Shown here: positions 1 to 64,000 of the stretch, piece after piece
How the letters are laid out: each line of letters opens with the position of its first letter
How positions within the stretch are numbered: position 1 is the first letter of the stretch
Source of the DNA: Planctomycetota bacterium
Lineage (GTDB): Bacteria; Planctomycetota; UBA1135; GCA-002686595
Direction: 5' to 3'
DNA length: 64,000 nt
NCBI GenBank assembly: GCA_029259655.1
Contig: JAJDET010000010.1
Coordinates: forward strand, 1-64,000
Program-made: the position numbers and the translations under genes
The notes under the pieces: model-generated
Databases searched by the model: none
What the model saw: only the letters and a program-made list of their open reading frames with translations
What the model was told of the DNA's origin: nothing

Positions 1-1106
1 GTGTAGAAGTGCGGGCTGACCCGGACTCCCGCTCCCGGTCGGTGATCGACGAGGATTCCGCGCTCGGCGAGCGCGGCCACGAAGCCCGGTCCGTGCTCCT
101 CCTCGGAGAGCCCGATCGTGAGCGTGCCGCCGCGCCTCTCCGGATCCACCGGGCTCGGCACGCTGAACCCGCGGTCGAGCATCGCCGCGCGCAGCTTCTC
201 GGTCAGCGCGACGGAGTACTCCCGGATCGTCTCGACGCCGACCTCGTCGATGATCTCGTAGCCTGCAGTCGCGGCGAACAGGGCGGGAACCGCCGGCGTT
301 CCGTGCAGCATTCGCTCCGCGCCGGAAGCGTAGCGCTGGGGGCCGCCTTCGAACGCGAAGGGGTCTGTGTGTGCAGCCCACCCGGTGATGTCCGGCTCCA
401 GCGATTCGCGCAGGTCGGGCCGGACGTAGAGGTAGCCTGCGCCCGGACCACCCAGGAGCCACTTGACCGAACCGCCGCAGATCATGTCGACGCCGAGGGC
501 CTGGACGTCGATCGGCACCGTGCCCGCGGACTGGTAGGTATCGAGAACCACCAACGCCCCGACCTCGCGCGCGCGCTCGACGATCGCCTGAGCGTCCTGC
601 AGGTAGGAGCTCCTGTAACAGACGTGGCTCACCGGGACGACGAGCGTCTCCTCGTCGATGGCCTCGAGCAGCTTCTCCGTCGGAACGCCGATGCCGTCGT
701 CGCTCTGGACGACCTCGATCCGTGCGCCCCGCTTCTTGCAGGCTTCCCACACGTACATCACGCTCGGGAAGTTCTGGTCGGTGTAGACGACCTTGTTTCG
801 GCGCCCCGAGAAGTCGAGCGCGGATGCGATCACGCTCTCGATCACCGAGACGTTCTGGTGCATGACGACGGAGTTCTCAGGGGCGTTGATGATGCGCCCG
901 AGCACGTTCCCCACGTCGATCGGCGACGTCCACCAGCCGTCCTGCGACCAGGCGCGCACGCCGTGGGTCGCCCACTGATCGGCGTACGCCTTGAGCTTGT
1001 CGTACACCGTGCTCGGCATCGCGCCGAGGCTGTGATTCACCAGGTAGGTCGTGTCCGAGAGGATCGGAAAACGGTCTCGCCAGCGGTCGGGGTCGTGCCC
1101 CGTCAT
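1..1106 (-). CDS. Kynureninase-like PLP enzyme (aminotransferase class V fold), partial
   Basis: The reading frame starts at the ATG at 1106-1104 and runs off the left edge, so the C-terminus is missing; 368 codons are visible. The product is a fold-type I PLP enzyme. The PLP-lysine motif GSVKWLLGGPGAGYLY places the Schiff-base lysine at K215 and resembles kynureninase more than generic class V aminotransferases. The opening (FPILSDTTYLVNHSLG) also fits. Kynureninase cleaves kynurenine to anthranilate and alanine in the cytoplasm. A GGAGG box lies 4 nt before the ATG. The start overlaps the stop of the upstream gene by four bases (ATGA), so the two are translationally coupled. No tryptophan dioxygenase or formamidase is visible, so the substrate is inferred. 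Confidence 0.8.
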   Translation of the reverse strand, partial: MTGHDPDRWRDRFPILSDTTYLVNHSLGAMPSTVYDKLKAYADQWATHGVRAWSQDGWWTSPIDVGNVLGRIINAPENSVVMHQNVSVIESVIASALDFSGRRNKVVYTDQNFPSVMYVWEACKKRGARIEVVQSDDGIGVPTEKLLEAIDEETLVVPVSHVCYRSSYLQDAQAIVERAREVGALVVLDTYQSAGTVPIDVQALGVDMICGGSVKWLLGGPGAGYLYVRPDLRESLEPDITGWAAHTDPFAFEGGPQRYASGAERMLHGTPAVPALFAATAGYEIIDEVGVETIREYSVALTEKLRAAMLDRGFSVPSPVDPERRGGTLTIGLSEEEHGPGFVAALAERGILVDHRPGAGVRVSPHFY

Positions 1107-1783
1107 CGCGCCTCCGTCCCCTCGGGCAGGGTGAGACCGTGCGCCTCGGCATCCGGGAAGGTGAGCTCGCAGCGTTCCGTGAGCGGCCGGAGCGCGTCGA
1201 CGAGGCGGCGTATCAGCTCCGCGGAGGTCGCCGACCGCACCTCGAGATCGACGGCCCGCTGATCCCCGGTCGTCCCCGGCCGTCCGAGTGACCGGACGGC
1301 GATCGCGAACCATCGATCGAACATCTGTTGAGCGTGGGGACGATTCGACGCCTCGGAGCAGAACTCGGTGAAGCTCGGGTCTTCGAGGGCGCCGCGGCGG
1401 CTCTCCAGGAACGAGCGTGCGATCGCCGCCAGCTCCTTGTTCGAGCTGTCCACGTAGCTCTCCATCGCGATCGCGAGCGCGAGGCCGCAGACGTGTCGGA
1501 ACACGCCGAACTCGAGCCGTGACTCCGGGTAGGGAATCTGCGCCATCTTGTCGCGCACGGCGGACTCCACGTCCTCCCACCCGAGCTCGCCGTACAGCGC
1601 ACTCACCTCGCGCAGGATCGCAAGGTTCCGGTTCAGCTCCTCGGCCACCGCGATCTTGCTCTCCACGTCCCTGAAGAACTTGAGACAGTGCCCGCGGATG
1701 TTCATCGCCATGAGCTGGCGATAGGCCTGCGCCTCGACGATGCGGCGGAGCATGGTCCGCCCTTCCTCGTTGACGGGGGTCAT
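1103..1783 (-). CDS. Helical protein resembling PaaA/PaaC ferritin-like oxygenase subunits
   Basis: This 226-aa protein is almost all helix and has no signal peptide. The stretch around residues 90-130 (RHVCGLALAIAMESYVDSS followed by KELAAIARSFLE) recalls phenylacetyl-CoA epoxidase subunits PaaA/PaaC, and several acidic/histidine positions could bind iron, but I cannot recover a full di-iron EXXH pair. It is coupled by a 4-bp overlap to the downstream kynureninase-like gene, which points to a shared aromatic-degradation role. An internal ATG (1753) gives a start closer to the conserved part. The gene is surely real (long open frame, coupled). The family call is weak and it may be an uncharacterised relative. 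Confidence 0.55.
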   Translation of the reverse strand: MTPVNEEGRTMLRRIVEAQAYRQLMAMNIRGHCLKFFRDVESKIAVAEELNRNLAILREVSALYGELGWEDVESAVRDKMAQIPYPESRLEFGVFRHVCGLALAIAMESYVDSSNKELAAIARSFLESRRGALEDPSFTEFCSEASNRPHAQQMFDRWFAIAVRSLGRPGTTGDQRAVDLEVRSATSAELIRRLVDALRPLTERCELTFPDAEAHGLTLPEGTEAR

Positions 1784-1915
1784 GCCGCAGATTCTGTCCT
1801 AGTGCGCTCGGGTGGCGCTAGTGCGGAGTACGGCCTTCTTTGGAGTGATGACCGAGGGGGGCGTGTCGTGGTGCCTCGCGCTTCGCGTGCCGTACGTCGA
1901 GTGACGAGCCTGGGG

Positions 1916-2564
1916 CGCCTGGAGTGAGTCGTGCGGGTCTCTTTCCGCAGTGACGCGCTCTCCGCGCACCGGCGGATGCCGGCGCGCGCGAGGAAGGCGC
2001 TTCAGCGCCGGTCCCTCGTGAGCCGACCGCCCTAGGCGGTGTCGGCGTGTCTCATCAGGTTTCTTCCGCCCGCCGGGAGGCATCGCGCCGGGTACCGGCG
2101 CATCCATCGGCGGATTGGCGTGGTGCCTGGCGGACGGGTCGCTTTCCAAGCCGAGCCGCATGCGGTTGCAGTCCCTGTCGCGATGCTCGGCGGGCGAAGC
2201 CCGCGAGCGAGTGCGCATTGCGACGTCCCCCCCATGCGTCCCGCACGGGTCGACGCCTCCCGACGCCTCGCTTGCGCGGGCTCCGCCGCGCAAGCATCGC
2301 GAAGGCACTCCGACCGCACGACACTCGCAACCCGTGGAAAGCTACCCGTTCGAGGGCACCCCGCCCCCCACCGGTGAAGCCGCGGTACCCGCGGCGATGC
2401 CTCCCGGCGGGTGGAAGAAACCTGATGGGACACGCCGACACCGCCTAGGGCGGTCGGCTCACGAAGGACCGGCGCCAAGGCGCCTACTTCGCGCGCGCCG
2501 GCATCCGCCGGTGCGCGGAGAGTACGGCACTGCGGGGAGAGACGCGCACGACTCACTCCAGGCG
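1916..2564. repeat. 650-bp imperfect palindrome (large inverted repeat)
   Basis: The 824-bp gene-free gap 1784-2607 is filled mostly by one inverted repeat centred near 2240. Matching landmarks: CGCCTGGAGTGAGTC at 1916 and its complement ending at 2564; CCTAGGCGGT at 2031 and its complement ending at 2449; GCTTTCCA at 2141 and its complement ending at 2342; CGATGC at 2181 and its complement ending at 2299. The outer about 180 bp of each arm (1916-2098 and 2382-2564) are nearly identical. The inner parts are more diverged but still align. Smaller hairpins are nested in both arms. Open frames in it are mirror images of each other and look spurious. I see no transposase and no target duplication. 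1784-1915 and 2565-2607 show nothing recognisable. Confidence 0.85.
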
Positions 2565-2607
2565 TGCCCGACAGGTCGAGACACCGGGGTCGGATCGCCC
2601 GCGTCCC

Positions 2608-2952
2608 CTACGCCCCCGGCTCGAGCCCCGTCAGCTCCCCGGCCGGGATCACGAGACGCTCCACGACCTCGCCTCGGCCGATGTGGCGCTCGATGATCTC
2701 GTCGACGTCTTCGACCGTGACCCCGCCGTACCAGACTGCGTCGGGGTAGATCACGACGGTCACTCCATGGGCGCACTGGTCGAGGCACCCGGCCTTGTTC
2801 GGCCGGACGATTCGCCTGTAGCCGGCGTCGTAGAGCTTCTTCTTGAACGCGGCTGCGACGTCGACGGCGCCGCGGGCCCGGCAGCAACCGCGCGGGTCGT
2901 CAGCGGTGCGCTCGTTCGTGCAGATGAAGACGTGACGCTGGAACTTGGCCAT
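2608..2952 (-). CDS. Thioredoxin-like [2Fe-2S] ferredoxin
   Basis: This 114-aa cytosolic protein starts FQRHVFICTNER and carries the cysteines of a thioredoxin-fold [2Fe-2S] ferredoxin: C11 in FICTN, the CC pair in PRGCCRA, and the later GCLDQCAHG pair. The family resembles the NuoE-type domain and is a small one-electron carrier. Its ATG (2952-2950) follows the TAG of the upstream acyl-CoA dehydrogenase gene with no gap, so the two are one transcript. A likely job is passing electrons to or from the flavoenzymes of the same cluster. The partner is inferred; the ferredoxin call is firm. Confidence 0.85.
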   Translation of the reverse strand: MAKFQRHVFICTNERTADDPRGCCRARGAVDVAAAFKKKLYDAGYRRIVRPNKAGCLDQCAHGVTVVIYPDAVWYGGVTVEDVDEIIERHIGRGEVVERLVIPAGELTGLEPGA

Positions 2953-4083
2953 CTACGACTCGAGGAAGTCCTTGGCGATGATGAGCTTCTGGATCTCGCT
3001 CGTTCCCTCGTAGATCCGCAGACCACGGACCTCGCGGTACAAGCGCTCGACGATCTCGCCGCGCTTCACACCCAGACCGCCGAAGTGCTGCACGGCGCGG
3101 TCACAGATGAAACCCGCCGTCTCGGTCGCGAAGAGCTTCGCCCGGGCGACGGGTCGAACGCTGTCCCTCCCCTCGTCCACGGCACCGGCAGCCTCGCCGA
3201 CCAGGAGCTGGGCGGCCCGCAGCCGCGTGTCCATCTCGGCCAGATCGAACCGGAGTGCCTGGCTCCTCGCCAGCGGCTTCCCGAACTGGACCCGCTTGGT
3301 GAGGTGGCGTCGCGACTCGTCGAGCGCCCGGCGCGAAAAACCGTTCGCCGCCGCGGCCACGGAGGTACGGAAGCGCGCGAGCGTGGCCAGCGCGACCTCC
3401 ATCCCCCCTCCTTCCTCCCCGAGCCGGCTCTGCTCCGGGACGATCGCCTCCTCCAGATAAAGGTCTCCGATCGGGTGGGGCGCGATGACCTCGAAACGCT
3501 CGGCGCGCACTCCGGGCAAATCGGCGGGAACGTGCAGCATCGTGAGCCCGGCCCCCTCCCCCACGTCTCCGGACGTCCGCGCGAGCACCGTGTAGAAGCC
3601 CGCGATCCCCGCGTTCGAGATGAACGTCTTGTGCCCGGTGAGCCGGTAGCCCTCCGCGACCCGCTCGGCGCGCGTCTCCACTTGTGCCAGGTTCGAGCCC
3701 GCTCCGGGTTCCGTGAGCGCGAACGCGGCGATCCGCTCGCCCGCGACGACGGCCGGGAGGACCTCGGCGCGGAGTGCGTCGCTTCCGGCCAGAGCGATCG
3801 GATAGGACCCGAGTCCCTGCATGACGAACATCACGTCCAGCATCCCCGACTGGAACGCGAGCTCCTCGCGGATGGCCGCGAGCGCACGCACCGAGACCAC
3901 GTCCGCCTCACAGAGCTCCGACGAGACGCCGCCGTCACGCGCCGGGACGGTCCATCCGAGCAGGCCCGCATCGGCGAGCGCGGTGAGCGCCGCGCGCGCG
4001 GCGGCTTCTTCGGACAGCCCCTCGAGCGCAGGAACGGAGCGAGCGGCGAAGTCGCGTACCTCTAGAACGAGCTCGTCCAGCAC
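2953..4083 (-). CDS. Acyl-CoA dehydrogenase
   Basis: This 376-aa flavoprotein has the normal length of the family. It oxidises acyl-CoA thioesters to enoyl-CoA using FAD. Visible landmarks are the FAD/substrate stretch ALTEPGAGSN, the mid-domain WITS-like segment (HKTFISNAG) and the C-terminal YEGTSEIQ motif with the glutamate that serves as catalytic base in short/medium-chain enzymes. The start is GTG (4083), six bases after the stop of the enoyl-CoA hydratase gene, and the stop abuts the ferredoxin ATG. Gene order RidA, hydratase, dehydrogenase matches known 2-aminobenzoyl-CoA degradation clusters, so a CoA ester derived from an aromatic ring is a possible substrate. This is inference. Confidence 0.92.
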   Translation of the reverse strand: MLDELVLEVRDFAARSVPALEGLSEEAAARAALTALADAGLLGWTVPARDGGVSSELCEADVVSVRALAAIREELAFQSGMLDVMFVMQGLGSYPIALAGSDALRAEVLPAVVAGERIAAFALTEPGAGSNLAQVETRAERVAEGYRLTGHKTFISNAGIAGFYTVLARTSGDVGEGAGLTMLHVPADLPGVRAERFEVIAPHPIGDLYLEEAIVPEQSRLGEEGGGMEVALATLARFRTSVAAAANGFSRRALDESRRHLTKRVQFGKPLARSQALRFDLAEMDTRLRAAQLLVGEAAGAVDEGRDSVRPVARAKLFATETAGFICDRAVQHFGGLGVKRGEIVERLYREVRGLRIYEGTSEIQKLIIAKDFLES

Positions 4084-4089
4084 GACCCC

Positions 4090-4902
4090 CTATCCGTCGA
4101 CGGCCGCCGCACTGCGGCGGAAGTCCGGCGGGCGCTTCTCCGTCGCCGCCTCGTAGGCCTCGAGATAGTCGGGGTGCTTCATGCACTCCGCCTGGATCCA
4201 GCCCTCCGCCTGCATCGCGGCGGGGAGCGACATCGACGCCTCGGCGTCGAGCATGCGCTTGGTCACGGCGAGCCCGCGCGCCGGCCCGTCTGCGAGTCGC
4301 CGGGCCCACGCCTCGGTCGCCTCGGAGAGCCCGTCCGCGGGGACGACCTCGTTGTAGAGTCCGATCGCTTGCGCTCGCTCCGCGCTGATGAACTCGCCCC
4401 CCATCAGGAGCTCGCTCGCGATTCCGTGACCCACGATCCGCGGCAGGAGCCACGCCGCGCCCATGTCGGCACCCGAGAGACCGACCTTCGTGAAGAGGAA
4501 GGCGATCTTTGCCGTGTCCGCGGCGATGCGGATGTCGGCGGCCGCGGCCATCACCGCACCGGCACCGCAGGTCACCCCGTTGAGCGAGGCGACGATCGGC
4601 TTCTCGAGCTCACGCATGTTCTGAATCAGGTCGCAGGTCATGCGCGTGAAGGCGAAGAGCTCGCTCTCCGGAACGTCGAAGAGCTTCCCGATGATGTCCT
4701 TCACGTCACCGCCCGAGCAGAAGCCGCGGCCCGTTCCGGTCAGGACGACAGAGCGCACGGAATCGCGCTCGCCGAGCGTGATGAAGGCATCGCGGAGCTC
4801 CGCATAGGAGTCGAACGTGAGCGCGTTCAGGCGCTCCGGGCGATCGAGGCGGATGGTGGCGACGCCGTCCGCCTCCTCGTAGCGGAAGTGCTCGGGGTTC
4901 AT
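4090..4902 (-). CDS. Enoyl-CoA hydratase/isomerase family protein
   Basis: This 270-aa crotonase-fold enzyme starts at ATG 4902 (MNPEHFRYEE). The longer open frame upstream is a shadow of RidA. Oxyanion-hole segments GFCSGGDVKD and NGVTCGAGAVMAAAADIR are clear. The second catalytic glutamate region, normally QPExxLG, reads FLFTKVGLSGADMG, so the classic glutamate is replaced. As I recall, the same variant motif is typical of the hydratase found beside RidA in 2-aminobenzoyl-CoA (anthranilate) degradation clusters, rather than of fatty-acid enzymes. It lies 32 bases after RidA and six before the acyl-CoA dehydrogenase start, in one operon. The reaction on a modified-ring CoA ester is inferred. 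Confidence 0.88.
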   Translation of the reverse strand: MNPEHFRYEEADGVATIRLDRPERLNALTFDSYAELRDAFITLGERDSVRSVVLTGTGRGFCSGGDVKDIIGKLFDVPESELFAFTRMTCDLIQNMRELEKPIVASLNGVTCGAGAVMAAAADIRIAADTAKIAFLFTKVGLSGADMGAAWLLPRIVGHGIASELLMGGEFISAERAQAIGLYNEVVPADGLSEATEAWARRLADGPARGLAVTKRMLDAEASMSLPAAMQAEGWIQAECMKHPDYLEAYEAATEKRPPDFRRSAAAVDG

Positions 4903-4934
4903 GCGCGCAGGGTATCCGATGCGGACCTTCCGGG

Positions 4935-5336
4935 TTACGCCGGAACGAACGCGGTGGCCTCGATCTCGACCTGCGCCCCGTCCTCGAGCAGATCCGCGAC
5001 CTGGACCAGCGCCATGGCTGGGAAGTGACGCCCCATGCGCTCGCGCCAGGACGCGCCGATCTCCTTGGCCCGCTCGATGTAGGCGCGCTTGTCCGTGACG
5101 TAGATCGTCACCCGACAGACGTGTTCCGGCAGGGCGCCGCCGGCGGCCAGCACGGCCACGACGTTCTCGAGCGCGCGATCGAACTGCCGGCCGAAGTCGT
5201 CCGGACCGACGAGCCGCTGCTCCTCGTCCCACGCGATCTGGCCGGCGACGAACACGTGCCTCCCGGGACCTTCGACGGCGACGCCGTTGCTGTACCCGCG
5301 CGGCTTCGCCCAACCTTCGGGCTGGAGGATCTCCAT
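4935..5336 (-). CDS. RidA family protein
   Basis: This 133-aa protein of the RidA/YjgF/UK114 family has the usual length. Family members hydrolyse reactive enamine/imine intermediates or bind small metabolites as trimers. The N-terminus (LQPEGWAKPRGYSNG), the VFVAGQIAWD core and the C-terminal VEIEATAFVP are the RidA landmarks. As I recall, this wording is close to RidA members that sit in 2-aminobenzoyl-CoA degradation clusters, where they may deaminate an enamine after ring reduction. ATG at 5336 is the first good start. It heads the run RidA, hydratase, dehydrogenase, ferredoxin on the minus strand. The REP-like repeat just upstream may insulate it from hemN. Confidence 0.9.
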   Translation of the reverse strand: MEILQPEGWAKPRGYSNGVAVEGPGRHVFVAGQIAWDEEQRLVGPDDFGRQFDRALENVVAVLAAGGALPEHVCRVTIYVTDKRAYIERAKEIGASWRERMGRHFPAMALVQVADLLEDGAQVEIEATAFVPA

Positions 5337-5380
5337 CGGCCGCGGAGCCTAACAAGTACGCGACCCCCGGAGGAGCCGCG

Positions 5381-5516
5381 CTAGAGGCGCGGCCGAAGGC
5401 CGTAGCTCGCGAGGCCGAAGGCCGAGCCCGGCGCGGAGTCGCGCCGTAGCTGCCCGCAGGGCATCCTTGGCGCGCGCTGATGCGCGCCAAGTCACGCGTG
5501 GCCGACTTGTCGGCCG
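5381..5516 (-). repeat. REP-like dispersed element, copy A
   Basis: This 136-bp intergenic element lies between the hemN stop and the RidA start. A second copy in the same orientation is at 62415-62551. It holds a perfect 10-bp stem (5466-5475 with 5482-5491, loop GCTGAT) and a second short stem (5500-5506 with 5509-5515). GCCGAAGGC motifs sit at its left side. Both copies end within a few bases of the stop codon of a minus-strand gene. The hairpins could act in transcript 3' ends, but no T-run follows. Confidence 0.8.
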
Positions 5517-5521
5517 CGCCC

Positions 5522-6934
5522 TCAGACAGTACTGCTGAAGGTCGTGGTCTCCGAACCGTGGCGGTAGCGGTCGAAGCACATGGCCAGGTTCCGGACGAAC
5601 AGCTCGCCGAGGGGGGTGACCTCGATGCGGCCCGGGCTGCGCTCGACCATTCCCTCGCGCTCGTACTCGGCGAGCCGCACGAGGTCGTCGGCGAAGACTC
5701 GCTCGAACTCGACGCCGTGCCGTTTCTCGATCGCCGGGACGTCCAGCGCGAAGTTGCACATGAGCTCGTGGATCACGTCCCGGCGCAGCTCGTCGTCCGC
5801 GTCCCGGACCACGCCGCGCTCGATGGGGAAGCGATCGGCCTCGATCTGCTCACGGTACCGGCTCAGCTTCTTCGCGTTCTGCCAGTATCCGCCGCGCACG
5901 TCGCCGATCGCGGAGATGCCGACGCCCAGGACGTCCTGCGCCGGAATCGTCGTGTAGCCCTGGAAGTTCCGGCGCAGCTCACCGGCGCGGCGCGCGAGGG
6001 CGAGCTCGTCGTCACCGCGTGCGAAGTGGTCCATGCCGATCGAGTCGTAGCCGGATTCGAGGAGCACCTCGCGCGCCATCGCGAACAAGGCGAACTTCGT
6101 CGTCCGGTCCGGGAGGGCCTCGACGTCCAGCGCGCGCTGATTCCCGCGCAGGTCCGGTACGTGCGCGAAGGAGTAGATGGCGAACCGGTCGGGACCGAGC
6201 TCGATCGCGCTCCGAACCGTCTCCTCGAAGGACTCGACGGTCTGGTGCGGGAGGCCGTAGATCAGGTCCATGTTGACGCCCCCGAAACCCAGCTCGCGGC
6301 CGTCCGCGATCACCGTCGCGGTCTCCCCGCGCGTCTGCACGCGACCGATCGCCTCCTGCACCTGGGGGGTGAGGTCCTGGACCCCGACCGAGAGGCGGTT
6401 GAAGCCCTTCTCTGCCAGCGCGGCCAGGTGTTCCCGCTTCGTGACACGCGGATCGACCTCGACGGCGAGCTCGGCGCCGGGCACGGGTCGGAAGAGATCG
6501 GTGATGCGGCCGGCGAGCGTGCTCAGCTCCTCGGGCGTGTGGTACGTCGGCGTCCCGCCGCCGAAGTGGAGCTGGGAGAGCTCGCGGCGCGCGGGGAGCC
6601 GATCGGCGAGCAGCTCGAGCTCGCGCTCGAGCAGGCCGAGGTACGGCCTCGCCCGCTCGCGGTGCGGCGTCGCGATCACGTGGCAGCCGCAGAACGTGCA
6701 GCGGGCCTCGCAGAAGGGCAGGTGGACGTACAGCGAGACCGGCCCGCCGGCGCGGTCGGCGCGGGCGAGGTGTTCCTCGTACATCTCTCCGGTCACGCCG
6801 TCGTGAAACTCGACCGCGGTCGGGTAGCTCGTGTAGCGCGGCCCCCGGCGGTCGTGGCGTTCGAGCAGCTCGGCGGTGACGCCGCGCTCCACGGGTCGAG
6901 TGCGCGGGCTGGAACCCGGCGTGTTCGTACTCAT
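5522..6934 (-). CDS. hemN: Oxygen-independent coproporphyrinogen III oxidase
   Basis: This 470-aa radical-SAM enzyme converts coproporphyrinogen III to protoporphyrinogen IX in anaerobic haem synthesis. The cluster motif LPFCEARCTFCGC gives the CX3CX2CXC spacing of true HemN, as opposed to HemW-like proteins. YTSYPTA near the N-terminus, FGGGTPTY and the EVDPR stretch are further HemN landmarks, and the length is normal. It starts at ATG 6934. It sits within the catabolic gene region on the same strand, but long gaps on both sides (84 bp to the SDR, 185 bp with a REP-like element to RidA) suggest a separate unit. Confidence 0.95.
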   Translation of the reverse strand: MSTNTPGSSPRTRPVERGVTAELLERHDRRGPRYTSYPTAVEFHDGVTGEMYEEHLARADRAGGPVSLYVHLPFCEARCTFCGCHVIATPHRERARPYLGLLERELELLADRLPARRELSQLHFGGGTPTYHTPEELSTLAGRITDLFRPVPGAELAVEVDPRVTKREHLAALAEKGFNRLSVGVQDLTPQVQEAIGRVQTRGETATVIADGRELGFGGVNMDLIYGLPHQTVESFEETVRSAIELGPDRFAIYSFAHVPDLRGNQRALDVEALPDRTTKFALFAMAREVLLESGYDSIGMDHFARGDDELALARRAGELRRNFQGYTTIPAQDVLGVGISAIGDVRGGYWQNAKKLSRYREQIEADRFPIERGVVRDADDELRRDVIHELMCNFALDVPAIEKRHGVEFERVFADDLVRLAEYEREGMVERSPGRIEVTPLGELFVRNLAMCFDRYRHGSETTTFSSTV

Positions 6935-7018
6935 GCCACCCGAGCGTAGCCGATGAGCTGCTGGGGAGCCGGTACGTCGATGAGCGTAGGCGCCGGGCTT
7001 CCGTGGCCGGATGGGCGC

Positions 7019-7786
7019 TCAGCCGGCCGTCGAGCCGTCGAGCTCCGCGATCACGCCCGTCCCCTCGAGCTCGAGGAGTCCCACCACGGCGTCCGCGACC
7101 TCGCGCTCGGTCACGAGACGCCCGCCGGGGTTCTCGGACGCGAAGAACGCACGCGCCTCCTCGACGCTCTTTTTCGTCTTCTCCACCAGGCGCTCCACCG
7201 ACTGCGCCAGCATCGGCGAATCGACGTAGTGAGGACAGACCGCGTGCACGCGAACGCCGCGCTTCTCCAGCTCGAGCGCGGCGGAGCGCGTCCAGCCGAC
7301 GAGGGCGTGCTTCGACGCGCAGTAGGCGGACACGTAGGGGTAGCCGCGCAGCCCGGCGGACGACGCGACGTTCACCACGACCCCGGCGCCACGCTCGATC
7401 ATGCCCGGGAGCAGCGCCTCCGCCACGCGCCGCGCTCCGTGGTAGTTGATCCGCATGTGGAGCTCGTGCAGGTCCTCGCCCCCGCGCGGCAGGATCGGTG
7501 CGCTGACCGCGATCCCGGCGTTGTTCACGAGACCGTCGATGGAGCCCGGATCGCCGAGGAGTGCGCGCGCCGCTTCGATGCCGGCCTCGATCGACGCCGG
7601 CTCCGCCACATCCATCGCAACGGCGACCGCCGGAACGCCGTGCTCCTCGCGGAGTCGGGCGCAGAGCTCTTCGAGCGCCGCTCCGGACCGCGCTGCCGCC
7701 ACGACCGGCCTCCCGCTCGCCGCGACGCGCTCGGCGATCGCGGCGCCGATTCCGCGGCTGGCTCCGGTGACGAGGACGGCTCCCAC
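7019..7786 (-). CDS. Short-chain dehydrogenase/reductase
   Basis: This 255-aa classical SDR has TGASRGIGA for NAD(P) binding at residues 7-15, NNAG in the middle, and the catalytic YCASK (YxxxK) with an upstream serine in NVASSAG. It reduces or oxidises a hydroxy/keto group. The substrate cannot be read from sequence. The start is GTG (7786), because no in-frame ATG precedes the Rossmann motif. It is divergent from the flavin reductase gene at 7864 with 77 bases between them, a likely shared promoter region. An SDR commonly accompanies RidA, hydratase and acyl-CoA dehydrogenase in anthranilate CoA-ester clusters, so a hydroxyacyl-CoA dehydrogenase role is possible. Confidence 0.9.
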   Translation of the reverse strand: MGAVLVTGASRGIGAAIAERVAASGRPVVAAARSGAALEELCARLREEHGVPAVAVAMDVAEPASIEAGIEAARALLGDPGSIDGLVNNAGIAVSAPILPRGGEDLHELHMRINYHGARRVAEALLPGMIERGAGVVVNVASSAGLRGYPYVSAYCASKHALVGWTRSAALELEKRGVRVHAVCPHYVDSPMLAQSVERLVEKTKKSVEEARAFFASENPGGRLVTEREVADAVVGLLELEGTGVIAELDGSTAG

Positions 7787-7863
7787 GCGGGAGAGTGTGT
7801 CTTCCCGGGCTCGCTCGGGCCACCGGTGTGCGGGCGGGCTCCGCCGATCCGTACGATGGACCC

Positions 7864-9324
7864 GTGCCCCCCTACGAGATCGAGCCCACGCGCTGGCCCA
7901 CCGCGGAAGAGGCCGCGCGGAGCAGGCTCTTCTCCCCCATCCGGGTCGGGGCCTTCGAGGCCGAGAGCAGGACCTGGGTCCCCGCGATGGTGCCGTGGCG
8001 CGCGACGGAGGGCGGGTACGTCACGCCCGAGGTTCTCGACTGGTACGGCCGCTTCGCCGACGGGCGTCCGGGCGTGATCGTGGTGGAAGCGACGGGGATC
8101 CGGGACATCCCGAGCGGCCCGCTCCTGCGCATCGGACACGACCGCTTCCTGCCCGGGCTGCGGCAGCTCGTCGACGTCGTCCGCGCGCGCTCGGACGGCC
8201 GGACGCGGCTCCTCGTCCAGATCATCGACTTCCTCACGATCCGACGCCGACCGCCGCGCGAGAAGTACCTGCGGCGTTTCCTCGCGGTCACCGAAGACCA
8301 CCGACGGGTGCTCGTCGACAGCGGTCGGGTCGATGACGGGGCGACGGAGGATGCGGTCAAGGAGGCGCTCTGCACGCTCGCCGAAGAGGAGCTCCGGTCG
8401 GTCCTCGCGCCGCGCGAGTGGGAGGACCTCCGGATGGGCTATCGCGAGCGCGTGGGCGACATGCATATCCCTCGCGTCGCGGAGCTCCCGAGAGTCCTGC
8501 CGGGTCTATTCGCCGACGCTGCCGCGCGGGCGCGCGCGGCGGGCTTCGACGGTGTGGAGCTCCACTTCGCGCACGCCTACACGATGGCCTCGTTCCTCTC
8601 GCGCAAGAACGAGCGCACGGATGGGTACGGAGGAGACCCCGCGGGTCGCGTGCGACTCCCCCTCGAGGTCTACGGCCATGTGCGCGAAGCCGTGGGCGAC
8701 GCCTACACCGTCGGGTGTCGGTTCCTGACCGACGAGTCCATCGAGGGCGGCAGCGGGATCGACGACGCCGTCTACTACGGCGAGCGGTTCGCGCGCGCCG
8801 GCATGGACTTCCTGTCCCTCTCGCGCGGAGGGAAGTTCGACGATGCGAAGGAGCCCAAGATCGGCGAGGCCGCCTATCCCTACACCGGACCGAGCGGCCA
8901 CGAGTGCATGCCCACGGTCCGGATCGACGCACCCGGGCCCTTCGGGCGAAACCTCCCGCTGGTGGCGGCCGTGCGCGCGCGTGTACGCGAGGCCGGCCTC
9001 TCGACGCCCGTCGTCGGCGCCGGTGGGATCAACACCTTCGAGATAGCCGAGGCGGCGCTCGCGCGGGGAGACTGCGACATCGTCGCCGCGGCGCGCCAGA
9101 GCCTGGCGGACCCCGACTGGTTCCGAAAGGTCGAGCTCGGTCGGGGCGAAGAGGTGCGCCGTTGCCTCTACACGAACTACTGCGAGGGGCTCGACCAGCG
9201 GCACAAGCAGGTGACGTGTCAGCTGTGGGATCGAGACTTCGACGAGCCGGATCCCGACGGAGCCACCGACCTGCGCCGCAGCTCCGACGGCAAGCGTCGC
9301 CTGCTGCCGCCGGCCTGGACCTGA
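7864..9324 (+). CDS. NADH:flavin oxidoreductase, old yellow enzyme family
   Basis: This 486-aa TIM-barrel flavoenzyme has LFSPIRVGAFEAESR at the start, HFAHAYTMASFLS with active-site histidines, and RTDGYGGDPAGRVR as in OYE/2,4-dienoyl-CoA reductase-type enzymes. The cysteines near the C-terminus (RRCLYTNYCEGL, later TC) recall the Fe-S site of dienoyl-CoA reductases but lack the full CxxCNxxC pattern. There is no C-terminal FAD/NAD domain, so electrons must come from elsewhere. The start chosen is GTG 7864. The nearby ATG 7856 is out of frame and the longer frame lacks a signal. Divergent from the SDR, it could reduce a dearomatised CoA ester. The role is inferred. Confidence 0.8.
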   Translation: MPPYEIEPTRWPTAEEAARSRLFSPIRVGAFEAESRTWVPAMVPWRATEGGYVTPEVLDWYGRFADGRPGVIVVEATGIRDIPSGPLLRIGHDRFLPGLRQLVDVVRARSDGRTRLLVQIIDFLTIRRRPPREKYLRRFLAVTEDHRRVLVDSGRVDDGATEDAVKEALCTLAEEELRSVLAPREWEDLRMGYRERVGDMHIPRVAELPRVLPGLFADAAARARAAGFDGVELHFAHAYTMASFLSRKNERTDGYGGDPAGRVRLPLEVYGHVREAVGDAYTVGCRFLTDESIEGGSGIDDAVYYGERFARAGMDFLSLSRGGKFDDAKEPKIGEAAYPYTGPSGHECMPTVRIDAPGPFGRNLPLVAAVRARVREAGLSTPVVGAGGINTFEIAEAALARGDCDIVAAARQSLADPDWFRKVELGRGEEVRRCLYTNYCEGLDQRHKQVTCQLWDRDFDEPDPDGATDLRRSSDGKRRLLPPAWT

Positions 9325-9357
9325 CCGCGGCGAGCAGGAAGCCCGGCCGCAGCGGAC

Positions 9358-10008
9358 TCAGGCCTCGGCCAGTCCCTCGCGGATCGCGTAGAGGGCGAGC
9401 TCGACCCTGTCGTGAATGTCGAGCTTCTTCATGATGTTCGAGCAGTGGTTCTCGACCGTCTTCACGCTGCGGTGCATGGTCGCTGCGATCTCCTTCTTCG
9501 ACATCCCGCGCGCCAGGTAACGCAGGACCTCGACCTCGCGTCGCGTGAGCTTCGATCCTCGCGTCAGCTGACCCGTGAGCCGGATGCCCTCTTCGTCGAC
9601 GACGATCCGGTTCTGAACCTCCTCGGAGAAGCACACGCCCCCGCGCGCGACCTCCTTGACGGCCGCCACGAGGGACTCCTGCGGCTCGCGCTTGGTGAGG
9701 TACCCGCGGGCCTTCACCGCGAGCGCCTCCTCGACGTAGTGATCGTGGAAGAACGCGGAGAGGAAGATCACCTTCGTCTGCGGGCACTCCTCGGCCATCC
9801 GGCGAGCGGCCTCGAAACACGTGGGGCCGGGCATGTCGATATCCATGATCACGACGTCCGGACGCTGCTGGAGAGCCAGATCGACGGCCTGACCGGCGTC
9901 TGACGCCTCTGCGATCACCTTGAGCTCGGGATCGCGATCCAGTCCGCGCGCGAGGGCCGAGCGAACCATGGCGTGGTCGTCCACCACCAGAACTGAAATG
10001 GAACTCAC
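9358..10008 (-). CDS. NarL/FixJ-type response regulator
   Basis: This 216-aa response regulator has an intact receiver: acidic pair D10-D11, phospho-acceptor D56 in VVIMDIDMPGP, S84 and K106. A LuxR-type helix-turn-helix follows at the C-terminus (LTRREVEVLRYLARGMSKKEIA then VKTVENH). It binds DNA when phosphorylated. The start is GTG 10008 with GGGAGG seven bases upstream. It overlaps the stop of the kinase-like gene by four bases (GTGA), so the pair is co-translated. It is convergent with the flavin reductase gene. Targets are unknown. Confidence 0.95.
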   Translation of the reverse strand: MSSISVLVVDDHAMVRSALARGLDRDPELKVIAEASDAGQAVDLALQQRPDVVIMDIDMPGPTCFEAARRMAEECPQTKVIFLSAFFHDHYVEEALAVKARGYLTKREPQESLVAAVKEVARGGVCFSEEVQNRIVVDEEGIRLTGQLTRGSKLTRREVEVLRYLARGMSKKEIAATMHRSVKTVENHCSNIMKKLDIHDRVELALYAIREGLAEA

Positions 10009-11012
10009 GGGCTGACCTCCCTGTTCGTGTCCACCGGTTCGCGGAGTAGTTCGTCGATGAGACGCACGAGTTGAGCGACGTTGAACGGTTTGTCGACGAC
10101 GATCGTGCGCCGGTCGTTCTCGACCAGCCTGCGCAACTCGTCGGCGAAGAGCTCGCTGCGACCGATCAACACGAGCACAGCCTCCGCGTTGCCGGAGCGC
10201 AGTTCCCGGTAGCCGGCGAGCGCATCGAACCCGTCGAGGTCGACCGGGACCACGACGAGGTCGAGGGGTGGCGCGTGCACGGACAGTATCCGGTGAGCGC
10301 GCTCGCCGTCGACGACCTCCTCGACGTGCTCGGCGTCGAGCGCCGAGACGAAGAAGGATCGCAGGAGACCCTCCGGTTCGGCCAGGAGGACCCGGCGGAG
10401 TCGAGGGGCGCGCCGTTCCCGGGAGGGCGCATCGTCGGCTGCCGGCAGCAGGATGTCCCAGCCCGCATCCGAGCGGACGAGCTCACCACTCATGGCGGTG
10501 AGGAGCTCGCGTGTCCTACCGGGAGCAGTGGATCCCGGGTCCGCTCCCCCGGGAAACGCGACGCGGATCCCGAGCAGGGATCCACGCTCCACGGGGAGGA
10601 GGACGGGCGGTCCTGCGCCGTCCTCGCCGCCGGCGACATGCAGGAGCGCCTCGAGCAGAGCTCCCCCGTCGCCGCGCACCGCGGCTGAGGCGGAGATCCC
10701 CTCGACACGGACCTCTCCCCCGTCCGTGCGGAGTTTCCGCAGGAGTCTCGCCGCCATCTGTGCGATCTCCACGAGCTCCACGCGCCGGCTGCCGGTCGGA
10801 CCCAGGCCGCGACAGAGCCCGATCAGGATCGACGCCTTCTTCACCGCGCGATGGATCTGCTGAACGTCGCCCTGACCGGTGTGGTTCGGAGGCAACGCCC
10901 CCCCGACCTGATCGGCGTAGCCGTCGATCGCGGCCAGGAGGTTGTTCATGTCATGAGCGATCGCCTCGAACAGGCGTGCATCTTCCGTCTCACTATGGTT
11001 CGACCCCCCCAT
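10005..11012 (-). CDS. Degenerate histidine kinase with pseudo-receiver domain
   Basis: This 335-aa cytosolic protein starts at ATG 11012, preceded by GGAGGGG nine bases upstream; a GTG at 11030 is weaker. The N-terminus has a dimerisation/phosphoacceptor helix with H20 in IAHDMNNLLAAI, the HDxNN form seen in PAS-less kinases. The following ATPase region is short and I cannot find clear N, G1 or G2 boxes. From about residue 210 a receiver-like fold follows (RRVLLAEPEG to VDKPFNVAQL): the lysine is kept, but the phospho-acceptor aspartate position reads VVVPVDLDG, so Asp is replaced by Pro. It probably regulates or scaffolds the coupled response regulator rather than signalling as a normal hybrid kinase. 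Confidence 0.75.
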   Translation of the reverse strand: MGGSNHSETEDARLFEAIAHDMNNLLAAIDGYADQVGGALPPNHTGQGDVQQIHRAVKKASILIGLCRGLGPTGSRRVELVEIAQMAARLLRKLRTDGGEVRVEGISASAAVRGDGGALLEALLHVAGGEDGAGPPVLLPVERGSLLGIRVAFPGGADPGSTAPGRTRELLTAMSGELVRSDAGWDILLPAADDAPSRERRAPRLRRVLLAEPEGLLRSFFVSALDAEHVEEVVDGERAHRILSVHAPPLDLVVVPVDLDGFDALAGYRELRSGNAEAVLVLIGRSELFADELRRLVENDRRTIVVDKPFNVAQLVRLIDELLREPVDTNREVSP

Positions 11013-11026
11013 GACAACCGTCCCCT

Positions 11027-11059
11027 CCACTATAGTGGGTGATCGGGGCGGGAGCTCAA
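11027..11059 (-). promoter_or_regulatory. Candidate promoter/operator of the kinase-regulator pair
   Basis: On the minus strand TTGAGC (11059-11054) and TATAGT (11034-11029) are separated by 19 bases, just upstream of the kinase-like gene. TATAGT lies inside a perfect 12-bp palindrome CCACTATAGTGG (11027-11038) that could be an operator. The spacing is longer than ideal and the -35 overlaps the stop of the upstream gene. Confidence 0.35.
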
Positions 11060-13170
11060 TCGCCGAAGAGGCCTTCCTCGCTGAGGACCGAGAGCGTCGC
11101 TTGCCGGAGCCGATGGGCGCCGTCGGCGAGCTCCTCTCGACGGGAGTTCCCGGCGTCCCAGCCGTCGTTCCCCATCGCGCTGATCTCCCTCAGGGCCTTC
11201 TGGAGGAATCCGATCCCGTCCGCCTCCAACCGCTCGGCGAGTGCGGCCGTGTCCTCGCCGAACCGAGCGAGAGACGCGTGCAGGATGTCGATGCTCGCGT
11301 CGTACCCGAGGGGCAATTCCGGACGCGCCTCGAACCAGATCGCGGCGATGGCACGGCCGACGTTGATGCGGTTGCGCAGCTCCTTGAGCGAGGCCGCGAT
11401 GCGCGGGTACCAGGTCTTCTGCTCTGCCCCCGAGAGCGGTGCATCGACGGTCGTGTCGCTCCAGACCTCGCGGGCGTAGGCGAGAGCGTCGACGTCGGGA
11501 ATCTCGAGCGAGATGTCGCTCGACCAGGCGTCGAAGAGGGTGATCCCCTCGTAGGCCCTGCCCTCGCGATCGGCGTACAGGTGTGCGAAGTAGACGGCCT
11601 CGGGCCTCAGCCCGGCACCGGCGTCGAGCGCGCGGAGGATGGCCGCCTCGGCGAGGTCCTGGTCGGGCAGGACGCCTCGCAGGAGCAGGGTGATGTCTCG
11701 CAGCGATGTCTCGATCCGCTCGTCCGCGGGCGTGGCGACGATCTCTCCGGTCGCGAGCTCGTAGTCAGCCCGGCGCGGCCACGCCCGAGCCGGCTCCGCG
11801 GAGATGTCCCGGGCCACTCGTTCCCAGCGGCGGTCCCCCGAGCGGCGCAGGCGACGGGGCGTTCCGCCGCCGTACTCGTTGGCGTCGAAGGCGGGAAACG
11901 ACGTCGGCTCCGGCAGCTCGTCGCGGTCGGAGGGTGCGCGCGCGAGCCACTGCTCGACGAGCTCCACCTGGCGGGCTCCGCTCGAACGCGCGGCCTCGAG
12001 GCAACGCGCCGCGAGCTTCTTGCGTCGCGAGCGCCCCATCCTCTCGAGCTGGCGAAGGAGCCGCGCCTCGGCCTCCGCCTCGAGCGCGATCCCGGACCGG
12101 CCGGGTGCCGAGGGCGGCGCCGTGGAGGACTCCCGCTCGACGATCGGAGCTCGAGGACCGAACGCACCGAACTCGGTCAGGATGCGGTCGAGGAGCCGGC
12201 GGACCGGATCGGCGCCGTTCTCGAGGTCCACGCGACGGTGCGTCGCGTCCGTCGCGAGCGCGTCGCCCCGGAACTGCTCCTCCCAGTCGCCGAAGAACGC
12301 TCGGAGGCCGTCCGGTGCCGGGAGCAGGTCGGCCATGCGAACGGGGTCGGACTCGACCGACAGCCAGAGTGCGTGAAGGAGGAGCGGGTCGGCCGCGAAC
12401 TCCGCGGTCGCGTCCGGGACGAAGTACGAGCGCGCGATCGTTCGCACGGTCTTCCTCCAGACGTCCGCCTCGTCGAAGAGGTCGACCACGATGCGGTCCA
12501 GCTCGGGTCGTCGGGAAGCCGGTACCGGAGCGGTCCAGGGACTCGCGTCGCCCTGGACCCAGCGCGCGATCTCGATCCCGTCGACCTCGTTGAGGGGCAG
12601 CGCCTCGCCCGAGGCGAGCACGTCGTCGATCGTTATCTCGGCGTGTACGGAACCGTCGGGCTCCGAGTAGGCGTGGGAGAGCGCAGCGAACGAGTCGAGG
12701 TACCGACCGTCGTCGAGCATTCGCTCGAGGAGCGCCACCGAGTACTCGCGATCGGGGTGCCGACCGGCGAGCGCTTCCTCGAACGCCCGGTCGGGATCGT
12801 CCGGATCGCCGTTCGAGACGAGCCTGCGCGAGGCGAAGTCGTAGCTCCAGACGGGCGGCTCCTCGTAGGCGATCCGGTGGCGGAGAGCTCCCGAACGCAC
12901 CGACTTCGTGTCCAGCCTACGGCGCTTCCCCCCCGGCTCGAAGAACGGCGCCGGCCCTCGTGCAGGCCAGAACCCGGGGTCGACGTCCGCACGCCGCGCG
13001 AGGTACCGGACGAGACGCAGCTCCAGCGTGTCGATCCCGTCGAGCTCGAGGCCGAACCACTCGACCACCTCTCGCTTCTCGGACCGTGCGAGGCCCAGCC
13101 ACGCGCGCTCGATCTCAGCGTCGGAGTGCTGGGGAGCGCTGGCGAGGAGCAGGAAGGCGAGGGAGAGCAC
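11056..13170 (-). CDS. Exported protein of unknown function (704 aa)
   Basis: I do not recognise this gene. The start is GTG 13170, giving a short hydrophobic leader (LSLAFLLLASAPQHS) that looks like a Sec signal. The rest is hydrophilic and charged, rich in Arg, Glu and Trp, with long helical stretches, especially RLLRQLERMGRSRRKK-type segments near residues 335-380. There is no membrane span beyond the leader and no cysteine pattern or enzyme motif. Codon use matches the neighbours. It lies 33 bases downstream of the GH172-type gene on the same strand, so the two may be co-transcribed. It may be a lineage-specific periplasmic protein. Confidence 0.65.
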   Translation of the reverse strand: MLSLAFLLLASAPQHSDAEIERAWLGLARSEKREVVEWFGLELDGIDTLELRLVRYLARRADVDPGFWPARGPAPFFEPGGKRRRLDTKSVRSGALRHRIAYEEPPVWSYDFASRRLVSNGDPDDPDRAFEEALAGRHPDREYSVALLERMLDDGRYLDSFAALSHAYSEPDGSVHAEITIDDVLASGEALPLNEVDGIEIARWVQGDASPWTAPVPASRRPELDRIVVDLFDEADVWRKTVRTIARSYFVPDATAEFAADPLLLHALWLSVESDPVRMADLLPAPDGLRAFFGDWEEQFRGDALATDATHRRVDLENGADPVRRLLDRILTEFGAFGPRAPIVERESSTAPPSAPGRSGIALEAEAEARLLRQLERMGRSRRKKLAARCLEAARSSGARQVELVEQWLARAPSDRDELPEPTSFPAFDANEYGGGTPRRLRRSGDRRWERVARDISAEPARAWPRRADYELATGEIVATPADERIETSLRDITLLLRGVLPDQDLAEAAILRALDAGAGLRPEAVYFAHLYADREGRAYEGITLFDAWSSDISLEIPDVDALAYAREVWSDTTVDAPLSGAEQKTWYPRIAASLKELRNRINVGRAIAAIWFEARPELPLGYDASIDILHASLARFGEDTAALAERLEADGIGFLQKALREISAMGNDGWDAGNSRREELADGAHRLRQATLSVLSEEGLFGD

Positions 13171-13203
13171 GGGGCGAGAGAGTAGGAGCGATCCGCTGCG
13201 TGG

Positions 13204-14352
13204 TCACCGGGGAGGCGCCGGTTCCGGTTCCAGGTCGGCGGTCCGCGTCGCCGTGTCGGCCGGCGGAGGCAGGGGGGCACTGGGCACCGGCTCGTACCAG
13301 AACGAGGCGCACGACCAGTCGTCGGAGCGCTCGACCAGTGACGACAGGTACGTCGCGGGGTCCATCGGGCTGCCGTCGTAGCCGATCTGCTGGATCGTGA
13401 TCCTGATGTCGCGGCTCCAGTAGATCGGGTCCACGACGTGCCAGCGGTACATCGAGACGAACCCCGAATCGTTGAGACTGGCGCCGTGGTAGAGGAAGGG
13501 CGTCGCCTGCATGCCCCACGACAGGCCGACGTAGTCCTCGGCGCCCGTGCCGACGATCGTGGGGAACTCGGTGTCCCCGTCGAGGTAGGCCTTCATCTCC
13601 CCCTCTCCCCACCAGAGAGGACCGAGCGAGCGCACGCCGATGACGGTTCCGAGGAAACGGCCCTTGCCCGTTCTCCGCGGGAGGAGCTCGAAGTCGCGTC
13701 CGAGGGTCGTCGGGTTCTCCCGGCGAAAGAGCACGTGCAGTCGACCGACGTCGGCCGCGTGCACGTCTCCGAGCGTGTAGTCGATCTGAAAGAAGAGCGG
13801 AATGGACCCGCCGCTCTCGTTCGTGAGCTCGATCCGCGCGCTCTTCGTGAACGGCATCGGAAGCCACAGGTTCAAGGCTCCCTTGATCCCCACCGAGTGG
13901 ACGGCCGACTGGTACGGGACGATGCGGCCGTGAGCGAAGCCGAAGAGATCCCCGAGCGGCGCCTCGATGCTCGGGTGCTCCTGCCCGTCCCAGAACGCGC
14001 GCACGACGGTGCTGCGCATGACGGCCGCCAGCGGCGCCGTCGTGAGCCAGACGTGCCGGATCGTCCCGGGGCCGGTCACGTCCATCAGCGTGACCGTCTC
14101 ACCCGATGCGATCATGCGAGCGGGAGCCCCCTTGCGACCCACGCCGAGCGGACCGGCCACGGTGCCGCCGGCTCCCGGGGCGCCCGTCGGGTTCTCGAAC
14201 GAGACCGAACGCGAGACGAGCGGGCCGGTCGCGTTCGAGAGGTCGAAGAGCTCCAGCGAGCCGGGATCGAGTCGCTGGGACGCCTCGACGCGCGGCTCGG
14301 CCGCGAGGCAGGCACCGGCGAGGAGACTGGCGACGAGGAGCACCGAGCGCAT
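13204..14352 (-). CDS. DUF2961 / glycoside hydrolase family 172-type secreted protein
   Basis: This 382-aa exported protein has a signal peptide ending near SLLAGACLAA. The residues NATGPLVSRSVSFENP, GPGTIRHVWLTT, PLGDLFGF and GTGAEDYVG are hallmarks of DUF2961, the fold of GH172 enzymes such as difructose-dianhydride synthase and arabinofuranosidase. Acidic residues in GAEDY and in the GEMKAYLDGD stretch correspond to the active-site region. It probably acts on fructan or arabinofuranosyl polymers in the periplasm or outside. The first ATG (14352) is used. It ends with a proline-rich tail and is followed by the 704-aa unknown. Confidence 0.88.
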   Translation of the reverse strand: MRSVLLVASLLAGACLAAEPRVEASQRLDPGSLELFDLSNATGPLVSRSVSFENPTGAPGAGGTVAGPLGVGRKGAPARMIASGETVTLMDVTGPGTIRHVWLTTAPLAAVMRSTVVRAFWDGQEHPSIEAPLGDLFGFAHGRIVPYQSAVHSVGIKGALNLWLPMPFTKSARIELTNESGGSIPLFFQIDYTLGDVHAADVGRLHVLFRRENPTTLGRDFELLPRRTGKGRFLGTVIGVRSLGPLWWGEGEMKAYLDGDTEFPTIVGTGAEDYVGLSWGMQATPFLYHGASLNDSGFVSMYRWHVVDPIYWSRDIRITIQQIGYDGSPMDPATYLSSLVERSDDWSCASFWYEPVPSAPLPPPADTATRTADLEPEPAPPR

Positions 14353-14398
14353 CGTGCGCCCATGCTAACCGCGCGGCCGGGGCCGGGGTCTCTCCCGG

Positions 14399-15121
14399 TC
14401 AGGCGGCCGCGCGCGGCCTCGAGCTCGACGCGTCGCGAGGTCGGTGGGGCGAGCGGGCGTGCGACCAGCGGATCTTGAGACCGAGCAGCGCGAGCGACAG
14501 CGGGAGCACGAGGAGGAGCGAGAGCGCGTTCCACTCCGGGAGGGAGAAGAGGAAGAGGTCGTAGACGCCGTGGAGCACGACGGCGATCGCGATGCCCGTG
14601 GTCCAGGCCAGGATCGCTCGCCCGTGGAGCTTTCCGAGCCCGATGCAGAACCCCATTCCGCCGGTGAAGGCGACGTGGGCCAGGTTGGCGGTGAAGGCGC
14701 GCACCAGGACCAGTGAGTTGCTGTCCGACGTCGCGAGGTAGACGGCGTTCTCGAGCGAGGCGAAGCCCAGGGCGGCCGCGGTCCCGTACAGGATCCCGTC
14801 CATCGGCTCGTCCCACTCCCGGAGCCAGAGCGCGCCCAGGGCGAAGGCCGCGAGCTTGAGGAGCTCCTCGTTGAGCGCGGTCACCAGGAACGCATCGGCG
14901 AGATCGCTCGTCAGCCCCTCCTCGAGGGGGAGGAGGACCTCGAGCCTCGGGCGCAGGAGCGTCGTGACCCAGGCCGCCGCGCAACCGAGCAGGAACACGC
15001 GCGCGAGTGCGAGCTTCGGCTCGGGCTCCCAGACGTCCTTGCGCCAGAAGTAAGCGAGCCACAGGACCCCGGGCGCAAAGCCCAGGAGCACGTCCGGCCA
15101 GGAGAGGAGCTCGAAGAGCAC
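14399..15121 (-). CDS. PrsW-family intramembrane protease
   Basis: This 240-aa protein has about seven or eight membrane segments. NEELLKLAAF (the EExxK motif), HVAFTGGMGF and VLHGVYDLF are the conserved metal-binding motifs of PrsW/CPBP-like intramembrane proteases. PrsW cleaves anti-sigma factors or other membrane proteins. The start is GTG 15121; an ATG just upstream is in another frame. The C-terminal tail is basic and cytosolic. It is divergent from recQ with a 150-bp gap in which I see no convincing promoter. The substrate is unknown. A sigma/anti-sigma-like pair exists at 27725-30357 but no link is shown. Confidence 0.85.
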   Translation of the reverse strand: MLFELLSWPDVLLGFAPGVLWLAYFWRKDVWEPEPKLALARVFLLGCAAAWVTTLLRPRLEVLLPLEEGLTSDLADAFLVTALNEELLKLAAFALGALWLREWDEPMDGILYGTAAALGFASLENAVYLATSDSNSLVLVRAFTANLAHVAFTGGMGFCIGLGKLHGRAILAWTTGIAIAVVLHGVYDLFLFSLPEWNALSLLLVLPLSLALLGLKIRWSHARSPHRPRDASSSRPRAAA

Positions 15122-15271
15122 GAGTCGCTCATCGATCCGCCGCCGGGCCGAGCCTTAGAGCGAACGCGGGGGACGGTCCCGACACCGCAGGTAGGGCCCT
15201 GGGAGCGGGCTGGAGCGGAGGGAGAAAAACGCTGGTGAGGGTCCCCCGGCAGCGTTAGTCTCCGGTTCCCG

Positions 15272-17122
15272 ATGGCCATTCGCCGCAAGCGAAGAGGGTC
15301 GGGCCGACGCCGGGGAGGCGGACGCAGCTCGAAGCTGCGTCAGCTGCTCCAGGAGCGCTTCGGGCACGCGGACTTTCGCGGTCGCCAGCTGGAGGCCGTG
15401 GAGGCGGTGATGAAGGGACGCGACGTCCTGCTCATGGCCCCCACGGGTTCGGGCAAGTCGATCGTGTACCAGTTGCCCGCTCTCGCGCTCGACGGGCTCG
15501 TGCTCGTCGTCAGCCCGCTGATCGCCCTCATGAAGGACCAGGTCGATGCCCTTCAGGCGAAGGGCATCGCCGCCGCGGCCGTCAACTCGACGATCACGCC
15601 GAAGCAGCAGGAGAAGAACATCCAGGCTGCGATCGACGGCGAGCTCGACCTCCTGTACGTGACGCCGGAACGCTTCCGCACGAAGAGCTTCCAGGCCATC
15701 CAGGACCAGCTCCCGGTCGCGCGGCTCGCGATCGACGAGGCGCACTGCATCAGCCAGTGGGGCCACGACTTCCGCCCGGACTACAAGAAGCTCGGCGAGT
15801 ACCGCCAACGGCTGGGGAACCCGCCGACCGTCGCCATGACGGCCACAGCGACCAAGAAGGTCGTCACGGACGTCGTCAAGACGCTCGAGCTGGTCAAGCC
15901 GCTCATCATCCGCTCGGGCATCGAGCGGAAGAACCTGTTCCTCGGCTGCACGCGGGTGCGCGTCGCCGACGAGAAGATCCCGCTGATCGCGCGCCGCATC
16001 GGCGAGATCGGCGGCCCCGGCATCGTCTATTCCGCGCTCATCAAGGACCTCGAGTCGCTGCGCGACGAGCTGCGCGCGCTCGGAGTCCCCTCGCTCGTCT
16101 ACCACGGCAAGCTGACGGGCAAGGAGCGGCGCGAGATGCAGGACCTGTTCATGCAGGCCGACGACGGTGTGGTGCTCGCGACCAATGCCTTCGGCATGGG
16201 CGTCGACAAGGCGAACATCCGGTTCGTGATCCACGCGCAGGTCCCGGGGACGCTCGAGGACTGGACACAGGAGGTCGGCCGTTCCGGCCGCGACGGCGAG
16301 CCCTCCTGGTGCGAGCTGCTCTTCCTCGACGAAGACCTGACGATCCAGCAGAGCTTCATCGAGTGGGCCAACCCCGACCTCGAGTTCGTGATGAACGTCT
16401 ACACGACGCTCAGCGACTGGGGCGATCGGATCCAGACCAAGGACATGGACGACCTGCGCCAGGCCGTCGGCATCGGGACCAAGGCCGACCAGAGGCTCAC
16501 GATCACGATGCGCTGGCTCTACGCGATCGACGTCATCGACGGGAGCTTCGGCGACCACAGTCTGCGCATCGTCAAGCCGCTGGACCCCGACGAGCTCCCG
16601 GACCTCGTCAAGACCGGCGGCAAGCTCGAGCGCGACCTCAAGGCCCTCTACCGGATGATGCGGTTCGCGAAGAGCCGCAAGGTCTGCCGGCGCATCCTCC
16701 TCGCGCGTTACTTCGACCTGCCCCAGCCGCGCAGTCACTGCGGCGCGTGCGACAACTGCGTCGAGGCGCGCGAGTGGCGAAACGACAACATCGAGCCGCG
16801 TGAGGGCGTCGACCTGTCGCTCCTGCCGGAGGTCGAGGAGCCCGCGTCCCCGGTGCGCAGGAAGCCCAAGCCCAAGGAACGGGCGCCCCAGCGCAAGAAG
16901 GGCCGCGGTCGAGAGCGCAGCCCCGGCCCGGCGCGGAGCGACAACGGGCGTCCGGCCCAGGACGACGGAGAGCGCAAGAAGAAGCGGCGCCGCCGCAGGC
17001 GGCGCCCCGAGAAGCCGGCCGCGTCCACCACCGAGGACGCCCCGGCGAAGAAGAAGCGGCGCCGTCGTCGCCGGCCCCGGCGCAAGAGCTCCGACGCACC
17101 TGCGGCCCAGACGTCCGATTGA
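15272..17122 (+). CDS. RecQ-family ATP-dependent DNA helicase
   Basis: This 616-aa superfamily 2 helicase has Walker A APTGSGKS with K62, DEAH at 155-158, the SAT-like motif TATATKK, and motif VI QEVGRSGRDGEP. The RecQ zinc region is present (CRR then HCGACDNC). A HRDC domain is absent. Instead the last 100 residues form a highly basic, low-complexity tail with repeated KKKRRRRRRR-type runs and proline/serine linkers, probably a nucleic-acid-binding tail. The N-terminus is also basic. It unwinds DNA during repair and recombination. It starts with ATG 15272 and stands alone, divergent from the PrsW gene. Confidence 0.92.
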   Translation: MAIRRKRRGSGRRRGGGRSSKLRQLLQERFGHADFRGRQLEAVEAVMKGRDVLLMAPTGSGKSIVYQLPALALDGLVLVVSPLIALMKDQVDALQAKGIAAAAVNSTITPKQQEKNIQAAIDGELDLLYVTPERFRTKSFQAIQDQLPVARLAIDEAHCISQWGHDFRPDYKKLGEYRQRLGNPPTVAMTATATKKVVTDVVKTLELVKPLIIRSGIERKNLFLGCTRVRVADEKIPLIARRIGEIGGPGIVYSALIKDLESLRDELRALGVPSLVYHGKLTGKERREMQDLFMQADDGVVLATNAFGMGVDKANIRFVIHAQVPGTLEDWTQEVGRSGRDGEPSWCELLFLDEDLTIQQSFIEWANPDLEFVMNVYTTLSDWGDRIQTKDMDDLRQAVGIGTKADQRLTITMRWLYAIDVIDGSFGDHSLRIVKPLDPDELPDLVKTGGKLERDLKALYRMMRFAKSRKVCRRILLARYFDLPQPRSHCGACDNCVEAREWRNDNIEPREGVDLSLLPEVEEPASPVRRKPKPKERAPQRKKGRGRERSPGPARSDNGRPAQDDGERKKKRRRRRRRPEKPAASTTEDAPAKKKRRRRRRPRRKSSDAPAAQTSD

Positions 17123-17227
17123 ATCTGGCTTCGGCGCGACGACGGTTGCGCACCCGGCGGTCGCGGGCCTATCGTGACGGCTCTCGGCGTGGGGAGAGGA
17201 AACGCCAAGGTGCCAGGAGGCAGCCGG

Positions 17228-19285
17228 ATGTCGCTAAGAAACGCCAGCGTCGTGGTGGTCGGGCTCTGCCTGGGCACCGTCGCCTGTTACGACCGACCGT
17301 CATACGTACCGCCCACGCAGATGCCGTCGGAGTACCAGCGCGGGTCGGGCGGCTCGCGGGCGCCGGGCACCTCCGCCATCGAGGAGACGGGACTCGGTGC
17401 GGGCGCTCTCAGCGCGCGCGTCGACGAGTTCGTGCACTCGATCGGACAGGGAGGCTGGGGGAGCATCGGCTGCTTCCCGCTCGTGAGCTACGACCTCGTC
17501 CACGACGGCCCGTGGGTCTCCGCCCTGGGCGAAGCCGTCGCGGAGCGCGTCACCGATCTGCTCCTCGCGAAGAGCACCAACGCGTTCGTGCTCGGCCCGC
17601 GCGAGCTCGAGATCCGCGCATCGGACACGAACGTCCCGCGCGAGGCGCTCTCGACGCTCGTCGCGGTCAAGGACCACGGACCGCGCCTCGGCGTCGATGC
17701 GTTCGTCTTCGGAACGATCCACCGCCGGGACCACGTCCAGGCGCGCAACCGCCACGAGCTCACCCTCGAGCTCAACGCCTACGACATCCAGGCCGGCCGG
17801 CTCCTCGCGAAGGACAGCTTCCGGCTGCCGAGCGACGTCGCGGACAACGTAGAGCCCTGGCGGATGGCGACGCAGGAAGGGACCTGGCTCCCCTTGCGCG
17901 ACTGGCCCGTGCCCGAGCCGGCGTTCTCGCTCGAGCGCGAGCTGGCGACGCTCTCCGGAATGCTGGCCCGGCGCATCGGGCAGCACATCTCCGGCGACGG
18001 AATGCGCGGGAAGGTCTACGTGGCACCGGCGGACACGTCGCGTTTCGTGGGCGCAGTCTCCCGCCTGCGCGGCGCGCAGGCCGCCTACGCAATGGAGCTC
18101 GCACGGCGCGAGGCCGAGGCCGCTGCCACCGGGAACGCGCTGGATCGAGATTACCCACTCGTACTCAACGGCGTCGAGTTCGGCAGCCTGCAGGTCGCCG
18201 AGGCCTACATGACCGAGCTTCGCGAAGGACTCGCCGCGAGTCGCGCGATGCGATTTGCCGAGGAGATCTCGCGCCTTCTCGCGGGCGAGCTCATGAGCTC
18301 GGTCCCGGACGGCGTCCTGTTCGGCGACCTGGGCTTCACGAAGTGGTCGGACACGCAGCTCGTCGAGGGCGAGCTGGCGCAGGGCGGTCTGGCCCGCAGC
18401 CAGGCCGCGCGCGACGTCCTCACCGGCATGGGGATCGCGCGTGTGGTCGCACCGCGCATCGACGAGCTCGGCAAGGGCTATCAGCTCCGGGTCGACGTCT
18501 TCGACCTCGAGGCGCGTGCGTTCGCCGGAACCACGTACGTCACGATCGCGCCGCGCTACCGCGATGAGCTTGCGCGCGAGCTGGACGCGCCGAAGATGCA
18601 GCCCCTCACCAGGACCTCGGACCACGAACCGGTCGGCTGGAACGAGGTATACGAGGAATCGGTGGGAGGCGTCGTCTACATCCTGGACACGGCCAAGGGA
18701 ACGTCGGGAACGGGCTTCGTCGTCTCACGCGATGGCCTGGTCATGACGAACTCGCACGTGGTCCAGGGCATGAGCCCGAACACGGTCGCCCTCTGGAAGG
18801 ACGGGATCGAGCGGTCCGTCTCGCTCATCCTCGACGCGCCGGAGCTCGACCTGGCGATCCTGCGCCTCGCTTCGGTCCCGAGCGGCATGCACGTCCTCGA
18901 GCTCGCGGACGAGAAGGACGCGCGCGTGGGGCTCGAGGTCGCCGTGCTCGGTCACCCGAAGAGCACGGGCGGCTGGGTGCTCACGCCCGGGCACCTGAGC
19001 TCGCTCGAGGAGCACGTCGTCACGAGCTCGGGGGCGGTGCGGGAGAGCTACATGTACACGTGCCCGACGCGCAGGGGGAACAGCGGGAGCCCCGTCCTCC
19101 TGCTCGACGGGCGGGTGATCGCCGTCAACTCCCACGGTACGCTGGGCGACGTCTTCGACGCGACGGGTGCCGAGGTCCAGTCCTCGGTCGGCAACGGAAC
19201 ACCGGTGTCCGGCGAGTTGCCGGGCTTCTCGAAGGGCGTGCCTGCGCACATGGCCAAGGCGCTCCTCGCACGAGTGAAGCGCTGA
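17228..19285 (+). CDS. Lipoprotein with FlgO/CsgG-like repeats and a trypsin-like serine protease domain
   Basis: This 685-aa lipoprotein has lipobox GTVAC near residue 20. ATG 17228 is chosen because AGGAGG lies seven bases before it. Residues about 55-230 (SALGEAVAERVTDLLLAKST, LGVDAFVFGTI, LELNAYDIQAGRLLA) and again about 330-440 look like FlgO/CsgG-type domains. From about 460 a chymotrypsin-fold protease follows, with triad H510 (TNSHVV), D541 (ELDLAIL) and S619 (GNSGSP), like Do/HtrA proteases but without a PDZ domain. It acts in the periplasm or at the outer membrane. It heads a three-lipoprotein operon (20 bp to the LpoB-like gene). The fold of the N-terminal part is less certain than the protease. 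Confidence 0.82.
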   Translation: MSLRNASVVVVGLCLGTVACYDRPSYVPPTQMPSEYQRGSGGSRAPGTSAIEETGLGAGALSARVDEFVHSIGQGGWGSIGCFPLVSYDLVHDGPWVSALGEAVAERVTDLLLAKSTNAFVLGPRELEIRASDTNVPREALSTLVAVKDHGPRLGVDAFVFGTIHRRDHVQARNRHELTLELNAYDIQAGRLLAKDSFRLPSDVADNVEPWRMATQEGTWLPLRDWPVPEPAFSLERELATLSGMLARRIGQHISGDGMRGKVYVAPADTSRFVGAVSRLRGAQAAYAMELARREAEAAATGNALDRDYPLVLNGVEFGSLQVAEAYMTELREGLAASRAMRFAEEISRLLAGELMSSVPDGVLFGDLGFTKWSDTQLVEGELAQGGLARSQAARDVLTGMGIARVVAPRIDELGKGYQLRVDVFDLEARAFAGTTYVTIAPRYRDELARELDAPKMQPLTRTSDHEPVGWNEVYEESVGGVVYILDTAKGTSGTGFVVSRDGLVMTNSHVVQGMSPNTVALWKDGIERSVSLILDAPELDLAILRLASVPSGMHVLELADEKDARVGLEVAVLGHPKSTGGWVLTPGHLSSLEEHVVTSSGAVRESYMYTCPTRRGNSGSPVLLLDGRVIAVNSHGTLGDVFDATGAEVQSSVGNGTPVSGELPGFSKGVPAHMAKALLARVKR

Positions 19286-19305
19286 TTCGAACCCAGAGGA
19301 AAAGA

Positions 19306-19917
19306 ATGAGACACGCACTGATCGCGACGTCCCTCCTGGTGCTCGGCGCCTGCGCCAACACCGCACGCCTGAAGGGTCCCGACGAAGCGCGCGGATTGGA
19401 CGTCCGGGGCGTCGGCTCGGCCGAGCTCGAGCAGATCTCGGCCGAGGCGCTCGGCAAGCTCTTCGCCATCCACAAGAGCAACGTGAACGTCGCCGAGCCG
19501 TACCTCGTCGCCTTCGCCGGGATCGATTCGCGCGGCGGTGAGGAGCTGCGCGATCACCGCGAGGCCCTGCTCGACATCATCGAGCGCGAGATCAACGACG
19601 CGGGTCCCTACCGTGTCATCGCGCGCCGGTTCGTCCAGCGTGCGAACCAGGAAGTCGACATCCGGCAGATGGAGGACCTGTTCCTCCCGAAGTACCGCGA
19701 CGCCTTCCTCGATGTGCTCGGAAACATGGGACAGGTTCCGCGCTACCTGATCTGGGCCTCGTTCACGACGCAGACCGACCGCGTCGGCGAGACCCTGATC
19801 CTCCAGCGGGAGCTCAAGGAGGTCACCTACAACCTCAACGTCTCCATGATCGACGTGCAGACCGGCGCCCTCGATCAGAAGGACGGTCGCGTCACGAAGG
19901 AATACAAGTCCAAGTGA
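19306..19917 (+). CDS. LpoB-like penicillin-binding-protein activator lipoprotein
   Basis: This 203-aa lipoprotein has lipobox LGAC at about residue 15. ATG 19306 is preceded by AGAGGA. LVAFAGIDSRGGEEL, the helix ALLDIIEREIND and the ending NLNVSMIDVQTGAL resemble LpoB, the outer-membrane lipoprotein that activates the bifunctional penicillin-binding protein PBP1b. It is shorter and more diverged than E. coli LpoB and lacks the long disordered linker. Its neighbours, a protease lipoprotein before it and a COG3014-like lipoprotein 35 bases after, match a known LpoB/COG3014 grouping, supporting a cell-wall or envelope role. Confidence 0.8.
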   Translation: MRHALIATSLLVLGACANTARLKGPDEARGLDVRGVGSAELEQISAEALGKLFAIHKSNVNVAEPYLVAFAGIDSRGGEELRDHREALLDIIEREINDAGPYRVIARRFVQRANQEVDIRQMEDLFLPKYRDAFLDVLGNMGQVPRYLIWASFTTQTDRVGETLILQRELKEVTYNLNVSMIDVQTGALDQKDGRVTKEYKSK

Positions 19918-19952
19918 CGACGGCCACCCGGGCCCGCTGAGCCCGGTCGGTG

Positions 19953-21398
19953 ATGCGACTCGCACGATGGAACTCGGGGCTCCTCGCACTCGTCATCGCG
20001 AGCGCGGGGTGCTCGTCCGTCACCATCGATCAGTTCGAGGCGAGCTGGACGGTCGGGGACTACCCGGCGGCCGAGGCCGTGATCGACGAGCTGATCGCCA
20101 AGCACGGCTCGGCACCGCTCGAAGAGGTGACGGCGACCCACGCGCTCGGTTCGAGCATCTCCACGAGCCGGAAGAACACCTACCTCTACATGCTCGAGAA
20201 GGGCATGTGCAGGCTCGCCCGCGGAGACCACGACAGCGCGCTCGACCTGTGGCGACGATCGCGTGACGAGCTCGACGACAAGCTGGCGGCGACCGACCTC
20301 GGCGGCTACTTCGGAGCCATCCTGACCGACGATCGCGCGCTCGACTACGTCGGTGCCGACTACGAGCACATCGTGGTGCGGACCATGATCGCGATCGCCG
20401 ACCTGCTCGCGGGAGGGGAGGACTCCTTCGCTTACGCGTTCCAGATCGGCGAGAAGCAGGAGGAGCTGGCCGACAGCGACTTCGGGGATCACTACGACGA
20501 CGACGGCAACTACGTCGGCTACAACCCGCGCGAGAGCTACCGGCGCGTGCCCATCGGGAAGTACCTCGAGGGCGTGATCCTCGAGACGGAGCGATCCTTC
20601 GACGAAGCCGAGAAGGCCTACCGCTCGGCGGCGGAGATGGCCGCGGGCTCGGCGATCGCCGAGGAGGGCGTCCGTCGCTCGAGCGGTGAGCTTCGCGGCG
20701 GTCAGGGAGCCGGTAGCGTCCACGTCTTCTACCTCGCGGGATCCGGCCCGGCGCTGGTCGAGACGACGTCCCCGGTCACGGACCTCGCGCTATCGCTCGC
20801 GCAGATCGGTGCGATCCTCGGTGACCTCGACGTGGGTGTGATCGGACAGACGCCCATCCCCGTCCCCGGAGTCCTCCCGAGGATCGTCGGCGTTCCGCCG
20901 CTCCGGGTCCGGGCCGACGACGGTCAGACGGTCACGACCGAGACCCTGCTCGACGTGAACGGGATCGCGACCGAACAGCTCGAGGCGAACATGCCGTGGA
21001 TCGTCGCCCGTGCTGCCCTGCGCCGGGCCTTCAAGGCGACCGCGGCGAACAAGGCCTCGAAAGGCATCAAGGACGACGGGGTGCGCGACCTGATGAAGAT
21101 CCTCGCCAACCTGATCTGGACCGCCACCGAGAGCGCCGACTTGCGGCACTGGACGTCGCTCCCGGCCGAGTTCCAGGCGACGCACCTCTACCTCGAGGAA
21201 GGCCAGCGCGAGCTCGACCTCGGTCCCGGCATGCAGGTCCCGGTGCGCGTCCGCGCCGGCTACTCCTCCTTCGTCGTCGTGATCCAGCCGAACCTCGGCC
21301 TTCCGGGCGCCGTGCTCGTGGACGACTTCTCGAGCGTGGACGTCCTGCAGGTCGAGGTCGTGCCCGAAGCCGAACCCGGTCCGATCCCCACGCCCTGA
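19953..21398 (+). CDS. COG3014-like lipoprotein
   Basis: This 481-aa lipoprotein has lipobox ASAGC. ATG 19953 follows a GTG at 19950 and either could start. The first half is helical and TPR-like (YPAAEAVIDELIAK, YMLEKGMCRLARGDHDSAL, YRRVPIGKYLEGVILE, AEKAYRSAAEMA). The second half holds VFYLAGSGPALVET and LRRAFKATAANKA, as in COG3014 proteins encoded beside LpoB-like genes in many Gram-negatives. The function of COG3014 is not established. It ends with VPEAEPGPIPTP. It is the last gene of the lipoprotein operon. Confidence 0.78.
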   Translation: MRLARWNSGLLALVIASAGCSSVTIDQFEASWTVGDYPAAEAVIDELIAKHGSAPLEEVTATHALGSSISTSRKNTYLYMLEKGMCRLARGDHDSALDLWRRSRDELDDKLAATDLGGYFGAILTDDRALDYVGADYEHIVVRTMIAIADLLAGGEDSFAYAFQIGEKQEELADSDFGDHYDDDGNYVGYNPRESYRRVPIGKYLEGVILETERSFDEAEKAYRSAAEMAAGSAIAEEGVRRSSGELRGGQGAGSVHVFYLAGSGPALVETTSPVTDLALSLAQIGAILGDLDVGVIGQTPIPVPGVLPRIVGVPPLRVRADDGQTVTTETLLDVNGIATEQLEANMPWIVARAALRRAFKATAANKASKGIKDDGVRDLMKILANLIWTATESADLRHWTSLPAEFQATHLYLEEGQRELDLGPGMQVPVRVRAGYSSFVVVIQPNLGLPGAVLVDDFSSVDVLQVEVVPEAEPGPIPTP

Positions 21399-21461
21399 GG
21401 GCACGGACGATCGGGCCCGGTTCCTTCAAGAGCGACGGCCCGCGGGGTCGATGGGCGCGTC

Positions 21462-21689
21462 GTGGACTTCCTCCGCCTGATCGGAGCCGCCGTTCTCGTC
21501 CTGACGATCGTGGCGGTCGCCGTGAGCCTCCTCGCCGAGGTCGTTCCGGATGACGCCCCGGACGGGGTCCACGCGGCGATCGGGCTCGCGCTGGGAGCGC
21601 TCCTCGTCACGCTCTGCTACCGGATCACGCGCTTCGCGCGCAGGAACGTGCCCATTCGCATCATTCGCGTGGAGGACGACCGGGACTGA
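21462..21689 (+). CDS. Small two-helix membrane protein
   Basis: This 75-aa protein has two hydrophobic segments (about residues 5-25 and 38-55) and a basic stretch (RITRFARRN) that fits a cytosolic end. The start is GTG 21462. It is not recognised as a known family. It lies 63 bases after the COG3014-like gene and may be on the same transcript. Base composition is like the neighbours. Confidence 0.6.
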   Translation: MDFLRLIGAAVLVLTIVAVAVSLLAEVVPDDAPDGVHAAIGLALGALLVTLCYRITRFARRNVPIRIIRVEDDRD

Positions 21690-21819
21690 TCGAGGGACGC
21701 CCCGCCGCTGCCGCTAGCCCGCAGTCGACCTTGAACAGGTCGTCGAGGACGCCGGTGCGCGCAAAGTGCCGGCAGGAGCCGAGAGGCCGGCGCAGCCGGC
21801 CGTTCGTGGTGTTCTGGCC

Positions 21820-21848
21820 GCGAACCCGTGAGGGATGCGGGCTAGAGG
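21820..21848. repeat. 29-bp repeat shared with the region before REP copy B
   Basis: This 29-base segment matches 62393-62421 at about 25 positions and ends in GATGCGGGCTAGAGG in both. Here it includes the stop codon of the ATP-grasp gene. Just left of it (21783-21801) is a small GC-rich hairpin (GGCCGGC, loop GCA, GCCGGCC). The 152-bp gap 21690-21841 holds nothing else recognisable. Confidence 0.6.
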
Positions 21849-22717
21849 CGCGCGAGGAGCGACTCCGCCAGCCGCGCCGCGGCGCCGGGACCGTGGCGCA
21901 GGAAGAGCGACGGCTCGACGAGCTCGAGCTCGTTCAGGAGGAGCCCTCCGTCGTCCGCGCGGAGGAAGTCGACCCTGGCGTACAGGAGAGTGCCGCCGAA
22001 GCGGTCCTCGACCGGGGCAACGATCGAGCGCGCGAGGTCCAGCTCGCCGGGTTCGAACTCGTACGGTCGGTCCAGGGCACCGAAATCGTCCTGCACGCGG
22101 TAGTCCCCCGCCACGGGGAGCTTCTGCACGCCGTGGGTCGGCTCCCCGTCGACGAAGAGCACGGACAGCTCTCCCTCCGTCTCGACGCTCGCGAGGTAGG
22201 GCTGCAGCAAGAGGTCCTCCTCGAGGAGCAGGCGCTCGAGGTGGGCCTGGGCTTGTGCGATCCCATCCGCGTCGGCCGCGAACCGCAGCGTCTCCCGTGC
22301 CGTCGCACCGACGCAGGGCTTGACGAAGGCGCGCTCCCAGCCGCGCGCCGCGAGAACGGCAGCGACATCGACGTCCTGTCCGCGTTCGAGCCACTCGGTC
22401 GGCGCGATTCGCACCCCCAGGGCTTCCAGCTCTCGCAAGTATTGCTTGTGCGTGTTCCAGCGCACGACCGCGGCCGGGTTGAAGAGCGGCGCGGCGGCGC
22501 CGGCGCGTTCAGCCCAGGCGAGGTACTCGGTGCAGTGCTCCTGATAGTCCCAGGTCGTTCGGATCAAGCACGCGTCGTGCGAGCTCCAGTCGACGTCCGG
22601 ATCGCCCCACGCCGGCTGAACGACGTCCGCGCCGCGCTCGAGGAGCGCCCGGACCAGCGGCCGGTCGTCCACCTCCCAGTCGGGGACGGTTGCGCAGGTC
22701 GCCAGAGCGATCCGCAT
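21842..22717 (-). CDS. ATP-grasp enzyme, DcsG/RimK-like
   Basis: This 291-aa ATP-grasp ligase starts at ATG 22717 (MRIALATCATVPDWEVD); the longer open frame is not real. RTTWDYQEH, WNTHKQYLRELE, AFVKPCVGATARET and the metal-site LLLNELELVEPSLFL follow the pattern of the cycloserine ligase DcsG and related proteins, which join an amino group to a carboxylate using ATP. The substrate is unknown. The gene starts only four bases after the stop of the thioredoxin/PDZ selenoprotein candidate, so both are probably co-transcribed. The stop codon lies in a short dispersed repeat. Confidence 0.85.
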   Translation of the reverse strand: MRIALATCATVPDWEVDDRPLVRALLERGADVVQPAWGDPDVDWSSHDACLIRTTWDYQEHCTEYLAWAERAGAAAPLFNPAAVVRWNTHKQYLRELEALGVRIAPTEWLERGQDVDVAAVLAARGWERAFVKPCVGATARETLRFAADADGIAQAQAHLERLLLEEDLLLQPYLASVETEGELSVLFVDGEPTHGVQKLPVAGDYRVQDDFGALDRPYEFEPGELDLARSIVAPVEDRFGGTLLYARVDFLRADDGGLLLNELELVEPSLFLRHGPGAAARLAESLLARL

Positions 22718-22721
22718 GGGA

Positions 22722-23960
22722 CTATCCCGGGACGACGATGCGCACGGTCTTGCGCTCGCCGCCGCGCAGCAACTCGACTTCCACCGTGTCTCCGGGCTCG
22801 TGCTCGAAGCACCACCACGCGTGGAGCTCGCCCTGGTTCTCGAAGTCGCTCCGGCCACCGGCCGACACGACCACGTCTCCCTTCTTGATTCCGGCGGACC
22901 TGGCCGCCGGCCCGTAGAGATCCTTCGCGACGATGTACTTCACGGTGAACGCGAACGCGCCCGGCTCGAGTCCGAGCGCCTCCTTGTCCTCCGCGGAGAG
23001 GTCGCGGCCGCCGAACCCCACGCGGGGATCGAGGTCCCATTTGTGCGGGCGCCAGGAGTACTCGAGCGGTAGGGGCGCCTTCCACCCGGGCGCGAGGACC
23101 AGCTCGCCCGTGCGCTTCTCGCCGGCGCGGACGTATTCCAGGGCGACCGTACTCCCCGCCGTCGGCAGACCGTCGAGCACCCAGGAGACGTCCGTGGCCG
23201 TGAGCACCGGCTGGTTCGCGAGCGCGACCAGCTCGTCCCCCACCGCGAGTCCGGCGAGGGCGGCGGGCGAGCCCTCCGCCACGGCGGTGATCCGGTTCTG
23301 CACGACCGGTGCCACCTCGATCCCGATACGCCGGGGAGGCGGACACACGAACGCGTCCTCCAGGTTCCAGGTCTTCGCTGCGCGGGCCTCGTCCGCGAAG
23401 GCCGACCGCACGCTGTGGCAGTGGATGCACTTGCCCTTGTCCTTCACGACGAAGGAGGGGACGTCCTCCAGGCGGACCGGCGGGTCGAACGTCGGCGGGT
23501 CGGGAGCCTCCGAGTACTCCGCGTGCCGCTCGAGCCCCGCGGTCAGGAAGGCCGCGTAGGACTCCTCTCCGAGCCAAACGCCGGCCGAGCTGTGATCCCG
23601 CCCGCCATAGCGGTGATAGGTCGTTCCGTCCGCGTGCATGACGAGCGCCGAGAACGTGAGCCCGGTGTCGAACCGGTAGCGCGAGAGGTCCACGCCGCGC
23701 ATGTCGGTCACGCGCACGCAGACGTACTGGTCATAGAGCTCGCGGAGAGTCGGTGTGGGACGGACGACCTGCCCGTCGAAGGACGTACAGTCCTTTCAGG
23801 TCTCTCAGCGAAAGACGACCAGCATCGGCCGGCTGCTCTGCGCGGCGACTTCTTCGCCGCGCTCGAGGTCCAGGTACCAGAAGTCCTGCATCTCCGGCTT
23901 CGACGGCGCGCACGCCGCGAAGCCGAGTGCTATCGCGGTAGGAGCGAGGAGGCGGATCAT
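22722..23960 (-). CDS. Candidate selenoprotein: lipoprotein with UxxU thioredoxin-like domain, CxxCH site and PDZ domains
   Basis: From ATG 23960 the frame runs 413 codons to TAG at 22722 with two internal UGA codons, at 52 and 55. Read as selenocysteine they give VVFR-U-ET-U-KDC, exactly where a thioredoxin CxxC would sit after the strand RPMLVVFR. N-terminal signal MIRLLAPTAIALGFAAC has a lipobox. The thioredoxin-like half continues with LRELYDQYVCVRVTD and GLTFSALVMHADGT. Then GKCIHCHSV is a possible haem-binding CxxCH. From about residue 215 two PDZ-like segments follow (SPAALAGLAVGDELVAL, AARSAGIKKGDVVVSAGG). Hairpins follow both UGAs (separate entries). Without recoding only the part from about 23717 on would be translated. 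Co-transcribed with the ATP-grasp gene. No sel gene is visible, so recoding is inferred. Confidence 0.75.
23759..23777 (-). promoter_or_regulatory. Possible SECIS hairpin downstream of UGA codon 55
   Basis: On the coding strand GACGG (5 bp) pairs with CCGUC around loop GCAGGUCGU. The loop begins 24 bases after the second UGA, within the range for bacterial SECIS elements, and holds GGUC as in the E. coli fdhF loop. Folded by hand; it competes with the lower stem of the neighbouring hairpin. Confidence 0.4.
23766..23802 (-). promoter_or_regulatory. Possible SECIS hairpin downstream of UGA codon 52
   Basis: Two bases after the first UGA, stem GACCUG/CAGGUC, then an asymmetric internal loop (A against CGACGGG), then upper stem AAGGAC/GUCCUU with loop UGUAC. 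The apical loop starts about 16 bases after the UGA and holds a GU pair of bases as SelB-bound loops do. Folded by hand. Confidence 0.45.
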
Positions 23961-23990
23961 GCCCGCGAGCCTACCAGGCCCGCCGGCGGG

Positions 23991-25001
23991 TTACGACGAG
24001 TACTCGACCTCGGCGCGGAAGGTCGCGGTGCCCTCGAATTCCTGGGTCTGCTCCACGGAGAATTCCATGTCGGGAATCTCCTGCGACACGTCCGTCGCGT
24101 AGCTGAAGTCGCCCTCGAGCTCGAAGCCCGCGAAGTGGCCCGAGGCGAGGTTCCACAGGAGCTGACCCTCGAGGTCGAAGCCGATGCGGATCTCCTGCGA
24201 CATGCTGCCGGATCCGTAGGGCGTGTCGAAGTCCGCGTCCATGTCGGCGCCGGTCTCCGCTATGGCCTTGATCTCGATGACGGCGATCCGGACGCCGCCT
24301 TCCTCGCGGATCTCGGCGAGCTTGCAGGTGACCTCGCCGTCGAGGTTGTCGTCGATCTGGTCGGAGATCTCGTCGTCGTCGCCCTCTTCCTCGTCTTCGC
24401 CGAGGATATGCAGGTCCCCACCGGGGTCGAGCATCTGGTCGAACGCCTCGATGTCCACGTCCCAGGAGTCGCCGCGAGAGACGGCTCCGGACGGGAGGAA
24501 TCCCCTGAAGTCGATGTCGCACACGAGATCCTCGAGCAGATCCTCGTCGCCGTCCTCGTCCTCGAACTCGACGATGAACTCCTCTTCATCGTCGTCCCAG
24601 GTGAAGACCACGGTCATGCCCTCGAGGTCGCTCGCTCCGTCCGACTCGTCGGAGTTGTCTCCCTCGGGGCCGGAGTACTCGGTGGACTCCGTCTGGGTGA
24701 TCTCATCGAAGGTCCTGCGCAGCTTGCGGATCCGCCCGTCTCCGACCTCCTGGATCTCGTCCTTGAAGACGATCCTCTGCTCCCGAACGAGCGTCAGGTC
24801 GACGTCCACGTCCGGCATCTCCATCTCCTCGTCGCCCCGGGAACCGGAACCGGACTGTTCGGCGAGCTCGAGCTCGGTCTCCTGGGTGAAGACGAACGTG
24901 AACGCGAGGCCTTCGCTGGGACGGAAGGAGATCTCTTCTTCCGCGCGAGGGGTGGCGAATGCGGCCAGAAGCGGGAGGGTGGCGAGGAGCTGCTTGTTCA
25001 T
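23991..25001 (-). CDS. Exported highly acidic protein of unknown function
   Basis: This 336-aa protein has a signal peptide (MNKQLLATLPLLAAFATPRA). The mature part is extremely acidic, with clusters such as WDDDEEEFIVEFEDEDGDED and GEDEEEGDDDEISDQIDD and few lysines. Segments such as DSWDVDIEAFDQML and VRIAVIEIKAIAETG look like beta-rich repeated domains. No enzyme motif is seen. The acid-rich loops could bind calcium or other cations in the periplasm; this is a guess. It stands alone between the selenoprotein candidate (30 bp) and DUF2270 (135-bp gap holding only small GC-rich hairpins). Confidence 0.7.
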   Translation of the reverse strand: MNKQLLATLPLLAAFATPRAEEEISFRPSEGLAFTFVFTQETELELAEQSGSGSRGDEEMEMPDVDVDLTLVREQRIVFKDEIQEVGDGRIRKLRRTFDEITQTESTEYSGPEGDNSDESDGASDLEGMTVVFTWDDDEEEFIVEFEDEDGDEDLLEDLVCDIDFRGFLPSGAVSRGDSWDVDIEAFDQMLDPGGDLHILGEDEEEGDDDEISDQIDDNLDGEVTCKLAEIREEGGVRIAVIEIKAIAETGADMDADFDTPYGSGSMSQEIRIGFDLEGQLLWNLASGHFAGFELEGDFSYATDVSQEIPDMEFSVEQTQEFEGTATFRAEVEYSS

Positions 25002-25136
25002 GGTTCGAGGGTTTCTGGAGCCGGAGGGTGACTGGGCATTTTGCCCGAAGCCGGGCCCTTCCGCGGTACGAGAACGGTTTTCCGGCCGCCGGAAGAAGGG
25101 GCACCCCGAACCGAAGCGAACCCGGTAGCGGCCGCG

Positions 25137-25853
25137 TCAGCGGTCGATGATGGGCTGCTCTTCCGTTTCGCTGCGCGTCCCGACCCAGTAGTCGAGCTCG
25201 CTGCGCGCGGCCCGCGGTCCCAGGATCATGATCCCGATGACGGCCAGCAGGAAGCCGCCGAGGTAGGCCAGAGGAGTCCACCAGGGCAGGATTCCCATCG
25301 CCAGCCGCTCCTGCAGATCCGCGATCTCCTGGATCGGCCGGGGGTGGGTCATGATCTTGAGGCTCCATGCCAGGAGCAGCACGAAGTAGATGGCCCAGTA
25401 GTTCCGCCGCAGTCGCATCCGGAGCGCCTCCAGGCGCCCGATCCGGAACCGCGGGTGGAACATGTCCTCGGCCATGAGGTGGCCCCAGGCGGTCTCCGGG
25501 CTGGTCGGATCCCGACGCAGGATCGGCCCGTAGAAGTTCTCCTCGATCAGCCGCACGCGCGAGCGCCACATGTGCGCGAACCGGAAGCGCCGCGCCTCGA
25601 ACCCGAGGAAGACCGTGATGAGGAGGAGTCCGAGGAGCAGGGTCCAGTGGGAGTGCGTCGGGTCGTTGAACGAGAACGAGAGCAGTCCGGCCGTCGTGAT
25701 GACGGCCCAGTTCGTCGTGTTGTCGAGGCGCAGTCGCCACGAGTTCGAGCGGTAGAGCTCGCCGCGGTACAGGTGCACCATGGCGGCGATGTATTCCGAA
25801 CGCGAGAGCGGAATGCTCTCGTAGTCGACGCCGTTCGGAGCTTTCTCGGCCAT
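25137..25853 (-). CDS. DUF2270 family integral membrane protein
   Basis: This 238-aa protein starts at ATG 25853. YIAAMVHLYRGELYRSNSWRLRLD, TTNWAVITTAGLLSF and RFRFAHMWRSRVRLIEENFY are the conserved core of DUF2270. There are about four membrane segments in two pairs (around residues 50-85 and 150-205). The function of the family is unknown. It lies 39 bases after the CPXCG gene and may share its transcript. Confidence 0.88.
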   Translation of the reverse strand: MAEKAPNGVDYESIPLSRSEYIAAMVHLYRGELYRSNSWRLRLDNTTNWAVITTAGLLSFSFNDPTHSHWTLLLGLLLITVFLGFEARRFRFAHMWRSRVRLIEENFYGPILRRDPTSPETAWGHLMAEDMFHPRFRIGRLEALRMRLRRNYWAIYFVLLLAWSLKIMTHPRPIQEIADLQERLAMGILPWWTPLAYLGGFLLAVIGIMILGPRAARSELDYWVGTRSETEEQPIIDR

Positions 25854-25892
25854 CTGCCCGGATTCTCCAGGGCGGAGACGGCCGAGTAAAGG

Positions 25893-26075
25893 CTACTCCG
25901 GTGTGCTCTCGAGCGTAGCCGTGCCATCGGCCGCCAGCCGCACGCGAAGGACGTGCGGCCGGCAGCACACGGGGCAGTCCTCGACATACTCCTGCCCATC
26001 GCCCTCGGAGGGATCGACGGTGACCACGATCTCCTCGCCGCAGGAGTCGCAGACGTAGTCCGCTTCGATCAGCAA
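25893..26075 (-). CDS. CPXCG-motif cysteine-rich small protein
   Basis: This 60-aa protein has CDSCGEE and DCPVCCRPH, a four-cysteine zinc-ribbon pattern of the CPXCG family, and is of normal family length. The start is TTG 26075, four bases after the stop of the secreted gene upstream. No nearer ATG exists and this start matches the usual family N-terminus. Function unknown. Confidence 0.85.
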   Translation of the reverse strand: MLIEADYVCDSCGEEIVVTVDPSEGDGQEYVEDCPVCCRPHVLRVRLAADGTATLESTPE

Positions 26076-26079
26076 GGGG

Positions 26080-27093
26080 TCAGATGACGAGCATCACCTC
26101 CTGGGCGTTGCTCGGAGTGTCCACGTCTCCGGTTACGGGTACCGGAATCGTGACGTAGGCGTGGTGCAGGACGAACCCGACGAGCGCAGGATCGGTCCCC
26201 GGCGGTACGTCGAGCTCCGCGAACGAATTCCCCTGGGCGTCGAGGGACCCGAAGAACTCCACGAAGACCGGGTTGAACGGGTGCTGGACCGTGAAGCTCG
26301 TGTAGGAGTCGGCGTTGAGCGGGAGGTTCATCCCGTTCGCGAGCGTGATCCCGGGAACCGTCCCGGAGGTCGTCCCGAAGATCCAGTAGAACTTGCCCGC
26401 CTCGGCAGCTCCTCCGGCGAGGGTGAACTTCTGCTTGCCCCCGGCGGACATCGAGATCGACGTCACGTCGCGGTTCAGCAGATCGCACCCGGAGCTCGCG
26501 ATGCGGTAGGTGACCTCGAAGACCCAGTTGCCCGAGACGCCCTGGCTGCACGCGTCGACCCAGGTCCCGTTCGTGAACTTGATGAGGTTGGCGCCGGGCG
26601 TGCAGCCACCGCCGGCGATGATCACGCTGGGGGCGAAGATGTTGTTCGCATTGGCATTGGCGAACAAGAGCGATGTGCTGAAGGGGCCGCTGGCGATCGT
26701 CTTGTTTCCGGGGATGAACTCGAGGTCGAACTCGTTGATGACGCCGGAAGTCATGACCGGCCCCGCGAGGTCGAACTGGGGTGCACCGGGGTTGGGGAGG
26801 CCGCCGGAGTAGATCCGGAGCGCTCCCTCGAGTTGCGCCGGTGGGAGTCCGATCGACGCGCCCCACCCGATCCGGACCTTCAGGATCTCGATCGGGTAGT
26901 GCTCCGGAGGAGCGGTGAAGACGGCGCCGGCCTCCTCACCGATTGCGAAGCAAGGGCAGGCGAGCTGCTGACCTGCCGGATTCCAGTGGCGCAAGGCGTC
27001 CGGCTGTTCCGGACACGTCTGTGCACCGGCGTATCCGGCGGTGGTGATCGACAGGGAGAGGACGAAGAGCGCGCTGCGGAAGCGAAGCGACAT
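26080..27093 (-). CDS. Secreted protein of unknown function, planctomycete style
   Basis: This 337-aa protein begins with a signal peptide (SLRFRSALFVLSLSITTAGYAGA then Q). ATG 27093 is chosen over an upstream frame because GGAGG lies just before it. The mature protein is rich in Gly, Asn and Pro with four or more cysteines (TCPEQP, CPCFAIG, GGGCTPG, CSQG), and looks like a beta-sandwich surface or exported protein. No enzyme motif is seen. The last residues (AQEVMLVI) overlap no neighbour; the CPXCG gene follows four bases later, possibly co-transcribed. Confidence 0.75.
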   Translation of the reverse strand: MSLRFRSALFVLSLSITTAGYAGAQTCPEQPDALRHWNPAGQQLACPCFAIGEEAGAVFTAPPEHYPIEILKVRIGWGASIGLPPAQLEGALRIYSGGLPNPGAPQFDLAGPVMTSGVINEFDLEFIPGNKTIASGPFSTSLLFANANANNIFAPSVIIAGGGCTPGANLIKFTNGTWVDACSQGVSGNWVFEVTYRIASSGCDLLNRDVTSISMSAGGKQKFTLAGGAAEAGKFYWIFGTTSGTVPGITLANGMNLPLNADSYTSFTVQHPFNPVFVEFFGSLDAQGNSFAELDVPPGTDPALVGFVLHHAYVTIPVPVTGDVDTPSNAQEVMLVI

Positions 27094-27164
27094 GTTTCCT
27101 CCGGAGTGATGGGTGTCGAGCACAGGCATGCTAGACGGTCCAAGTGCCCTGTCAATGAGAGCAG

Positions 27165-27241
27165 TGGTGGGCCCTGCAGGACTCGAACCTGCGACCGAGC
27201 GATTATGAGTCGCCTGCTCTGACCGACTGAGCTAAGGGCCC
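27165..27241 (-). tRNA. tRNA-Ile(CAU), lysidine-modified type
   Basis: The minus-strand sequence folds as a full tRNA with acceptor GGGCCC pairing GGGCCC, encoded CCA end (27165-27167) and anticodon CAT at 27207-27205. The anticodon-arm sequence GCGACTCATAATCGC and the D and T arms match E. coli ileX/ileY (tRNA-Ile2) nearly base for base, not initiator or elongator tRNA-Met. The anticodon C would be converted to lysidine by TilS to read AUA. Confidence 0.92.
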
Positions 27242-27276
27242 GCCGCGGTCATCGTCGCCTCGGCTCGGAACGCGCG

Positions 27277-27534
27277 TCAAGCGCGGCGTCGGCAGCGCGG
27301 CGACGCGTGGCTCAGGAGTCGCCTCGTGAGCACGTTCGCGGCCTCGTCGAAGCTGCGCTCGGTGGTCGAGCACGAGCGTGAAGACATGGGCTGCCCCATG
27401 ACGAGCTCGTCGTTCGCGCACTCCATGTCGAGGAAGATCGAATCCGTGGCCCGCGGCCGTGAGTCGGCCGATCGAGCGGGGCCGTCGATCCGGAGGCTCT
27501 CTCCACGTCCGGCCTTTTCGCAGCCGGGACGCAA
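27277..27534 (-). CDS. Possible small gene upstream of the tRNA
   Basis: The 483-bp gap 27242-27724 holds only this minus-strand frame as a candidate. From ATG 27423 the codons end almost always in G or C, which looks coding. It reads MECANDELVMGQPM then CSTTERSFDEAANVLTRRLL, and is 49 aa from that ATG (up to 85 aa from a TTG). No Shine-Dalgarno box is clear and I do not recognise it. It may be a remnant of a degraded gene. The rest of the gap shows nothing recognisable. Confidence 0.3.
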   Translation of the reverse strand: MRPGCEKAGRGESLRIDGPARSADSRPRATDSIFLDMECANDELVMGQPMSSRSCSTTERSFDEAANVLTRRLLSHASPRCRRRA

Positions 27535-27724
27535 CCGATCGCCCTCTCGACCGGTCCCGGGAGGAAGGGTGGGGGCCGGTGGGTCCGGCGGAATGCGGAC
27601 TCAACCCCGTCCCCACCAAGGTCTTGGACGTCCTCGCCTGAAAAACCGCCTATGGGAACCGCGCCCCGATCGTTGACCGTTCGTTGCCGACCCCGGAACG
27701 GTGCGCCATGGAGACGATCCAGCA

Positions 27725-28237
27725 TTGAGCGAGACGAGGTTCATTCGCGAGGCCCTCGGGCGGCACGAGCGGGAGCTCGTCGCCTACGCGCTCCGCCTGA
27801 CCGGCGATCTCGACCGGGCCCGCGACGTGGTCCAGGACACCTTCCTGGAGCTGTGCGAGAGACCGCGCGCGGAGGTCGAGCCGAAGCTCGCCGCCTGGCT
27901 CTTCACCGTCTGCCGCAACCGCGCGCTCGACGCTCTCGAGAAGGAGGGCCGCATGGGGCCGATCACCGATGACCGAGGGACGGGCTCGACCGGGACCGAC
28001 CCGGCGCGCCGGCTCGAAGAGGAAGACACGTCCGCGCGGATCCTGCACGAGCTCGGGGAGCTCCCCGAGCGCGAGCGCGAGGTCCTGCGCCTGAAGTTCC
28101 ACAACGGTTTCGCCTACCGCGAGATCGCCGACATCACCGGCCTCTCCGTGGCGAACGTCGGCTACCTGATGCACTGCGGCCTGAAGACGCTCCGGTCGCG
28201 ACTCGCGCCCCTGCGGCGCATGGAGGTGGGCTCGTGA
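27725..28237 (+). CDS. ECF-type sigma-70 family factor
   Basis: This 170-aa protein has an ECF sigma region 2 (LVAYALRLTGDLDRARDVVQDTFL) and region 4 (LPEREREVLRLKFHNGFAYREIADITG). Start TTG 27725 is preferred because GGAG lies nine bases upstream; GTG 27701 gives eight extra residues. It overlaps the next gene by four bases. That gene starts with an anti-sigma-like N-terminus and membrane span, so it is probably this factor's regulator. Confidence 0.88.
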   Translation: MSETRFIREALGRHERELVAYALRLTGDLDRARDVVQDTFLELCERPRAEVEPKLAAWLFTVCRNRALDALEKEGRMGPITDDRGTGSTGTDPARRLEEEDTSARILHELGELPEREREVLRLKFHNGFAYREIADITGLSVANVGYLMHCGLKTLRSRLAPLRRMEVGS

Positions 28238-30357
28238 AGATCCCCCAGGACGGACGGCAAGAGGACCCGCGCCTGACGACCTACGCGCTCGGCGAGCTCG
28301 AGGCGGTTGAAGCGGCCGTGGTCGAGGCCGAGCTCGCGGCGAGCGAGGACGGCGCGCGCGAGGTGGCGGCGATCCGCGCGGTGGCTCGGGAGCTGGAAGA
28401 GGCGCTGGCGGAGACTCCGGCGGAGGGCCTGAGCACGGCGCAGAAGATGGCGATCCTGGGCAACGACCAGGAGCAAAGAAGACGCGACCCAGCTCAATCG
28501 TCGAGGAGGCCGTGGCGCGGGGTGATGAAGGTGAGCAGCCTGGCAGCAGCGCTGACCATCACAACGCTCTCCGCGATGTGGGTGACCGAATCTGGGCCCT
28601 TCCGAGACACGGGGGTTTCTCCATTCATGTACGAAGTCGGCGGCGGATCCTCTTGGTCGTGGTTCGCCAGCGAAGAGACCCGGTCCCCAGACCCGAGTGT
28701 TCGCGAAGAGCTCCAGGGATTGGGCTACCTCGGGGACAGCGAGAGCTCGTCGCTCCGAGCGCTCGGGTACATGGATGGGGTGTCCGTCATCGACCTCAAC
28801 GGTTTCGGTGCGGGAACAGGCTCCGCGGATCCGCTAGCCCCCGTCCGCCAACCCACGCCGGGCCTGGGCGAGGAAGGCCGCCCCGACACCGAGGCCTACG
28901 ACTCCATCCGCGAGAACGAGTTCCGCTCCGTCGCGCAGCACCCGCTCTCGACCTTCTCGATCGACGTCGACACGGCGTCCTACGCGAACGTGCGGCGCTT
29001 CCTCTCCGAGGATCGCCTGCCGCCGGCCGACGCCGTACGGATCGAAGAGCTCCTGAACTACTTCCGCTACGACTACCGCCCCCCCACCGGCGGCGATCCG
29101 TTCTCGATCGACGTCGAGGTGGCGAGCGCGCCCTGGAAGCCGGAGCACCGGCTCGTGCGCATCGGCCTCCAGGGCATGGAGATCCCCGTCGCCGACCGCC
29201 GGCCGAGCAACCTCGTGTTCCTGCTCGACGTCTCGGGGTCGATGGACAGCCCGATGAAGCTGCCGCTCGTGAAAAAGGGCATGCGGCTCCTGATCGACCA
29301 GCTCGACGGGCGCGACAACGTCGCGATCGTCGTCTACGCCGGCGCGGCGGGAATGGTCCTGCCCTCGACGACCTGCGCCAACCGGCCGGCGATCCTCGGG
29401 GCGCTCGAGCTCCTGAGCGCAGGCGGCTCGACGAACGGCGGGCAGGGCATCCAGCTCGCCTACCGGACGGCCCGCGCGGGCTTCATCGAGGGCGGCATCA
29501 ACCGCGTGATCCTGTGCACCGACGGCGACTTCAACGTCGGCACGTCCAGCGAGGGCGAGCTCGTGCGCATGATCGAGGAGGAGGCGCGCTCGGGTGTGTT
29601 CCTCTCCGTGCTCGGTTTCGGGAGCGGGAACCTGAAGGACTCCACGATGGAGAAGCTCGCCGACCGCGGCAACGGCAACTACGCCTACGTCGACTCGCTG
29701 CGCGAGGCCAGGAAGGTTCTCGTCGAGGAGATGGGCGGCACGCTCATCACGATCGCGAAGGACGTCAAGGTCCAGGTCGAGTTCAACCCCGCCGAGGTCT
29801 CGTCGTACCGACTGATCGGTTACGAGAACCGGCTGCTCGCCGCCGAGGACTTCAACGACGACGAGGTGGATGCCGGAGAGATCGGCGCAGGGCACTCGGT
29901 CACGGCGCTCTACGAGGTCGTGCCGACCGGCGTCGCCAGCGAGGTGCGCGACGTCGACCCTCTCAAGTACCAGGATCCGTCGCGCGCGGGCGCGGCGTCC
30001 GGATCCGGCGAGCTCCTCACGGTCAAGCTGCGCTACAAGGAGCCCGACGGCGACACGAGCCGCCTGATCGAGATGCCGCTGGTCGACGCCGGGATCGGCT
30101 TCGACGCGGCGAGCGACGACTTCCGCTTCGCCGCGGGCGTGGCGGGCTTCGGGATGCTCCTGCGCGGCTCGAAGCACGCAGGCGGCGCCACGATGCGGGA
30201 GGTCCACCGCTGGGCGCGCGAGGCCATCGGGCCGGACAGCGGCGGCTACCGGATCGAGTTCCTGGAGCTGGTGTCGCGCTCGTCGCGCCTGATGCCGGAC
30301 GAGCTGAGAGACGAGTTCGAGGCCCTGGGCTACCTCGACCTCGAGAACGAGGAGTGA
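28234..30357 (+). CDS. YfbK-like von Willebrand type A domain protein with anti-sigma-like N-terminus
   Basis: This 707-aa protein starts at GTG 28234 with GGAGGT six bases before it. Residues 1-85 are acidic and helical (DPRLTTYALGELEAVEAA, an anti-sigma-type opening), then a membrane span at about 97-115. The periplasmic part has a YfbK domain (STFSIDVDTASYANVRRFL), a vWA domain with MIDAS DVSGS at 332 and a DUF3520-like C-terminus. The motif EEL..LGYL occurs at about residues 161-173, again as LRALGYMDG, and near the C-terminus (FEALGYLDLENEE). E. coli YfbK has 575 residues. It is coupled to the sigma factor, so it may sense envelope state. Confidence 0.88.
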   Translation: MKIPQDGRQEDPRLTTYALGELEAVEAAVVEAELAASEDGAREVAAIRAVARELEEALAETPAEGLSTAQKMAILGNDQEQRRRDPAQSSRRPWRGVMKVSSLAAALTITTLSAMWVTESGPFRDTGVSPFMYEVGGGSSWSWFASEETRSPDPSVREELQGLGYLGDSESSSLRALGYMDGVSVIDLNGFGAGTGSADPLAPVRQPTPGLGEEGRPDTEAYDSIRENEFRSVAQHPLSTFSIDVDTASYANVRRFLSEDRLPPADAVRIEELLNYFRYDYRPPTGGDPFSIDVEVASAPWKPEHRLVRIGLQGMEIPVADRRPSNLVFLLDVSGSMDSPMKLPLVKKGMRLLIDQLDGRDNVAIVVYAGAAGMVLPSTTCANRPAILGALELLSAGGSTNGGQGIQLAYRTARAGFIEGGINRVILCTDGDFNVGTSSEGELVRMIEEEARSGVFLSVLGFGSGNLKDSTMEKLADRGNGNYAYVDSLREARKVLVEEMGGTLITIAKDVKVQVEFNPAEVSSYRLIGYENRLLAAEDFNDDEVDAGEIGAGHSVTALYEVVPTGVASEVRDVDPLKYQDPSRAGAASGSGELLTVKLRYKEPDGDTSRLIEMPLVDAGIGFDAASDDFRFAAGVAGFGMLLRGSKHAGGATMREVHRWAREAIGPDSGGYRIEFLELVSRSSRLMPDELRDEFEALGYLDLENEE

Positions 30358-30495
30358 GTCGGAACGCCCGGCGCCCGCGGCGCCAGGCTGGCCCCGCTCT
30401 CTCGGGGGAAAAAGTCCTGCAATGTCGGACGCGAAGTCGCGCAAGGGGGCCGTCCCGCGGGACAATCGGAGCTCTCTCACCGAAGAGGAACCCCA

Positions 30496-32181
30496 ATGCG
30501 CGCCCCCGCCCTGTCTCTCGCCATCGCCCTCACCGTCTCCGGAGCGCCCGCGCTCGCCGGGGACCTCACGCTCGACACCGACGCCATCGACGCCGTGTTC
30601 GCGCGCTACGACCACGACGACGGTCCGGGTTGCGCGCTCGGGATCATCCACGACGGCGAGCTGGTCGTCGCACGGGGCTACGGGATGGCGAGCCTCGAAC
30701 ACGGGATCCCGAACGGACCGCGGAGCGTGTTCCGGATCGGTTCGACGGCGAAGCAATTCACGGCCGCCTGCGCCGCGCTCGCCGAGCAGGAGGGGCACCT
30801 GTCGCTCGAGGACGACATCCGCGAGCACTTGCCGGAGATGCCGGACTACGGGGAGCCGATCACGATCCGGAACCTCCTGAACCACACGAGCGGGATCCGC
30901 GACTATCTCGGGCTCATGGGGCTCTCGGGCCTCCGGACGGAGGACTACTACGACGACGACGCGCTCGCGATGATCGCGCGCCAGCGCGAGCTCAACTTCG
31001 CACCCGGAACGCAGCACCTGTACAGCAACTCGGGCTACTTCCTGATCTCGGTGATCCTGCACCGGGCGACCGGTGTCTCGCTGGTCGCATTCGCGCGCAC
31101 GCGCATCTTCGAGCCGCTCGGCATGCGCGACACGCACTACCACGACTCGCACCGGATCATCGTCCCGCGTCGCTCCGAGGGCTACTCGCCGGGCCCGGAC
31201 GGTCGCTGGGAGATCGATCGCACCACGCTCCCGATGGTCGGCGACGGGGGCGTCTTCACGACCGTCGAGGACCTGCTCCTCTGGGACCGGAACTTCTACG
31301 AGCCCACGGTCGGCGGGGAAGCACTCCTCGAGGCACTGCACACGCAAGGAGTGCTCGACGACGGGAGCGAGCTCGACTACGCGCTGGGACTGGGCATCGA
31401 CACGTACCGCGGCCTGCGCGTCGTCGCGCACGGCGGCGCCTTCGTCGGCTATCGCGCGGAGATGATGCGCTTCCCCGACGAGCGCGTCTCGATCATCTGC
31501 CTCGGCAACACGAGCGCGATCAACCCGTCGGCTCTCTGCCGGGACGTGGCGGAGGTGATCCTCGCGGGTTCGTTCCTGGACGACGTGCCGACCCCCGTGT
31601 CGGCGGCCGCAGAGGCGCCCGCGGACCCGCGTGAGCCCTTCACGGGCGCGATCGAAGGGGACCTCTCGGGCGTGTACATGGGCGAGGCGGACGGGGCGAT
31701 CTTCGAGATCGAGACCGATCCGGGCGGTGTCCAGGTCGCGTCGGGCGGACGTGTGATGCGCCTCGTTGCGCTGACGGCGACCTCCTTCGCTCCCAAGGAC
31801 GCGCGGGTCCCGGGCGGCCTGACCTTCGAGCGCGCCACGGACGAGGTTCCCTGGACGGCGCACCTGGACAGGGGCAACGGCCCGCAGCGCCTGTCGCTCC
31901 ACATCCCGTGGGACAGCGCGTTCATGAGCATCGAGGACTACGCCGGCCGCTACTACTCGCCGGAGCTCGACGCCTGGTGGACGCTGGAGCCCACGGCCGT
32001 CGGGCTGACCCTCTCGGTCGCCGGTTCCCCGTGGGGCCCCGCGGCCCCGCTCGGCCTCGACCGGTTCGAGTCCGCCGCGGGCCAGATCGTCTTCGAGCGC
32101 GATCCGTTCCACGAGCTCACGGGCTTCCGCCTGCAATCAGGCCGTGTGCAGAACCTGCACTTCGCGCGCAAGAGCGACTGA
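30496..32181 (+). CDS. Beta-lactamase-like serine hydrolase (class C fold)
   Basis: This 561-aa exported enzyme has a signal peptide (MRAPALSLAIALTVSGAPALA). SxxK is S83-TAK, YSN begins at 176, and HGG occurs in VVAHGGAFVG, the three motifs of class C beta-lactamases and D-aminopeptidase/esterase relatives. The C-terminal 200 residues form an extra beta-rich domain. It probably hydrolyses peptides or esters in the periplasm; a true beta-lactam role is not shown. GAGGA lies before ATG 30496. The stop is one base from the stop of the threonine dehydratase on the other strand. Confidence 0.9.
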   Translation: MRAPALSLAIALTVSGAPALAGDLTLDTDAIDAVFARYDHDDGPGCALGIIHDGELVVARGYGMASLEHGIPNGPRSVFRIGSTAKQFTAACAALAEQEGHLSLEDDIREHLPEMPDYGEPITIRNLLNHTSGIRDYLGLMGLSGLRTEDYYDDDALAMIARQRELNFAPGTQHLYSNSGYFLISVILHRATGVSLVAFARTRIFEPLGMRDTHYHDSHRIIVPRRSEGYSPGPDGRWEIDRTTLPMVGDGGVFTTVEDLLLWDRNFYEPTVGGEALLEALHTQGVLDDGSELDYALGLGIDTYRGLRVVAHGGAFVGYRAEMMRFPDERVSIICLGNTSAINPSALCRDVAEVILAGSFLDDVPTPVSAAAEAPADPREPFTGAIEGDLSGVYMGEADGAIFEIETDPGGVQVASGGRVMRLVALTATSFAPKDARVPGGLTFERATDEVPWTAHLDRGNGPQRLSLHIPWDSAFMSIEDYAGRYYSPELDAWWTLEPTAVGLTLSVAGSPWGPAAPLGLDRFESAAGQIVFERDPFHELTGFRLQSGRVQNLHFARKSD

Positions 32182-32182
32182 G

Positions 32183-33121
32183 CTAGACCAGGAGCTCCGC
32201 GAGGAGCCTCGCGTCCACGTTGCCGCCGGTCAGGAGCACGGCGACGCGCTCGCCCTCGACCTTCCCCTCGCGCAGCGCGGCGACGCCCAGGGCTCCGGCT
32301 CCCTCCACGATCAGCTTCTCGTGCAGCAGCGTGTCCCGCATGGCGGCGCGGATCGCGTCCTCGGAGACGGTGACGACGTCGTCGACGAGCGTCTCCGCGA
32401 GGCGGTAGTTCTCGGCACCCACGCCGCCCTCGACGCCGTCGGCGATCGTGGGGTCGCTCGCGAGGTGCACATGTGCGCGGCCATCGCGGCGCGAGAGCCA
32501 GAGCCCCGCCGACGCCTCGGGATTGACGGCCACGACGCGCGTCGACGGCGCGAGCCGACGACAGACTGCGCCGACGCCGACGACCAGACCACCGCCCCCC
32601 GTCGGGACGACGACCGCGTCGAGCTCCGGGCCGTCTTCGAGGACCTCGAGCATCGTGGTCCCGCCGTTGCCGGCGGCGACGTGCGCGTCCTCGAAGGCCG
32701 ACACGAAGCGTCCCGCGAAGCGTCCCTCCTCGAGCGCCCAGGCCTGGGCGTCGTCGAAGCCGTCGAAGGGCGCGGCGACGACCTCGGCGCCCCGCGCGCG
32801 GATCTTCTCGACCTTGTTCGCGGGGGCGACGCGCGGGACGACCACGGTGCACGCCAGCCCGAGCCGCGCCGCGGCGAAGGCCAGGGCCTGACCGTGATTT
32901 CCGGTCGAGACGGTGAAGACCTCCCCGCTCGCCGATTCGGCCAGCGCCGCCAGCGCGCCGCGCACCTTGAACGACCCCGTGACCTGGAGGTTCTCGGCCT
33001 TCAGGTCGACGCGCTTTCCGGTCTCGTCCGCCAGCCAGGCGCTCGCGAGGAGCGGAGTGCGCCGCACGTGCTCGGCGACGGCCGGACGGACGCGCTCGAC
33101 GAGCTCGAACGGGACCTCCAC
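32183..33121 (-). CDS. Threonine/serine dehydratase family PLP enzyme
   Basis: This 312-aa fold-type II PLP enzyme deaminates L-threonine or L-serine. The PLP lysine is K52 in GSFKVRGA, the substrate loop is STGNHGQA and the phosphate-binding loop is PTGGGGLVVG. There is no C-terminal ACT domain, so it is the catabolic or constitutive short form. GTG 33121 is chosen, five bases after the stop of the TPR lipoprotein; the longer frame is a shadow. A serine racemase is an alternative. Confidence 0.9.
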   Translation of the reverse strand: MEVPFELVERVRPAVAEHVRRTPLLASAWLADETGKRVDLKAENLQVTGSFKVRGALAALAESASGEVFTVSTGNHGQALAFAAARLGLACTVVVPRVAPANKVEKIRARGAEVVAAPFDGFDDAQAWALEEGRFAGRFVSAFEDAHVAAGNGGTTMLEVLEDGPELDAVVVPTGGGGLVVGVGAVCRRLAPSTRVVAVNPEASAGLWLSRRDGRAHVHLASDPTIADGVEGGVGAENYRLAETLVDDVVTVSEDAIRAAMRDTLLHEKLIVEGAGALGVAALREGKVEGERVAVLLTGGNVDARLLAELLV

Positions 33122-33126
33122 TGGGC

Positions 33127-34071
33127 TCAGCGCTCGCGCGCCAGCTCGGCTTCCGCGGCGATGTACCCGAAGGCCATCCAGATCTCGCCCGCGACGATCT
33201 CGCGGAACAGCTCGAAGGCGCGCTCGCGGTCGCCCGAGATCAGGTGCCCGAGAGCAACACCGTAGGCGCGCGACGCGAAGTCGATCTCTCCAGCCGCGGC
33301 GTCGAGCACGTCCTCGGGCGAGCGCAGCCCTTTCCGCAAGAGCAGGCACTCGTGATAGCCGGAGTTCTCGAGGATCTGCATGTCCTCGCGGATCGGCTCC
33401 AGCACCGCGCGCGCCTCGTCCTCGCGACCGAGCCTCGCCAGCGTCATCCACAGCCAGTGACTCGTGGCGACCAGCATGTCGTCGTTGACGCGGCTGTACT
33501 CGATGCCGGTGCGGTACGTCTCGAGCGCTCCCTCGAAGTCGCCCGCGAGGTACTGGGCGAGCCCGAGGTGGTAGTGAATGTTCGACTGGAGCGTGCTGCG
33601 CGGGACGCCCAGCGCATTGGGTGCCCCGTCGGGCTCCACCTCGTCGGGCACGCCGCGCGCGAGCTCCGCGGCTCGCGTCAGCTCGACGATCGCGTCGTCG
33701 ATCCGGCGCACGCTGATGTAGCGATGACCGCGATGGCGGCGCAGGCGGTAGCTCTCCGGGTGTTGGCGGAGCGCGAGGGTGTAGACGTCGATCGCGTCGC
33801 GATACCGCCCGAGGTAGGCGAGCCGCCTGCCGAGCCAGATCGCCGCGTCCTCGGACGACGGGTCCGCGTCGTAGGCCGCGTGCGCCTCGGCGTAGTTCGC
33901 GCGCAACTCTTCGAGCCGCTCGGGCTCGATCTCCGGCGCCGCGAGCGGGATGCCGAGCAGCGAGCGTCCTTCGAAGGGCAACGGTGCCCCGCCGCCCTCG
34001 ATGACGACTCGCTGACAGCTCGCGACGGCGAGCGCGAGGAGAATGGCGCGGGTGATCCCCCGCGCGGTCAT
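33127..34071 (-). CDS. TPR-containing lipoprotein
   Basis: This 314-aa lipoprotein starts at ATG 34071 and has lipobox AVASC. TPR-like helices run through the rest (GRYRDAIDVYTLALRQHPESY, RRIDDAIVELTRAAELA, GDFEGALETYRTGIEYS, GREDEARAVLEPI). It is a protein-interaction scaffold of the envelope; its partner is unknown. The ATG overlaps the stop of the ArsC-like gene (ATGA), so the two are coupled. Confidence 0.8.
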   Translation of the reverse strand: MTARGITRAILLALAVASCQRVVIEGGGAPLPFEGRSLLGIPLAAPEIEPERLEELRANYAEAHAAYDADPSSEDAAIWLGRRLAYLGRYRDAIDVYTLALRQHPESYRLRRHRGHRYISVRRIDDAIVELTRAAELARGVPDEVEPDGAPNALGVPRSTLQSNIHYHLGLAQYLAGDFEGALETYRTGIEYSRVNDDMLVATSHWLWMTLARLGREDEARAVLEPIREDMQILENSGYHECLLLRKGLRSPEDVLDAAAGEIDFASRAYGVALGHLISGDRERAFELFREIVAGEIWMAFGYIAAEAELARER

Positions 34072-34460
34072 GCCTGGACGAGATCGAGCACGACCTCGGG
34101 CGGTCGCCCGAGGATCGCGTGGTCGCCGCGCACGAGGATCGGACGCTCGATCAAGATAGCGTTCGTCGTCATGGCGTCGAAGAGCTCGTCGTCGGTCGAG
34201 TCGGCCGAGAGCCCCGCTTCGGCAAAGGCCGTCTCCTTGCTGCGGACCCACTCGGACGGGGGCCGACCCAGGCGCCGGGCGAGCTCTTCGAGCTCCTCGC
34301 GCGAGAGGGGGTCTTCCATGTAGGCGCGCTCGGAGAACGCGATGCCGCGCTCCTCGAGCAGGGCCTTGGCCGCCCGGCTCTTCGAGCAGCGGGGGTTGTG
34401 GAGGAGGACGCAGTCGTCGTGTGATTCGGGCAGCTTCATGTGAGGAGCCCATTGAGCCAT
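34068..34460 (-). CDS. ArsC/Spx family thioredoxin-fold protein
   Basis: This 130-aa cytosolic protein has HNPRCSKSR with the nucleophile C25, and the rest follows arsenate reductase (ArsC) of the glutaredoxin-coupled type (RPILVRGDHAILGRPPE). It may reduce arsenate or act as a redox protein; no ars genes are near. ATG 34460 or 34439 could start it. The TPR lipoprotein follows with a 4-bp overlap. Confidence 0.85.
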   Translation of the reverse strand: MAQWAPHMKLPESHDDCVLLHNPRCSKSRAAKALLEERGIAFSERAYMEDPLSREELEELARRLGRPPSEWVRSKETAFAEAGLSADSTDDELFDAMTTNAILIERPILVRGDHAILGRPPEVVLDLVQA

Positions 34461-34521
34461 TCTCGGGCCCCCGAGTCCACGCAGGGCCGTGGCACCCTTG
34501 GTGACCGACAGGGAAAGAGCC

Positions 34522-35883
34522 CTAGGGAGTTCCGGCCGGAAGCACCACGACGGCTACGGGGTTCGAGAGCACGAAGCCTTCCGCCGGGCCGTTGAAGACG
34601 GCCTGGAGGTAGATCGAGAGGCCTACAGCGCCCGGATCCGGGGCGACGATCTGGATCCGCCGCACGCCGGTCAAGGGTTGCACCCCCTTGGACAGAGCGA
34701 AGACCGGGTCGGCCAGGTGGAGGAACCCGCCGAAGAGGGGGTTCGGGACAGCGTCGAGGCTCGCGGAGAAGACCAGGGCGGAGTGCTCCTCCGGGAGTCC
34801 GAACGCGATGAGCGTCGCAAGCTCGCCGGCCCGCAGCGGAGAAGCCGCAAGGAGCCGGCGTTCCGTTCCGGATTCGGTCGCGAGCGTGCTCGTCCCGTCG
34901 ATCTCGCTGGGGGAACCGTCGGGTCCGGGCGTCACCACGCAGCCAGCGAACACGGAGAAGGGGCCGGATGCGACGCCCGCAACGCCTCCGACCAGGTCGG
35001 TGTCGCGAAGAGTCACCGAGCTGCCGAGTTCTGCCAGGACCCCGTGCCCGCCGGCTCCTGGAGGCCCGCAGAACAGGGGTGGGGGAGCGTGCCCTCCATC
35101 GCCACCCGGTCCACCCGCCACAGCCGAGCCCGACACGAACGCAGTTGCGCCATTGAGGAGGTGAATCCCGTCACCACCCCGCCGAAACCGCAAGTTGCCC
35201 TGGGCCCCGCAGGCCGAGTCGGACGCGCCCTCGTAGCCTGCGACCGTGGAATCGTGGACGTAGATCTCCGAGGCATCCGCGTAGATGCCGTTGTTGAGCC
35301 CCAGGGGCAGAATCACCACCGACTGACACGGATTCCAATCGAGGACCGAGGTCTTGGCGATCTCGCACCGCGAGAAGATGACGGGGCCCGCCGCTACCGC
35401 GCGGACGACGTCGCCTCCCGGGGCACCGCGCTCTGCAGGCCGTAGGGAGCACCTGTCGAACAGGACCGTCCCACTCCCAGACACACTGACGGCGAAATCA
35501 GGCGGCGCGCAAGTTTGCAAGATGACTCCGCAAAAATGCTGGCTAACAGGAGCGATCTCGATCCCCGCGACGACGACCGTGTCGGCGGGGTCCGAGGTCT
35601 GAATGGAGAGCCGCTGCCTCAGCAGGACGGATGCGTCCTTTTCGGCGGTTAGTGTGATGGGCTCGAGAATGTCGAGGATGTCGTCGACACCTGCCAGAGG
35701 TGAGGCGTAGGTCCCGCTGCGGACGACGATGATGTCGCCCGGGCCGGCCGCATCGATAGCGTCCTTGAACGTCGTGAAGTCCGACCCCGGTCCCGCGGCC
35801 TGGTCCAGGATGTGGACGGTCTGGGCGGCGATCGAGATCGGGAGGGCCAGGATCGCAAAGAGAGCGAGCGAGAGCTGCTTCAT
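34522..35883 (-). CDS. Secreted right-handed beta-helix protein
   Basis: This 453-aa exported protein has signal MKQLSLALFAILALPISIAA. ATG 35883 has AAGGAG nine bases before it. The mature part is a parallel beta-helix (pectate-lyase-like fold, with repeats such as DIIVVRSGTYASP, NNGIYADASEIYVHDSTV, HGVLAELGSSVTLRDTDL). Cys-rich loops and a Gly/Pro-rich centre follow. It ends in a beta-domain with GVRRIQIVAPDPGAVG. Such helix proteins bind or cleave polysaccharide; no catalytic triad is evident. Confidence 0.85.
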   Translation of the reverse strand: MKQLSLALFAILALPISIAAQTVHILDQAAGPGSDFTTFKDAIDAAGPGDIIVVRSGTYASPLAGVDDILDILEPITLTAEKDASVLLRQRLSIQTSDPADTVVVAGIEIAPVSQHFCGVILQTCAPPDFAVSVSGSGTVLFDRCSLRPAERGAPGGDVVRAVAAGPVIFSRCEIAKTSVLDWNPCQSVVILPLGLNNGIYADASEIYVHDSTVAGYEGASDSACGAQGNLRFRRGGDGIHLLNGATAFVSGSAVAGGPGGDGGHAPPPLFCGPPGAGGHGVLAELGSSVTLRDTDLVGGVAGVASGPFSVFAGCVVTPGPDGSPSEIDGTSTLATESGTERRLLAASPLRAGELATLIAFGLPEEHSALVFSASLDAVPNPLFGGFLHLADPVFALSKGVQPLTGVRRIQIVAPDPGAVGLSIYLQAVFNGPAEGFVLSNPVAVVVLPAGTP

Positions 35884-35985
35884 GTCGGGCTGCTCCTTGG
35901 TGTGGACGACGCCATCGCGCTCATTGTAGCCCGCGCCGCGGAACCGCGGGGGGCGGCGACCGGCGATCCCGAGTAGGCTCGCGCG

Positions 35986-37065
35986 ATGCGCGTCCTCGCG
36001 GCCGAACCCTACGCCACGACCTCGCACCGCCTGTTCGTCGAGGGGCTCGCGTCGCATTCGCGGCACGAGGTTCGGACGCTGTTCCTTCCGGCCAGGACCT
36101 GGAAGTGGCGCATGCGCACGGCGTCGCTCGAGGTGGCACGCGCGCTCGTGGACGAGGGTCCGTGGGACCTGCTCTTCGCTTCGGACTACCTGAACCTGGC
36201 CGAGACGCTGGCCGTGCTGCCGCGTGAGCTGCGGGCGATTCCGTCCGTGGTCTACTTCCACGAGAACCAGCTCACCTATCCCCTGCGCAAGGGCGAGTCG
36301 CGCGACGTGCACTTCGCGCTCGTGCACGTGCACGCGATCCTCGCGGCGCAACGTGCGCTCTTCAACTCGCACTACCACCGCGAGGCGTTCCTGAAAGCCG
36401 CCGACGAGCTGCTCGCGAAGGCGCCCGACTTCGACCTCGCGGCGACCTCGGCGCTGCTGCGCGAGAAGTCCGGCGTGCTCCCGGTGGGAGTCGACGTCCC
36501 CGCCGGAGCTCCTTGCCCAGCGTGCGACGCGCCCGTGATCCTCTGGCCGCACCGCTGGGAGTACGACAAGGCCCCGGAGCGGTTCCTCGAAGCGCTGGTG
36601 GAGCTCGATCGCCGCGGGGCGAGCTTCCGCCTGCGCCTCCTCGGGCAGCGCTTCCGCGAGCGCCCCCCCGCGCTGGCGGAGATCGAGCAGCGCTTCGCCG
36701 ACCGGCTCGTCGCGAGCGACTTCCTCGACCGCGCCGGCTACGTCGAGGCCCTGCGCTCGAGCGACGTCGTCGTCTCGACCGCGCGGCACGAGTTCTTCGG
36801 GCTCGCGACGCTCGAGGCGATCCGATCCGGCGCACTGCCCGTGCTGCCCGACGATCTGGCGTACCCGGAGCTCGTGCCGGGGGAGCTCCGCGAGGCGTTC
36901 CTCTATCGCGACGGCGTGGCCGACGCCCTGGAGCGCGGGCTGGACATCGTCCGCTCGGGAGCGCGGATGGCCGACCGCGCCGCGTTGATCCGATCCACCG
37001 ACCGATTCACCTGGAACGAGCTCGCACCGCGTTTCGACGACATCCTCGAGACGGCCGCGGAGTAG
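35986..37065 (+). CDS. tRNA-queuosine alpha-mannosyltransferase (DUF3524 family)
   Basis: This 359-aa GT-B glycosyltransferase has YFHENQLTYP and HRWEYDKAPERFLEAL, hallmarks of QTMAN (human GTDC1), which mannosylates queuosine at tRNA-Asp position 34. HEFFGLATLEAIRSG is the nucleotide-sugar site. The start ATG 35986 is the first of the frame. It is divergent from the beta-helix gene with a 100-bp gap. The presence of the enzyme implies the organism has or salvages queuosine. Confidence 0.9.
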   Translation: MRVLAAEPYATTSHRLFVEGLASHSRHEVRTLFLPARTWKWRMRTASLEVARALVDEGPWDLLFASDYLNLAETLAVLPRELRAIPSVVYFHENQLTYPLRKGESRDVHFALVHVHAILAAQRALFNSHYHREAFLKAADELLAKAPDFDLAATSALLREKSGVLPVGVDVPAGAPCPACDAPVILWPHRWEYDKAPERFLEALVELDRRGASFRLRLLGQRFRERPPALAEIEQRFADRLVASDFLDRAGYVEALRSSDVVVSTARHEFFGLATLEAIRSGALPVLPDDLAYPELVPGELREAFLYRDGVADALERGLDIVRSGARMADRAALIRSTDRFTWNELAPRFDDILETAAE

Positions 37066-37072
37066 GTGAACC

Positions 37073-37864
37073 TCAGGCCGAGAGCTCGTACTGCTTCTTC
37101 GAGAGCACCAGCCCCGCGATCCCGAGCCACACGAAGAGGGCCGTGAACAGGACGATCCCCGCACCGCCGAACGTGATCAGGTCGTTCAGCTCGAAGATCT
37201 CCGCCTTCTCCCAGGCCTCGACGCCCCATCCGTGGACCAGGCTGCGCACGTGGAACTGAATGGTCATCCGCTGCAGGTTTCCCGGCAACTGCGAGTTCAC
37301 GAGCAGGACCTCGAACGCGAAGACGTAGGCGATCCCCCAGATCATCGGGTTCTTCACGAGCGTGCCGAGCGCCGTGAAGGCAGCCGAGTACACGGCCGCA
37401 GCCAGCGTCAGGCCCGCGACCATCGCGAACGCGAGGTCGAAGGGCGACTCGATCGGCACATCGTTCGAGAACGTGCTCGTCAGGAGATAGATCGTCCCGA
37501 AGCCGCTCACGGTGAGGAGGACCGCGACGATGAGCAGCGCGGCGAGCCAGCGCCCGATCAGGACCGACGCGCGGTGGATCGGCCTCGAGAACAGATAGGT
37601 GATCGTCCGGTCCGAGACCTCCTCGGACACGACTGCCGAACCGAACACGAGCGCCAGCACGGGACAGACGACCTGACCGATCAGCGCCCAGGAGATCTCC
37701 GTGATCGGGACTCTCTCGTCCGACGGAACGACCTGCACGAGCATGAACGCGAACGCCACCGGCCCCGCGGCGAGCACCGCGCAGATGAGGAGGCGCTTCG
37801 ACCGGAGCGAGCTCATGAGCTGCGCCTGGAAGAGGATCAGGCTGGCACGGATGAAGTCTTTCAC
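37073..37864 (-). CDS. ABC-2 type permease subunit (distal)
   Basis: This 263-aa membrane protein has about six spans (LLICAVLAAGPVAFAFMLVQ, LIGQVVCPVLALVFGSAVVSEE, RWLAALLIVAVLLTVSGFG) and the SRPIHRASVL coupling region of an ABC-2 exporter permease. It overlaps the ATPase gene by four bases (GTG 37864) and lies last in the four-gene operon. It ends VLSKKQYELSA. It is convergent with the queuosine mannosyltransferase gene. Confidence 0.9.
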   Translation of the reverse strand: MKDFIRASLILFQAQLMSSLRSKRLLICAVLAAGPVAFAFMLVQVVPSDERVPITEISWALIGQVVCPVLALVFGSAVVSEEVSDRTITYLFSRPIHRASVLIGRWLAALLIVAVLLTVSGFGTIYLLTSTFSNDVPIESPFDLAFAMVAGLTLAAAVYSAAFTALGTLVKNPMIWGIAYVFAFEVLLVNSQLPGNLQRMTIQFHVRSLVHGWGVEAWEKAEIFELNDLITFGGAGIVLFTALFVWLGIAGLVLSKKQYELSA

Positions 37865-38781
37865 TGGACCAGGTAGTCGAAGACCGCCTCGAGGTTCTCG
37901 TCCGAACAATCCAGGCTCTGAACGCGGAAGCCGCCCGCGGCGGCGATCGGGGTGAGCTCGCGGAAGAAGGCCTCGCTGTTCCGCGTCTCGATCGTGAGAT
38001 CCGTCGGGCTCGCGAAGGTCACGCTCGTGACTTGCTCGAGCTCGATCAGGGAACGCGCGAGCCGGCGGGGCTCGCCGGCGCCGATCCGGATGCGCCGGGG
38101 ATGGCGTGAGATCAGGTCGCGCACCTCCCCCACGTCGCCCTGCGCGAGCAACCGCCCCCGGTGCAGCAAGACGATGTCGTTCGTCATGGCCTCCACCTCG
38201 TGCAGGACGTGGCTGGAGACGAGGACGCGAATCCCGGAATCCGCGAGCTCGCGGAAGAGCGCGATCATCGTGTGGCGCATGACCGGGTCGAGCCCGGTCA
38301 GGGGCTCGTCGACGACGAGCAGCTCGGGACCGTGCGCGAAGGCCTGAGCGAGCTTGAGGCGTTGGCGCATGCCCTTGGAGTAGGTACCTGTGGCCCGTTC
38401 CGCCGCGTCGGTCAGCTCCACGCGCTCCAGCGCGCGCCATCCCCGTGCCCTGGCCTCCTTCCGGTCGAATCCGTGGAGGCGGAGCAGCAGGATGACGAAC
38501 TCGATGCCGGTCTGGCCCTCGTACAGCGCGTCCTGCTGAGGGCAGAAGCCGATCCGGCGGAACAGCTCCCGGTTGGCGAAGGGCCTCTCGCCGAGAACGC
38601 GGACGGAGCCGCGCGAGGGACGGATCTCGCCGGCGACGAGCTTCAGGAACGTCGACTTGCCCGCTCCGTTCGGACCGAGCAGCCCGGCGATCGGCGCATC
38701 GATGGATGCGGTCAGCTCGTTGAGCCCGACCACCTGCCCGTACCAGCGACCGAGCTCGTGCGCCTCGACGTAGGCTGTCAC
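37861..38781 (-). CDS. ABC transporter ATP-binding protein (distal)
   Basis: This 306-aa ATPase has Walker A GPNGAGKST, the signature YSKGMRQR (instead of LSGGQ) and Walker B LLVVDEPLTGLD. A C-terminal domain of about 80 residues follows. GTG 38781 is used; the ORF extends upstream but this start overlaps the previous stop. It pairs with the permease at 37073, with 4-bp overlaps on both sides. Confidence 0.93.
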   Translation of the reverse strand: MTAYVEAHELGRWYGQVVGLNELTASIDAPIAGLLGPNGAGKSTFLKLVAGEIRPSRGSVRVLGERPFANRELFRRIGFCPQQDALYEGQTGIEFVILLLRLHGFDRKEARARGWRALERVELTDAAERATGTYSKGMRQRLKLAQAFAHGPELLVVDEPLTGLDPVMRHTMIALFRELADSGIRVLVSSHVLHEVEAMTNDIVLLHRGRLLAQGDVGEVRDLISRHPRRIRIGAGEPRRLARSLIELEQVTSVTFASPTDLTIETRNSEAFFRELTPIAAAGGFRVQSLDCSDENLEAVFDYLVQ

Positions 38782-39674
38782 GAGGCGAGCTCCATGCGCC
38801 GCAGGCGCTGGGCGAGGACGGTCAACGAGAGCGCGACCCAGGCCGCGACGCCGAGTGCGCACTGCGTGACGTCTTCCGGCGCATCCGCCCCGGGCGCGGT
38901 GAACAGCCACTCGCCGACGACGCCCAGGTTGCGGGTCAGACGCAGGTACTGCAACTGCTCGACGTTCCCGACCTTGACCCCCAGTTCGATGAACACCTCG
39001 AGGACCATGATCAGCCCGAAGAATCCGACCATGGCGAACACGCGCTTCGGCGCCAGGCTCGAGATCGCCAGCACGAGCGACGACATGGTCGTGATCCAGA
39101 TCCCGCCGAACAGGAAGACGGCCCAGATGACGTCGCTCTGCTCCTTGAGGAAGCTCCACTCCGGAGAGGTGACGACGGCCATCGTGCAGACCACGAAGTT
39201 CGGGACCACGACGGCGATCGCACCGAAGAAGGCGGCCACGCAGAACTTCCCGAGGAAGTAGTCGAGGCGCGTGAGCGGCCGTGAGAAGTAGAGCAGGTGC
39301 GCCTTCGCGCGCCGGTCCTCGCAAATGAGCCCGGAGCCGTACCAGACCATCGCCAAGAGCGCGAACCCGCCCATGATCCCGTTGACCTGGAGAATCAGGT
39401 CACGCACCTGGAGCATGCTGCTCGCCATTCCCACCGCGAGCTGCGCCTGGAGGTTGCTGGAGTCCGGGACACCCGCCTGCAGCGCGAACTTCGCGTAGAC
39501 GATGAAGCACGTCACGATCGTCGCGATCGCTACGGGGCCGTAGAGCAGGATGAGCGGGAGCTTGCGGCGCGTGGCGACGGAGAGCTCGGTCGCGAACAAC
39601 GGGAAGAAGCGCAGCGGGTGGCGCGCGATTCCGCCCTTGAACTTGCGGTAGACCTCGGTGTGGGTGACGGCCAT
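38778..39674 (-). CDS. ABC-2 type permease subunit (proximal)
   Basis: This 298-aa permease has about six spans and FSRPLTRLDYFLGKF, the coupling region shared with the distal permease. ATG 39674 overlaps the ATPase stop. It pairs with the ATPase at 39674. The substrate (polysaccharide, drug, lipid) is not known. Confidence 0.9.
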   Translation of the reverse strand: MAVTHTEVYRKFKGGIARHPLRFFPLFATELSVATRRKLPLILLYGPVAIATIVTCFIVYAKFALQAGVPDSSNLQAQLAVGMASSMLQVRDLILQVNGIMGGFALLAMVWYGSGLICEDRRAKAHLLYFSRPLTRLDYFLGKFCVAAFFGAIAVVVPNFVVCTMAVVTSPEWSFLKEQSDVIWAVFLFGGIWITTMSSLVLAISSLAPKRVFAMVGFFGLIMVLEVFIELGVKVGNVEQLQYLRLTRNLGVVGEWLFTAPGADAPEDVTQCALGVAAWVALSLTVLAQRLRRMELAS

Positions 39675-40705
39675 CAGGCGCTCGCCTCCCCTTCGCGAAG
39701 GGCCGCGAGGAAGACCTCCTCGAGCGAGGAACGTACCGGCTCGATCGAGACGACGGTGCAGCGCGCGTTCTCCGCCAGGCCGAAGACGCGATCCGCGCTC
39801 GCCTGGTCGGCAGGCAGGTTCAGGCGGTACCTCCCGAGCCCGTTCTCGGCGTGCGGAATGGCGTCCGCCGCGAGGGCAGACTCGAAATCGGGACCGGAAC
39901 CGCGCACCTGAACGTCGACGCTGTGCGCTTCGTCCCCCGTCATCTCCGCGATGACCCCCGCCGCGGCCGTTTTCCCGCGGTGGATCACGACGACGTGGCT
40001 GCACGTCTTCTCGACGTCGGGCAGGAGGTGCGAGCACAGGACGAGGTTCTTCCCCTGCTCGTGCCCGAGGTCGTGGACGAGCTCGAGCATGTGCCGGCGC
40101 CCCTTCGGATCGAGACCGTTCGTCGGCTCGTCGAGCAGCAGGAACTCGGGGTCGTGCACCAGAGCCTGCGCCAGCTTGAGCCGCTGCTTCATCCCGGTCG
40201 AGTACTGGTCGAGCGGGCGATAGCGCTGATCCTCCAGGCCGACGTAGTCGAGCACCTCGTGCGCGCGCGTCATCGCGTCGGCCTTCGCGAGCCCGGTGAT
40301 TCGACCGAGCGTGGCGACGAGCTCGATGCCCGTGCGGCCCGGGATCAGACAGTCGCTCTCGGGCATGTACCCGACCATGCGACGGAGCGCGATCTTGTCG
40401 GCGCGACGCGAGGGGTCCAGGCCGGCGATACGGGCGCTCCCCGCCTCGGTGTTCAGGAGGCCGAGCAAGACCTTGATCAGGGTGGTCTTCCCGGCGCCGT
40501 TGGGTCCGAGCAGCCCGACAGGCCCGGGCGGGACGTCGGCCGTGAGCCCGTCGAGCGCGCGGACGCGGCCGAAGCGCTTGACGATCCCCTCGAAAAGGAC
40601 GACGGGCTCGGTGGGCTCGCGCCCGCCTGCCACAGCTCCATCTCTCCTCGGTACTTCGAGCTCCACCATCGCGAGCGCCCCCATGCGCGAGGGCCGCCGG
40701 CTCAT
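39674..40705 (-). CDS. ABC transporter ATP-binding protein (proximal)
   Basis: This 343-aa ATPase has GPNGAGKTT, signature YSTGMKQR and FLLLDEPTNGLDP. The first 30 residues are an unusual Arg-rich leader; ATG 40684 or 40669 would also fit. It is the first gene of the operon, divergent from the carbamate kinase gene, with 68 bases between. Confidence 0.93.
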   Translation of the reverse strand: MSRRPSRMGALAMVELEVPRRDGAVAGGREPTEPVVLFEGIVKRFGRVRALDGLTADVPPGPVGLLGPNGAGKTTLIKVLLGLLNTEAGSARIAGLDPSRRADKIALRRMVGYMPESDCLIPGRTGIELVATLGRITGLAKADAMTRAHEVLDYVGLEDQRYRPLDQYSTGMKQRLKLAQALVHDPEFLLLDEPTNGLDPKGRRHMLELVHDLGHEQGKNLVLCSHLLPDVEKTCSHVVVIHRGKTAAAGVIAEMTGDEAHSVDVQVRGSGPDFESALAADAIPHAENGLGRYRLNLPADQASADRVFGLAENARCTVVSIEPVRSSLEEVFLAALREGEASA

Positions 40706-40773
40706 TTCGTCGGGGACCGGAACGCGCTACCTTCCCCGGGTGCGGGCGCGAAGTCCATGCCCGCTTGCCGAAC

Positions 40774-41706
40774 ATGCATCCCGTCGTCCTCGCCTTCGGC
40801 GGAAACACGCTCCTCCCCGACCCCTTCCACCCGGAAGAGCAGGAGGAGCGGGCGGCCCAGCTCGCCCACGCCCTCGCGCTGCTCCATCCGGAAGAGAACG
40901 GGCTCGTCTTGGTCCACGGCAACGGGCCGCAGGTCGGGATGATCCTGCTCAGGGTCGAGACCTCCCTCGAGAAGCTTCCGCGGGAGCCCCTCGACGTGCT
41001 CGTCGCCGAGACCCAGGGCAGCGTGGGTTTCCTGCTGACGCGCGCGCTGCGCAACGCCTTCACCGACACCGGATCGGACACGGAGGTCGCGGCCGTCTTG
41101 ACACAGGTCGTCGTCGACGCGGACGACCCGCGCTTCCTCGAGCCCACCAAGCCCGTCGGCCCCTTCTACGAGCACGGCGTGGCCGATGCGCTGATGCGGG
41201 ACCGCGGCTGGCAGATGGTCGAGGTCCTGAACGAAGGCTGGCGACGCGTCGTTCCCTCGCCCAAGCCGCTCTCGATCGTCGAGCTCTCGTCGATCCGCGA
41301 GGCCGCGCGCCCGGGACGCGTCGTCGTCGCCGGTGGCGGCGGCGGAGTGCCGGTGATCCGGGACGAGCGCGGTCACCTGCACGGCGTCGAGGCCGTGCTC
41401 GACAAGGACCGCACGTCGGCGCTCCTGGCGCTCTCGCTCGACGCGCGGAGCTTCGTCATCCTGACCGGGGTCCCGCAGGTCGCGATCGACTTCGGCAAGC
41501 CCTCGCAACGGTCGATCGACCGCATGAGCGTCGCCGAGGCGCGCGAGCTCCTCGCGTCGGGCCAGTTCCCGCGGGGCTCGATGGGCCCCAAGGTCGAGGC
41601 GGCGGCGGACTACGCGGAGCGTTCGGGCAAACCGGCGCTCATCACGGACATGGCGAGCCTCAAGTCCGCGCTCGACGGAACGGGCGGGACGTGGATCGAT
41701 CCCTGA
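40774..41706 (+). CDS. arcC: Carbamate kinase
   Basis: This 310-aa amino-acid-kinase-fold enzyme makes ATP from carbamoyl phosphate. AFGGNTLLPDP, VHGNGPQVG, VVVAGGGGGVPV and FPRGSMGPKVEAA are ArcC landmarks. ATG 40774 is used. No arginine deiminase or ornithine transcarbamylase is visible, so the source of carbamoyl phosphate is unclear. A GMP-like or acetylglutamate kinase reading is unlikely. Confidence 0.92.
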   Translation: MHPVVLAFGGNTLLPDPFHPEEQEERAAQLAHALALLHPEENGLVLVHGNGPQVGMILLRVETSLEKLPREPLDVLVAETQGSVGFLLTRALRNAFTDTGSDTEVAAVLTQVVVDADDPRFLEPTKPVGPFYEHGVADALMRDRGWQMVEVLNEGWRRVVPSPKPLSIVELSSIREAARPGRVVVAGGGGGVPVIRDERGHLHGVEAVLDKDRTSALLALSLDARSFVILTGVPQVAIDFGKPSQRSIDRMSVAEARELLASGQFPRGSMGPKVEAAADYAERSGKPALITDMASLKSALDGTGGTWIDP

Positions 41707-41716
41707 CGGTCGGACC

Positions 41717-42577
41717 TCACGGGCGGCGTGGGTGGATGGCGAGCAGGAGAGTGCTCACGAGGATCAGCCCGGCCCCGGTCGCGGTCCACGCGTTCGGCAC
41801 CTCGCCGAAGAAGAGCACACCCCACAGCGCGCAGAAGACGACCTGGAGGTAGGTGACTGCCGTGGCGCGTCCCGCGGTCTCCTTCTGCAATCCGCGCGTG
41901 AGCCAGACCTGTCCGAGCTGTGCAGTGACGCCGACGCCGAGCAGGACGAGCCAATCGATCCCGGCGGGCCAGACGGCCACGGGAACGAGCGGTGGGATCG
42001 AAGCGGGTACGGCGACCAGCGGGAAGTAGAGCACGATGACCACGGGGTCCTCGGTCGCAGCGAGCCTGCGCACGACGATGTAGGCGGAGGCGGAGAAGAA
42101 CGCTCCGAGCACGGCGACGCCGGCCGCGACGGGATCGAGCGCGGAGCTCGCCTCACCGAAGAGGAACGCAGGCCGCGTCACGAGCACGACTCCGACGAGG
42201 CTCGCTGCACACGAGAGGACCACGCCTCGATGGAGCGCCTCGCGCAGGAACAAGAGCGCCAGGAGCGAGGTGAACACCGGTTGCACGTAGTGCAGCACCG
42301 TCGCCTCGGCGAGCGGCAGATGGGTGACGGCGTAGTAGACGCAGGAGAGCCCGACAAAGCCGAGCACGCCGCGGAAGAGGAGCAACCTGCGGTTGGTGCC
42401 CCAGGGGTTCCTCCGGGCGGCCTTCAGGATCCCGTAGGACAAGACGAGCGTGACGATCGCTCGCGCGAGGACGATCTCCTGGCTCGGCAGGTGGCGCCCG
42501 GCGAGCTTGACGAGCGCCATCATCACGCTGAACGCCAGCGCGCTCGCGGCCATGTAGCGAGCCCCGAGCGAGATCAC
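41717..42577 (-). CDS. EamA/DMT-family transporter
   Basis: This 286-aa protein has ten membrane segments in two EamA repeats (ARAIVTLVLSYGILKAAR, PLAEATVLHYVQPVFTSLLA, ALWGVLFFGEVP). It probably exports a metabolite or amino acid. GTG 42577. It is convergent with carbamate kinase. Confidence 0.9.
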   Translation of the reverse strand: MISLGARYMAASALAFSVMMALVKLAGRHLPSQEIVLARAIVTLVLSYGILKAARRNPWGTNRRLLLFRGVLGFVGLSCVYYAVTHLPLAEATVLHYVQPVFTSLLALLFLREALHRGVVLSCAASLVGVVLVTRPAFLFGEASSALDPVAAGVAVLGAFFSASAYIVVRRLAATEDPVVIVLYFPLVAVPASIPPLVPVAVWPAGIDWLVLLGVGVTAQLGQVWLTRGLQKETAGRATAVTYLQVVFCALWGVLFFGEVPNAWTATGAGLILVSTLLLAIHPRRP

Positions 42578-42593
42578 GCCGTGTCCGCGGGGC

Positions 42594-42812
42594 TCAGTTC
42601 TTCTTCTCCGGCTCGCCCGCGTTGCGCTCGCGAGCGATCCTGTGCGCCGTCTCGGCGTTAGGACAGATGTCGACGATCCGCCCCTTGGGTCCCGACTGTT
42701 TCGAGGGATCGACTCCCTCGTAGTAGGTCTTCACCTGGTTCGTGTCGTGCACGGCGTAGCCGTAGCCGAGGTTGCTGACGATGTAGCGCTTCTTGTCGGG
42801 CTTGCGGGACAT
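42594..42812 (-). CDS. Small hydrophilic protein of unknown function
   Basis: This 72-aa basic, lysine-rich protein (MSRKPDKKRYIVSNLGYGYAV) starts at ATG 42812 and is not a known family. Its aromatic/glycine-rich first half and helical second half (AETAHRIARERN) look like a small conserved domain. The GT39-like gene follows 53 bases upstream on the same strand. Confidence 0.65.
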   Translation of the reverse strand: MSRKPDKKRYIVSNLGYGYAVHDTNQVKTYYEGVDPSKQSGPKGRIVDICPNAETAHRIARERNAGEPEKKN

Positions 42813-42865
42813 GGCTCTCGGGCGGGTCGTGGTCGGCGAACAGGATAGCGTCCGACCCCGGAGGC

Positions 42866-44392
42866 TCAGAGCCCGTCGCGGCCCGGTTTCTCGCCCTGGA
42901 GCAGGATCGCGTTGCCCCTCTTCACCGCCAGGAAGCGCCGCCCGAAGTGGAATTGCACCCGCAGCCAGCCCTCCGACTCGGGGATCGCGACCGGATAGCG
43001 GATCGGGCGACCGGCGGAGCGGTCCTCCTCGAGCTGGGCCGCGAGCCGAGCCAGCTCGCTCTCGTGCTCGAGAGAACCCAGGGGACGGCCGACTCGAACG
43101 GCGGCGAGACAGAGGAGAACGAGGAGCACGGCCGTGGGTACGAGCCGGGGCAGGCGCGAGCGTATCGCGAGGTGCAGCCCCCCCGCCGCGACCGCGATCC
43201 CGCCGAGCAGGAGCGCCCCCCCCGAGGCCCAGGAGAGCTCGGCGGGAAAGCGCGCCGCGCGCTCGATCAGCGGCCGCACGTCGGTCGCTGGCACGCGCAG
43301 GCAGAGGACGACCCCGAGGACGGCCGCGGCGAGGACGACGTCGAGACGGCGCCCCTCCGTGCAGCGCGAGAGCCAGACACCCACGGCAGCCGCGACGAAA
43401 GGGTACGACGGCATCACGTACCACGGCATGCGCTTGGAGACGACGAGGAAGAAGAGCCACACCGCCACGGCCAGGAAGAGGGCGAGTCGCCACCCGGTCC
43501 GCTCGTCATCCTCCTTCCTGGCGATGCCGATGGCGAGCGCGGCCGGCAGGAGCGCGATCGACCACGGGAAGAGCCCGTGCAGCGCCTTCGCGGCGTACCA
43601 CCGGAGGTTCTCGAGCGGTCCCCCCACGTACTCACCGCCGCCGACGGAACCGCCGGCCTCGCCCGTCATCTTCGTCGCGACCTCGCGGAACTCGTCCCAC
43701 AGCGACGCGGCCTGGAACGCGTGCCAGACGAGCCCGAGCGGGACGACCACCAGGCCCGCGCGCACGTACCGGCCGAACGAGCCCCGCGCGGAGCGCGTCG
43801 TGGCGAAGAGCGCGAGCTCCGCCACGACGGGAATCAGGACGGCGGGCAGCTTGACGGTCAGGAGCAGGACCAGACAGACGTGATGTGCGACGAAGCTCCG
43901 CTCGCCCTGAACCGCCCGCAGGAACGTGATCGCGAGCAGGACGAGGAGCAGGCAGACAACCGCGTCGAGCTCCCCCGTCCGCGCGCCGTGGAGGTACACG
44001 AACTGGAAGCTCGTGAGCTGGACGAGCGCAGCGAGGAGCGGACCGAGGCGCCCGGGACGGGGGTCGATCAGCGCCACCAGCCGGTAGACGAGGACGACCG
44101 TCGCGAGCCCCGCGGCCGCCGAGAGGATCCGCATCGTCCACAGGCCGTCGCCGAAGAGGCTGATCAGAATCGCCCGCGCCCAGTACTGCGTCGGCGCGTT
44201 CATGAACGTGTCGTAGACGCGGTGCTGACCGTGATAGTCGAGGTGCGTCCAGTCCCCGCGCTCGACCATGGTCGCGGCGATCGTGTGGTAGATCCCCTCG
44301 TCGCCGTTGACCACGCTGTAGCTCGCGAGGCCGAGGAAGAAGACGGGCAGACCGAGGAGGAGCAGGAGCGGGACGTGCCAGCGGGGGGTCAT
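42866..44392 (-). CDS. GT39/ArnT-like membrane glycosyltransferase
   Basis: This 508-aa protein has about eleven or twelve membrane segments and the first periplasmic loop SVVNGDEGIYHTIAATM with the catalytic acidic pair expected of GT-C enzymes (ArnT, GT39). It transfers a sugar from a polyprenyl-phosphate donor onto a lipid or protein in the periplasm. ATG 44392 overlaps the sulfatase stop (ATGA), so they form a unit. The C-terminal domain is periplasmic. Confidence 0.88.
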   Translation of the reverse strand: MTPRWHVPLLLLLGLPVFFLGLASYSVVNGDEGIYHTIAATMVERGDWTHLDYHGQHRVYDTFMNAPTQYWARAILISLFGDGLWTMRILSAAAGLATVVLVYRLVALIDPRPGRLGPLLAALVQLTSFQFVYLHGARTGELDAVVCLLLVLLAITFLRAVQGERSFVAHHVCLVLLLTVKLPAVLIPVVAELALFATTRSARGSFGRYVRAGLVVVPLGLVWHAFQAASLWDEFREVATKMTGEAGGSVGGGEYVGGPLENLRWYAAKALHGLFPWSIALLPAALAIGIARKEDDERTGWRLALFLAVAVWLFFLVVSKRMPWYVMPSYPFVAAAVGVWLSRCTEGRRLDVVLAAAVLGVVLCLRVPATDVRPLIERAARFPAELSWASGGALLLGGIAVAAGGLHLAIRSRLPRLVPTAVLLVLLCLAAVRVGRPLGSLEHESELARLAAQLEEDRSAGRPIRYPVAIPESEGWLRVQFHFGRRFLAVKRGNAILLQGEKPGRDGL

Positions 44393-45807
44393 TCCTGCGG
44401 CTCGTCCCCGTCGAAGTAGCCGAGGTTCTCGAGCTCGTCCCTGATGTGCGGCTCGAGGTCCGCCTCGTCGATGCGCGGCGCGCGCTCGCTCGCGTGCAGC
44501 ACGATTCGCCGTGCGCTCTCGTGCGCCATGTGCGCCGCGAGCTCGGCGGAGAGCTCGTCCACGAGGTCGGACCGGTGCTCCACCAGGTTGCGCTGGCCCT
44601 CGGTCCCGCGGCTCACGTCGTGCAGCCAGCGCCGGCCACTCTCGCGGTCCAACACGAGCTTGAAGTCGCCGCGCCGGGCCGCGTGGAGGTCGACCTTCTG
44701 GAGGTTGCAGCTCGCGAAGACGGTCTGGTCTCGGTCCTCGAGGAGCGAGCGCCCCTCGATCCAGTCCGGCGTGTCGAGGCCGGCCAGCGCGAACACCGTC
44801 GGCAGGACGTCGACCGTCGTGACGATTCTCGTCGGGCGCTCCGGGCCGGCGAGCACAGGCGGATAGCGCAGGATCAGGGGCACGTGGAGGGACTTCTCGT
44901 TGAGCGTCTTGCCGTGGCCACGCTCGCCGAGCTCCCAGAACTCCTCGCCGTGGTCCGAAGTGAAGACGGCGATCGTGCGGTCCCAGGTGCCGCGCTCGCG
45001 GAGCCACTCGACGAGCTCGCCGAACGCGTCGTCGTTGAACGCGATCTCGCCGAAGTAGAGCGACTGCGTGCGCGCAACGTCGGCCGGAGTCCTCTGGCGC
45101 CCGAGTTGCCAGAGCGAAGTCTGCGAGCCGTCCGCGTCGCTCGCGATCCCCGTTCCGTAGCGATCCCACACCTCGGGTGGCGTGTAGGGCGAGTGCGGGT
45201 CGATCGAGTGCACGAGCAGGAAGAACGGCTCGGGCGCCGTCTCGAGCCACGCGATGGCAGCGCGCGTGGCCTGGTCCGCCGTCGTGACGAGCTCCTCGAC
45301 CTTGACCGTTCGGATCTCGCCCTCGCCGTCGAGCGCCTCGCCGTCCTCGTAGAGCTCGATGAAGTCCTCGACCTCGTAGCCCTGTCGGAAGCCGAAACCG
45401 GTGCCCACGTTCGGGTTCGTGACGACGTTGCAGGTCGCGTAGCCTGCGTCCTTCAGGAGCTCCGACATGAGCACGACGGAGTCGCCCAGCAAGTCGGTTC
45501 GTCCCTGTGCACCGTGAACCGCCGGGTACGTCCCCGACAGGATCGAGGCCATCGCGGGTCGCGTCCACGAGCTCGGTGCGATCGCGCGCTCGAACAGCAC
45601 GCCCTCGCGGGCGAGCCGGTCCACGTTGGGAGTCTCGACGACGCTGTTCCCGTAGCAACCGAGGCCGTCGGCGCGCAACGTGTCCGAGACGTAGAGGAGG
45701 ATGTTCGGTCGCGCGGCCGGCCCGCAGGCGGCTGCGAGCAGAAATCCGCTCGACATGCCGAGTCTCACGAAGAGCAGCGCTCCCCGAGTCCGCTCCCCGA
45801 GATTCAT
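44389..45807 (-). CDS. Type I sulfatase-like lipoprotein
   Basis: This 472-aa lipoprotein has lipobox LAAAC at about residue 27. RPNILLYVSDTLRADGLGCYGN and FTSDHGEEFWELGERGHGK are sulfatase metal sites. The formylglycine motif, normally CxPSR, reads PSSWTRPA: a serine with Trp and Thr in place of Pro and Ser. So formylglycine maturation is not certain and it may be a related phosphatase or phosphoglycerol transferase. ATG 45807. The C-terminus ends ELENLGYFDGDEPQE. Coupled to the GT39-like gene. Confidence 0.85.
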   Translation of the reverse strand: MNLGERTRGALLFVRLGMSSGFLLAAACGPAARPNILLYVSDTLRADGLGCYGNSVVETPNVDRLAREGVLFERAIAPSSWTRPAMASILSGTYPAVHGAQGRTDLLGDSVVLMSELLKDAGYATCNVVTNPNVGTGFGFRQGYEVEDFIELYEDGEALDGEGEIRTVKVEELVTTADQATRAAIAWLETAPEPFFLLVHSIDPHSPYTPPEVWDRYGTGIASDADGSQTSLWQLGRQRTPADVARTQSLYFGEIAFNDDAFGELVEWLRERGTWDRTIAVFTSDHGEEFWELGERGHGKTLNEKSLHVPLILRYPPVLAGPERPTRIVTTVDVLPTVFALAGLDTPDWIEGRSLLEDRDQTVFASCNLQKVDLHAARRGDFKLVLDRESGRRWLHDVSRGTEGQRNLVEHRSDLVDELSAELAAHMAHESARRIVLHASERAPRIDEADLEPHIRDELENLGYFDGDEPQE

Positions 45808-45959
45808 GGCCGCCGGAGTGTACGTTTCGACGAGGGGTTCCCCACGTAGGGGCGAAGCACGTCGCTCTCGAGCGTTCACGCACGTGGACACCCGTGTACT
45901 ACGAGTGTGTGGGCGCTCTCGTTGGGCGTCAGGAAGTCGCTTTTGCACGCCGGCCGCCC

Positions 45960-45989
45960 TTGTCGGCCAAAAAGATGTGGGGGTACACT
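45960..45989 (+). promoter_or_regulatory. Candidate promoter of the peptide transporter operon
   Basis: TTGTCG and TACACT with an 18-bp spacer lie 90 bp before the ATG of the binding protein, in the 272-bp divergent gap with the sulfatase gene. Weak consensus match. Confidence 0.3.
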
Positions 45990-46079
45990 CCGTGGCCGAT
46001 CGCCGCCCTGGCGACCCCTAGAGCGCGCCTCCTCCCCCGGATCCACTCGAAGCGCGAGCTCTTTCCACCGAGGAAGACC

Positions 46080-47912
46080 ATGTCCAGGAAATCGCTGTCG
46101 CCCCGCCTGTCCGTATTGGCCCTCGGCCTGTTGGCTGCCGTCTCGCCCGTTGCAGCCGATCCCGGAGGCGCAGCCGACCCCGGAGCCGGCGGAGCGGGCG
46201 ACAACCCGACCGTCCTCAACCTGCCCATGCGCTCGGGCGGCCCGAAGTCGATGGATCCGGTCTTCGGTTCCACGGTGTACGACAACAAGGCCGCCGCCCA
46301 GGTCTACGAGACGCTGCTCCAGTACAAGTACCTGGTCCGGCCGCAGGAGTACGAGCCGCTGCTCCTGGCGGAGCTCCCGAAGCTCTCCGCCGACGGTCTC
46401 ACCTACTCGTTCCGGCTCAAGGAAGGCGTCCACTTCCACGACGACCCGTGCTTCCCGGGCGGCAAGGGGCGCCACATCACGTCCGAGGACGTCTTCTACT
46501 CGTGGAAGCGCATGGCGGACCTCAGCAACAAGCCCAAGAGCTGGTGGCTGTTCGACCAGAAGATCGTCGGGTTCGACCAGTACCGCGCCGAGCAGAACGC
46601 GGCCGCCGAGGACGGCGGGAAGTTCGACTACGACGCGCCGGTCGAGGGTTTCCGCGTGATCAACGATCGCGAGTTCGAGGTCGTCCTCCTGAAGAAGGTG
46701 TTCGGCTTCCGGTGGACGCTGACCATGTTCCAGACGTCCATCGTCGCGCGCGAGGCCGTGGAGACCTACGGCACGCGCATCGCGCGCCACCCCGTGGGAA
46801 CGGGTCCCTTCACCATGGCGGAGGCCGACTGGACGGCCACGAAGATGGTGTTCAACCGGAACCCCAACTACCACGAGTGCTACTACCCCACCGAGTGGAT
46901 GCCTGAAGACGTCGAGGCGGGCTTCACCGAGGCGGCCGGACAGCGCCTGCCGATCGCGGATCGGCTCGTCATGCCCTTCTATCCGCAGGACCAGCCGATG
47001 TGGTTGAAGTTCCGCGAGGGCGGACTCGACTTCACGCAGGTCCCGGCGGAGAACTTCAGGGAGGCGATCAACCGGCGCAAGGGGACACTCAAGCCCGCCT
47101 ACGCCGACGAGGGGATCACCTACCACCCGGTCCCGCTGCTCGACTTCATCTTTCGCGGGTTCAACATGGAGGACCCGTTGCTCGGCGGCTACACGGACGA
47201 GAAGCGCTACCTGCGCCAGGCGATCTCGCTCGCGATCGACTGGGAGGAGTTCAACGACTCCTTCTACAACAACGAGAACGTCATCTACGACGGCGCGGTC
47301 CCGCCGGGCCTGGACGGACACCCGCCGGAGGGCCGCATGGAAGGCGCCCACCGCGGAAAGCAGCTCGAGCGCGCGAAGGAGCTGCTCGCCAAGGCCGGGT
47401 ACCCGGATGGGAAGGGCCTGCCCGTCATCAACTACTACTCGAGCAACAACGCGAACGGGACGGAACAGTCCCAGTTGACGACGCGCCAGCTCGCCGCGAT
47501 CGGGATCAAGCTGAACCCGCGGCTCTCGGAGTTCGCCTCCGTGATCGAGGCACTCAACACGAAGAAGGCGCCGATGTTCTCCTACGCCTGGTCGTCGGAC
47601 TATCCCGACGGTGAGAACAACCTCTCCTTGTTCTACGGGCCCAACGAGTCGCCCGGAAACAACCACTTCAACTACAAGAACGAGGAGTACGACCGCCTGT
47701 ACGAGCAGATCCAGGAGATGGATCCGTCTCCGGAGCGGAGCGCGATCTTCGAGCGGATGCAGGAGATCCTGGCGTACGACACGCCCTTCGCCGGCGCGAT
47801 GGCTCGCACGCGCAAGTACCTCGTCAACCCCTGGCTGAAGAACTTCAAGCCCTCCGAGGACTTCTACAACTGGGCGAAGTACCTGGACCTCGACGAGTCC
47901 AAGCACAAGTAG
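46080..47912 (+). CDS. Oligopeptide ABC transporter substrate-binding protein
   Basis: This 610-aa exported protein of the SBP_bac_5 family has a signal peptide ending at VSPVAA. LNLPMRSGGPKSMDPVFGST, DGLTYSFRLKEGVHFHDD, HPVGTGPFTM and RQAISLAIDWEEFN are family landmarks. GAGGAAGACC lies before ATG 46080. It is the first of the five-gene importer operon and binds peptides (or nickel/opine-type ligands). No cysteine lipobox is seen, so it is soluble or anchored otherwise. Confidence 0.93.
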   Translation: MSRKSLSPRLSVLALGLLAAVSPVAADPGGAADPGAGGAGDNPTVLNLPMRSGGPKSMDPVFGSTVYDNKAAAQVYETLLQYKYLVRPQEYEPLLLAELPKLSADGLTYSFRLKEGVHFHDDPCFPGGKGRHITSEDVFYSWKRMADLSNKPKSWWLFDQKIVGFDQYRAEQNAAAEDGGKFDYDAPVEGFRVINDREFEVVLLKKVFGFRWTLTMFQTSIVAREAVETYGTRIARHPVGTGPFTMAEADWTATKMVFNRNPNYHECYYPTEWMPEDVEAGFTEAAGQRLPIADRLVMPFYPQDQPMWLKFREGGLDFTQVPAENFREAINRRKGTLKPAYADEGITYHPVPLLDFIFRGFNMEDPLLGGYTDEKRYLRQAISLAIDWEEFNDSFYNNENVIYDGAVPPGLDGHPPEGRMEGAHRGKQLERAKELLAKAGYPDGKGLPVINYYSSNNANGTEQSQLTTRQLAAIGIKLNPRLSEFASVIEALNTKKAPMFSYAWSSDYPDGENNLSLFYGPNESPGNNHFNYKNEEYDRLYEQIQEMDPSPERSAIFERMQEILAYDTPFAGAMARTRKYLVNPWLKNFKPSEDFYNWAKYLDLDESKHK

Positions 47913-47944
47913 TCGCGTTCGCCGCCACGCCCACGGCCTGACCC

Positions 47945-48919
47945 ATGTGGACCTACGTCGTCCGCAGGCTGCTCTACAACGTCCCCGTCTACCTGGGGAT
48001 CATCGCGTTGATGATGGCCATGCTCCGGGTGAGGAACCCGGTCATGATGTTCCTCGGCAAGTCGGCGACCGAGGAGCAGATCGCCGACCTGACCGAGCGG
48101 ATCGGTCTCGCACGGCCGTTCTTCTTCCAGTACCTCGAGTTCCTGGGTCAGGTCTTCACGCTGAACTTCTCCCAGGAGAGCTGGCAGCAACCCGGCAAGA
48201 CAGTCGGTGACCTGCTCAGCGACGCGATCGTCCCGACGCTCTGGATCACGGTCCCCTCGCTCATCATCACGGCGGGCATCGCGATCGCGGTCGGCCTGGT
48301 CTCGGCCTTCTTCCGGGGCCGCGCCCTGGACAAGAGCCTGGTACTCGTCGCGACCCTCGGGATGTGCATCAGCTACCTGGTCTACATCATCTTCGGCCAG
48401 TACTTCGGTGCCTACAAGCTGAACGACGCGCTCGCGGGTGAGGGCCCGTTCGACGGGAAGCTCTTCGCCATCGAGTCCTGGGAGCCGGGATTCCCCGGCA
48501 ACTGGATCCACTTCTGCCTCCTGCCCGTGATCATCAACGTCGTCGTCGCGATGGGCTACGACACGCGCTTCTACCGAGCCGTCATGGTCGAGGAGTCGAC
48601 GCGCGACTACATCACGACGGCCAAGGCGAAGGGCGCGTCGAAGCGGAAGGTGATGTTCGTGCACATGCTGAAGAACGCCATGATCCCGATCATCACGCGG
48701 GTCATGACGACGCTGCCGTTCCTGTTCGTCGGCTCCGTGCTGCTGGAGAGCTACTTCAACATCCCCGGGATGGGCCGCGAGCTCCTGACGGCGATCAACG
48801 AGCTCGACTTCCCGGTCACGCAGACCTTCACGGCGGTGTTCGCCGCGCTGTTCATCGTCACGAACGTCCTGACGGACGTGCTCTACGCGCTCGTGGATCC
48901 GAGGGTACGCCTCTCGTGA
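47945..48919 (+). CDS. Oligopeptide ABC permease, OppB/DppB type
   Basis: This 324-aa permease has six spans and the EAA-type loop region DYITTAKAKGASKRKVMFVH; it is of normal length. ATG 47945, 32 bases after the binding protein. It overlaps the next permease by four bases. Confidence 0.93.
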   Translation: MWTYVVRRLLYNVPVYLGIIALMMAMLRVRNPVMMFLGKSATEEQIADLTERIGLARPFFFQYLEFLGQVFTLNFSQESWQQPGKTVGDLLSDAIVPTLWITVPSLIITAGIAIAVGLVSAFFRGRALDKSLVLVATLGMCISYLVYIIFGQYFGAYKLNDALAGEGPFDGKLFAIESWEPGFPGNWIHFCLLPVIINVVVAMGYDTRFYRAVMVEESTRDYITTAKAKGASKRKVMFVHMLKNAMIPIITRVMTTLPFLFVGSVLLESYFNIPGMGRELLTAINELDFPVTQTFTAVFAALFIVTNVLTDVLYALVDPRVRLS

Positions 48920-50082
48920 TCCTCAAGGCCCTGCGTTCGCGCGGCGCGCGCAAGTTCCGCCAGAACCGGCTGGCGATGTTCGCGCTGGGCGTGATCTCCG
49001 TCTACGGGGTCGTGGCGCTCCTGGTGGCGCTCGGCGGAATTCGGCTGGAGGAGACCTTCGAGCGTGTCAGTCGCAACAGCATCCCCGGCGCCTGGGGCTC
49101 GCAGACGTCCGAGAAGCGCGTCAACGACGCGGAGGAGTACCTCGAGGAGATCGAGTCGGCCCTCGACAACGAGGAACACCTCGAGTATCGCTTCGCCGAG
49201 CGGAAGCTCGTCGACCTCCCCGTGGAGGAGCTCGTCGAGCGCGTCGAAGAGTCCTGGGAGATCTGGGACGAGCTGGCGGATGTGTCGAACGTCGACGAGC
49301 ACCCCGAGCTCCTGGTGAAGCTCGACGAGGTGGAGGAGAGGATCGACGCCCTCTTCGCGCCTCTGGAGGGAGTGGACGGCTGGATGTACGCGTTCCGGAC
49401 GTACCTGGGCACGGACCGCCAGGGACGCTCGATCACGGTCCGGGCCGTCTACTCCATCAAGCTCGCGATCCAGGTCGGCTTCATCGTGGCGCTCGCGGCG
49501 ACCCTGCTGGGGACGCTCCTTGGAGCCGCGGCCGGGTTCTTCGGCGGCTGGATCGACGGGCTCGTCATCTGGCTCTACTCCACGTTCTCGGCCATCCCCG
49601 TCCTGATCATGCTGATGGTGCTCGTCACCATCTTCATCGACACGCCCTACGAGGGGACGCTGGTCCCACTCTACGTGTCGATGATGCTCACGTTCTGGAT
49701 CGGGCCGTGCCGCGTGATCCGGGGCGAGGTGCTGAAGCTCAAGGAGCTCGAGTACGTTCAGGCCGCGACGTCGATCGGGTTCGGCCGCTTCTACATCCTG
49801 GTGAAGCACCTGATCCCGAACACGTCGCACCTGATGTTCATCAACTTCTCGCTGCTCTTCATCGGCGCGATCAAGAACGAGGTGATCCTCACCTTCCTGA
49901 ACCTCGGCGTGAAGAATCAGCCGAGCTGGGGGACGATGATCAACCAGTCGCGCCAGGAGGTCATCAACGGCTTCTTCTGGCAGATCGGCGCTGCCACTGC
50001 GCTGATGTTCGGGCTCGTGTGGGCGTTCAACATCGTGAGCGACGCCCTCCAGGACTCCTTCGATCCGAAGCACGTGAGCTGA
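48916..50082 (+). CDS. Oligopeptide ABC permease, OppC/DppC type, with acidic insertion
   Basis: This 388-aa permease is about 80 residues longer than usual. After TM1 an acidic helical insertion (about residues 50-150, with EEYLEEIESALDNEEH and LDEVEERIDALFAPLEG) reaches the periplasm before GTDRQGRSITVRAV and the later spans. The EAA-like loop is EVLKLKELEYVQAATSIGFGR. GTG 48916. It pairs with the OppB-type permease; the insertion may alter docking with the binding protein. Confidence 0.9.
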   Translation: MILKALRSRGARKFRQNRLAMFALGVISVYGVVALLVALGGIRLEETFERVSRNSIPGAWGSQTSEKRVNDAEEYLEEIESALDNEEHLEYRFAERKLVDLPVEELVERVEESWEIWDELADVSNVDEHPELLVKLDEVEERIDALFAPLEGVDGWMYAFRTYLGTDRQGRSITVRAVYSIKLAIQVGFIVALAATLLGTLLGAAAGFFGGWIDGLVIWLYSTFSAIPVLIMLMVLVTIFIDTPYEGTLVPLYVSMMLTFWIGPCRVIRGEVLKLKELEYVQAATSIGFGRFYILVKHLIPNTSHLMFINFSLLFIGAIKNEVILTFLNLGVKNQPSWGTMINQSRQEVINGFFWQIGAATALMFGLVWAFNIVSDALQDSFDPKHVS

Positions 50083-50084
50083 AC

Positions 50085-51080
<996 letters not shown>

Positions 51081-51081
51081 G

Positions 51082-52044
51082 ATGTCCCTGATCCGCGTCG
51101 ACAACATGGTCAAGCACTTCCCGGTTCGCGGGGGGGTCCTCAACCGCATCGTCGGCAAGGTCCACGCCGTCAACGGCGTGTCGTTCCGGATCGACGAGGG
51201 CGAGGTCCTGGGCGTCGTCGGTGAGTCCGGGTGCGGCAAGTCGACGCTCGGGAAGCTCATCATCCGGCTGATCGAATCGACGAGTGGAGAGGTCCACTAC
51301 GACGGGACGGAGATCACTCACCTGGGGCACAACGACATGCTGCCGTTCCGCCGCCGCATGCAGATCGTCTTCCAGGACCCGTATTCCTCCCTCAACCCGC
51401 GGCTGACGGTGAACGCTCTCCTCAAGGAGGCGATCGTGTTCCACTCGATCGTCCCGCCCTCCGAGGTCGAGTCCCACATCGACAAGCTGATGGCCAAGGT
51501 CGGCCTGAGACCCGACCAGAAGAATCGCTTCCCGCACGAGTTCTCCGGGGGCCAACGCCAGCGCATCGGCATCGCGCGCGCACTCGCACTGAATCCAGAC
51601 TTCATCGTCGCCGACGAGCCCGTCAGCGCCCTCGACGTCTCGATCCAGGCGCAGGTCCTCAACCTGATGATGGACCTGAAGGACGAGCTCGGCCTGACGC
51701 TCCTCTTCATCTCCCACGACCTCAAGGTCATCGAGCACTTCTGCGACCGCGTGCTCGTCATGTACCTCGGCTACGTCGTCGAGGAGATGAACTGTCTCGA
51801 TATCCACGGCGAGGCGCGCCACCCCTACACCCAGGCACTGCTCGGTGCGAATCCGGTCAACGACCCGGACGAGGATCGCGAGCTGACCGTGCTCGAGGGC
51901 GACGTGCCGTCGCCGTTCTCGCCGCCGAAGGGTTGTCCGTTCGTGACGCGCTGCCCGCTGGTCGAGTCGCGCTGCCACGAGGAGATGCCGCCCTTGGTCG
52001 AGAAGACGAAGGGTCACCGCGTCGCGTGCTGGGCGGTGGAGTAG
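51082..52044 (+). CDS. Oligopeptide ABC transporter ATPase, OppF/DppF type
   Basis: This 320-aa ATPase has GESGCGKST, FSGGQRQR and FIVADEPVSALD, and a C-terminal cysteine motif (GCPFVTRCPLVESRC). ATG 51082 starts one base after the OppD stop. It is the last gene of the importer operon; the GT-C gene follows 94 bases later on the same strand. Confidence 0.94.
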   Translation: MSLIRVDNMVKHFPVRGGVLNRIVGKVHAVNGVSFRIDEGEVLGVVGESGCGKSTLGKLIIRLIESTSGEVHYDGTEITHLGHNDMLPFRRRMQIVFQDPYSSLNPRLTVNALLKEAIVFHSIVPPSEVESHIDKLMAKVGLRPDQKNRFPHEFSGGQRQRIGIARALALNPDFIVADEPVSALDVSIQAQVLNLMMDLKDELGLTLLFISHDLKVIEHFCDRVLVMYLGYVVEEMNCLDIHGEARHPYTQALLGANPVNDPDEDRELTVLEGDVPSPFSPPKGCPFVTRCPLVESRCHEEMPPLVEKTKGHRVACWAVE

Positions 52045-52137
52045 ACGAGCTCGGGCGCGTCGATTCCCGCGATAAGTAGTACAAGAGACCGAGAGCCCTT
52101 GAGTACAAGCGAGCGCGATGATTACCGACGAGGACGC

Positions 52138-53853
52138 ATGACGGACCCGGTCGGCGAGGAGGACCTCCGGTTCCGGAAGCGGGTTCGACTCCTGCTCGCT
52201 CTCGCGCTGCCGCTGCTCCTGGCACACGCGTTCGTGCCGCTCGACGAGTTCGTCCACCGCGGAGACGACGCGTTCTACTTCTTCAAGGTCGCCGTCAACT
52301 ACCCGATCTACGGGTTCTGGACCTTCGACGGAATCAATCCCACCAACGGAGTTCAGCCGTTGTGGGGCATCATCCTGACGACGCTCGCGCAGGTCTTCGC
52401 GTGGATCGGATTGACCGACCCCGACACGATCGCGCGCGTCTTCGTCGGCCTGACGGCGGCGCTCCACTTCACGGGGTGCATGCTGCTCCTGTCCGTGCTC
52501 ACGAGATACGTGTCCTTCGCCACGGGGGTCGCGGCCGTGGGCGGCTTCCTCTTCCCGCTCGGAATCGTCTGGACGCGCGTGTGGGGCATGGAGAACAGCC
52601 TCTACGCGCTGATGCTCCTGTCGACGGTCCTCTTCTATCACCGGACCTTTCGGGAGCACGGCACGATCCGCAACGCGGCGCTCCTGGGACTGCTCCTGGG
52701 ACTGACGACGCTCAGCCGCCTGAACGCCGGGTTCCTCATCCCCAGCCTGCTCGCGTTCTACGTGCTGGGACGGGCGCATCCCGGGCAGAGGCTCAAGCTC
52801 GCGTTCGTGATCGGAGCCGTCGCCAGCGCGGTGATCCTTCCCTACATCGGGCTCAACCTGATCAAGACCGGTCATCCGCTCCCCGTCTCGGGTGGCGTCA
52901 AGGCCGTTCGCACGAGACTCTTCCTGCAGTCGATCGGAGTGGAGAGCGTGTTCTCGCGCGAGTTCTTCTCCGCCTTCTACGACTGGGCGGAGGGCTCCAT
53001 CCGCTGGTTCGTCACGTCGCGGGCGATGGACGGAGCGTGGCTCGGGGGCGGCCGGATCTTCTTCTCCCAGTCCGTCCCCTACGCGACGATCGGTCGCGTC
53101 CTGCTCTTCTTCCTCTTCGTGCCGTTCCTCGCACTGCGGCCCGTGGAGTACCTGAGAACGCTCGGGACACAGCTCGGGAGGCTGGCCACCTTCGGCTACC
53201 TGGGCCTGCAAGCCCTGCTCAACACGACGGTCTCCGTGATGGCCTACCCGGGCGAGGCGACCTACGCGATGAAGCGCTGGTGGCTCCTCGAGAGCGAGCT
53301 CGTGATCACGACCGTCGTCGCCACGATCGTTGCGACCAGCATCACCTACCTGGGCTCACGGTGGGTGAAGAAGTCCCTCGGACTGAAGGTCGCTACGGCC
53401 TGGGTCGCGCTGCTCGTGGTGTTCCACGGTCAGCGAATGGTGGGCTTCTACTTCGACGGCAAGCAGCAGTTCCCGGACTGGAACATGTCGACCAACGACC
53501 AGCGCTACCGGGCCGGAATCTGGATCCGCGACAACCTGCCGGAGTCCGCGATCGTGGGGAGCTGGAACTGTGGCGTGATCGGCTACTACGCGAACTGCCA
53601 CGTGGTGAACCTCGACGGGCTCGCCAACAGCTGGGAGTTCGTCCCCTACCTGGCCGAGGGGCGGCTGGCGGACTACATCAAGGACGAGGGGATTCAGTAC
53701 ATCGCGGACACCGCTTTCGAGATCAATACTCGCCAGGGAAAGGGCCTGCGCGACGAGCTCGTGCTGACTCCCGTGTACCGCGAGCACATGGACCCCGACA
53801 AGACGGGGATCCAGTACAAGGACCAGAACTTCCTGATCCTGAAGGTCGAGTAG
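52138..53853 (+). CDS. GT-C membrane glycosyltransferase-like protein, copy 1
   Basis: This 571-aa protein has about ten or more membrane segments and the first loop FVHRGDDAFYFFKVAVNYP (GT-C acidic pair). It is highly similar throughout to the protein at 60603-62351 (same order of HGQRMV, IVGSWN, GVIGYYA, DCH/NCH-type motifs). ATG 52138 aligns with the start of the copy. The C-terminal domain is periplasmic. The sugar or lipid substrate is unknown. Confidence 0.85.
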   Translation: MTDPVGEEDLRFRKRVRLLLALALPLLLAHAFVPLDEFVHRGDDAFYFFKVAVNYPIYGFWTFDGINPTNGVQPLWGIILTTLAQVFAWIGLTDPDTIARVFVGLTAALHFTGCMLLLSVLTRYVSFATGVAAVGGFLFPLGIVWTRVWGMENSLYALMLLSTVLFYHRTFREHGTIRNAALLGLLLGLTTLSRLNAGFLIPSLLAFYVLGRAHPGQRLKLAFVIGAVASAVILPYIGLNLIKTGHPLPVSGGVKAVRTRLFLQSIGVESVFSREFFSAFYDWAEGSIRWFVTSRAMDGAWLGGGRIFFSQSVPYATIGRVLLFFLFVPFLALRPVEYLRTLGTQLGRLATFGYLGLQALLNTTVSVMAYPGEATYAMKRWWLLESELVITTVVATIVATSITYLGSRWVKKSLGLKVATAWVALLVVFHGQRMVGFYFDGKQQFPDWNMSTNDQRYRAGIWIRDNLPESAIVGSWNCGVIGYYANCHVVNLDGLANSWEFVPYLAEGRLADYIKDEGIQYIADTAFEINTRQGKGLRDELVLTPVYREHMDPDKTGIQYKDQNFLILKVE

Positions 53854-53928
53854 TCTCCAGCGACGCGGCCCCTCGCCTTGCCCGGGGAAAAGGCCACGGA
53901 TAAGCTCGCCGGACTCCGAGTCGCGCGG

Positions 53929-56900
53929 ATGACCGATCAAGACCCCCTCAGCTTCTGGGCCGGCGAGCTGGCCGGGACCCCTCCCGCGCTCGAGCTCCCG
54001 GCCACAGGAACGCGCTCGAGCAGCCGACCCCATCGTTCCGGGCGAAGGGACTTCGCGCTCGATCGGGAGCTCTCGCGGGGCATGTCGGAGCTCGCAGAGG
54101 CCGAGGGCGTCACGCGCTTCGACGTGATGCTCGCCGCCTATCTCGTCTTCCTCAGGAGGAGCGGCGGCCAGGTGGACATGGTCATCGGAGTGTGCGACGG
54201 AGACGGGGTCCTCCCGCTCCGCGCGGACCTGTCGGGCCGTCCCAGCTCCCGTGACGTCCTGGTGCGCGTGCGGGAGCGGCTGGTCGCTGCGCGGCGAGAC
54301 GGAAGCGTCCCGCTGGAGTCCATCCTCGAGAGCCTGGGTCGCGGGAAGGCATCCGACCTCTTCCCCGTGCTGATCGCGAGCGCTCCCCGTCCGGAGAGCT
54401 GCAGCGCGATGGACCTGGTGCTCGCGCTGACCGCCGATGACGACGTCCTCGGGGGCGCCCTCGAATACGACGCGAACCTCTTCGACTCCGCGACGGTCGA
54501 CCGGATGGGCGATCAGCTCGTCACGCTCGTGTGCGGCATCGTGGCCTACCCCGACGCCGGAGTCGAATCGCTGCCTTTCCTGCCCGAGTCGGAGCGCCGG
54601 CAGATCCTGGTCGAGTGGAACGACAAGGGGATCGACTTCCCGCGCGACGCCACGCTCCACGGGTTGTTCGAGGATCGCGCAAGCGAAGAGCCCGACGCGA
54701 TCGCCGCCACGTTCCGCGGTGAGAACCTGACCTACGCCGAGCTCGACACTCGCGCGAACCGCGTCGCGAACCACCTCCGCTCGCTGGGCGTCGGTCCGGA
54801 GACGGTGGTCGGGATTTCCGTCGAGCGCTCGCTGGAGCTGCCGATCGGGCTGGTCGCGATCGCCAAGGCGGGCGGCGCCTACCTGCCGATGGACCCCGCG
54901 TATCCGGTTCAGCGCCTCACCTACATGATCGAGGACTCGCACGTCGGTGTCCTGCTCACGCAGCGGCACCTGGCCGACGCGCTGCCGCCGAGCGGCGCGA
55001 CCGTCGTGTACCTCGACGACTCGTTCGAGAGTGAAGACGCATCCCGACCGGAGTCGGGCGCGGACGCCTCGAGCCTGGCGTACATGATCTACACGTCGGG
55101 CTCCACCGGCGCGCCGAAGGGAGTGATGCTCGACCACCGGGGTCGCGTGAACAACTTCCTCGACTTCAACCGCAGATTCCGGGTTGCGAAGGGCGACGCA
55201 CTCATCGCACTCGCGTCGCTCTCGTTCGACATGTGCGCCTACGACGTGTTCGGGACGCTCGCGGCCGGTTCGCGGATCGTGCTCCCCGATCCGGAGGGCA
55301 TGCAGGATCCCGCTCACTGGGCGGAAGTCATGAACGCGCAGCGCGTCAGCGTGTGGCACACGGCTCCGGCGATGCTGAAGATGCTCGTCGACTACCTCGA
55401 GGGGAAGCCGGAGCTCGCACCGCAGACGCTTCGGCTCGTGCTGCTCGGCGGCGACTGGATTCCCGTCACGCTCCCCGATCGCCTGCGCGCGCTCGTGTCC
55501 GGCGTCCAGGTGATCAGCATGGGCGGCGCGACCGAGTGCTCGATGGACTCCACGATCTTCGAGATCGAGGAAGTCGACCCGTCCTGGACGAGCATCCCCT
55601 ACGGCGAGCCGATGGCCAATCAGCTCGCCTACGTGCTGGACGACGCCGGCCAGCCGGTCCCGATCGGCGTGCCCGGCGAGCTGTTCCTGGGCGGGATCGG
55701 CGTCGGGCGCGGCTACTTCGAGCGTCCCGAGCTCACGGCGGAGCGCTTCCTCGACAACCCGTTCGTCGACGAGCCCGGTGCACGGATGTACCGGACGGGC
55801 GACCTGGCGCGCTGGATGCCCGACGGCAACCTCGAGCTCATCGGCAGGGTCGACAACCAGGTCAAGATCCGCGGCTACCGGATCGAGCTGGGCGAGATCG
55901 AGGCGCGGCTCGAGAGCCACCCCGCGGTGCGCGAGGGCGTGGTCGTGGCGCGCGAGGACGCGGCGGGCGAGAAACGACTCGTCGCCTACGTCGTTCAGGA
56001 TTCCGATTGGCGCGGCCCCGAGGAGGAGAAGGGCGAGCTCGACTCGGAGCAGGTCGAGCAGTGGGAAGCGGTGTACGACCACGCGTATTCGGCCAACGCG
56101 AAGGCCGACGTCGAAGACCCCACCTTCAACATCGTGAGCTGGGACTCGTCCTACACCAGCGAGCCTCTTCCTCCCGAGGAAATGCGCGTCTGGGTCGAGC
56201 AGACCGTGGACCGCATCCGCCGCGGGGCGCCGGACCGCGTGCTCGAGATCGGGTGCGGCATGGGGCTGCTCCTGTTTCGCATCGCGCCGGACTGCTCGCG
56301 CTACGTCGGTACGGACTTCTCGAAGGTCGCGCTGGACTACGTCGCGCGCCACAAGAGCACCCTGGGTCTCTCGCAGGTCGAGCTCGCGCGACGCTGGGCC
56401 GACGACTTCGAAGGCGTCGACGACGCGAGCCTCGACTGCATCGTGCTCAACTCCATCATCCTCGACTTCCCCAACATGGACTACCTGATGGAAGTCCTGC
56501 GGGGATCGGTGAAGGCCGTCGCGCCCGGCGGGAGGATCTTCGTCGGCGACGTTCGCGGACTCCCGCTGATGGAGGCGTACCAATCCTCGGTCCAGCTCCA
56601 CCAGGCTCCGGAGGACCTCCCCGCGGAGCAGCTCCGCGCGCGCATCCAGCGATTCATCCGACAGGAGGAAGAGCTCGTCATCGATCCGCGCTTCTTCCTC
56701 TGGCTCCGGGACGCGATCCCGGGGATCGGGGCGGTGCAGGTGGAGCTCAAGCGCGGGGCTTTCACGAACGAGCTGAATGCCTACCGCTACGACGTGACGA
56801 TCCACGTCGGCGACGAGGCGCGGGCGCCGAGCAGCGAGGCCACCTGGCTCGACTGGAGCGAGGATGGGCTCGATCTCGAGGTGCTGCGCGCCCGACTGGG

Positions 56901-57768
56901 TACCGGAGACGAGAACCACCTGTGCGTTCAGAACGTCCCGAACGCACGCGTGCTGCGCGACGTGCGGACGGTGGGCCTCCTCGCCGATCCCGAGTGCCCC
57001 GCGACCGCCGGGGAGATCCGCGCGAGACTCGACCTCGAGCCCGACACCGGAGTGAACCCCGAGGACCTCTGGGCGCTCGCCGACGAGCTCGGCTACAGGG
57101 CCGAGCTCCGGTTCTCCTCACATCCTGGACGGGGCGAGCTCGATGTCGCGTTCCTTCGCGGAGAGGACGCGCTCCTGTTCCCGGCGGGCAGCGAGGAGCA
57201 GCCCGACAGGTCACTCACGGCCGCGGACTTCGCGAACAACCCCATGATGGGCAAGCTCTCGCGCCGACTGGGCCCCGACCTGCGCGCGTTCCTCACGGCC
57301 GAGCTCCCCGAGTACATGGTCCCCACGCTGTACGTGCCCGTCGACGCGATGCCGCTCTCTCCGAACGGCAAGGTGGACCGCAAGCGACTTCCCGATCCCG
57401 ACACGTTCCGACCGGAGATGGAGACCGAGTTCAAGCTCGCGCGATCTCCCGTGGAGCGCGTCGTCGCCGACGTCTGGACGGAAGTGTTCGCCTTCGATCG
57501 CGTCGGCGTCGACGATACGTTCTTCGACCTGGGCGGCCACTCCCTCCTGGCCGTCATGATCCAGACACGTCTCAACCAGATCTTCCCCATCGAGCTCTCC
57601 CTCGGCGAGATCTTCGAGTATCCGAGCGTGGCCCGGCTCGCGCATCGGATCCAGGAGAAGGGAGCCGAACAGGGAATCGATGCGGAAGAGGTCGCCCACA
57701 TCCTGGAGTCGATCGAGGGCCTCTCCGACGAAGAGGTCGCGAGCCGCATCGACTCGAGCCCCAACTGA
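53929..57768 (+). CDS. Single-module NRPS: half condensation, adenylation with embedded N-methyltransferase, carrier domain
   Basis: This 1279-aa protein starts at ATG 53929. It opens with the C-terminal half of a condensation domain (FWAGELAGTPPALELP, residues 8-230) lacking the HHxxxDG half. The A domain has YTSGSTG at 388, a WIPVTLPDRLRAL and ISMGGATE stretch (the GGATE subclass of pyochelin/yersiniabactin-type domains), YRTGDLARW, and A10 SPNGKVDRKRL. An N-methyltransferase is inserted before A10, with SAM motif VLEIGCG at 771. A carrier domain follows with phosphopantetheine Ser1205 (DLGGHSLL). There is no thioesterase; the tail is a short acidic helix (IEGLSDEEVASR). It activates an amino acid (D235-like) and may N-methylate it. 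The SHMT-like gene follows 11 bases later. Confidence 0.9.
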   Translation: MTDQDPLSFWAGELAGTPPALELPATGTRSSSRPHRSGRRDFALDRELSRGMSELAEAEGVTRFDVMLAAYLVFLRRSGGQVDMVIGVCDGDGVLPLRADLSGRPSSRDVLVRVRERLVAARRDGSVPLESILESLGRGKASDLFPVLIASAPRPESCSAMDLVLALTADDDVLGGALEYDANLFDSATVDRMGDQLVTLVCGIVAYPDAGVESLPFLPESERRQILVEWNDKGIDFPRDATLHGLFEDRASEEPDAIAATFRGENLTYAELDTRANRVANHLRSLGVGPETVVGISVERSLELPIGLVAIAKAGGAYLPMDPAYPVQRLTYMIEDSHVGVLLTQRHLADALPPSGATVVYLDDSFESEDASRPESGADASSLAYMIYTSGSTGAPKGVMLDHRGRVNNFLDFNRRFRVAKGDALIALASLSFDMCAYDVFGTLAAGSRIVLPDPEGMQDPAHWAEVMNAQRVSVWHTAPAMLKMLVDYLEGKPELAPQTLRLVLLGGDWIPVTLPDRLRALVSGVQVISMGGATECSMDSTIFEIEEVDPSWTSIPYGEPMANQLAYVLDDAGQPVPIGVPGELFLGGIGVGRGYFERPELTAERFLDNPFVDEPGARMYRTGDLARWMPDGNLELIGRVDNQVKIRGYRIELGEIEARLESHPAVREGVVVAREDAAGEKRLVAYVVQDSDWRGPEEEKGELDSEQVEQWEAVYDHAYSANAKADVEDPTFNIVSWDSSYTSEPLPPEEMRVWVEQTVDRIRRGAPDRVLEIGCGMGLLLFRIAPDCSRYVGTDFSKVALDYVARHKSTLGLSQVELARRWADDFEGVDDASLDCIVLNSIILDFPNMDYLMEVLRGSVKAVAPGGRIFVGDVRGLPLMEAYQSSVQLHQAPEDLPAEQLRARIQRFIRQEEELVIDPRFFLWLRDAIPGIGAVQVELKRGAFTNELNAYRYDVTIHVGDEARAPSSEATWLDWSEDGLDLEVLRARLGTGDENHLCVQNVPNARVLRDVRTVGLLADPECPATAGEIRARLDLEPDTGVNPEDLWALADELGYRAELRFSSHPGRGELDVAFLRGEDALLFPAGSEEQPDRSLTAADFANNPMMGKLSRRLGPDLRAFLTAELPEYMVPTLYVPVDAMPLSPNGKVDRKRLPDPDTFRPEMETEFKLARSPVERVVADVWTEVFAFDRVGVDDTFFDLGGHSLLAVMIQTRLNQIFPIELSLGEIFEYPSVARLAHRIQEKGAEQGIDAEEVAHILESIEGLSDEEVASRIDSSPN

Positions 57769-57779
57769 GCCATCCGAGA

Positions 57780-59135
57780 ATGTCCGAACCCCGGTCCAAC
57801 CTGGAGCGCTTCGTCCTGGCGGGCGTCGAGCGCCTGCGCGAGCAGGATCCCGTGCTCTACGAGATCCTCGACAACGAATACCGCCGCCAGGCGAACGTCC
57901 TGTCGATGGTGGCCTCGTCCAGCATCGCCGATCCCTCGGCGCTGATCTGCGAGGCCTCGACGGCGATGAACGTCACGGCCGAGGGCTACCCCGGCCGGCG
58001 GTTCCACGCCGGGTGCCGGCACATCGACCAGATCGAGCAGCTCGCGATCGACCGTGCGAAAGAGGTCTTCGGCGCCAAGTTCGCGAACGTGCAGCCCATG
58101 ACGGCGACCTCCGCCAACGAGGTCGTGATGTTCACGGTCATGCAAGCCGGCGACAAGCTGCTCGGCATGGAGCTCGACTCCGGCGGTCACCTGACGCACG
58201 GCTCGAAGGCCTCGATCTCGGGCCAGGTCTTCGACGCCGTGGGCTACGGCCTCGATGAGAACGAGCGCATCGACTACGACAGCGCGATGCGTCAGGCGCT
58301 CGAGCACCGCCCGAAGCTCGTCATCTGCGGAACGACCGCGTATGCGCGCGAGGTGGACTGGAAGAAGTTCCGCGAGATCGCGGATGCCGTCGACGCCTTC
58401 TTGCTGGCTGACATCACGCACATCGCGGGGCTCGTGGCCGCGGGCATCCACCCGAGCCCGATCGACCACGCTCACTTCACGACGACCTGCACGCACAAGC
58501 AGCTCTACGGCGGCCGCGGCGGTCTGATCATGATCGGCAAGGACTACGACCAGCCGGCGCCCGGCGGCAAGGGCACGCTCGCGGAGATGATCCAGAAGAA
58601 GGTCTTTCCCTTCTTCCAGGGCGCGCCGAACCAGAGCTCGATCGCGTCGAAGGCGCGCGGTCTGGCCTTCGTCGGCAGTCCCGAGTTCAAGGCCGTGGCC
58701 CAGCGCATCGTCGACCTCTCGCGCGCGCTCGCAGGCGCCTTCGTCGAGAAGGGCTACCGCGTCATCACGGGCGGGTCGGACAACCACATCGTCGTGGTCG
58801 ACGTGCGCGAGAAGGGGATCACCGGCGTCAACGCGGAGAAGGCCCTCGAGGACTGCGGCATCGTCGTGAACAAGAACCGGATCCCCTTCGATCAGCGGCC
58901 GCCCTCGATCACGAGCGGTATCCGGCTCGGCACCAACGGGCTCGCCATCCGCGAGATGGAGCCGCAGGACATGGTCGAGTGCGTCGACATCATCCACGAC
59001 ATCCTGCAGGGAGTCCGCCAGGAGAGCGACACGAAGTACTCGATCGAGCCGGCCGCGCGAGCGCGCGCCGAGGAAGGCGTGGCGCGCCTCTGCAAGCTGC
59101 GACCGATCACGACCTACCCGCCGGTCGTGGACTGA
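57780..59135 (+). CDS. Divergent SHMT-like PLP enzyme
   Basis: This 451-aa fold-type I enzyme has TTTCTHKQLYGGRGG with K240 (SHMT: TTTTHKTLRGPRGG), and is of SHMT length. The tetrahydrofolate/substrate segment reads TAEGYPGRRFHAGCRHID, where SHMT has YAEGYPGRRYYGGCEYVD, so key tyrosine and glutamate positions differ. It could be a threonine transaldolase or serine aldolase acting with the NRPS, as ObiH does in obafluorin synthesis. ATG 57780. Convergent with the FG-GAP gene. Confidence 0.85.
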   Translation: MSEPRSNLERFVLAGVERLREQDPVLYEILDNEYRRQANVLSMVASSSIADPSALICEASTAMNVTAEGYPGRRFHAGCRHIDQIEQLAIDRAKEVFGAKFANVQPMTATSANEVVMFTVMQAGDKLLGMELDSGGHLTHGSKASISGQVFDAVGYGLDENERIDYDSAMRQALEHRPKLVICGTTAYAREVDWKKFREIADAVDAFLLADITHIAGLVAAGIHPSPIDHAHFTTTCTHKQLYGGRGGLIMIGKDYDQPAPGGKGTLAEMIQKKVFPFFQGAPNQSSIASKARGLAFVGSPEFKAVAQRIVDLSRALAGAFVEKGYRVITGGSDNHIVVVDVREKGITGVNAEKALEDCGIVVNKNRIPFDQRPPSITSGIRLGTNGLAIREMEPQDMVECVDIIHDILQGVRQESDTKYSIEPAARARAEEGVARLCKLRPITTYPPVVD

Positions 59136-59145
59136 CGACCGCGTC

Positions 59146-60405
59146 TCAGTCCTCTTGGATGGTGAGCCAGAGGACACCTCCGTCGGCTCCCGAGACACAC
59201 GCGAGAATGTCGCGCGGTTGCTCCATGCGTTGGCCCATCACGACGATGTCGTCCAGTCCGTCGCCATCGACGTCTCCCGGAACGCAGATCTGCCCGGTTC
59301 TCCAGTCGTACTGCTTGGACATCCGCACCCGCCGCTCACCGTGTGAGTACACGACGAGCGCGGATCCGAAGTACCCCCGGGTCTTCGAATTCCTGCCCAA
59401 GACGACGAGAAGCTTCGTGCCCGTGCTGTCGAGGTCGCTGCTGTGCACGGCGCCGCACGCGGACACAAGCCCCAAGTGTGCGAGGGGGATGTCCATGATC
59501 GGCTCTCCGGTTGGCCACTTGTAGCCGCGCAAGCTGTTCCGACCGGCTTCCGTGCACGAAGCCAGGACGTCTCGGGCGCCATCGCCGTCGAGGTCCTCGC
59601 CGGCCTCGACGACAGACCCCCGTGGAAGCACTCCTAGCTCCTTCCACATCGCCTTTTCAGGAAGGCCATCGGGTCCCACGCTCCCCGTCCCCCACCGCAC
59701 TCCGAGATGGACCCAGTTGTAGTAGCTGAGGCACGCCAGGGGCCCCTCATCGCGATACGTGCCCCCGCGGATGCGGATGCTTTCTAAGACCCCCGGATGC
59801 TCCAGGGTTCCTGTGGCCACGAGCTCACCCTTCCAGGAAACGAGCTCGTAGCTGTACACATCTTCGATCACTCGAATCTTGAAGAGCCCCGGAGGCTGCG
59901 ATGGGACGGACGCGACATCGACATCGTTCTTGTCTCCCGCGAGCTCCAGAATCGAGTGAGTTCGGCCGCTGAAGAGGGCGAAGCCTACGCGGTCATGCGA
60001 CCACTCTTCCCCGACGTCCAACACGGAAACGAGCAGGTCGGGTACGCCGTCGCCATCGACGTCCCCGGCCCCTCCTGCCGCGTAGGTTCCGTACAGCCGG
60101 CCAGGTGGACTCTCCATTCGGAGTAGCTCCGTTCCGTCTGCCCCGGATCGAACGGCAATGTGGTTCCGGTCGGTCCCGCGATACGCCGAGTCCTGAGCTG
60201 CCAGAACCTCGCTGACACCGTCCCCGTCGATGTCCCCGACATCCTCCAGCCAGGAGTAGTACAGGTTGTCACTGTCGGAGTCGCCGTCGTAGCCTTCGCC
60301 CTGGTAGGTCCAGACCAGGTTCAAGACAGTGATGCAGACGGCGATGCAAAACAGCACGCCGGCGATGCCGGCAAGGAACGATCGGCGAGGGACGAGCGGG
60401 CTCAT
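59146..60405 (-). CDS. Exported FG-GAP/VCBS repeat protein
   Basis: This 419-aa protein has an N-terminal membrane anchor (FLAGIAGVLFCIAVCITVLNL) and FG-GAP-like repeats with calcium-type sites (DIDGDGVSEVL, DVDGDGVPDLL, DLDGDGARDVL, DVDGDGLDDIV), forming a beta-propeller. It is probably an adhesion or surface protein. It lies between the SHMT-like gene (10 bp) and the GT-C copy (197 bp). Confidence 0.85.
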   Translation of the reverse strand: MSPLVPRRSFLAGIAGVLFCIAVCITVLNLVWTYQGEGYDGDSDSDNLYYSWLEDVGDIDGDGVSEVLAAQDSAYRGTDRNHIAVRSGADGTELLRMESPPGRLYGTYAAGGAGDVDGDGVPDLLVSVLDVGEEWSHDRVGFALFSGRTHSILELAGDKNDVDVASVPSQPPGLFKIRVIEDVYSYELVSWKGELVATGTLEHPGVLESIRIRGGTYRDEGPLACLSYYNWVHLGVRWGTGSVGPDGLPEKAMWKELGVLPRGSVVEAGEDLDGDGARDVLASCTEAGRNSLRGYKWPTGEPIMDIPLAHLGLVSACGAVHSSDLDSTGTKLLVVLGRNSKTRGYFGSALVVYSHGERRVRMSKQYDWRTGQICVPGDVDGDGLDDIVVMGQRMEQPRDILACVSGADGGVLWLTIQED

Positions 60406-60516
60406 CGGGATCGGAGTCTACGGGACGGGGGAACGGGAACGGGGCCCTGCGGAGACTCACCATCACACGTCCCCTGTTCGCGGGTGGGGATCCCTGGCCA
60501 TCTTCGAGGGGGTCGC

Positions 60517-60522
60517 TATGAT
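60517..60522 (+). promoter_or_regulatory. Candidate -10 element upstream of GT-C copy 2
   Basis: TATGAT lies 80 bp before the ATG at 60603 in the divergent gap with the FG-GAP gene. A weak CTGGCC stands in the -35 position with a 17-bp spacer. Confidence 0.3.
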
Positions 60523-60602
60523 CGCGCCCGACTCGGACGCACGGCTCCTGCGCCCTCGCACCCACAGGGAGTAGAACGCCCTCCTGTTCGACCTCGGAAC
60601 CG

Positions 60603-62351
60603 ATGACTGAACCGATCGAGGAGGTCGACCTCCGATTCCGCAAGCGCGTCCGACTCCTGCTCGGCCTGGCGCTGCCGTTGCTCCTGGCGCACGCCTTCGT
60701 GCCGATCCTGGAGTTCGTCCACCGCGCAGACGACGCCTTCTACTTCTTCAAGATGGCGATCAACTACCCGGAATACGGGTACTGGACGTTCGACGGCATC
60801 CACCGGACCAACGGGGTGCAGCCGCTGTGGTGCATCACGCTGACGACGCTCGCGCAGGTGTTCTCGTGGGTCGGCTTGACGGATCCCGACGTGATCGCGC
60901 GCATCTTCGTCGGCCTCACGGCGACGCTCCACTTCGCGTCGTGCATGCTGCTCCTGGCGCTGTTCACGAGATACGTGTCCTTCGGCGTGGGCGTGGCCGT
61001 CGCGGGCGGATTCCTCTTCCCGCTGGGGATCGTCTGGACGCGCGTGTGGGGCATGGAGAACAGCCTCTACGGGCTGATGCTCCTCTCGTCGGCCTGCTTC
61101 TACCTGCGTGTCTTCCGGGACCGGGGGACGGTGCGCAACGCGGCGATCCTGGGACTGCTCCTGGGGCTGACCGGACTCAGCCGGCTGAACGGTGGGTTCC
61201 TCATCCCGAGCCTGCTCGTCTTCTACCTGCTGGGGCGCGCGCACGAGGGCCGACGAATCAAGCTCGCCTTCGTGATCGGCATCACGGCCAGCGCGGTGAT
61301 CCTGCCCTACATCGCCTTCAACCTCATCCAGACCGGCCACCCGCTCCCGGTCTCGGGCGGCGTGAAGGCCCTTCGCACGGAGCTGCTCCTGGAGAACCTG
61401 GGAGTCGAGAGCGTGTTTTCCTTCGAGTTCTTCGCGGGCTTCTACAGGTGGATGGACGGCCTCATCCGCTGGTTCATCACGTCGCGGGCGATGGACGGAA
61501 CCTGGGTCGCGGGCGGCCGGGTGCTCTTCGAGGAGTCGGTCTCGTACGCGACGCTCGGCGGTGTTCTCGCGTTCTTCCTGCTCGCCCCGTGCCTCGCGCT
61601 GCGGCCGCTCGAGTTCTTGCGCGAGCTCGGCGCACAGTTCCGAAAGCTGTGGGTCTTCGGCTTCGTCGGCCTGCACGCCGTGATCAACGCGACGGTCTCC
61701 GTGATGACCTATCCGCGCGAGGCCGACTACGCGATGAGGCGCTGGTGGCTCTTGGAGAGCGAGCTCGTGATCACGGTGCTGGTCGCCACCGTCGTCGCGA
61801 CGAGCCTGGCTCATCTCGGCTCACGCTTCTTCGAGAAGCCGCTGCGCCTGAAGATCGCGACCGTCTGGATCGCGCTCCTCGTCGTGTTCCACGGACAGCG
61901 GATGGTGCGCTTCTACTTCGACGACGAGCAACAGTTCCCGGACTGGAACCAGTCCATGAACGACGGGCGCTACAGGGCTGCCGTGTGGATCCGCGAGAAC
62001 CTCCCCGAGACGGCGATAGTGGGGAGCTGGAACAGCGGGGTGATCGGCTACTACGCCGACTGCCACGTCGTGAACCTCGACGGACTGGCGAACGGGTGGG
62101 GCTTCGTCCCCTACCTCGAGGAGAAGCGGCTCGCGGACTACATCCGCGACGTGGGGATCGAGTACATCGCGGACATGTCCCTCGAGATCCGGGGTCGTCA
62201 GGGAAGGCGCCTGATCCACGAGCTCGAGACAACCGTCGTGTACCGCGAGCACATGGACCCCGATGGCATTCGCGAGAAGTACGACTTCGCGCACTTCACG
62301 AAGCGCCCGTACCGGATGCAGTTCTTCGAGATCCTGAAGATCGAGAAGTGA
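60603..62351 (+). CDS. GT-C membrane glycosyltransferase-like protein, copy 2
   Basis: This 582-aa paralog of the protein at 52138 has the same membrane topology and GT-C loop (FVHRADDAFYFFKMAINYP). Its C-terminus differs slightly (HFTKRPYRMQFFEILKIEK). ATG 60603. It probably arose by duplication that also left the NRPS/SHMT/FG-GAP genes between the copies. Confidence 0.85.
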   Translation: MTEPIEEVDLRFRKRVRLLLGLALPLLLAHAFVPILEFVHRADDAFYFFKMAINYPEYGYWTFDGIHRTNGVQPLWCITLTTLAQVFSWVGLTDPDVIARIFVGLTATLHFASCMLLLALFTRYVSFGVGVAVAGGFLFPLGIVWTRVWGMENSLYGLMLLSSACFYLRVFRDRGTVRNAAILGLLLGLTGLSRLNGGFLIPSLLVFYLLGRAHEGRRIKLAFVIGITASAVILPYIAFNLIQTGHPLPVSGGVKALRTELLLENLGVESVFSFEFFAGFYRWMDGLIRWFITSRAMDGTWVAGGRVLFEESVSYATLGGVLAFFLLAPCLALRPLEFLRELGAQFRKLWVFGFVGLHAVINATVSVMTYPREADYAMRRWWLLESELVITVLVATVVATSLAHLGSRFFEKPLRLKIATVWIALLVVFHGQRMVRFYFDDEQQFPDWNQSMNDGRYRAAVWIRENLPETAIVGSWNSGVIGYYADCHVVNLDGLANGWGFVPYLEEKRLADYIRDVGIEYIADMSLEIRGRQGRRLIHELETTVVYREHMDPDGIREKYDFAHFTKRPYRMQFFEILKIEK

Positions 62352-62414
62352 CCTCGAACTGACCCCGGCCAGGGAGGGACGGCGACTGCGCCGTGAACCG
62401 GTGATGGATGCGGG

Positions 62415-62551
62415 CTAGAGGTCCGGCCGAAGAGCAGGACCTCGCCGAGGCCGAAGGCCGAGCCCGGCGCGAAGTCGCTCCGGGCTGCCCGCAGGGCATC
62501 CTTGGCGCGCGCTGATGCGCGCCAAGTCACAACCGGCCGACCTGTCGGCCG
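62415..62551 (-). repeat. REP-like dispersed element, copy B
   Basis: Copy of the element at 5381-5516 in the same orientation. The hairpin CTTGGCGCGC / loop GCTGAT / GCGCGCCAAG is at 62501-62526, and the second stem at 62534-62549. It lies between the GT-C copy 2 stop (62351) and the stop of the convergent FG-GAP/ASPIC gene (62557). Its left side (62393-62421) matches 21820-21848. Confidence 0.8.
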
Positions 62552-62556
62552 CGTCT

Positions 62557-64000
62557 CTAGTGCTGAACCGTAGGCGGGGCGCCAAGTGTCGCCGGCGGCT
62601 CCACGATCCGGATCACCTGATTGGGAGCGACGGACTTCACAATGCTCACGGCGCCGCTCGGCCACTGAACCTGGACCGCGTCCACGACGGTCGCGCCCGT
62701 GACGCCGAAGGTCGCGCGGAGAGCCTGACCACCTCCCGTCGAGGAGCCGCTCTGGATCATGCGCCATTGATCGTTGGGCATGATTTCCGTCGTGCTGATC
62801 CGGACGATGGCCCCGATCCCGTCGCGGTTCGACTGGGTGCCGACGAGGTCCACACCGAGGTAGTCCCCGCCCGGCTGTTCGTTGCGGAACAGATGGGCGT
62901 CGTCTCCCAGGCTGACCACCAGGAGATCCTCGTCACCGTCGCCGTCGTAGTCGCCCTTGACGGCGCAGCGGCTGGCGGCCGCCACGTCAGCCCCGCAGGT
63001 CGAGGAGACGTCCGCGAAGTCGTAGTTCGGCGACCCGTTGTTCATGAACAGCGCGTTGGGCTGGACCTGCGTCCCGGCGAAGTAGCCGCAGGCAACGTAC
63101 AGGTCCTCGTACCCGTCCAGGTCGCAGTCGATGAAGGACATTCCCCAGCTGATCTGCAGGTCCCCTCCTGGAGTCATCGGGCGGTCGATCCCCCTCTGTA
63201 CGGCAACGTCGACGAACTGTCCGGGCCCCGTGCGCCGGTAGAGGTGGTTCGGCCCCGCATCGGAGGTCGCGATCTCGAGGACCCCGTCATTGTCGATGTC
63301 GCCGATGGCGATGCCCATCGGAGCCCCGCGATAGTCCATGTTGGCCGGTATCGAGATGTTGCTGAACCTCCATGCATCCGGGCCGTCGGGTCCGTTGTTT
63401 CGCCACAGGAAGTTCTGGCCAGTGACCGTGGGAATGATGGCGGTCAGGTCCTCGTTGATGACGAAGAGGTCGAGATCCAAATCGTCGTCCACGTCGACGA
63501 AGGCCACCGAGTGCGCTGCAGCCTTCGAAAGGAAGGCTGTGTTGAGGAACTTGGACCAGTCCCTGAAGATCCGCGCCCCGGACGGCAGGCCAGTGTTGTG
63601 GTAGAGGTAATCCTGACGCAGGTCGTCGGGCTGCGGATTCTGCAGCGGGTAGCTGTGGCTGGAGACGTAGAGGTCGAGGTAACCGTCGTTGTCGAAGTCC
63701 CCGTAGCAAGCGGCCGATGAGCGCCCGAAGGCAGCAACACGCAGTCGGCCGGTCACATCCTTGAACTTCCACCCACCACCGCTGTCCGGACCGTCGTTGC
63801 TCCAGAAGATGTTGGCTCCACGGGTGAGCAGGTAGAGGTCAGGGTCCCCGTCGTTGTCGTAGTCTCCGAAGAGCGCACCCGTTCCCTCTCCGCTCGGATC
63901 ATCGATCCCGAACTCGACGGCGCGGTCCACGAAGCGCGGGTTCCCGGTCGTGTTCTCGAACAGGGCGTTCGAGCCGATACGGTTCGCCAGGTAGATGTCC
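62557..64000 (-). CDS. CRTAC1-like FG-GAP/ASPIC (UnbV) repeat protein, partial
   Basis: The frame runs off the right edge; 480 codons are visible at the C-terminus. FG-GAP repeats with calcium sites (DYDNDGDPDLYLL, DFDNDGYLDLYVS, DIDNDGVLEIATS, DCDLDGYEDLYVAC, DYDGDGDEDLLVVS) form a beta-propeller. An ASPIC/UnbV domain closes the protein (NRDGIGAIVRISTTE, QALRATFGV, VQVQWPSGAVS). It is probably a secreted or surface protein. The start lies beyond 64000. Confidence 0.9.
   Translation of the reverse strand, partial: DIYLANRIGSNALFENTTGNPRFVDRAVEFGIDDPSGEGTGALFGDYDNDGDPDLYLLTRGANIFWSNDGPDSGGGWKFKDVTGRLRVAAFGRSSAACYGDFDNDGYLDLYVSSHSYPLQNPQPDDLRQDYLYHNTGLPSGARIFRDWSKFLNTAFLSKAAAHSVAFVDVDDDLDLDLFVINEDLTAIIPTVTGQNFLWRNNGPDGPDAWRFSNISIPANMDYRGAPMGIAIGDIDNDGVLEIATSDAGPNHLYRRTGPGQFVDVAVQRGIDRPMTPGGDLQISWGMSFIDCDLDGYEDLYVACGYFAGTQVQPNALFMNNGSPNYDFADVSSTCGADVAAASRCAVKGDYDGDGDEDLLVVSLGDDAHLFRNEQPGGDYLGVDLVGTQSNRDGIGAIVRISTTEIMPNDQWRMIQSGSSTGGGQALRATFGVTGATVVDAVQVQWPSGAVSIVKSVAPNQVIRIVEPPATLGAPPTVQH

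Follow-up and report, generated by a model that had tools for sequence, protein, structure and literature searches.

In the stretch of 64,000 nucleotides that was analysed (the window), one gene of the minus strand probably encodes a protein with two selenocysteines (Sec) in a UxxU active site, read by means of tandem SECIS elements with one hairpin for each UGA. In its domains the gene does not depart from the selenoprotein family, already known, to which it belongs, and its two-Sec form is uncatalogued in the literature that was covered. There is good comparative evidence, drawn from the homologous sequences, for a second SECIS-like hairpin that is tied to the presumed possession of two Sec residues, and this extra hairpin apparently arose so that two nearly adjacent UGAs can both be read as Sec. 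The basis of the work is computational and comprises the frame, the family, the Sec genes, the hairpins and the association of the hairpins with the UGAs. The features of the gene are collected in Table 1.

Table 1. Features of the two-UGA gene and of its product.
Feature	Position	Strand	Basis
Trx7/PDZ selenoprotein gene, UxxU form, 412 aa	22722..23960	-	one frame with two TGA; NF041199, 375 bits
N-terminal export signal, weak lipobox FAAC at residues 14-17	23901..23960	-	sequence
Thioredoxin_7 domain, residues 28-104	23649..23879	-	PF13899, 39.4 bits, cut-off 27; AlphaFold model
UGA codon 52, first Sec of U-E-T-U (predicted)	23805..23807	-	Cys or UGA in 206/206 homologues
UGA codon 55, second Sec of U-E-T-U (predicted)	23796..23798	-	Cys or UGA in 206/206 homologues
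Hairpin A, AAGGAC-UGUAC-GUCCUU, putative SECIS for the first UGA	23779..23795	-	specific to UxxU genes
Hairpin B, GACGGGC-AGGUC-GUCCGUC, putative SECIS for the second UGA	23759..23777	-	UxxU and CxxU genes
C-I-H-C-H motif, residues 178-182	23415..23429	-	CxxCH in 206/206 homologues
PDZ domain 1, residues 212-286	23103..23327	-	Pfam; Foldseek matches to DegQ/DegP and RseP PDZ tandems
PDZ domain 2, about residues 347-410	22731..22922	-	NF041199, Pfam, AlphaFold model, fold search

When TGA is read as U, the region 22722-23960 forms a single frame in which TGA occurs only at codons 52 and 55, as had been claimed in an earlier reading made without database searches (the sequence-only reading); the frame has 412 residues and terminates at a TAG. 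The translation begins MIRLLAPTAIALGFAACAP and continues later with LVVFRUETUKDCTSFDGQ, CIHCH and two successive PDZ domains, the context of the active site being RPMLVVFR-U-E-T-U-KDC. TGA is the commonest stop in the window, where it ends 29 of the 43 long ORFs that pass a filter on GC3 and overlap, so that the genetic code is standard and the TGAs of codons 52 and 55 are special; a changed genetic code was ruled out on this ground. Directly downstream (21842-22717, minus strand) lies an ATP-grasp gene that resembles D-cycloserine synthetase with 204.8 bits, which is below the cut-off of 360. An ATP-grasp gene was looked for beside the homologues of the trx7/PDZ gene and was not found there, and the operon was dropped as a clue to function because this neighbour is not conserved.

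The protein matches NCBIfam NF041199, the "Trx7/PDZ domain-containing (seleno)protein" (trx7_PDZ_seleno), with 375.1 bits against a cut-off of 300, over positions 3-388 of the 390 of the profile (358.6 bits with the stops read through). Since the cut-off is exceeded, the UxxU gene is a variant inside this family and not outside it. The selenoprotein that the sequence-only reading had called new thus belongs to a curated family, first seen in 2008 in marine metagenomes (GOS) as a "putative secreted serine protease MucD" with the motif CxxU (PMC2398784) and since then catalogued (PMC13188914). The 2026 catalogue enters the Trx7/PDZ protein as CxxU with 1 Sec and does not list a UxxU form (PMC13188914). 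With the catalogued protein the window gene has in common the Thioredoxin_7 and PDZ domains, the presumed Sec at the second active-site position and a SECIS-like element downstream, but its UxxU does not match the catalogued one-Sec CxxU motif and is accompanied by a second hairpin. No record of the two-Sec UxxU form of NF041199 was found in the openly available papers that were covered. The VPGUxxT thioredoxin-like (seleno)proteins NF041382 and NF041383 are also named by NCBI as thioredoxin-like Sec proteins, but the window protein scores 13 bits against their cut-offs of 350 and 275 and the motif is different.

The thioredoxin-like half, the CxxCH and the two PDZ segments that had been read from the letters were all recovered at the positions of Table 1. 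Pfam finds PF13899 followed by PF13180, with two PDZ stretches, above the gathering scores, and the AlphaFold model is confident (pLDDT 92.7, pTM 0.89). In the fold search the first half resembles the DsbD C-terminal-like and AGR2/ERp18 thioredoxin folds and the second half the PDZ tandems of DegQ/DegP and RseP, from which the window protein differs in having no protease domain. No solved relative combining these folds with a CxxCH was found among the fold-search matches. The protein is a possible lipoprotein, as proposed earlier: F-A-A-C at residues 14-17 fits a lipobox only approximately, and a crude pattern finds lipobox-like motifs rarely among the homologues (14 of 206). In the N-terminal alignment A3 the invariant positions are the two of the active site together with C178, H180, C181 and H182. 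The C-x-H-C-H motif is as invariant as the active site, and conservation of its middle His is not what a plain haem c motif usually shows; no c-type cytochrome is among the best fold matches of the N-terminal half. This motif, which sits at the start of a helix, could serve as a haem or metal site or as a second thiol pair. The domains suggest that the protein is exported and reduces or isomerises disulfides, with the PDZ domains holding the substrates.

Homologues with CxxC or UxxU, for which the sequence-only reading had proposed a search, proved to be abundant. The 206 distinct homologues, nearly all of them from Planctomycetota and Poribacteria as judged by record titles and search scope, divide into 89 UxxU, 56 CxxU, 61 CxxC and 0 UxxC, proportions that are not natural frequencies because the sample was enriched for UGA-bearing genes. 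Every one of these genes has Cys or UGA at both active-site positions, with no third residue at the first position, so that the placement of the UGAs is not due to chance, and they do fall at the two cysteines of a thioredoxin CxxC as had been supposed. The absence of UxxC among the 145 Sec genes is informative. Adjacent paralogues may differ in their redox pair, as in a UxxU next to a CxxU (L203) and a UxxU next to a CxxC (L250); L203, L250, L241 and L243 all hold adjacent paralogues, either with differing pairs or as two UxxU copies in a row. In L257, what looks like a third TGA was rejected as a third Sec, the frame being lost there.

The search for sel genes, also proposed beforehand, found selA, selB, selC (tRNA-Sec) and selD above cut-off in the genome of the window. 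The tRNA-Sec scores 73 bits against a cut-off of 47 and has the anticodon UCA. SelD is itself a Sec protein (PAGGU-ARKL; L010, minus strand, about 1253-2260), and this second UGA gene is consistent with a working Sec system. The selA gene (484 bits) carries an in-frame TAG (L021:4524-4570, contig C34 of the same genome). Odd residues are found there by the PLP lysine, V*DAVKDAVDVVSFSGVK against VRDAVKSGIDVVTFSGDK in relatives, with SGVK replacing SGDK, and the site contains a short repeat, GACGCCGTG AAG GACGCCGTG, which suggests that the TAG is an assembly fault; a real lesion of the gene is possible. In 154 genomes of the same class, selA was found in 143 and tRNA-Sec in 138. Moreover selB is present in 66 of the 76 genomes of the phylum sample with a UGA-bearing copy against 13 of the 44 with CxxC copies only (Fisher p 2.6e-10; genomes tallied manually from a listing). 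The ten UGA-bearing genomes without a selB match are assemblies estimated to be at most 88% complete. We regard it as almost certain that the UGAs of the NF041199 family encode Sec. That both active-site positions are Sec, as the sequence-only reading had proposed, is very likely, and is supported by the standard code, the Sec genes, the Cys homologues and the SECIS-like hairpins.

The two hairpins lie at 23759-23795, inside the range 23700-23830 that had been indicated for a SECIS search. Published criteria for a bacterial SECIS (bSECIS) include a loop of 3-9 nt, a stem of 4-16 bp, a spacing of 16-37 nt, a G in the first two loop positions and a folding energy of at most -7.5 kcal/mol (PMC13188914). 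Hairpin B (7 bp, loop AGGUC, -10.1 kcal/mol) begins its loop 25 nt after UGA55 and 34 nt after UGA52, and agrees with every one of these for UGA55 and also, at 34 nt, for UGA52. Hairpin A (6 bp, loop UGUAC with G second) has stem and loop within the limits for UGA52, its spacing of 15 nt and its energy of -6.1 kcal/mol being just outside. Counting the first base of UGA52 as 0, A pairs 12-17 with 23-28 and B pairs 30-37 with 41-48, so that hairpin A is squeezed in between UGA55 and hairpin B, with the codon of Cys58 inside its loop. A search of the region against Rfam gave chance matches only and no matching family. We take the apical CAGGU of hairpin B to resemble the loop of the fdhF SECIS. 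As in SECIS elements of the fdhF type, hairpin B lies directly downstream in the coding region at a spacing within 16-37 nt, but here the hairpins are in tandem, with one placed between the second UGA and the other hairpin.

The distribution of the hairpins follows the redox pair. Hairpin B is found in UxxU and CxxU genes and not in CxxC genes, and hairpin A only in UxxU genes. Folding energies were compared with a null in which synonymous codons were shuffled from each gene's own usage with the protein fixed. For hairpin B they are -9.5 against -4.0 in UxxU, -9.2 against -4.4 in CxxU and -2.0 against -1.8 in CxxC genes, and the genes that fall below their own null number 89/89, 56/56 and 32/61, respectively. 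The corresponding energies for hairpin A are -5.1 against -2.1, -1.6 against -1.5 and -1.1 against -0.9, with 87/89 UxxU, 29/56 CxxU and 24/61 CxxC genes below their null. In genes whose A seems poor when the register is fixed, the hairpin is frequently shifted but still in place, as in GCUGGU-UGC-ACCAGC. Compensatory changes are seen in both helices: pairing holds in 86.9% of the cells of a small alignment, against 34-48% once the columns are slid by 1-3, and cells changed on both sides of a helix number 17 against 6.1 in shuffles.

The spacing is also regular, as the loop of hairpin B begins 25-26 nt after the second UGA in all 89 UxxU genes, and that of hairpin A begins most commonly (54/89) 16 nt after the first UGA and usually has a G as its first or second base. 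Nearly every loop B of a Sec gene reads CAG and then GU or UU, and the Gln codon in it is CAG in 137 of 137, against 7 CAA and 6 CAG in the Cys genes that have Gln there. At this position, 12 past the first active-site residue (residue 64 in the window), the Sec forms nearly always have Gln(CAG) and the Cys forms mostly Asp or Glu. The residue at this position thus seems to be imposed by the RNA element.

As homologues share history, a tree was built in order to test the association of the hairpins (FastTree, 201 genes, the two active-site residues left out); being unrooted, it gives no direction of change. It requires 26 state changes, mostly between CxxU and UxxU. Among the 14 supported independent pairs that differ in UxxU against CxxU, hairpin A changes in the same direction in 8.9 and in the opposite direction in 1.1, with 4.0 ties (median p 0.02). 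The comparison of Sec against Cys with hairpin B has 4 independent pairs, nearly all agreeing, which are too few for significance. We lean to the view that bacteria decode near-adjacent UGAs through tandem SECIS elements, the second hairpin having come or gone along with the first Sec on many occasions within a single family and in a fixed order, with the second position being Sec whenever the first is. NF041115, an independent UxxU family, was sought as a second test of tandem hairpins, and none was over the cut-off in 343 Planctomycetota genomes.

The main rival to one hairpin per UGA is a shared SECIS, in which both UGAs are Sec and hairpin B alone serves both, hairpin A slowing the ribosome or spacing B as a helper that SelB does not bind. 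Lying 34 nt after UGA52 (34-35 nt in the family), within the published range of 16-37 nt (PMC13188914), B could indeed serve both codons; it is stronger and better conserved than A, most genes have an fdhF-like CAGGU in its loop, and the energy of A falls short of the published limit. The lack of any UxxC gene among the 206 is likewise what one would expect if the first UGA depended on the machinery of the second. Nevertheless selection on hairpin A is confined to genes that have the first UGA, its energy being below the synonymous null specifically in UxxU genes, and its usual 16 nt spacing and early loop G are those of the bSECIS model. We consequently favour one hairpin per UGA and find the shared SECIS unlikely. 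That UGA55 alone is Sec, UGA52 being a regulated stop or read by another tRNA, is very improbable: the single Sec of CxxU at the second position is common (56/206), but the first position is solely Cys or UGA, TGA is the usual stop in the window and every Sec product of the gene requires readthrough of UGA52, which precedes UGA55. Still less credible is a start at GTG 23717, or UGAs that are sequencing errors or pseudogene decay (the first two being doubts already raised in the sequence-only reading), for although mechanical ORF calling reports a 331-aa ORF from that codon and the TAG in selA could mean a lapsed Sec system in the strain, P45, R51 and both active-site positions are conserved upstream of 23717, 88 further distinct genes have UGA at both codons and hairpins A and B are intact in the window, so that family-wide this explanation is already contradicted. 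Of the conditions that the sequence-only reading had named as refuting it, none was found to hold, the TAG within selA being the one exception.

With one hairpin for each UGA, the insertion of Sec, the matching of hairpins to codons and the redox function that we infer would fit together as follows. The product would be an exported oxidoreductase with a thioredoxin fold, a CxxCH and a double PDZ, having Sec at both positions of U52-E-T-U55. SelB and tRNA-Sec would decode both UGAs, hairpin B being the bacterial SECIS common to the one-Sec CxxU members and serving UGA55, and hairpin A serving UGA52 and so making the SECIS a tandem one. The two Sec may form a diselenide or selenol pair, reducing or isomerising disulfides of substrates bound by the PDZ domains.

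In fish SelL, decoding takes place via a SECIS in the 3'UTR. The Prx-like and SelL-type UxxU selenoproteins likewise have two Sec in a thioredoxin-fold active site (PMC2398784, PMC13188914), but they are separate families (AhpC-TSA or Prx-like) without PDZ. No account of tandem SECIS in the bacterial proteins of these types was found in the literature covered.

A bacterial SECIS must sit just 3' of its UGA, within the coding region, so that the same piece of RNA is contested by UGAs that lie nine bases from each other. No described answer to how two such close bacterial UGAs are both read was found in the literature covered. The NF041199 family offers many natural contrasts between one-Sec and two-Sec forms in which one hairpin is gained or lost in step, so that reporters could address the question directly. 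It also provides a large natural set of UxxU oxidoreductases for diselenide chemistry, in a family of which the existing catalogue (PMC13188914) covers only the one-Sec form.
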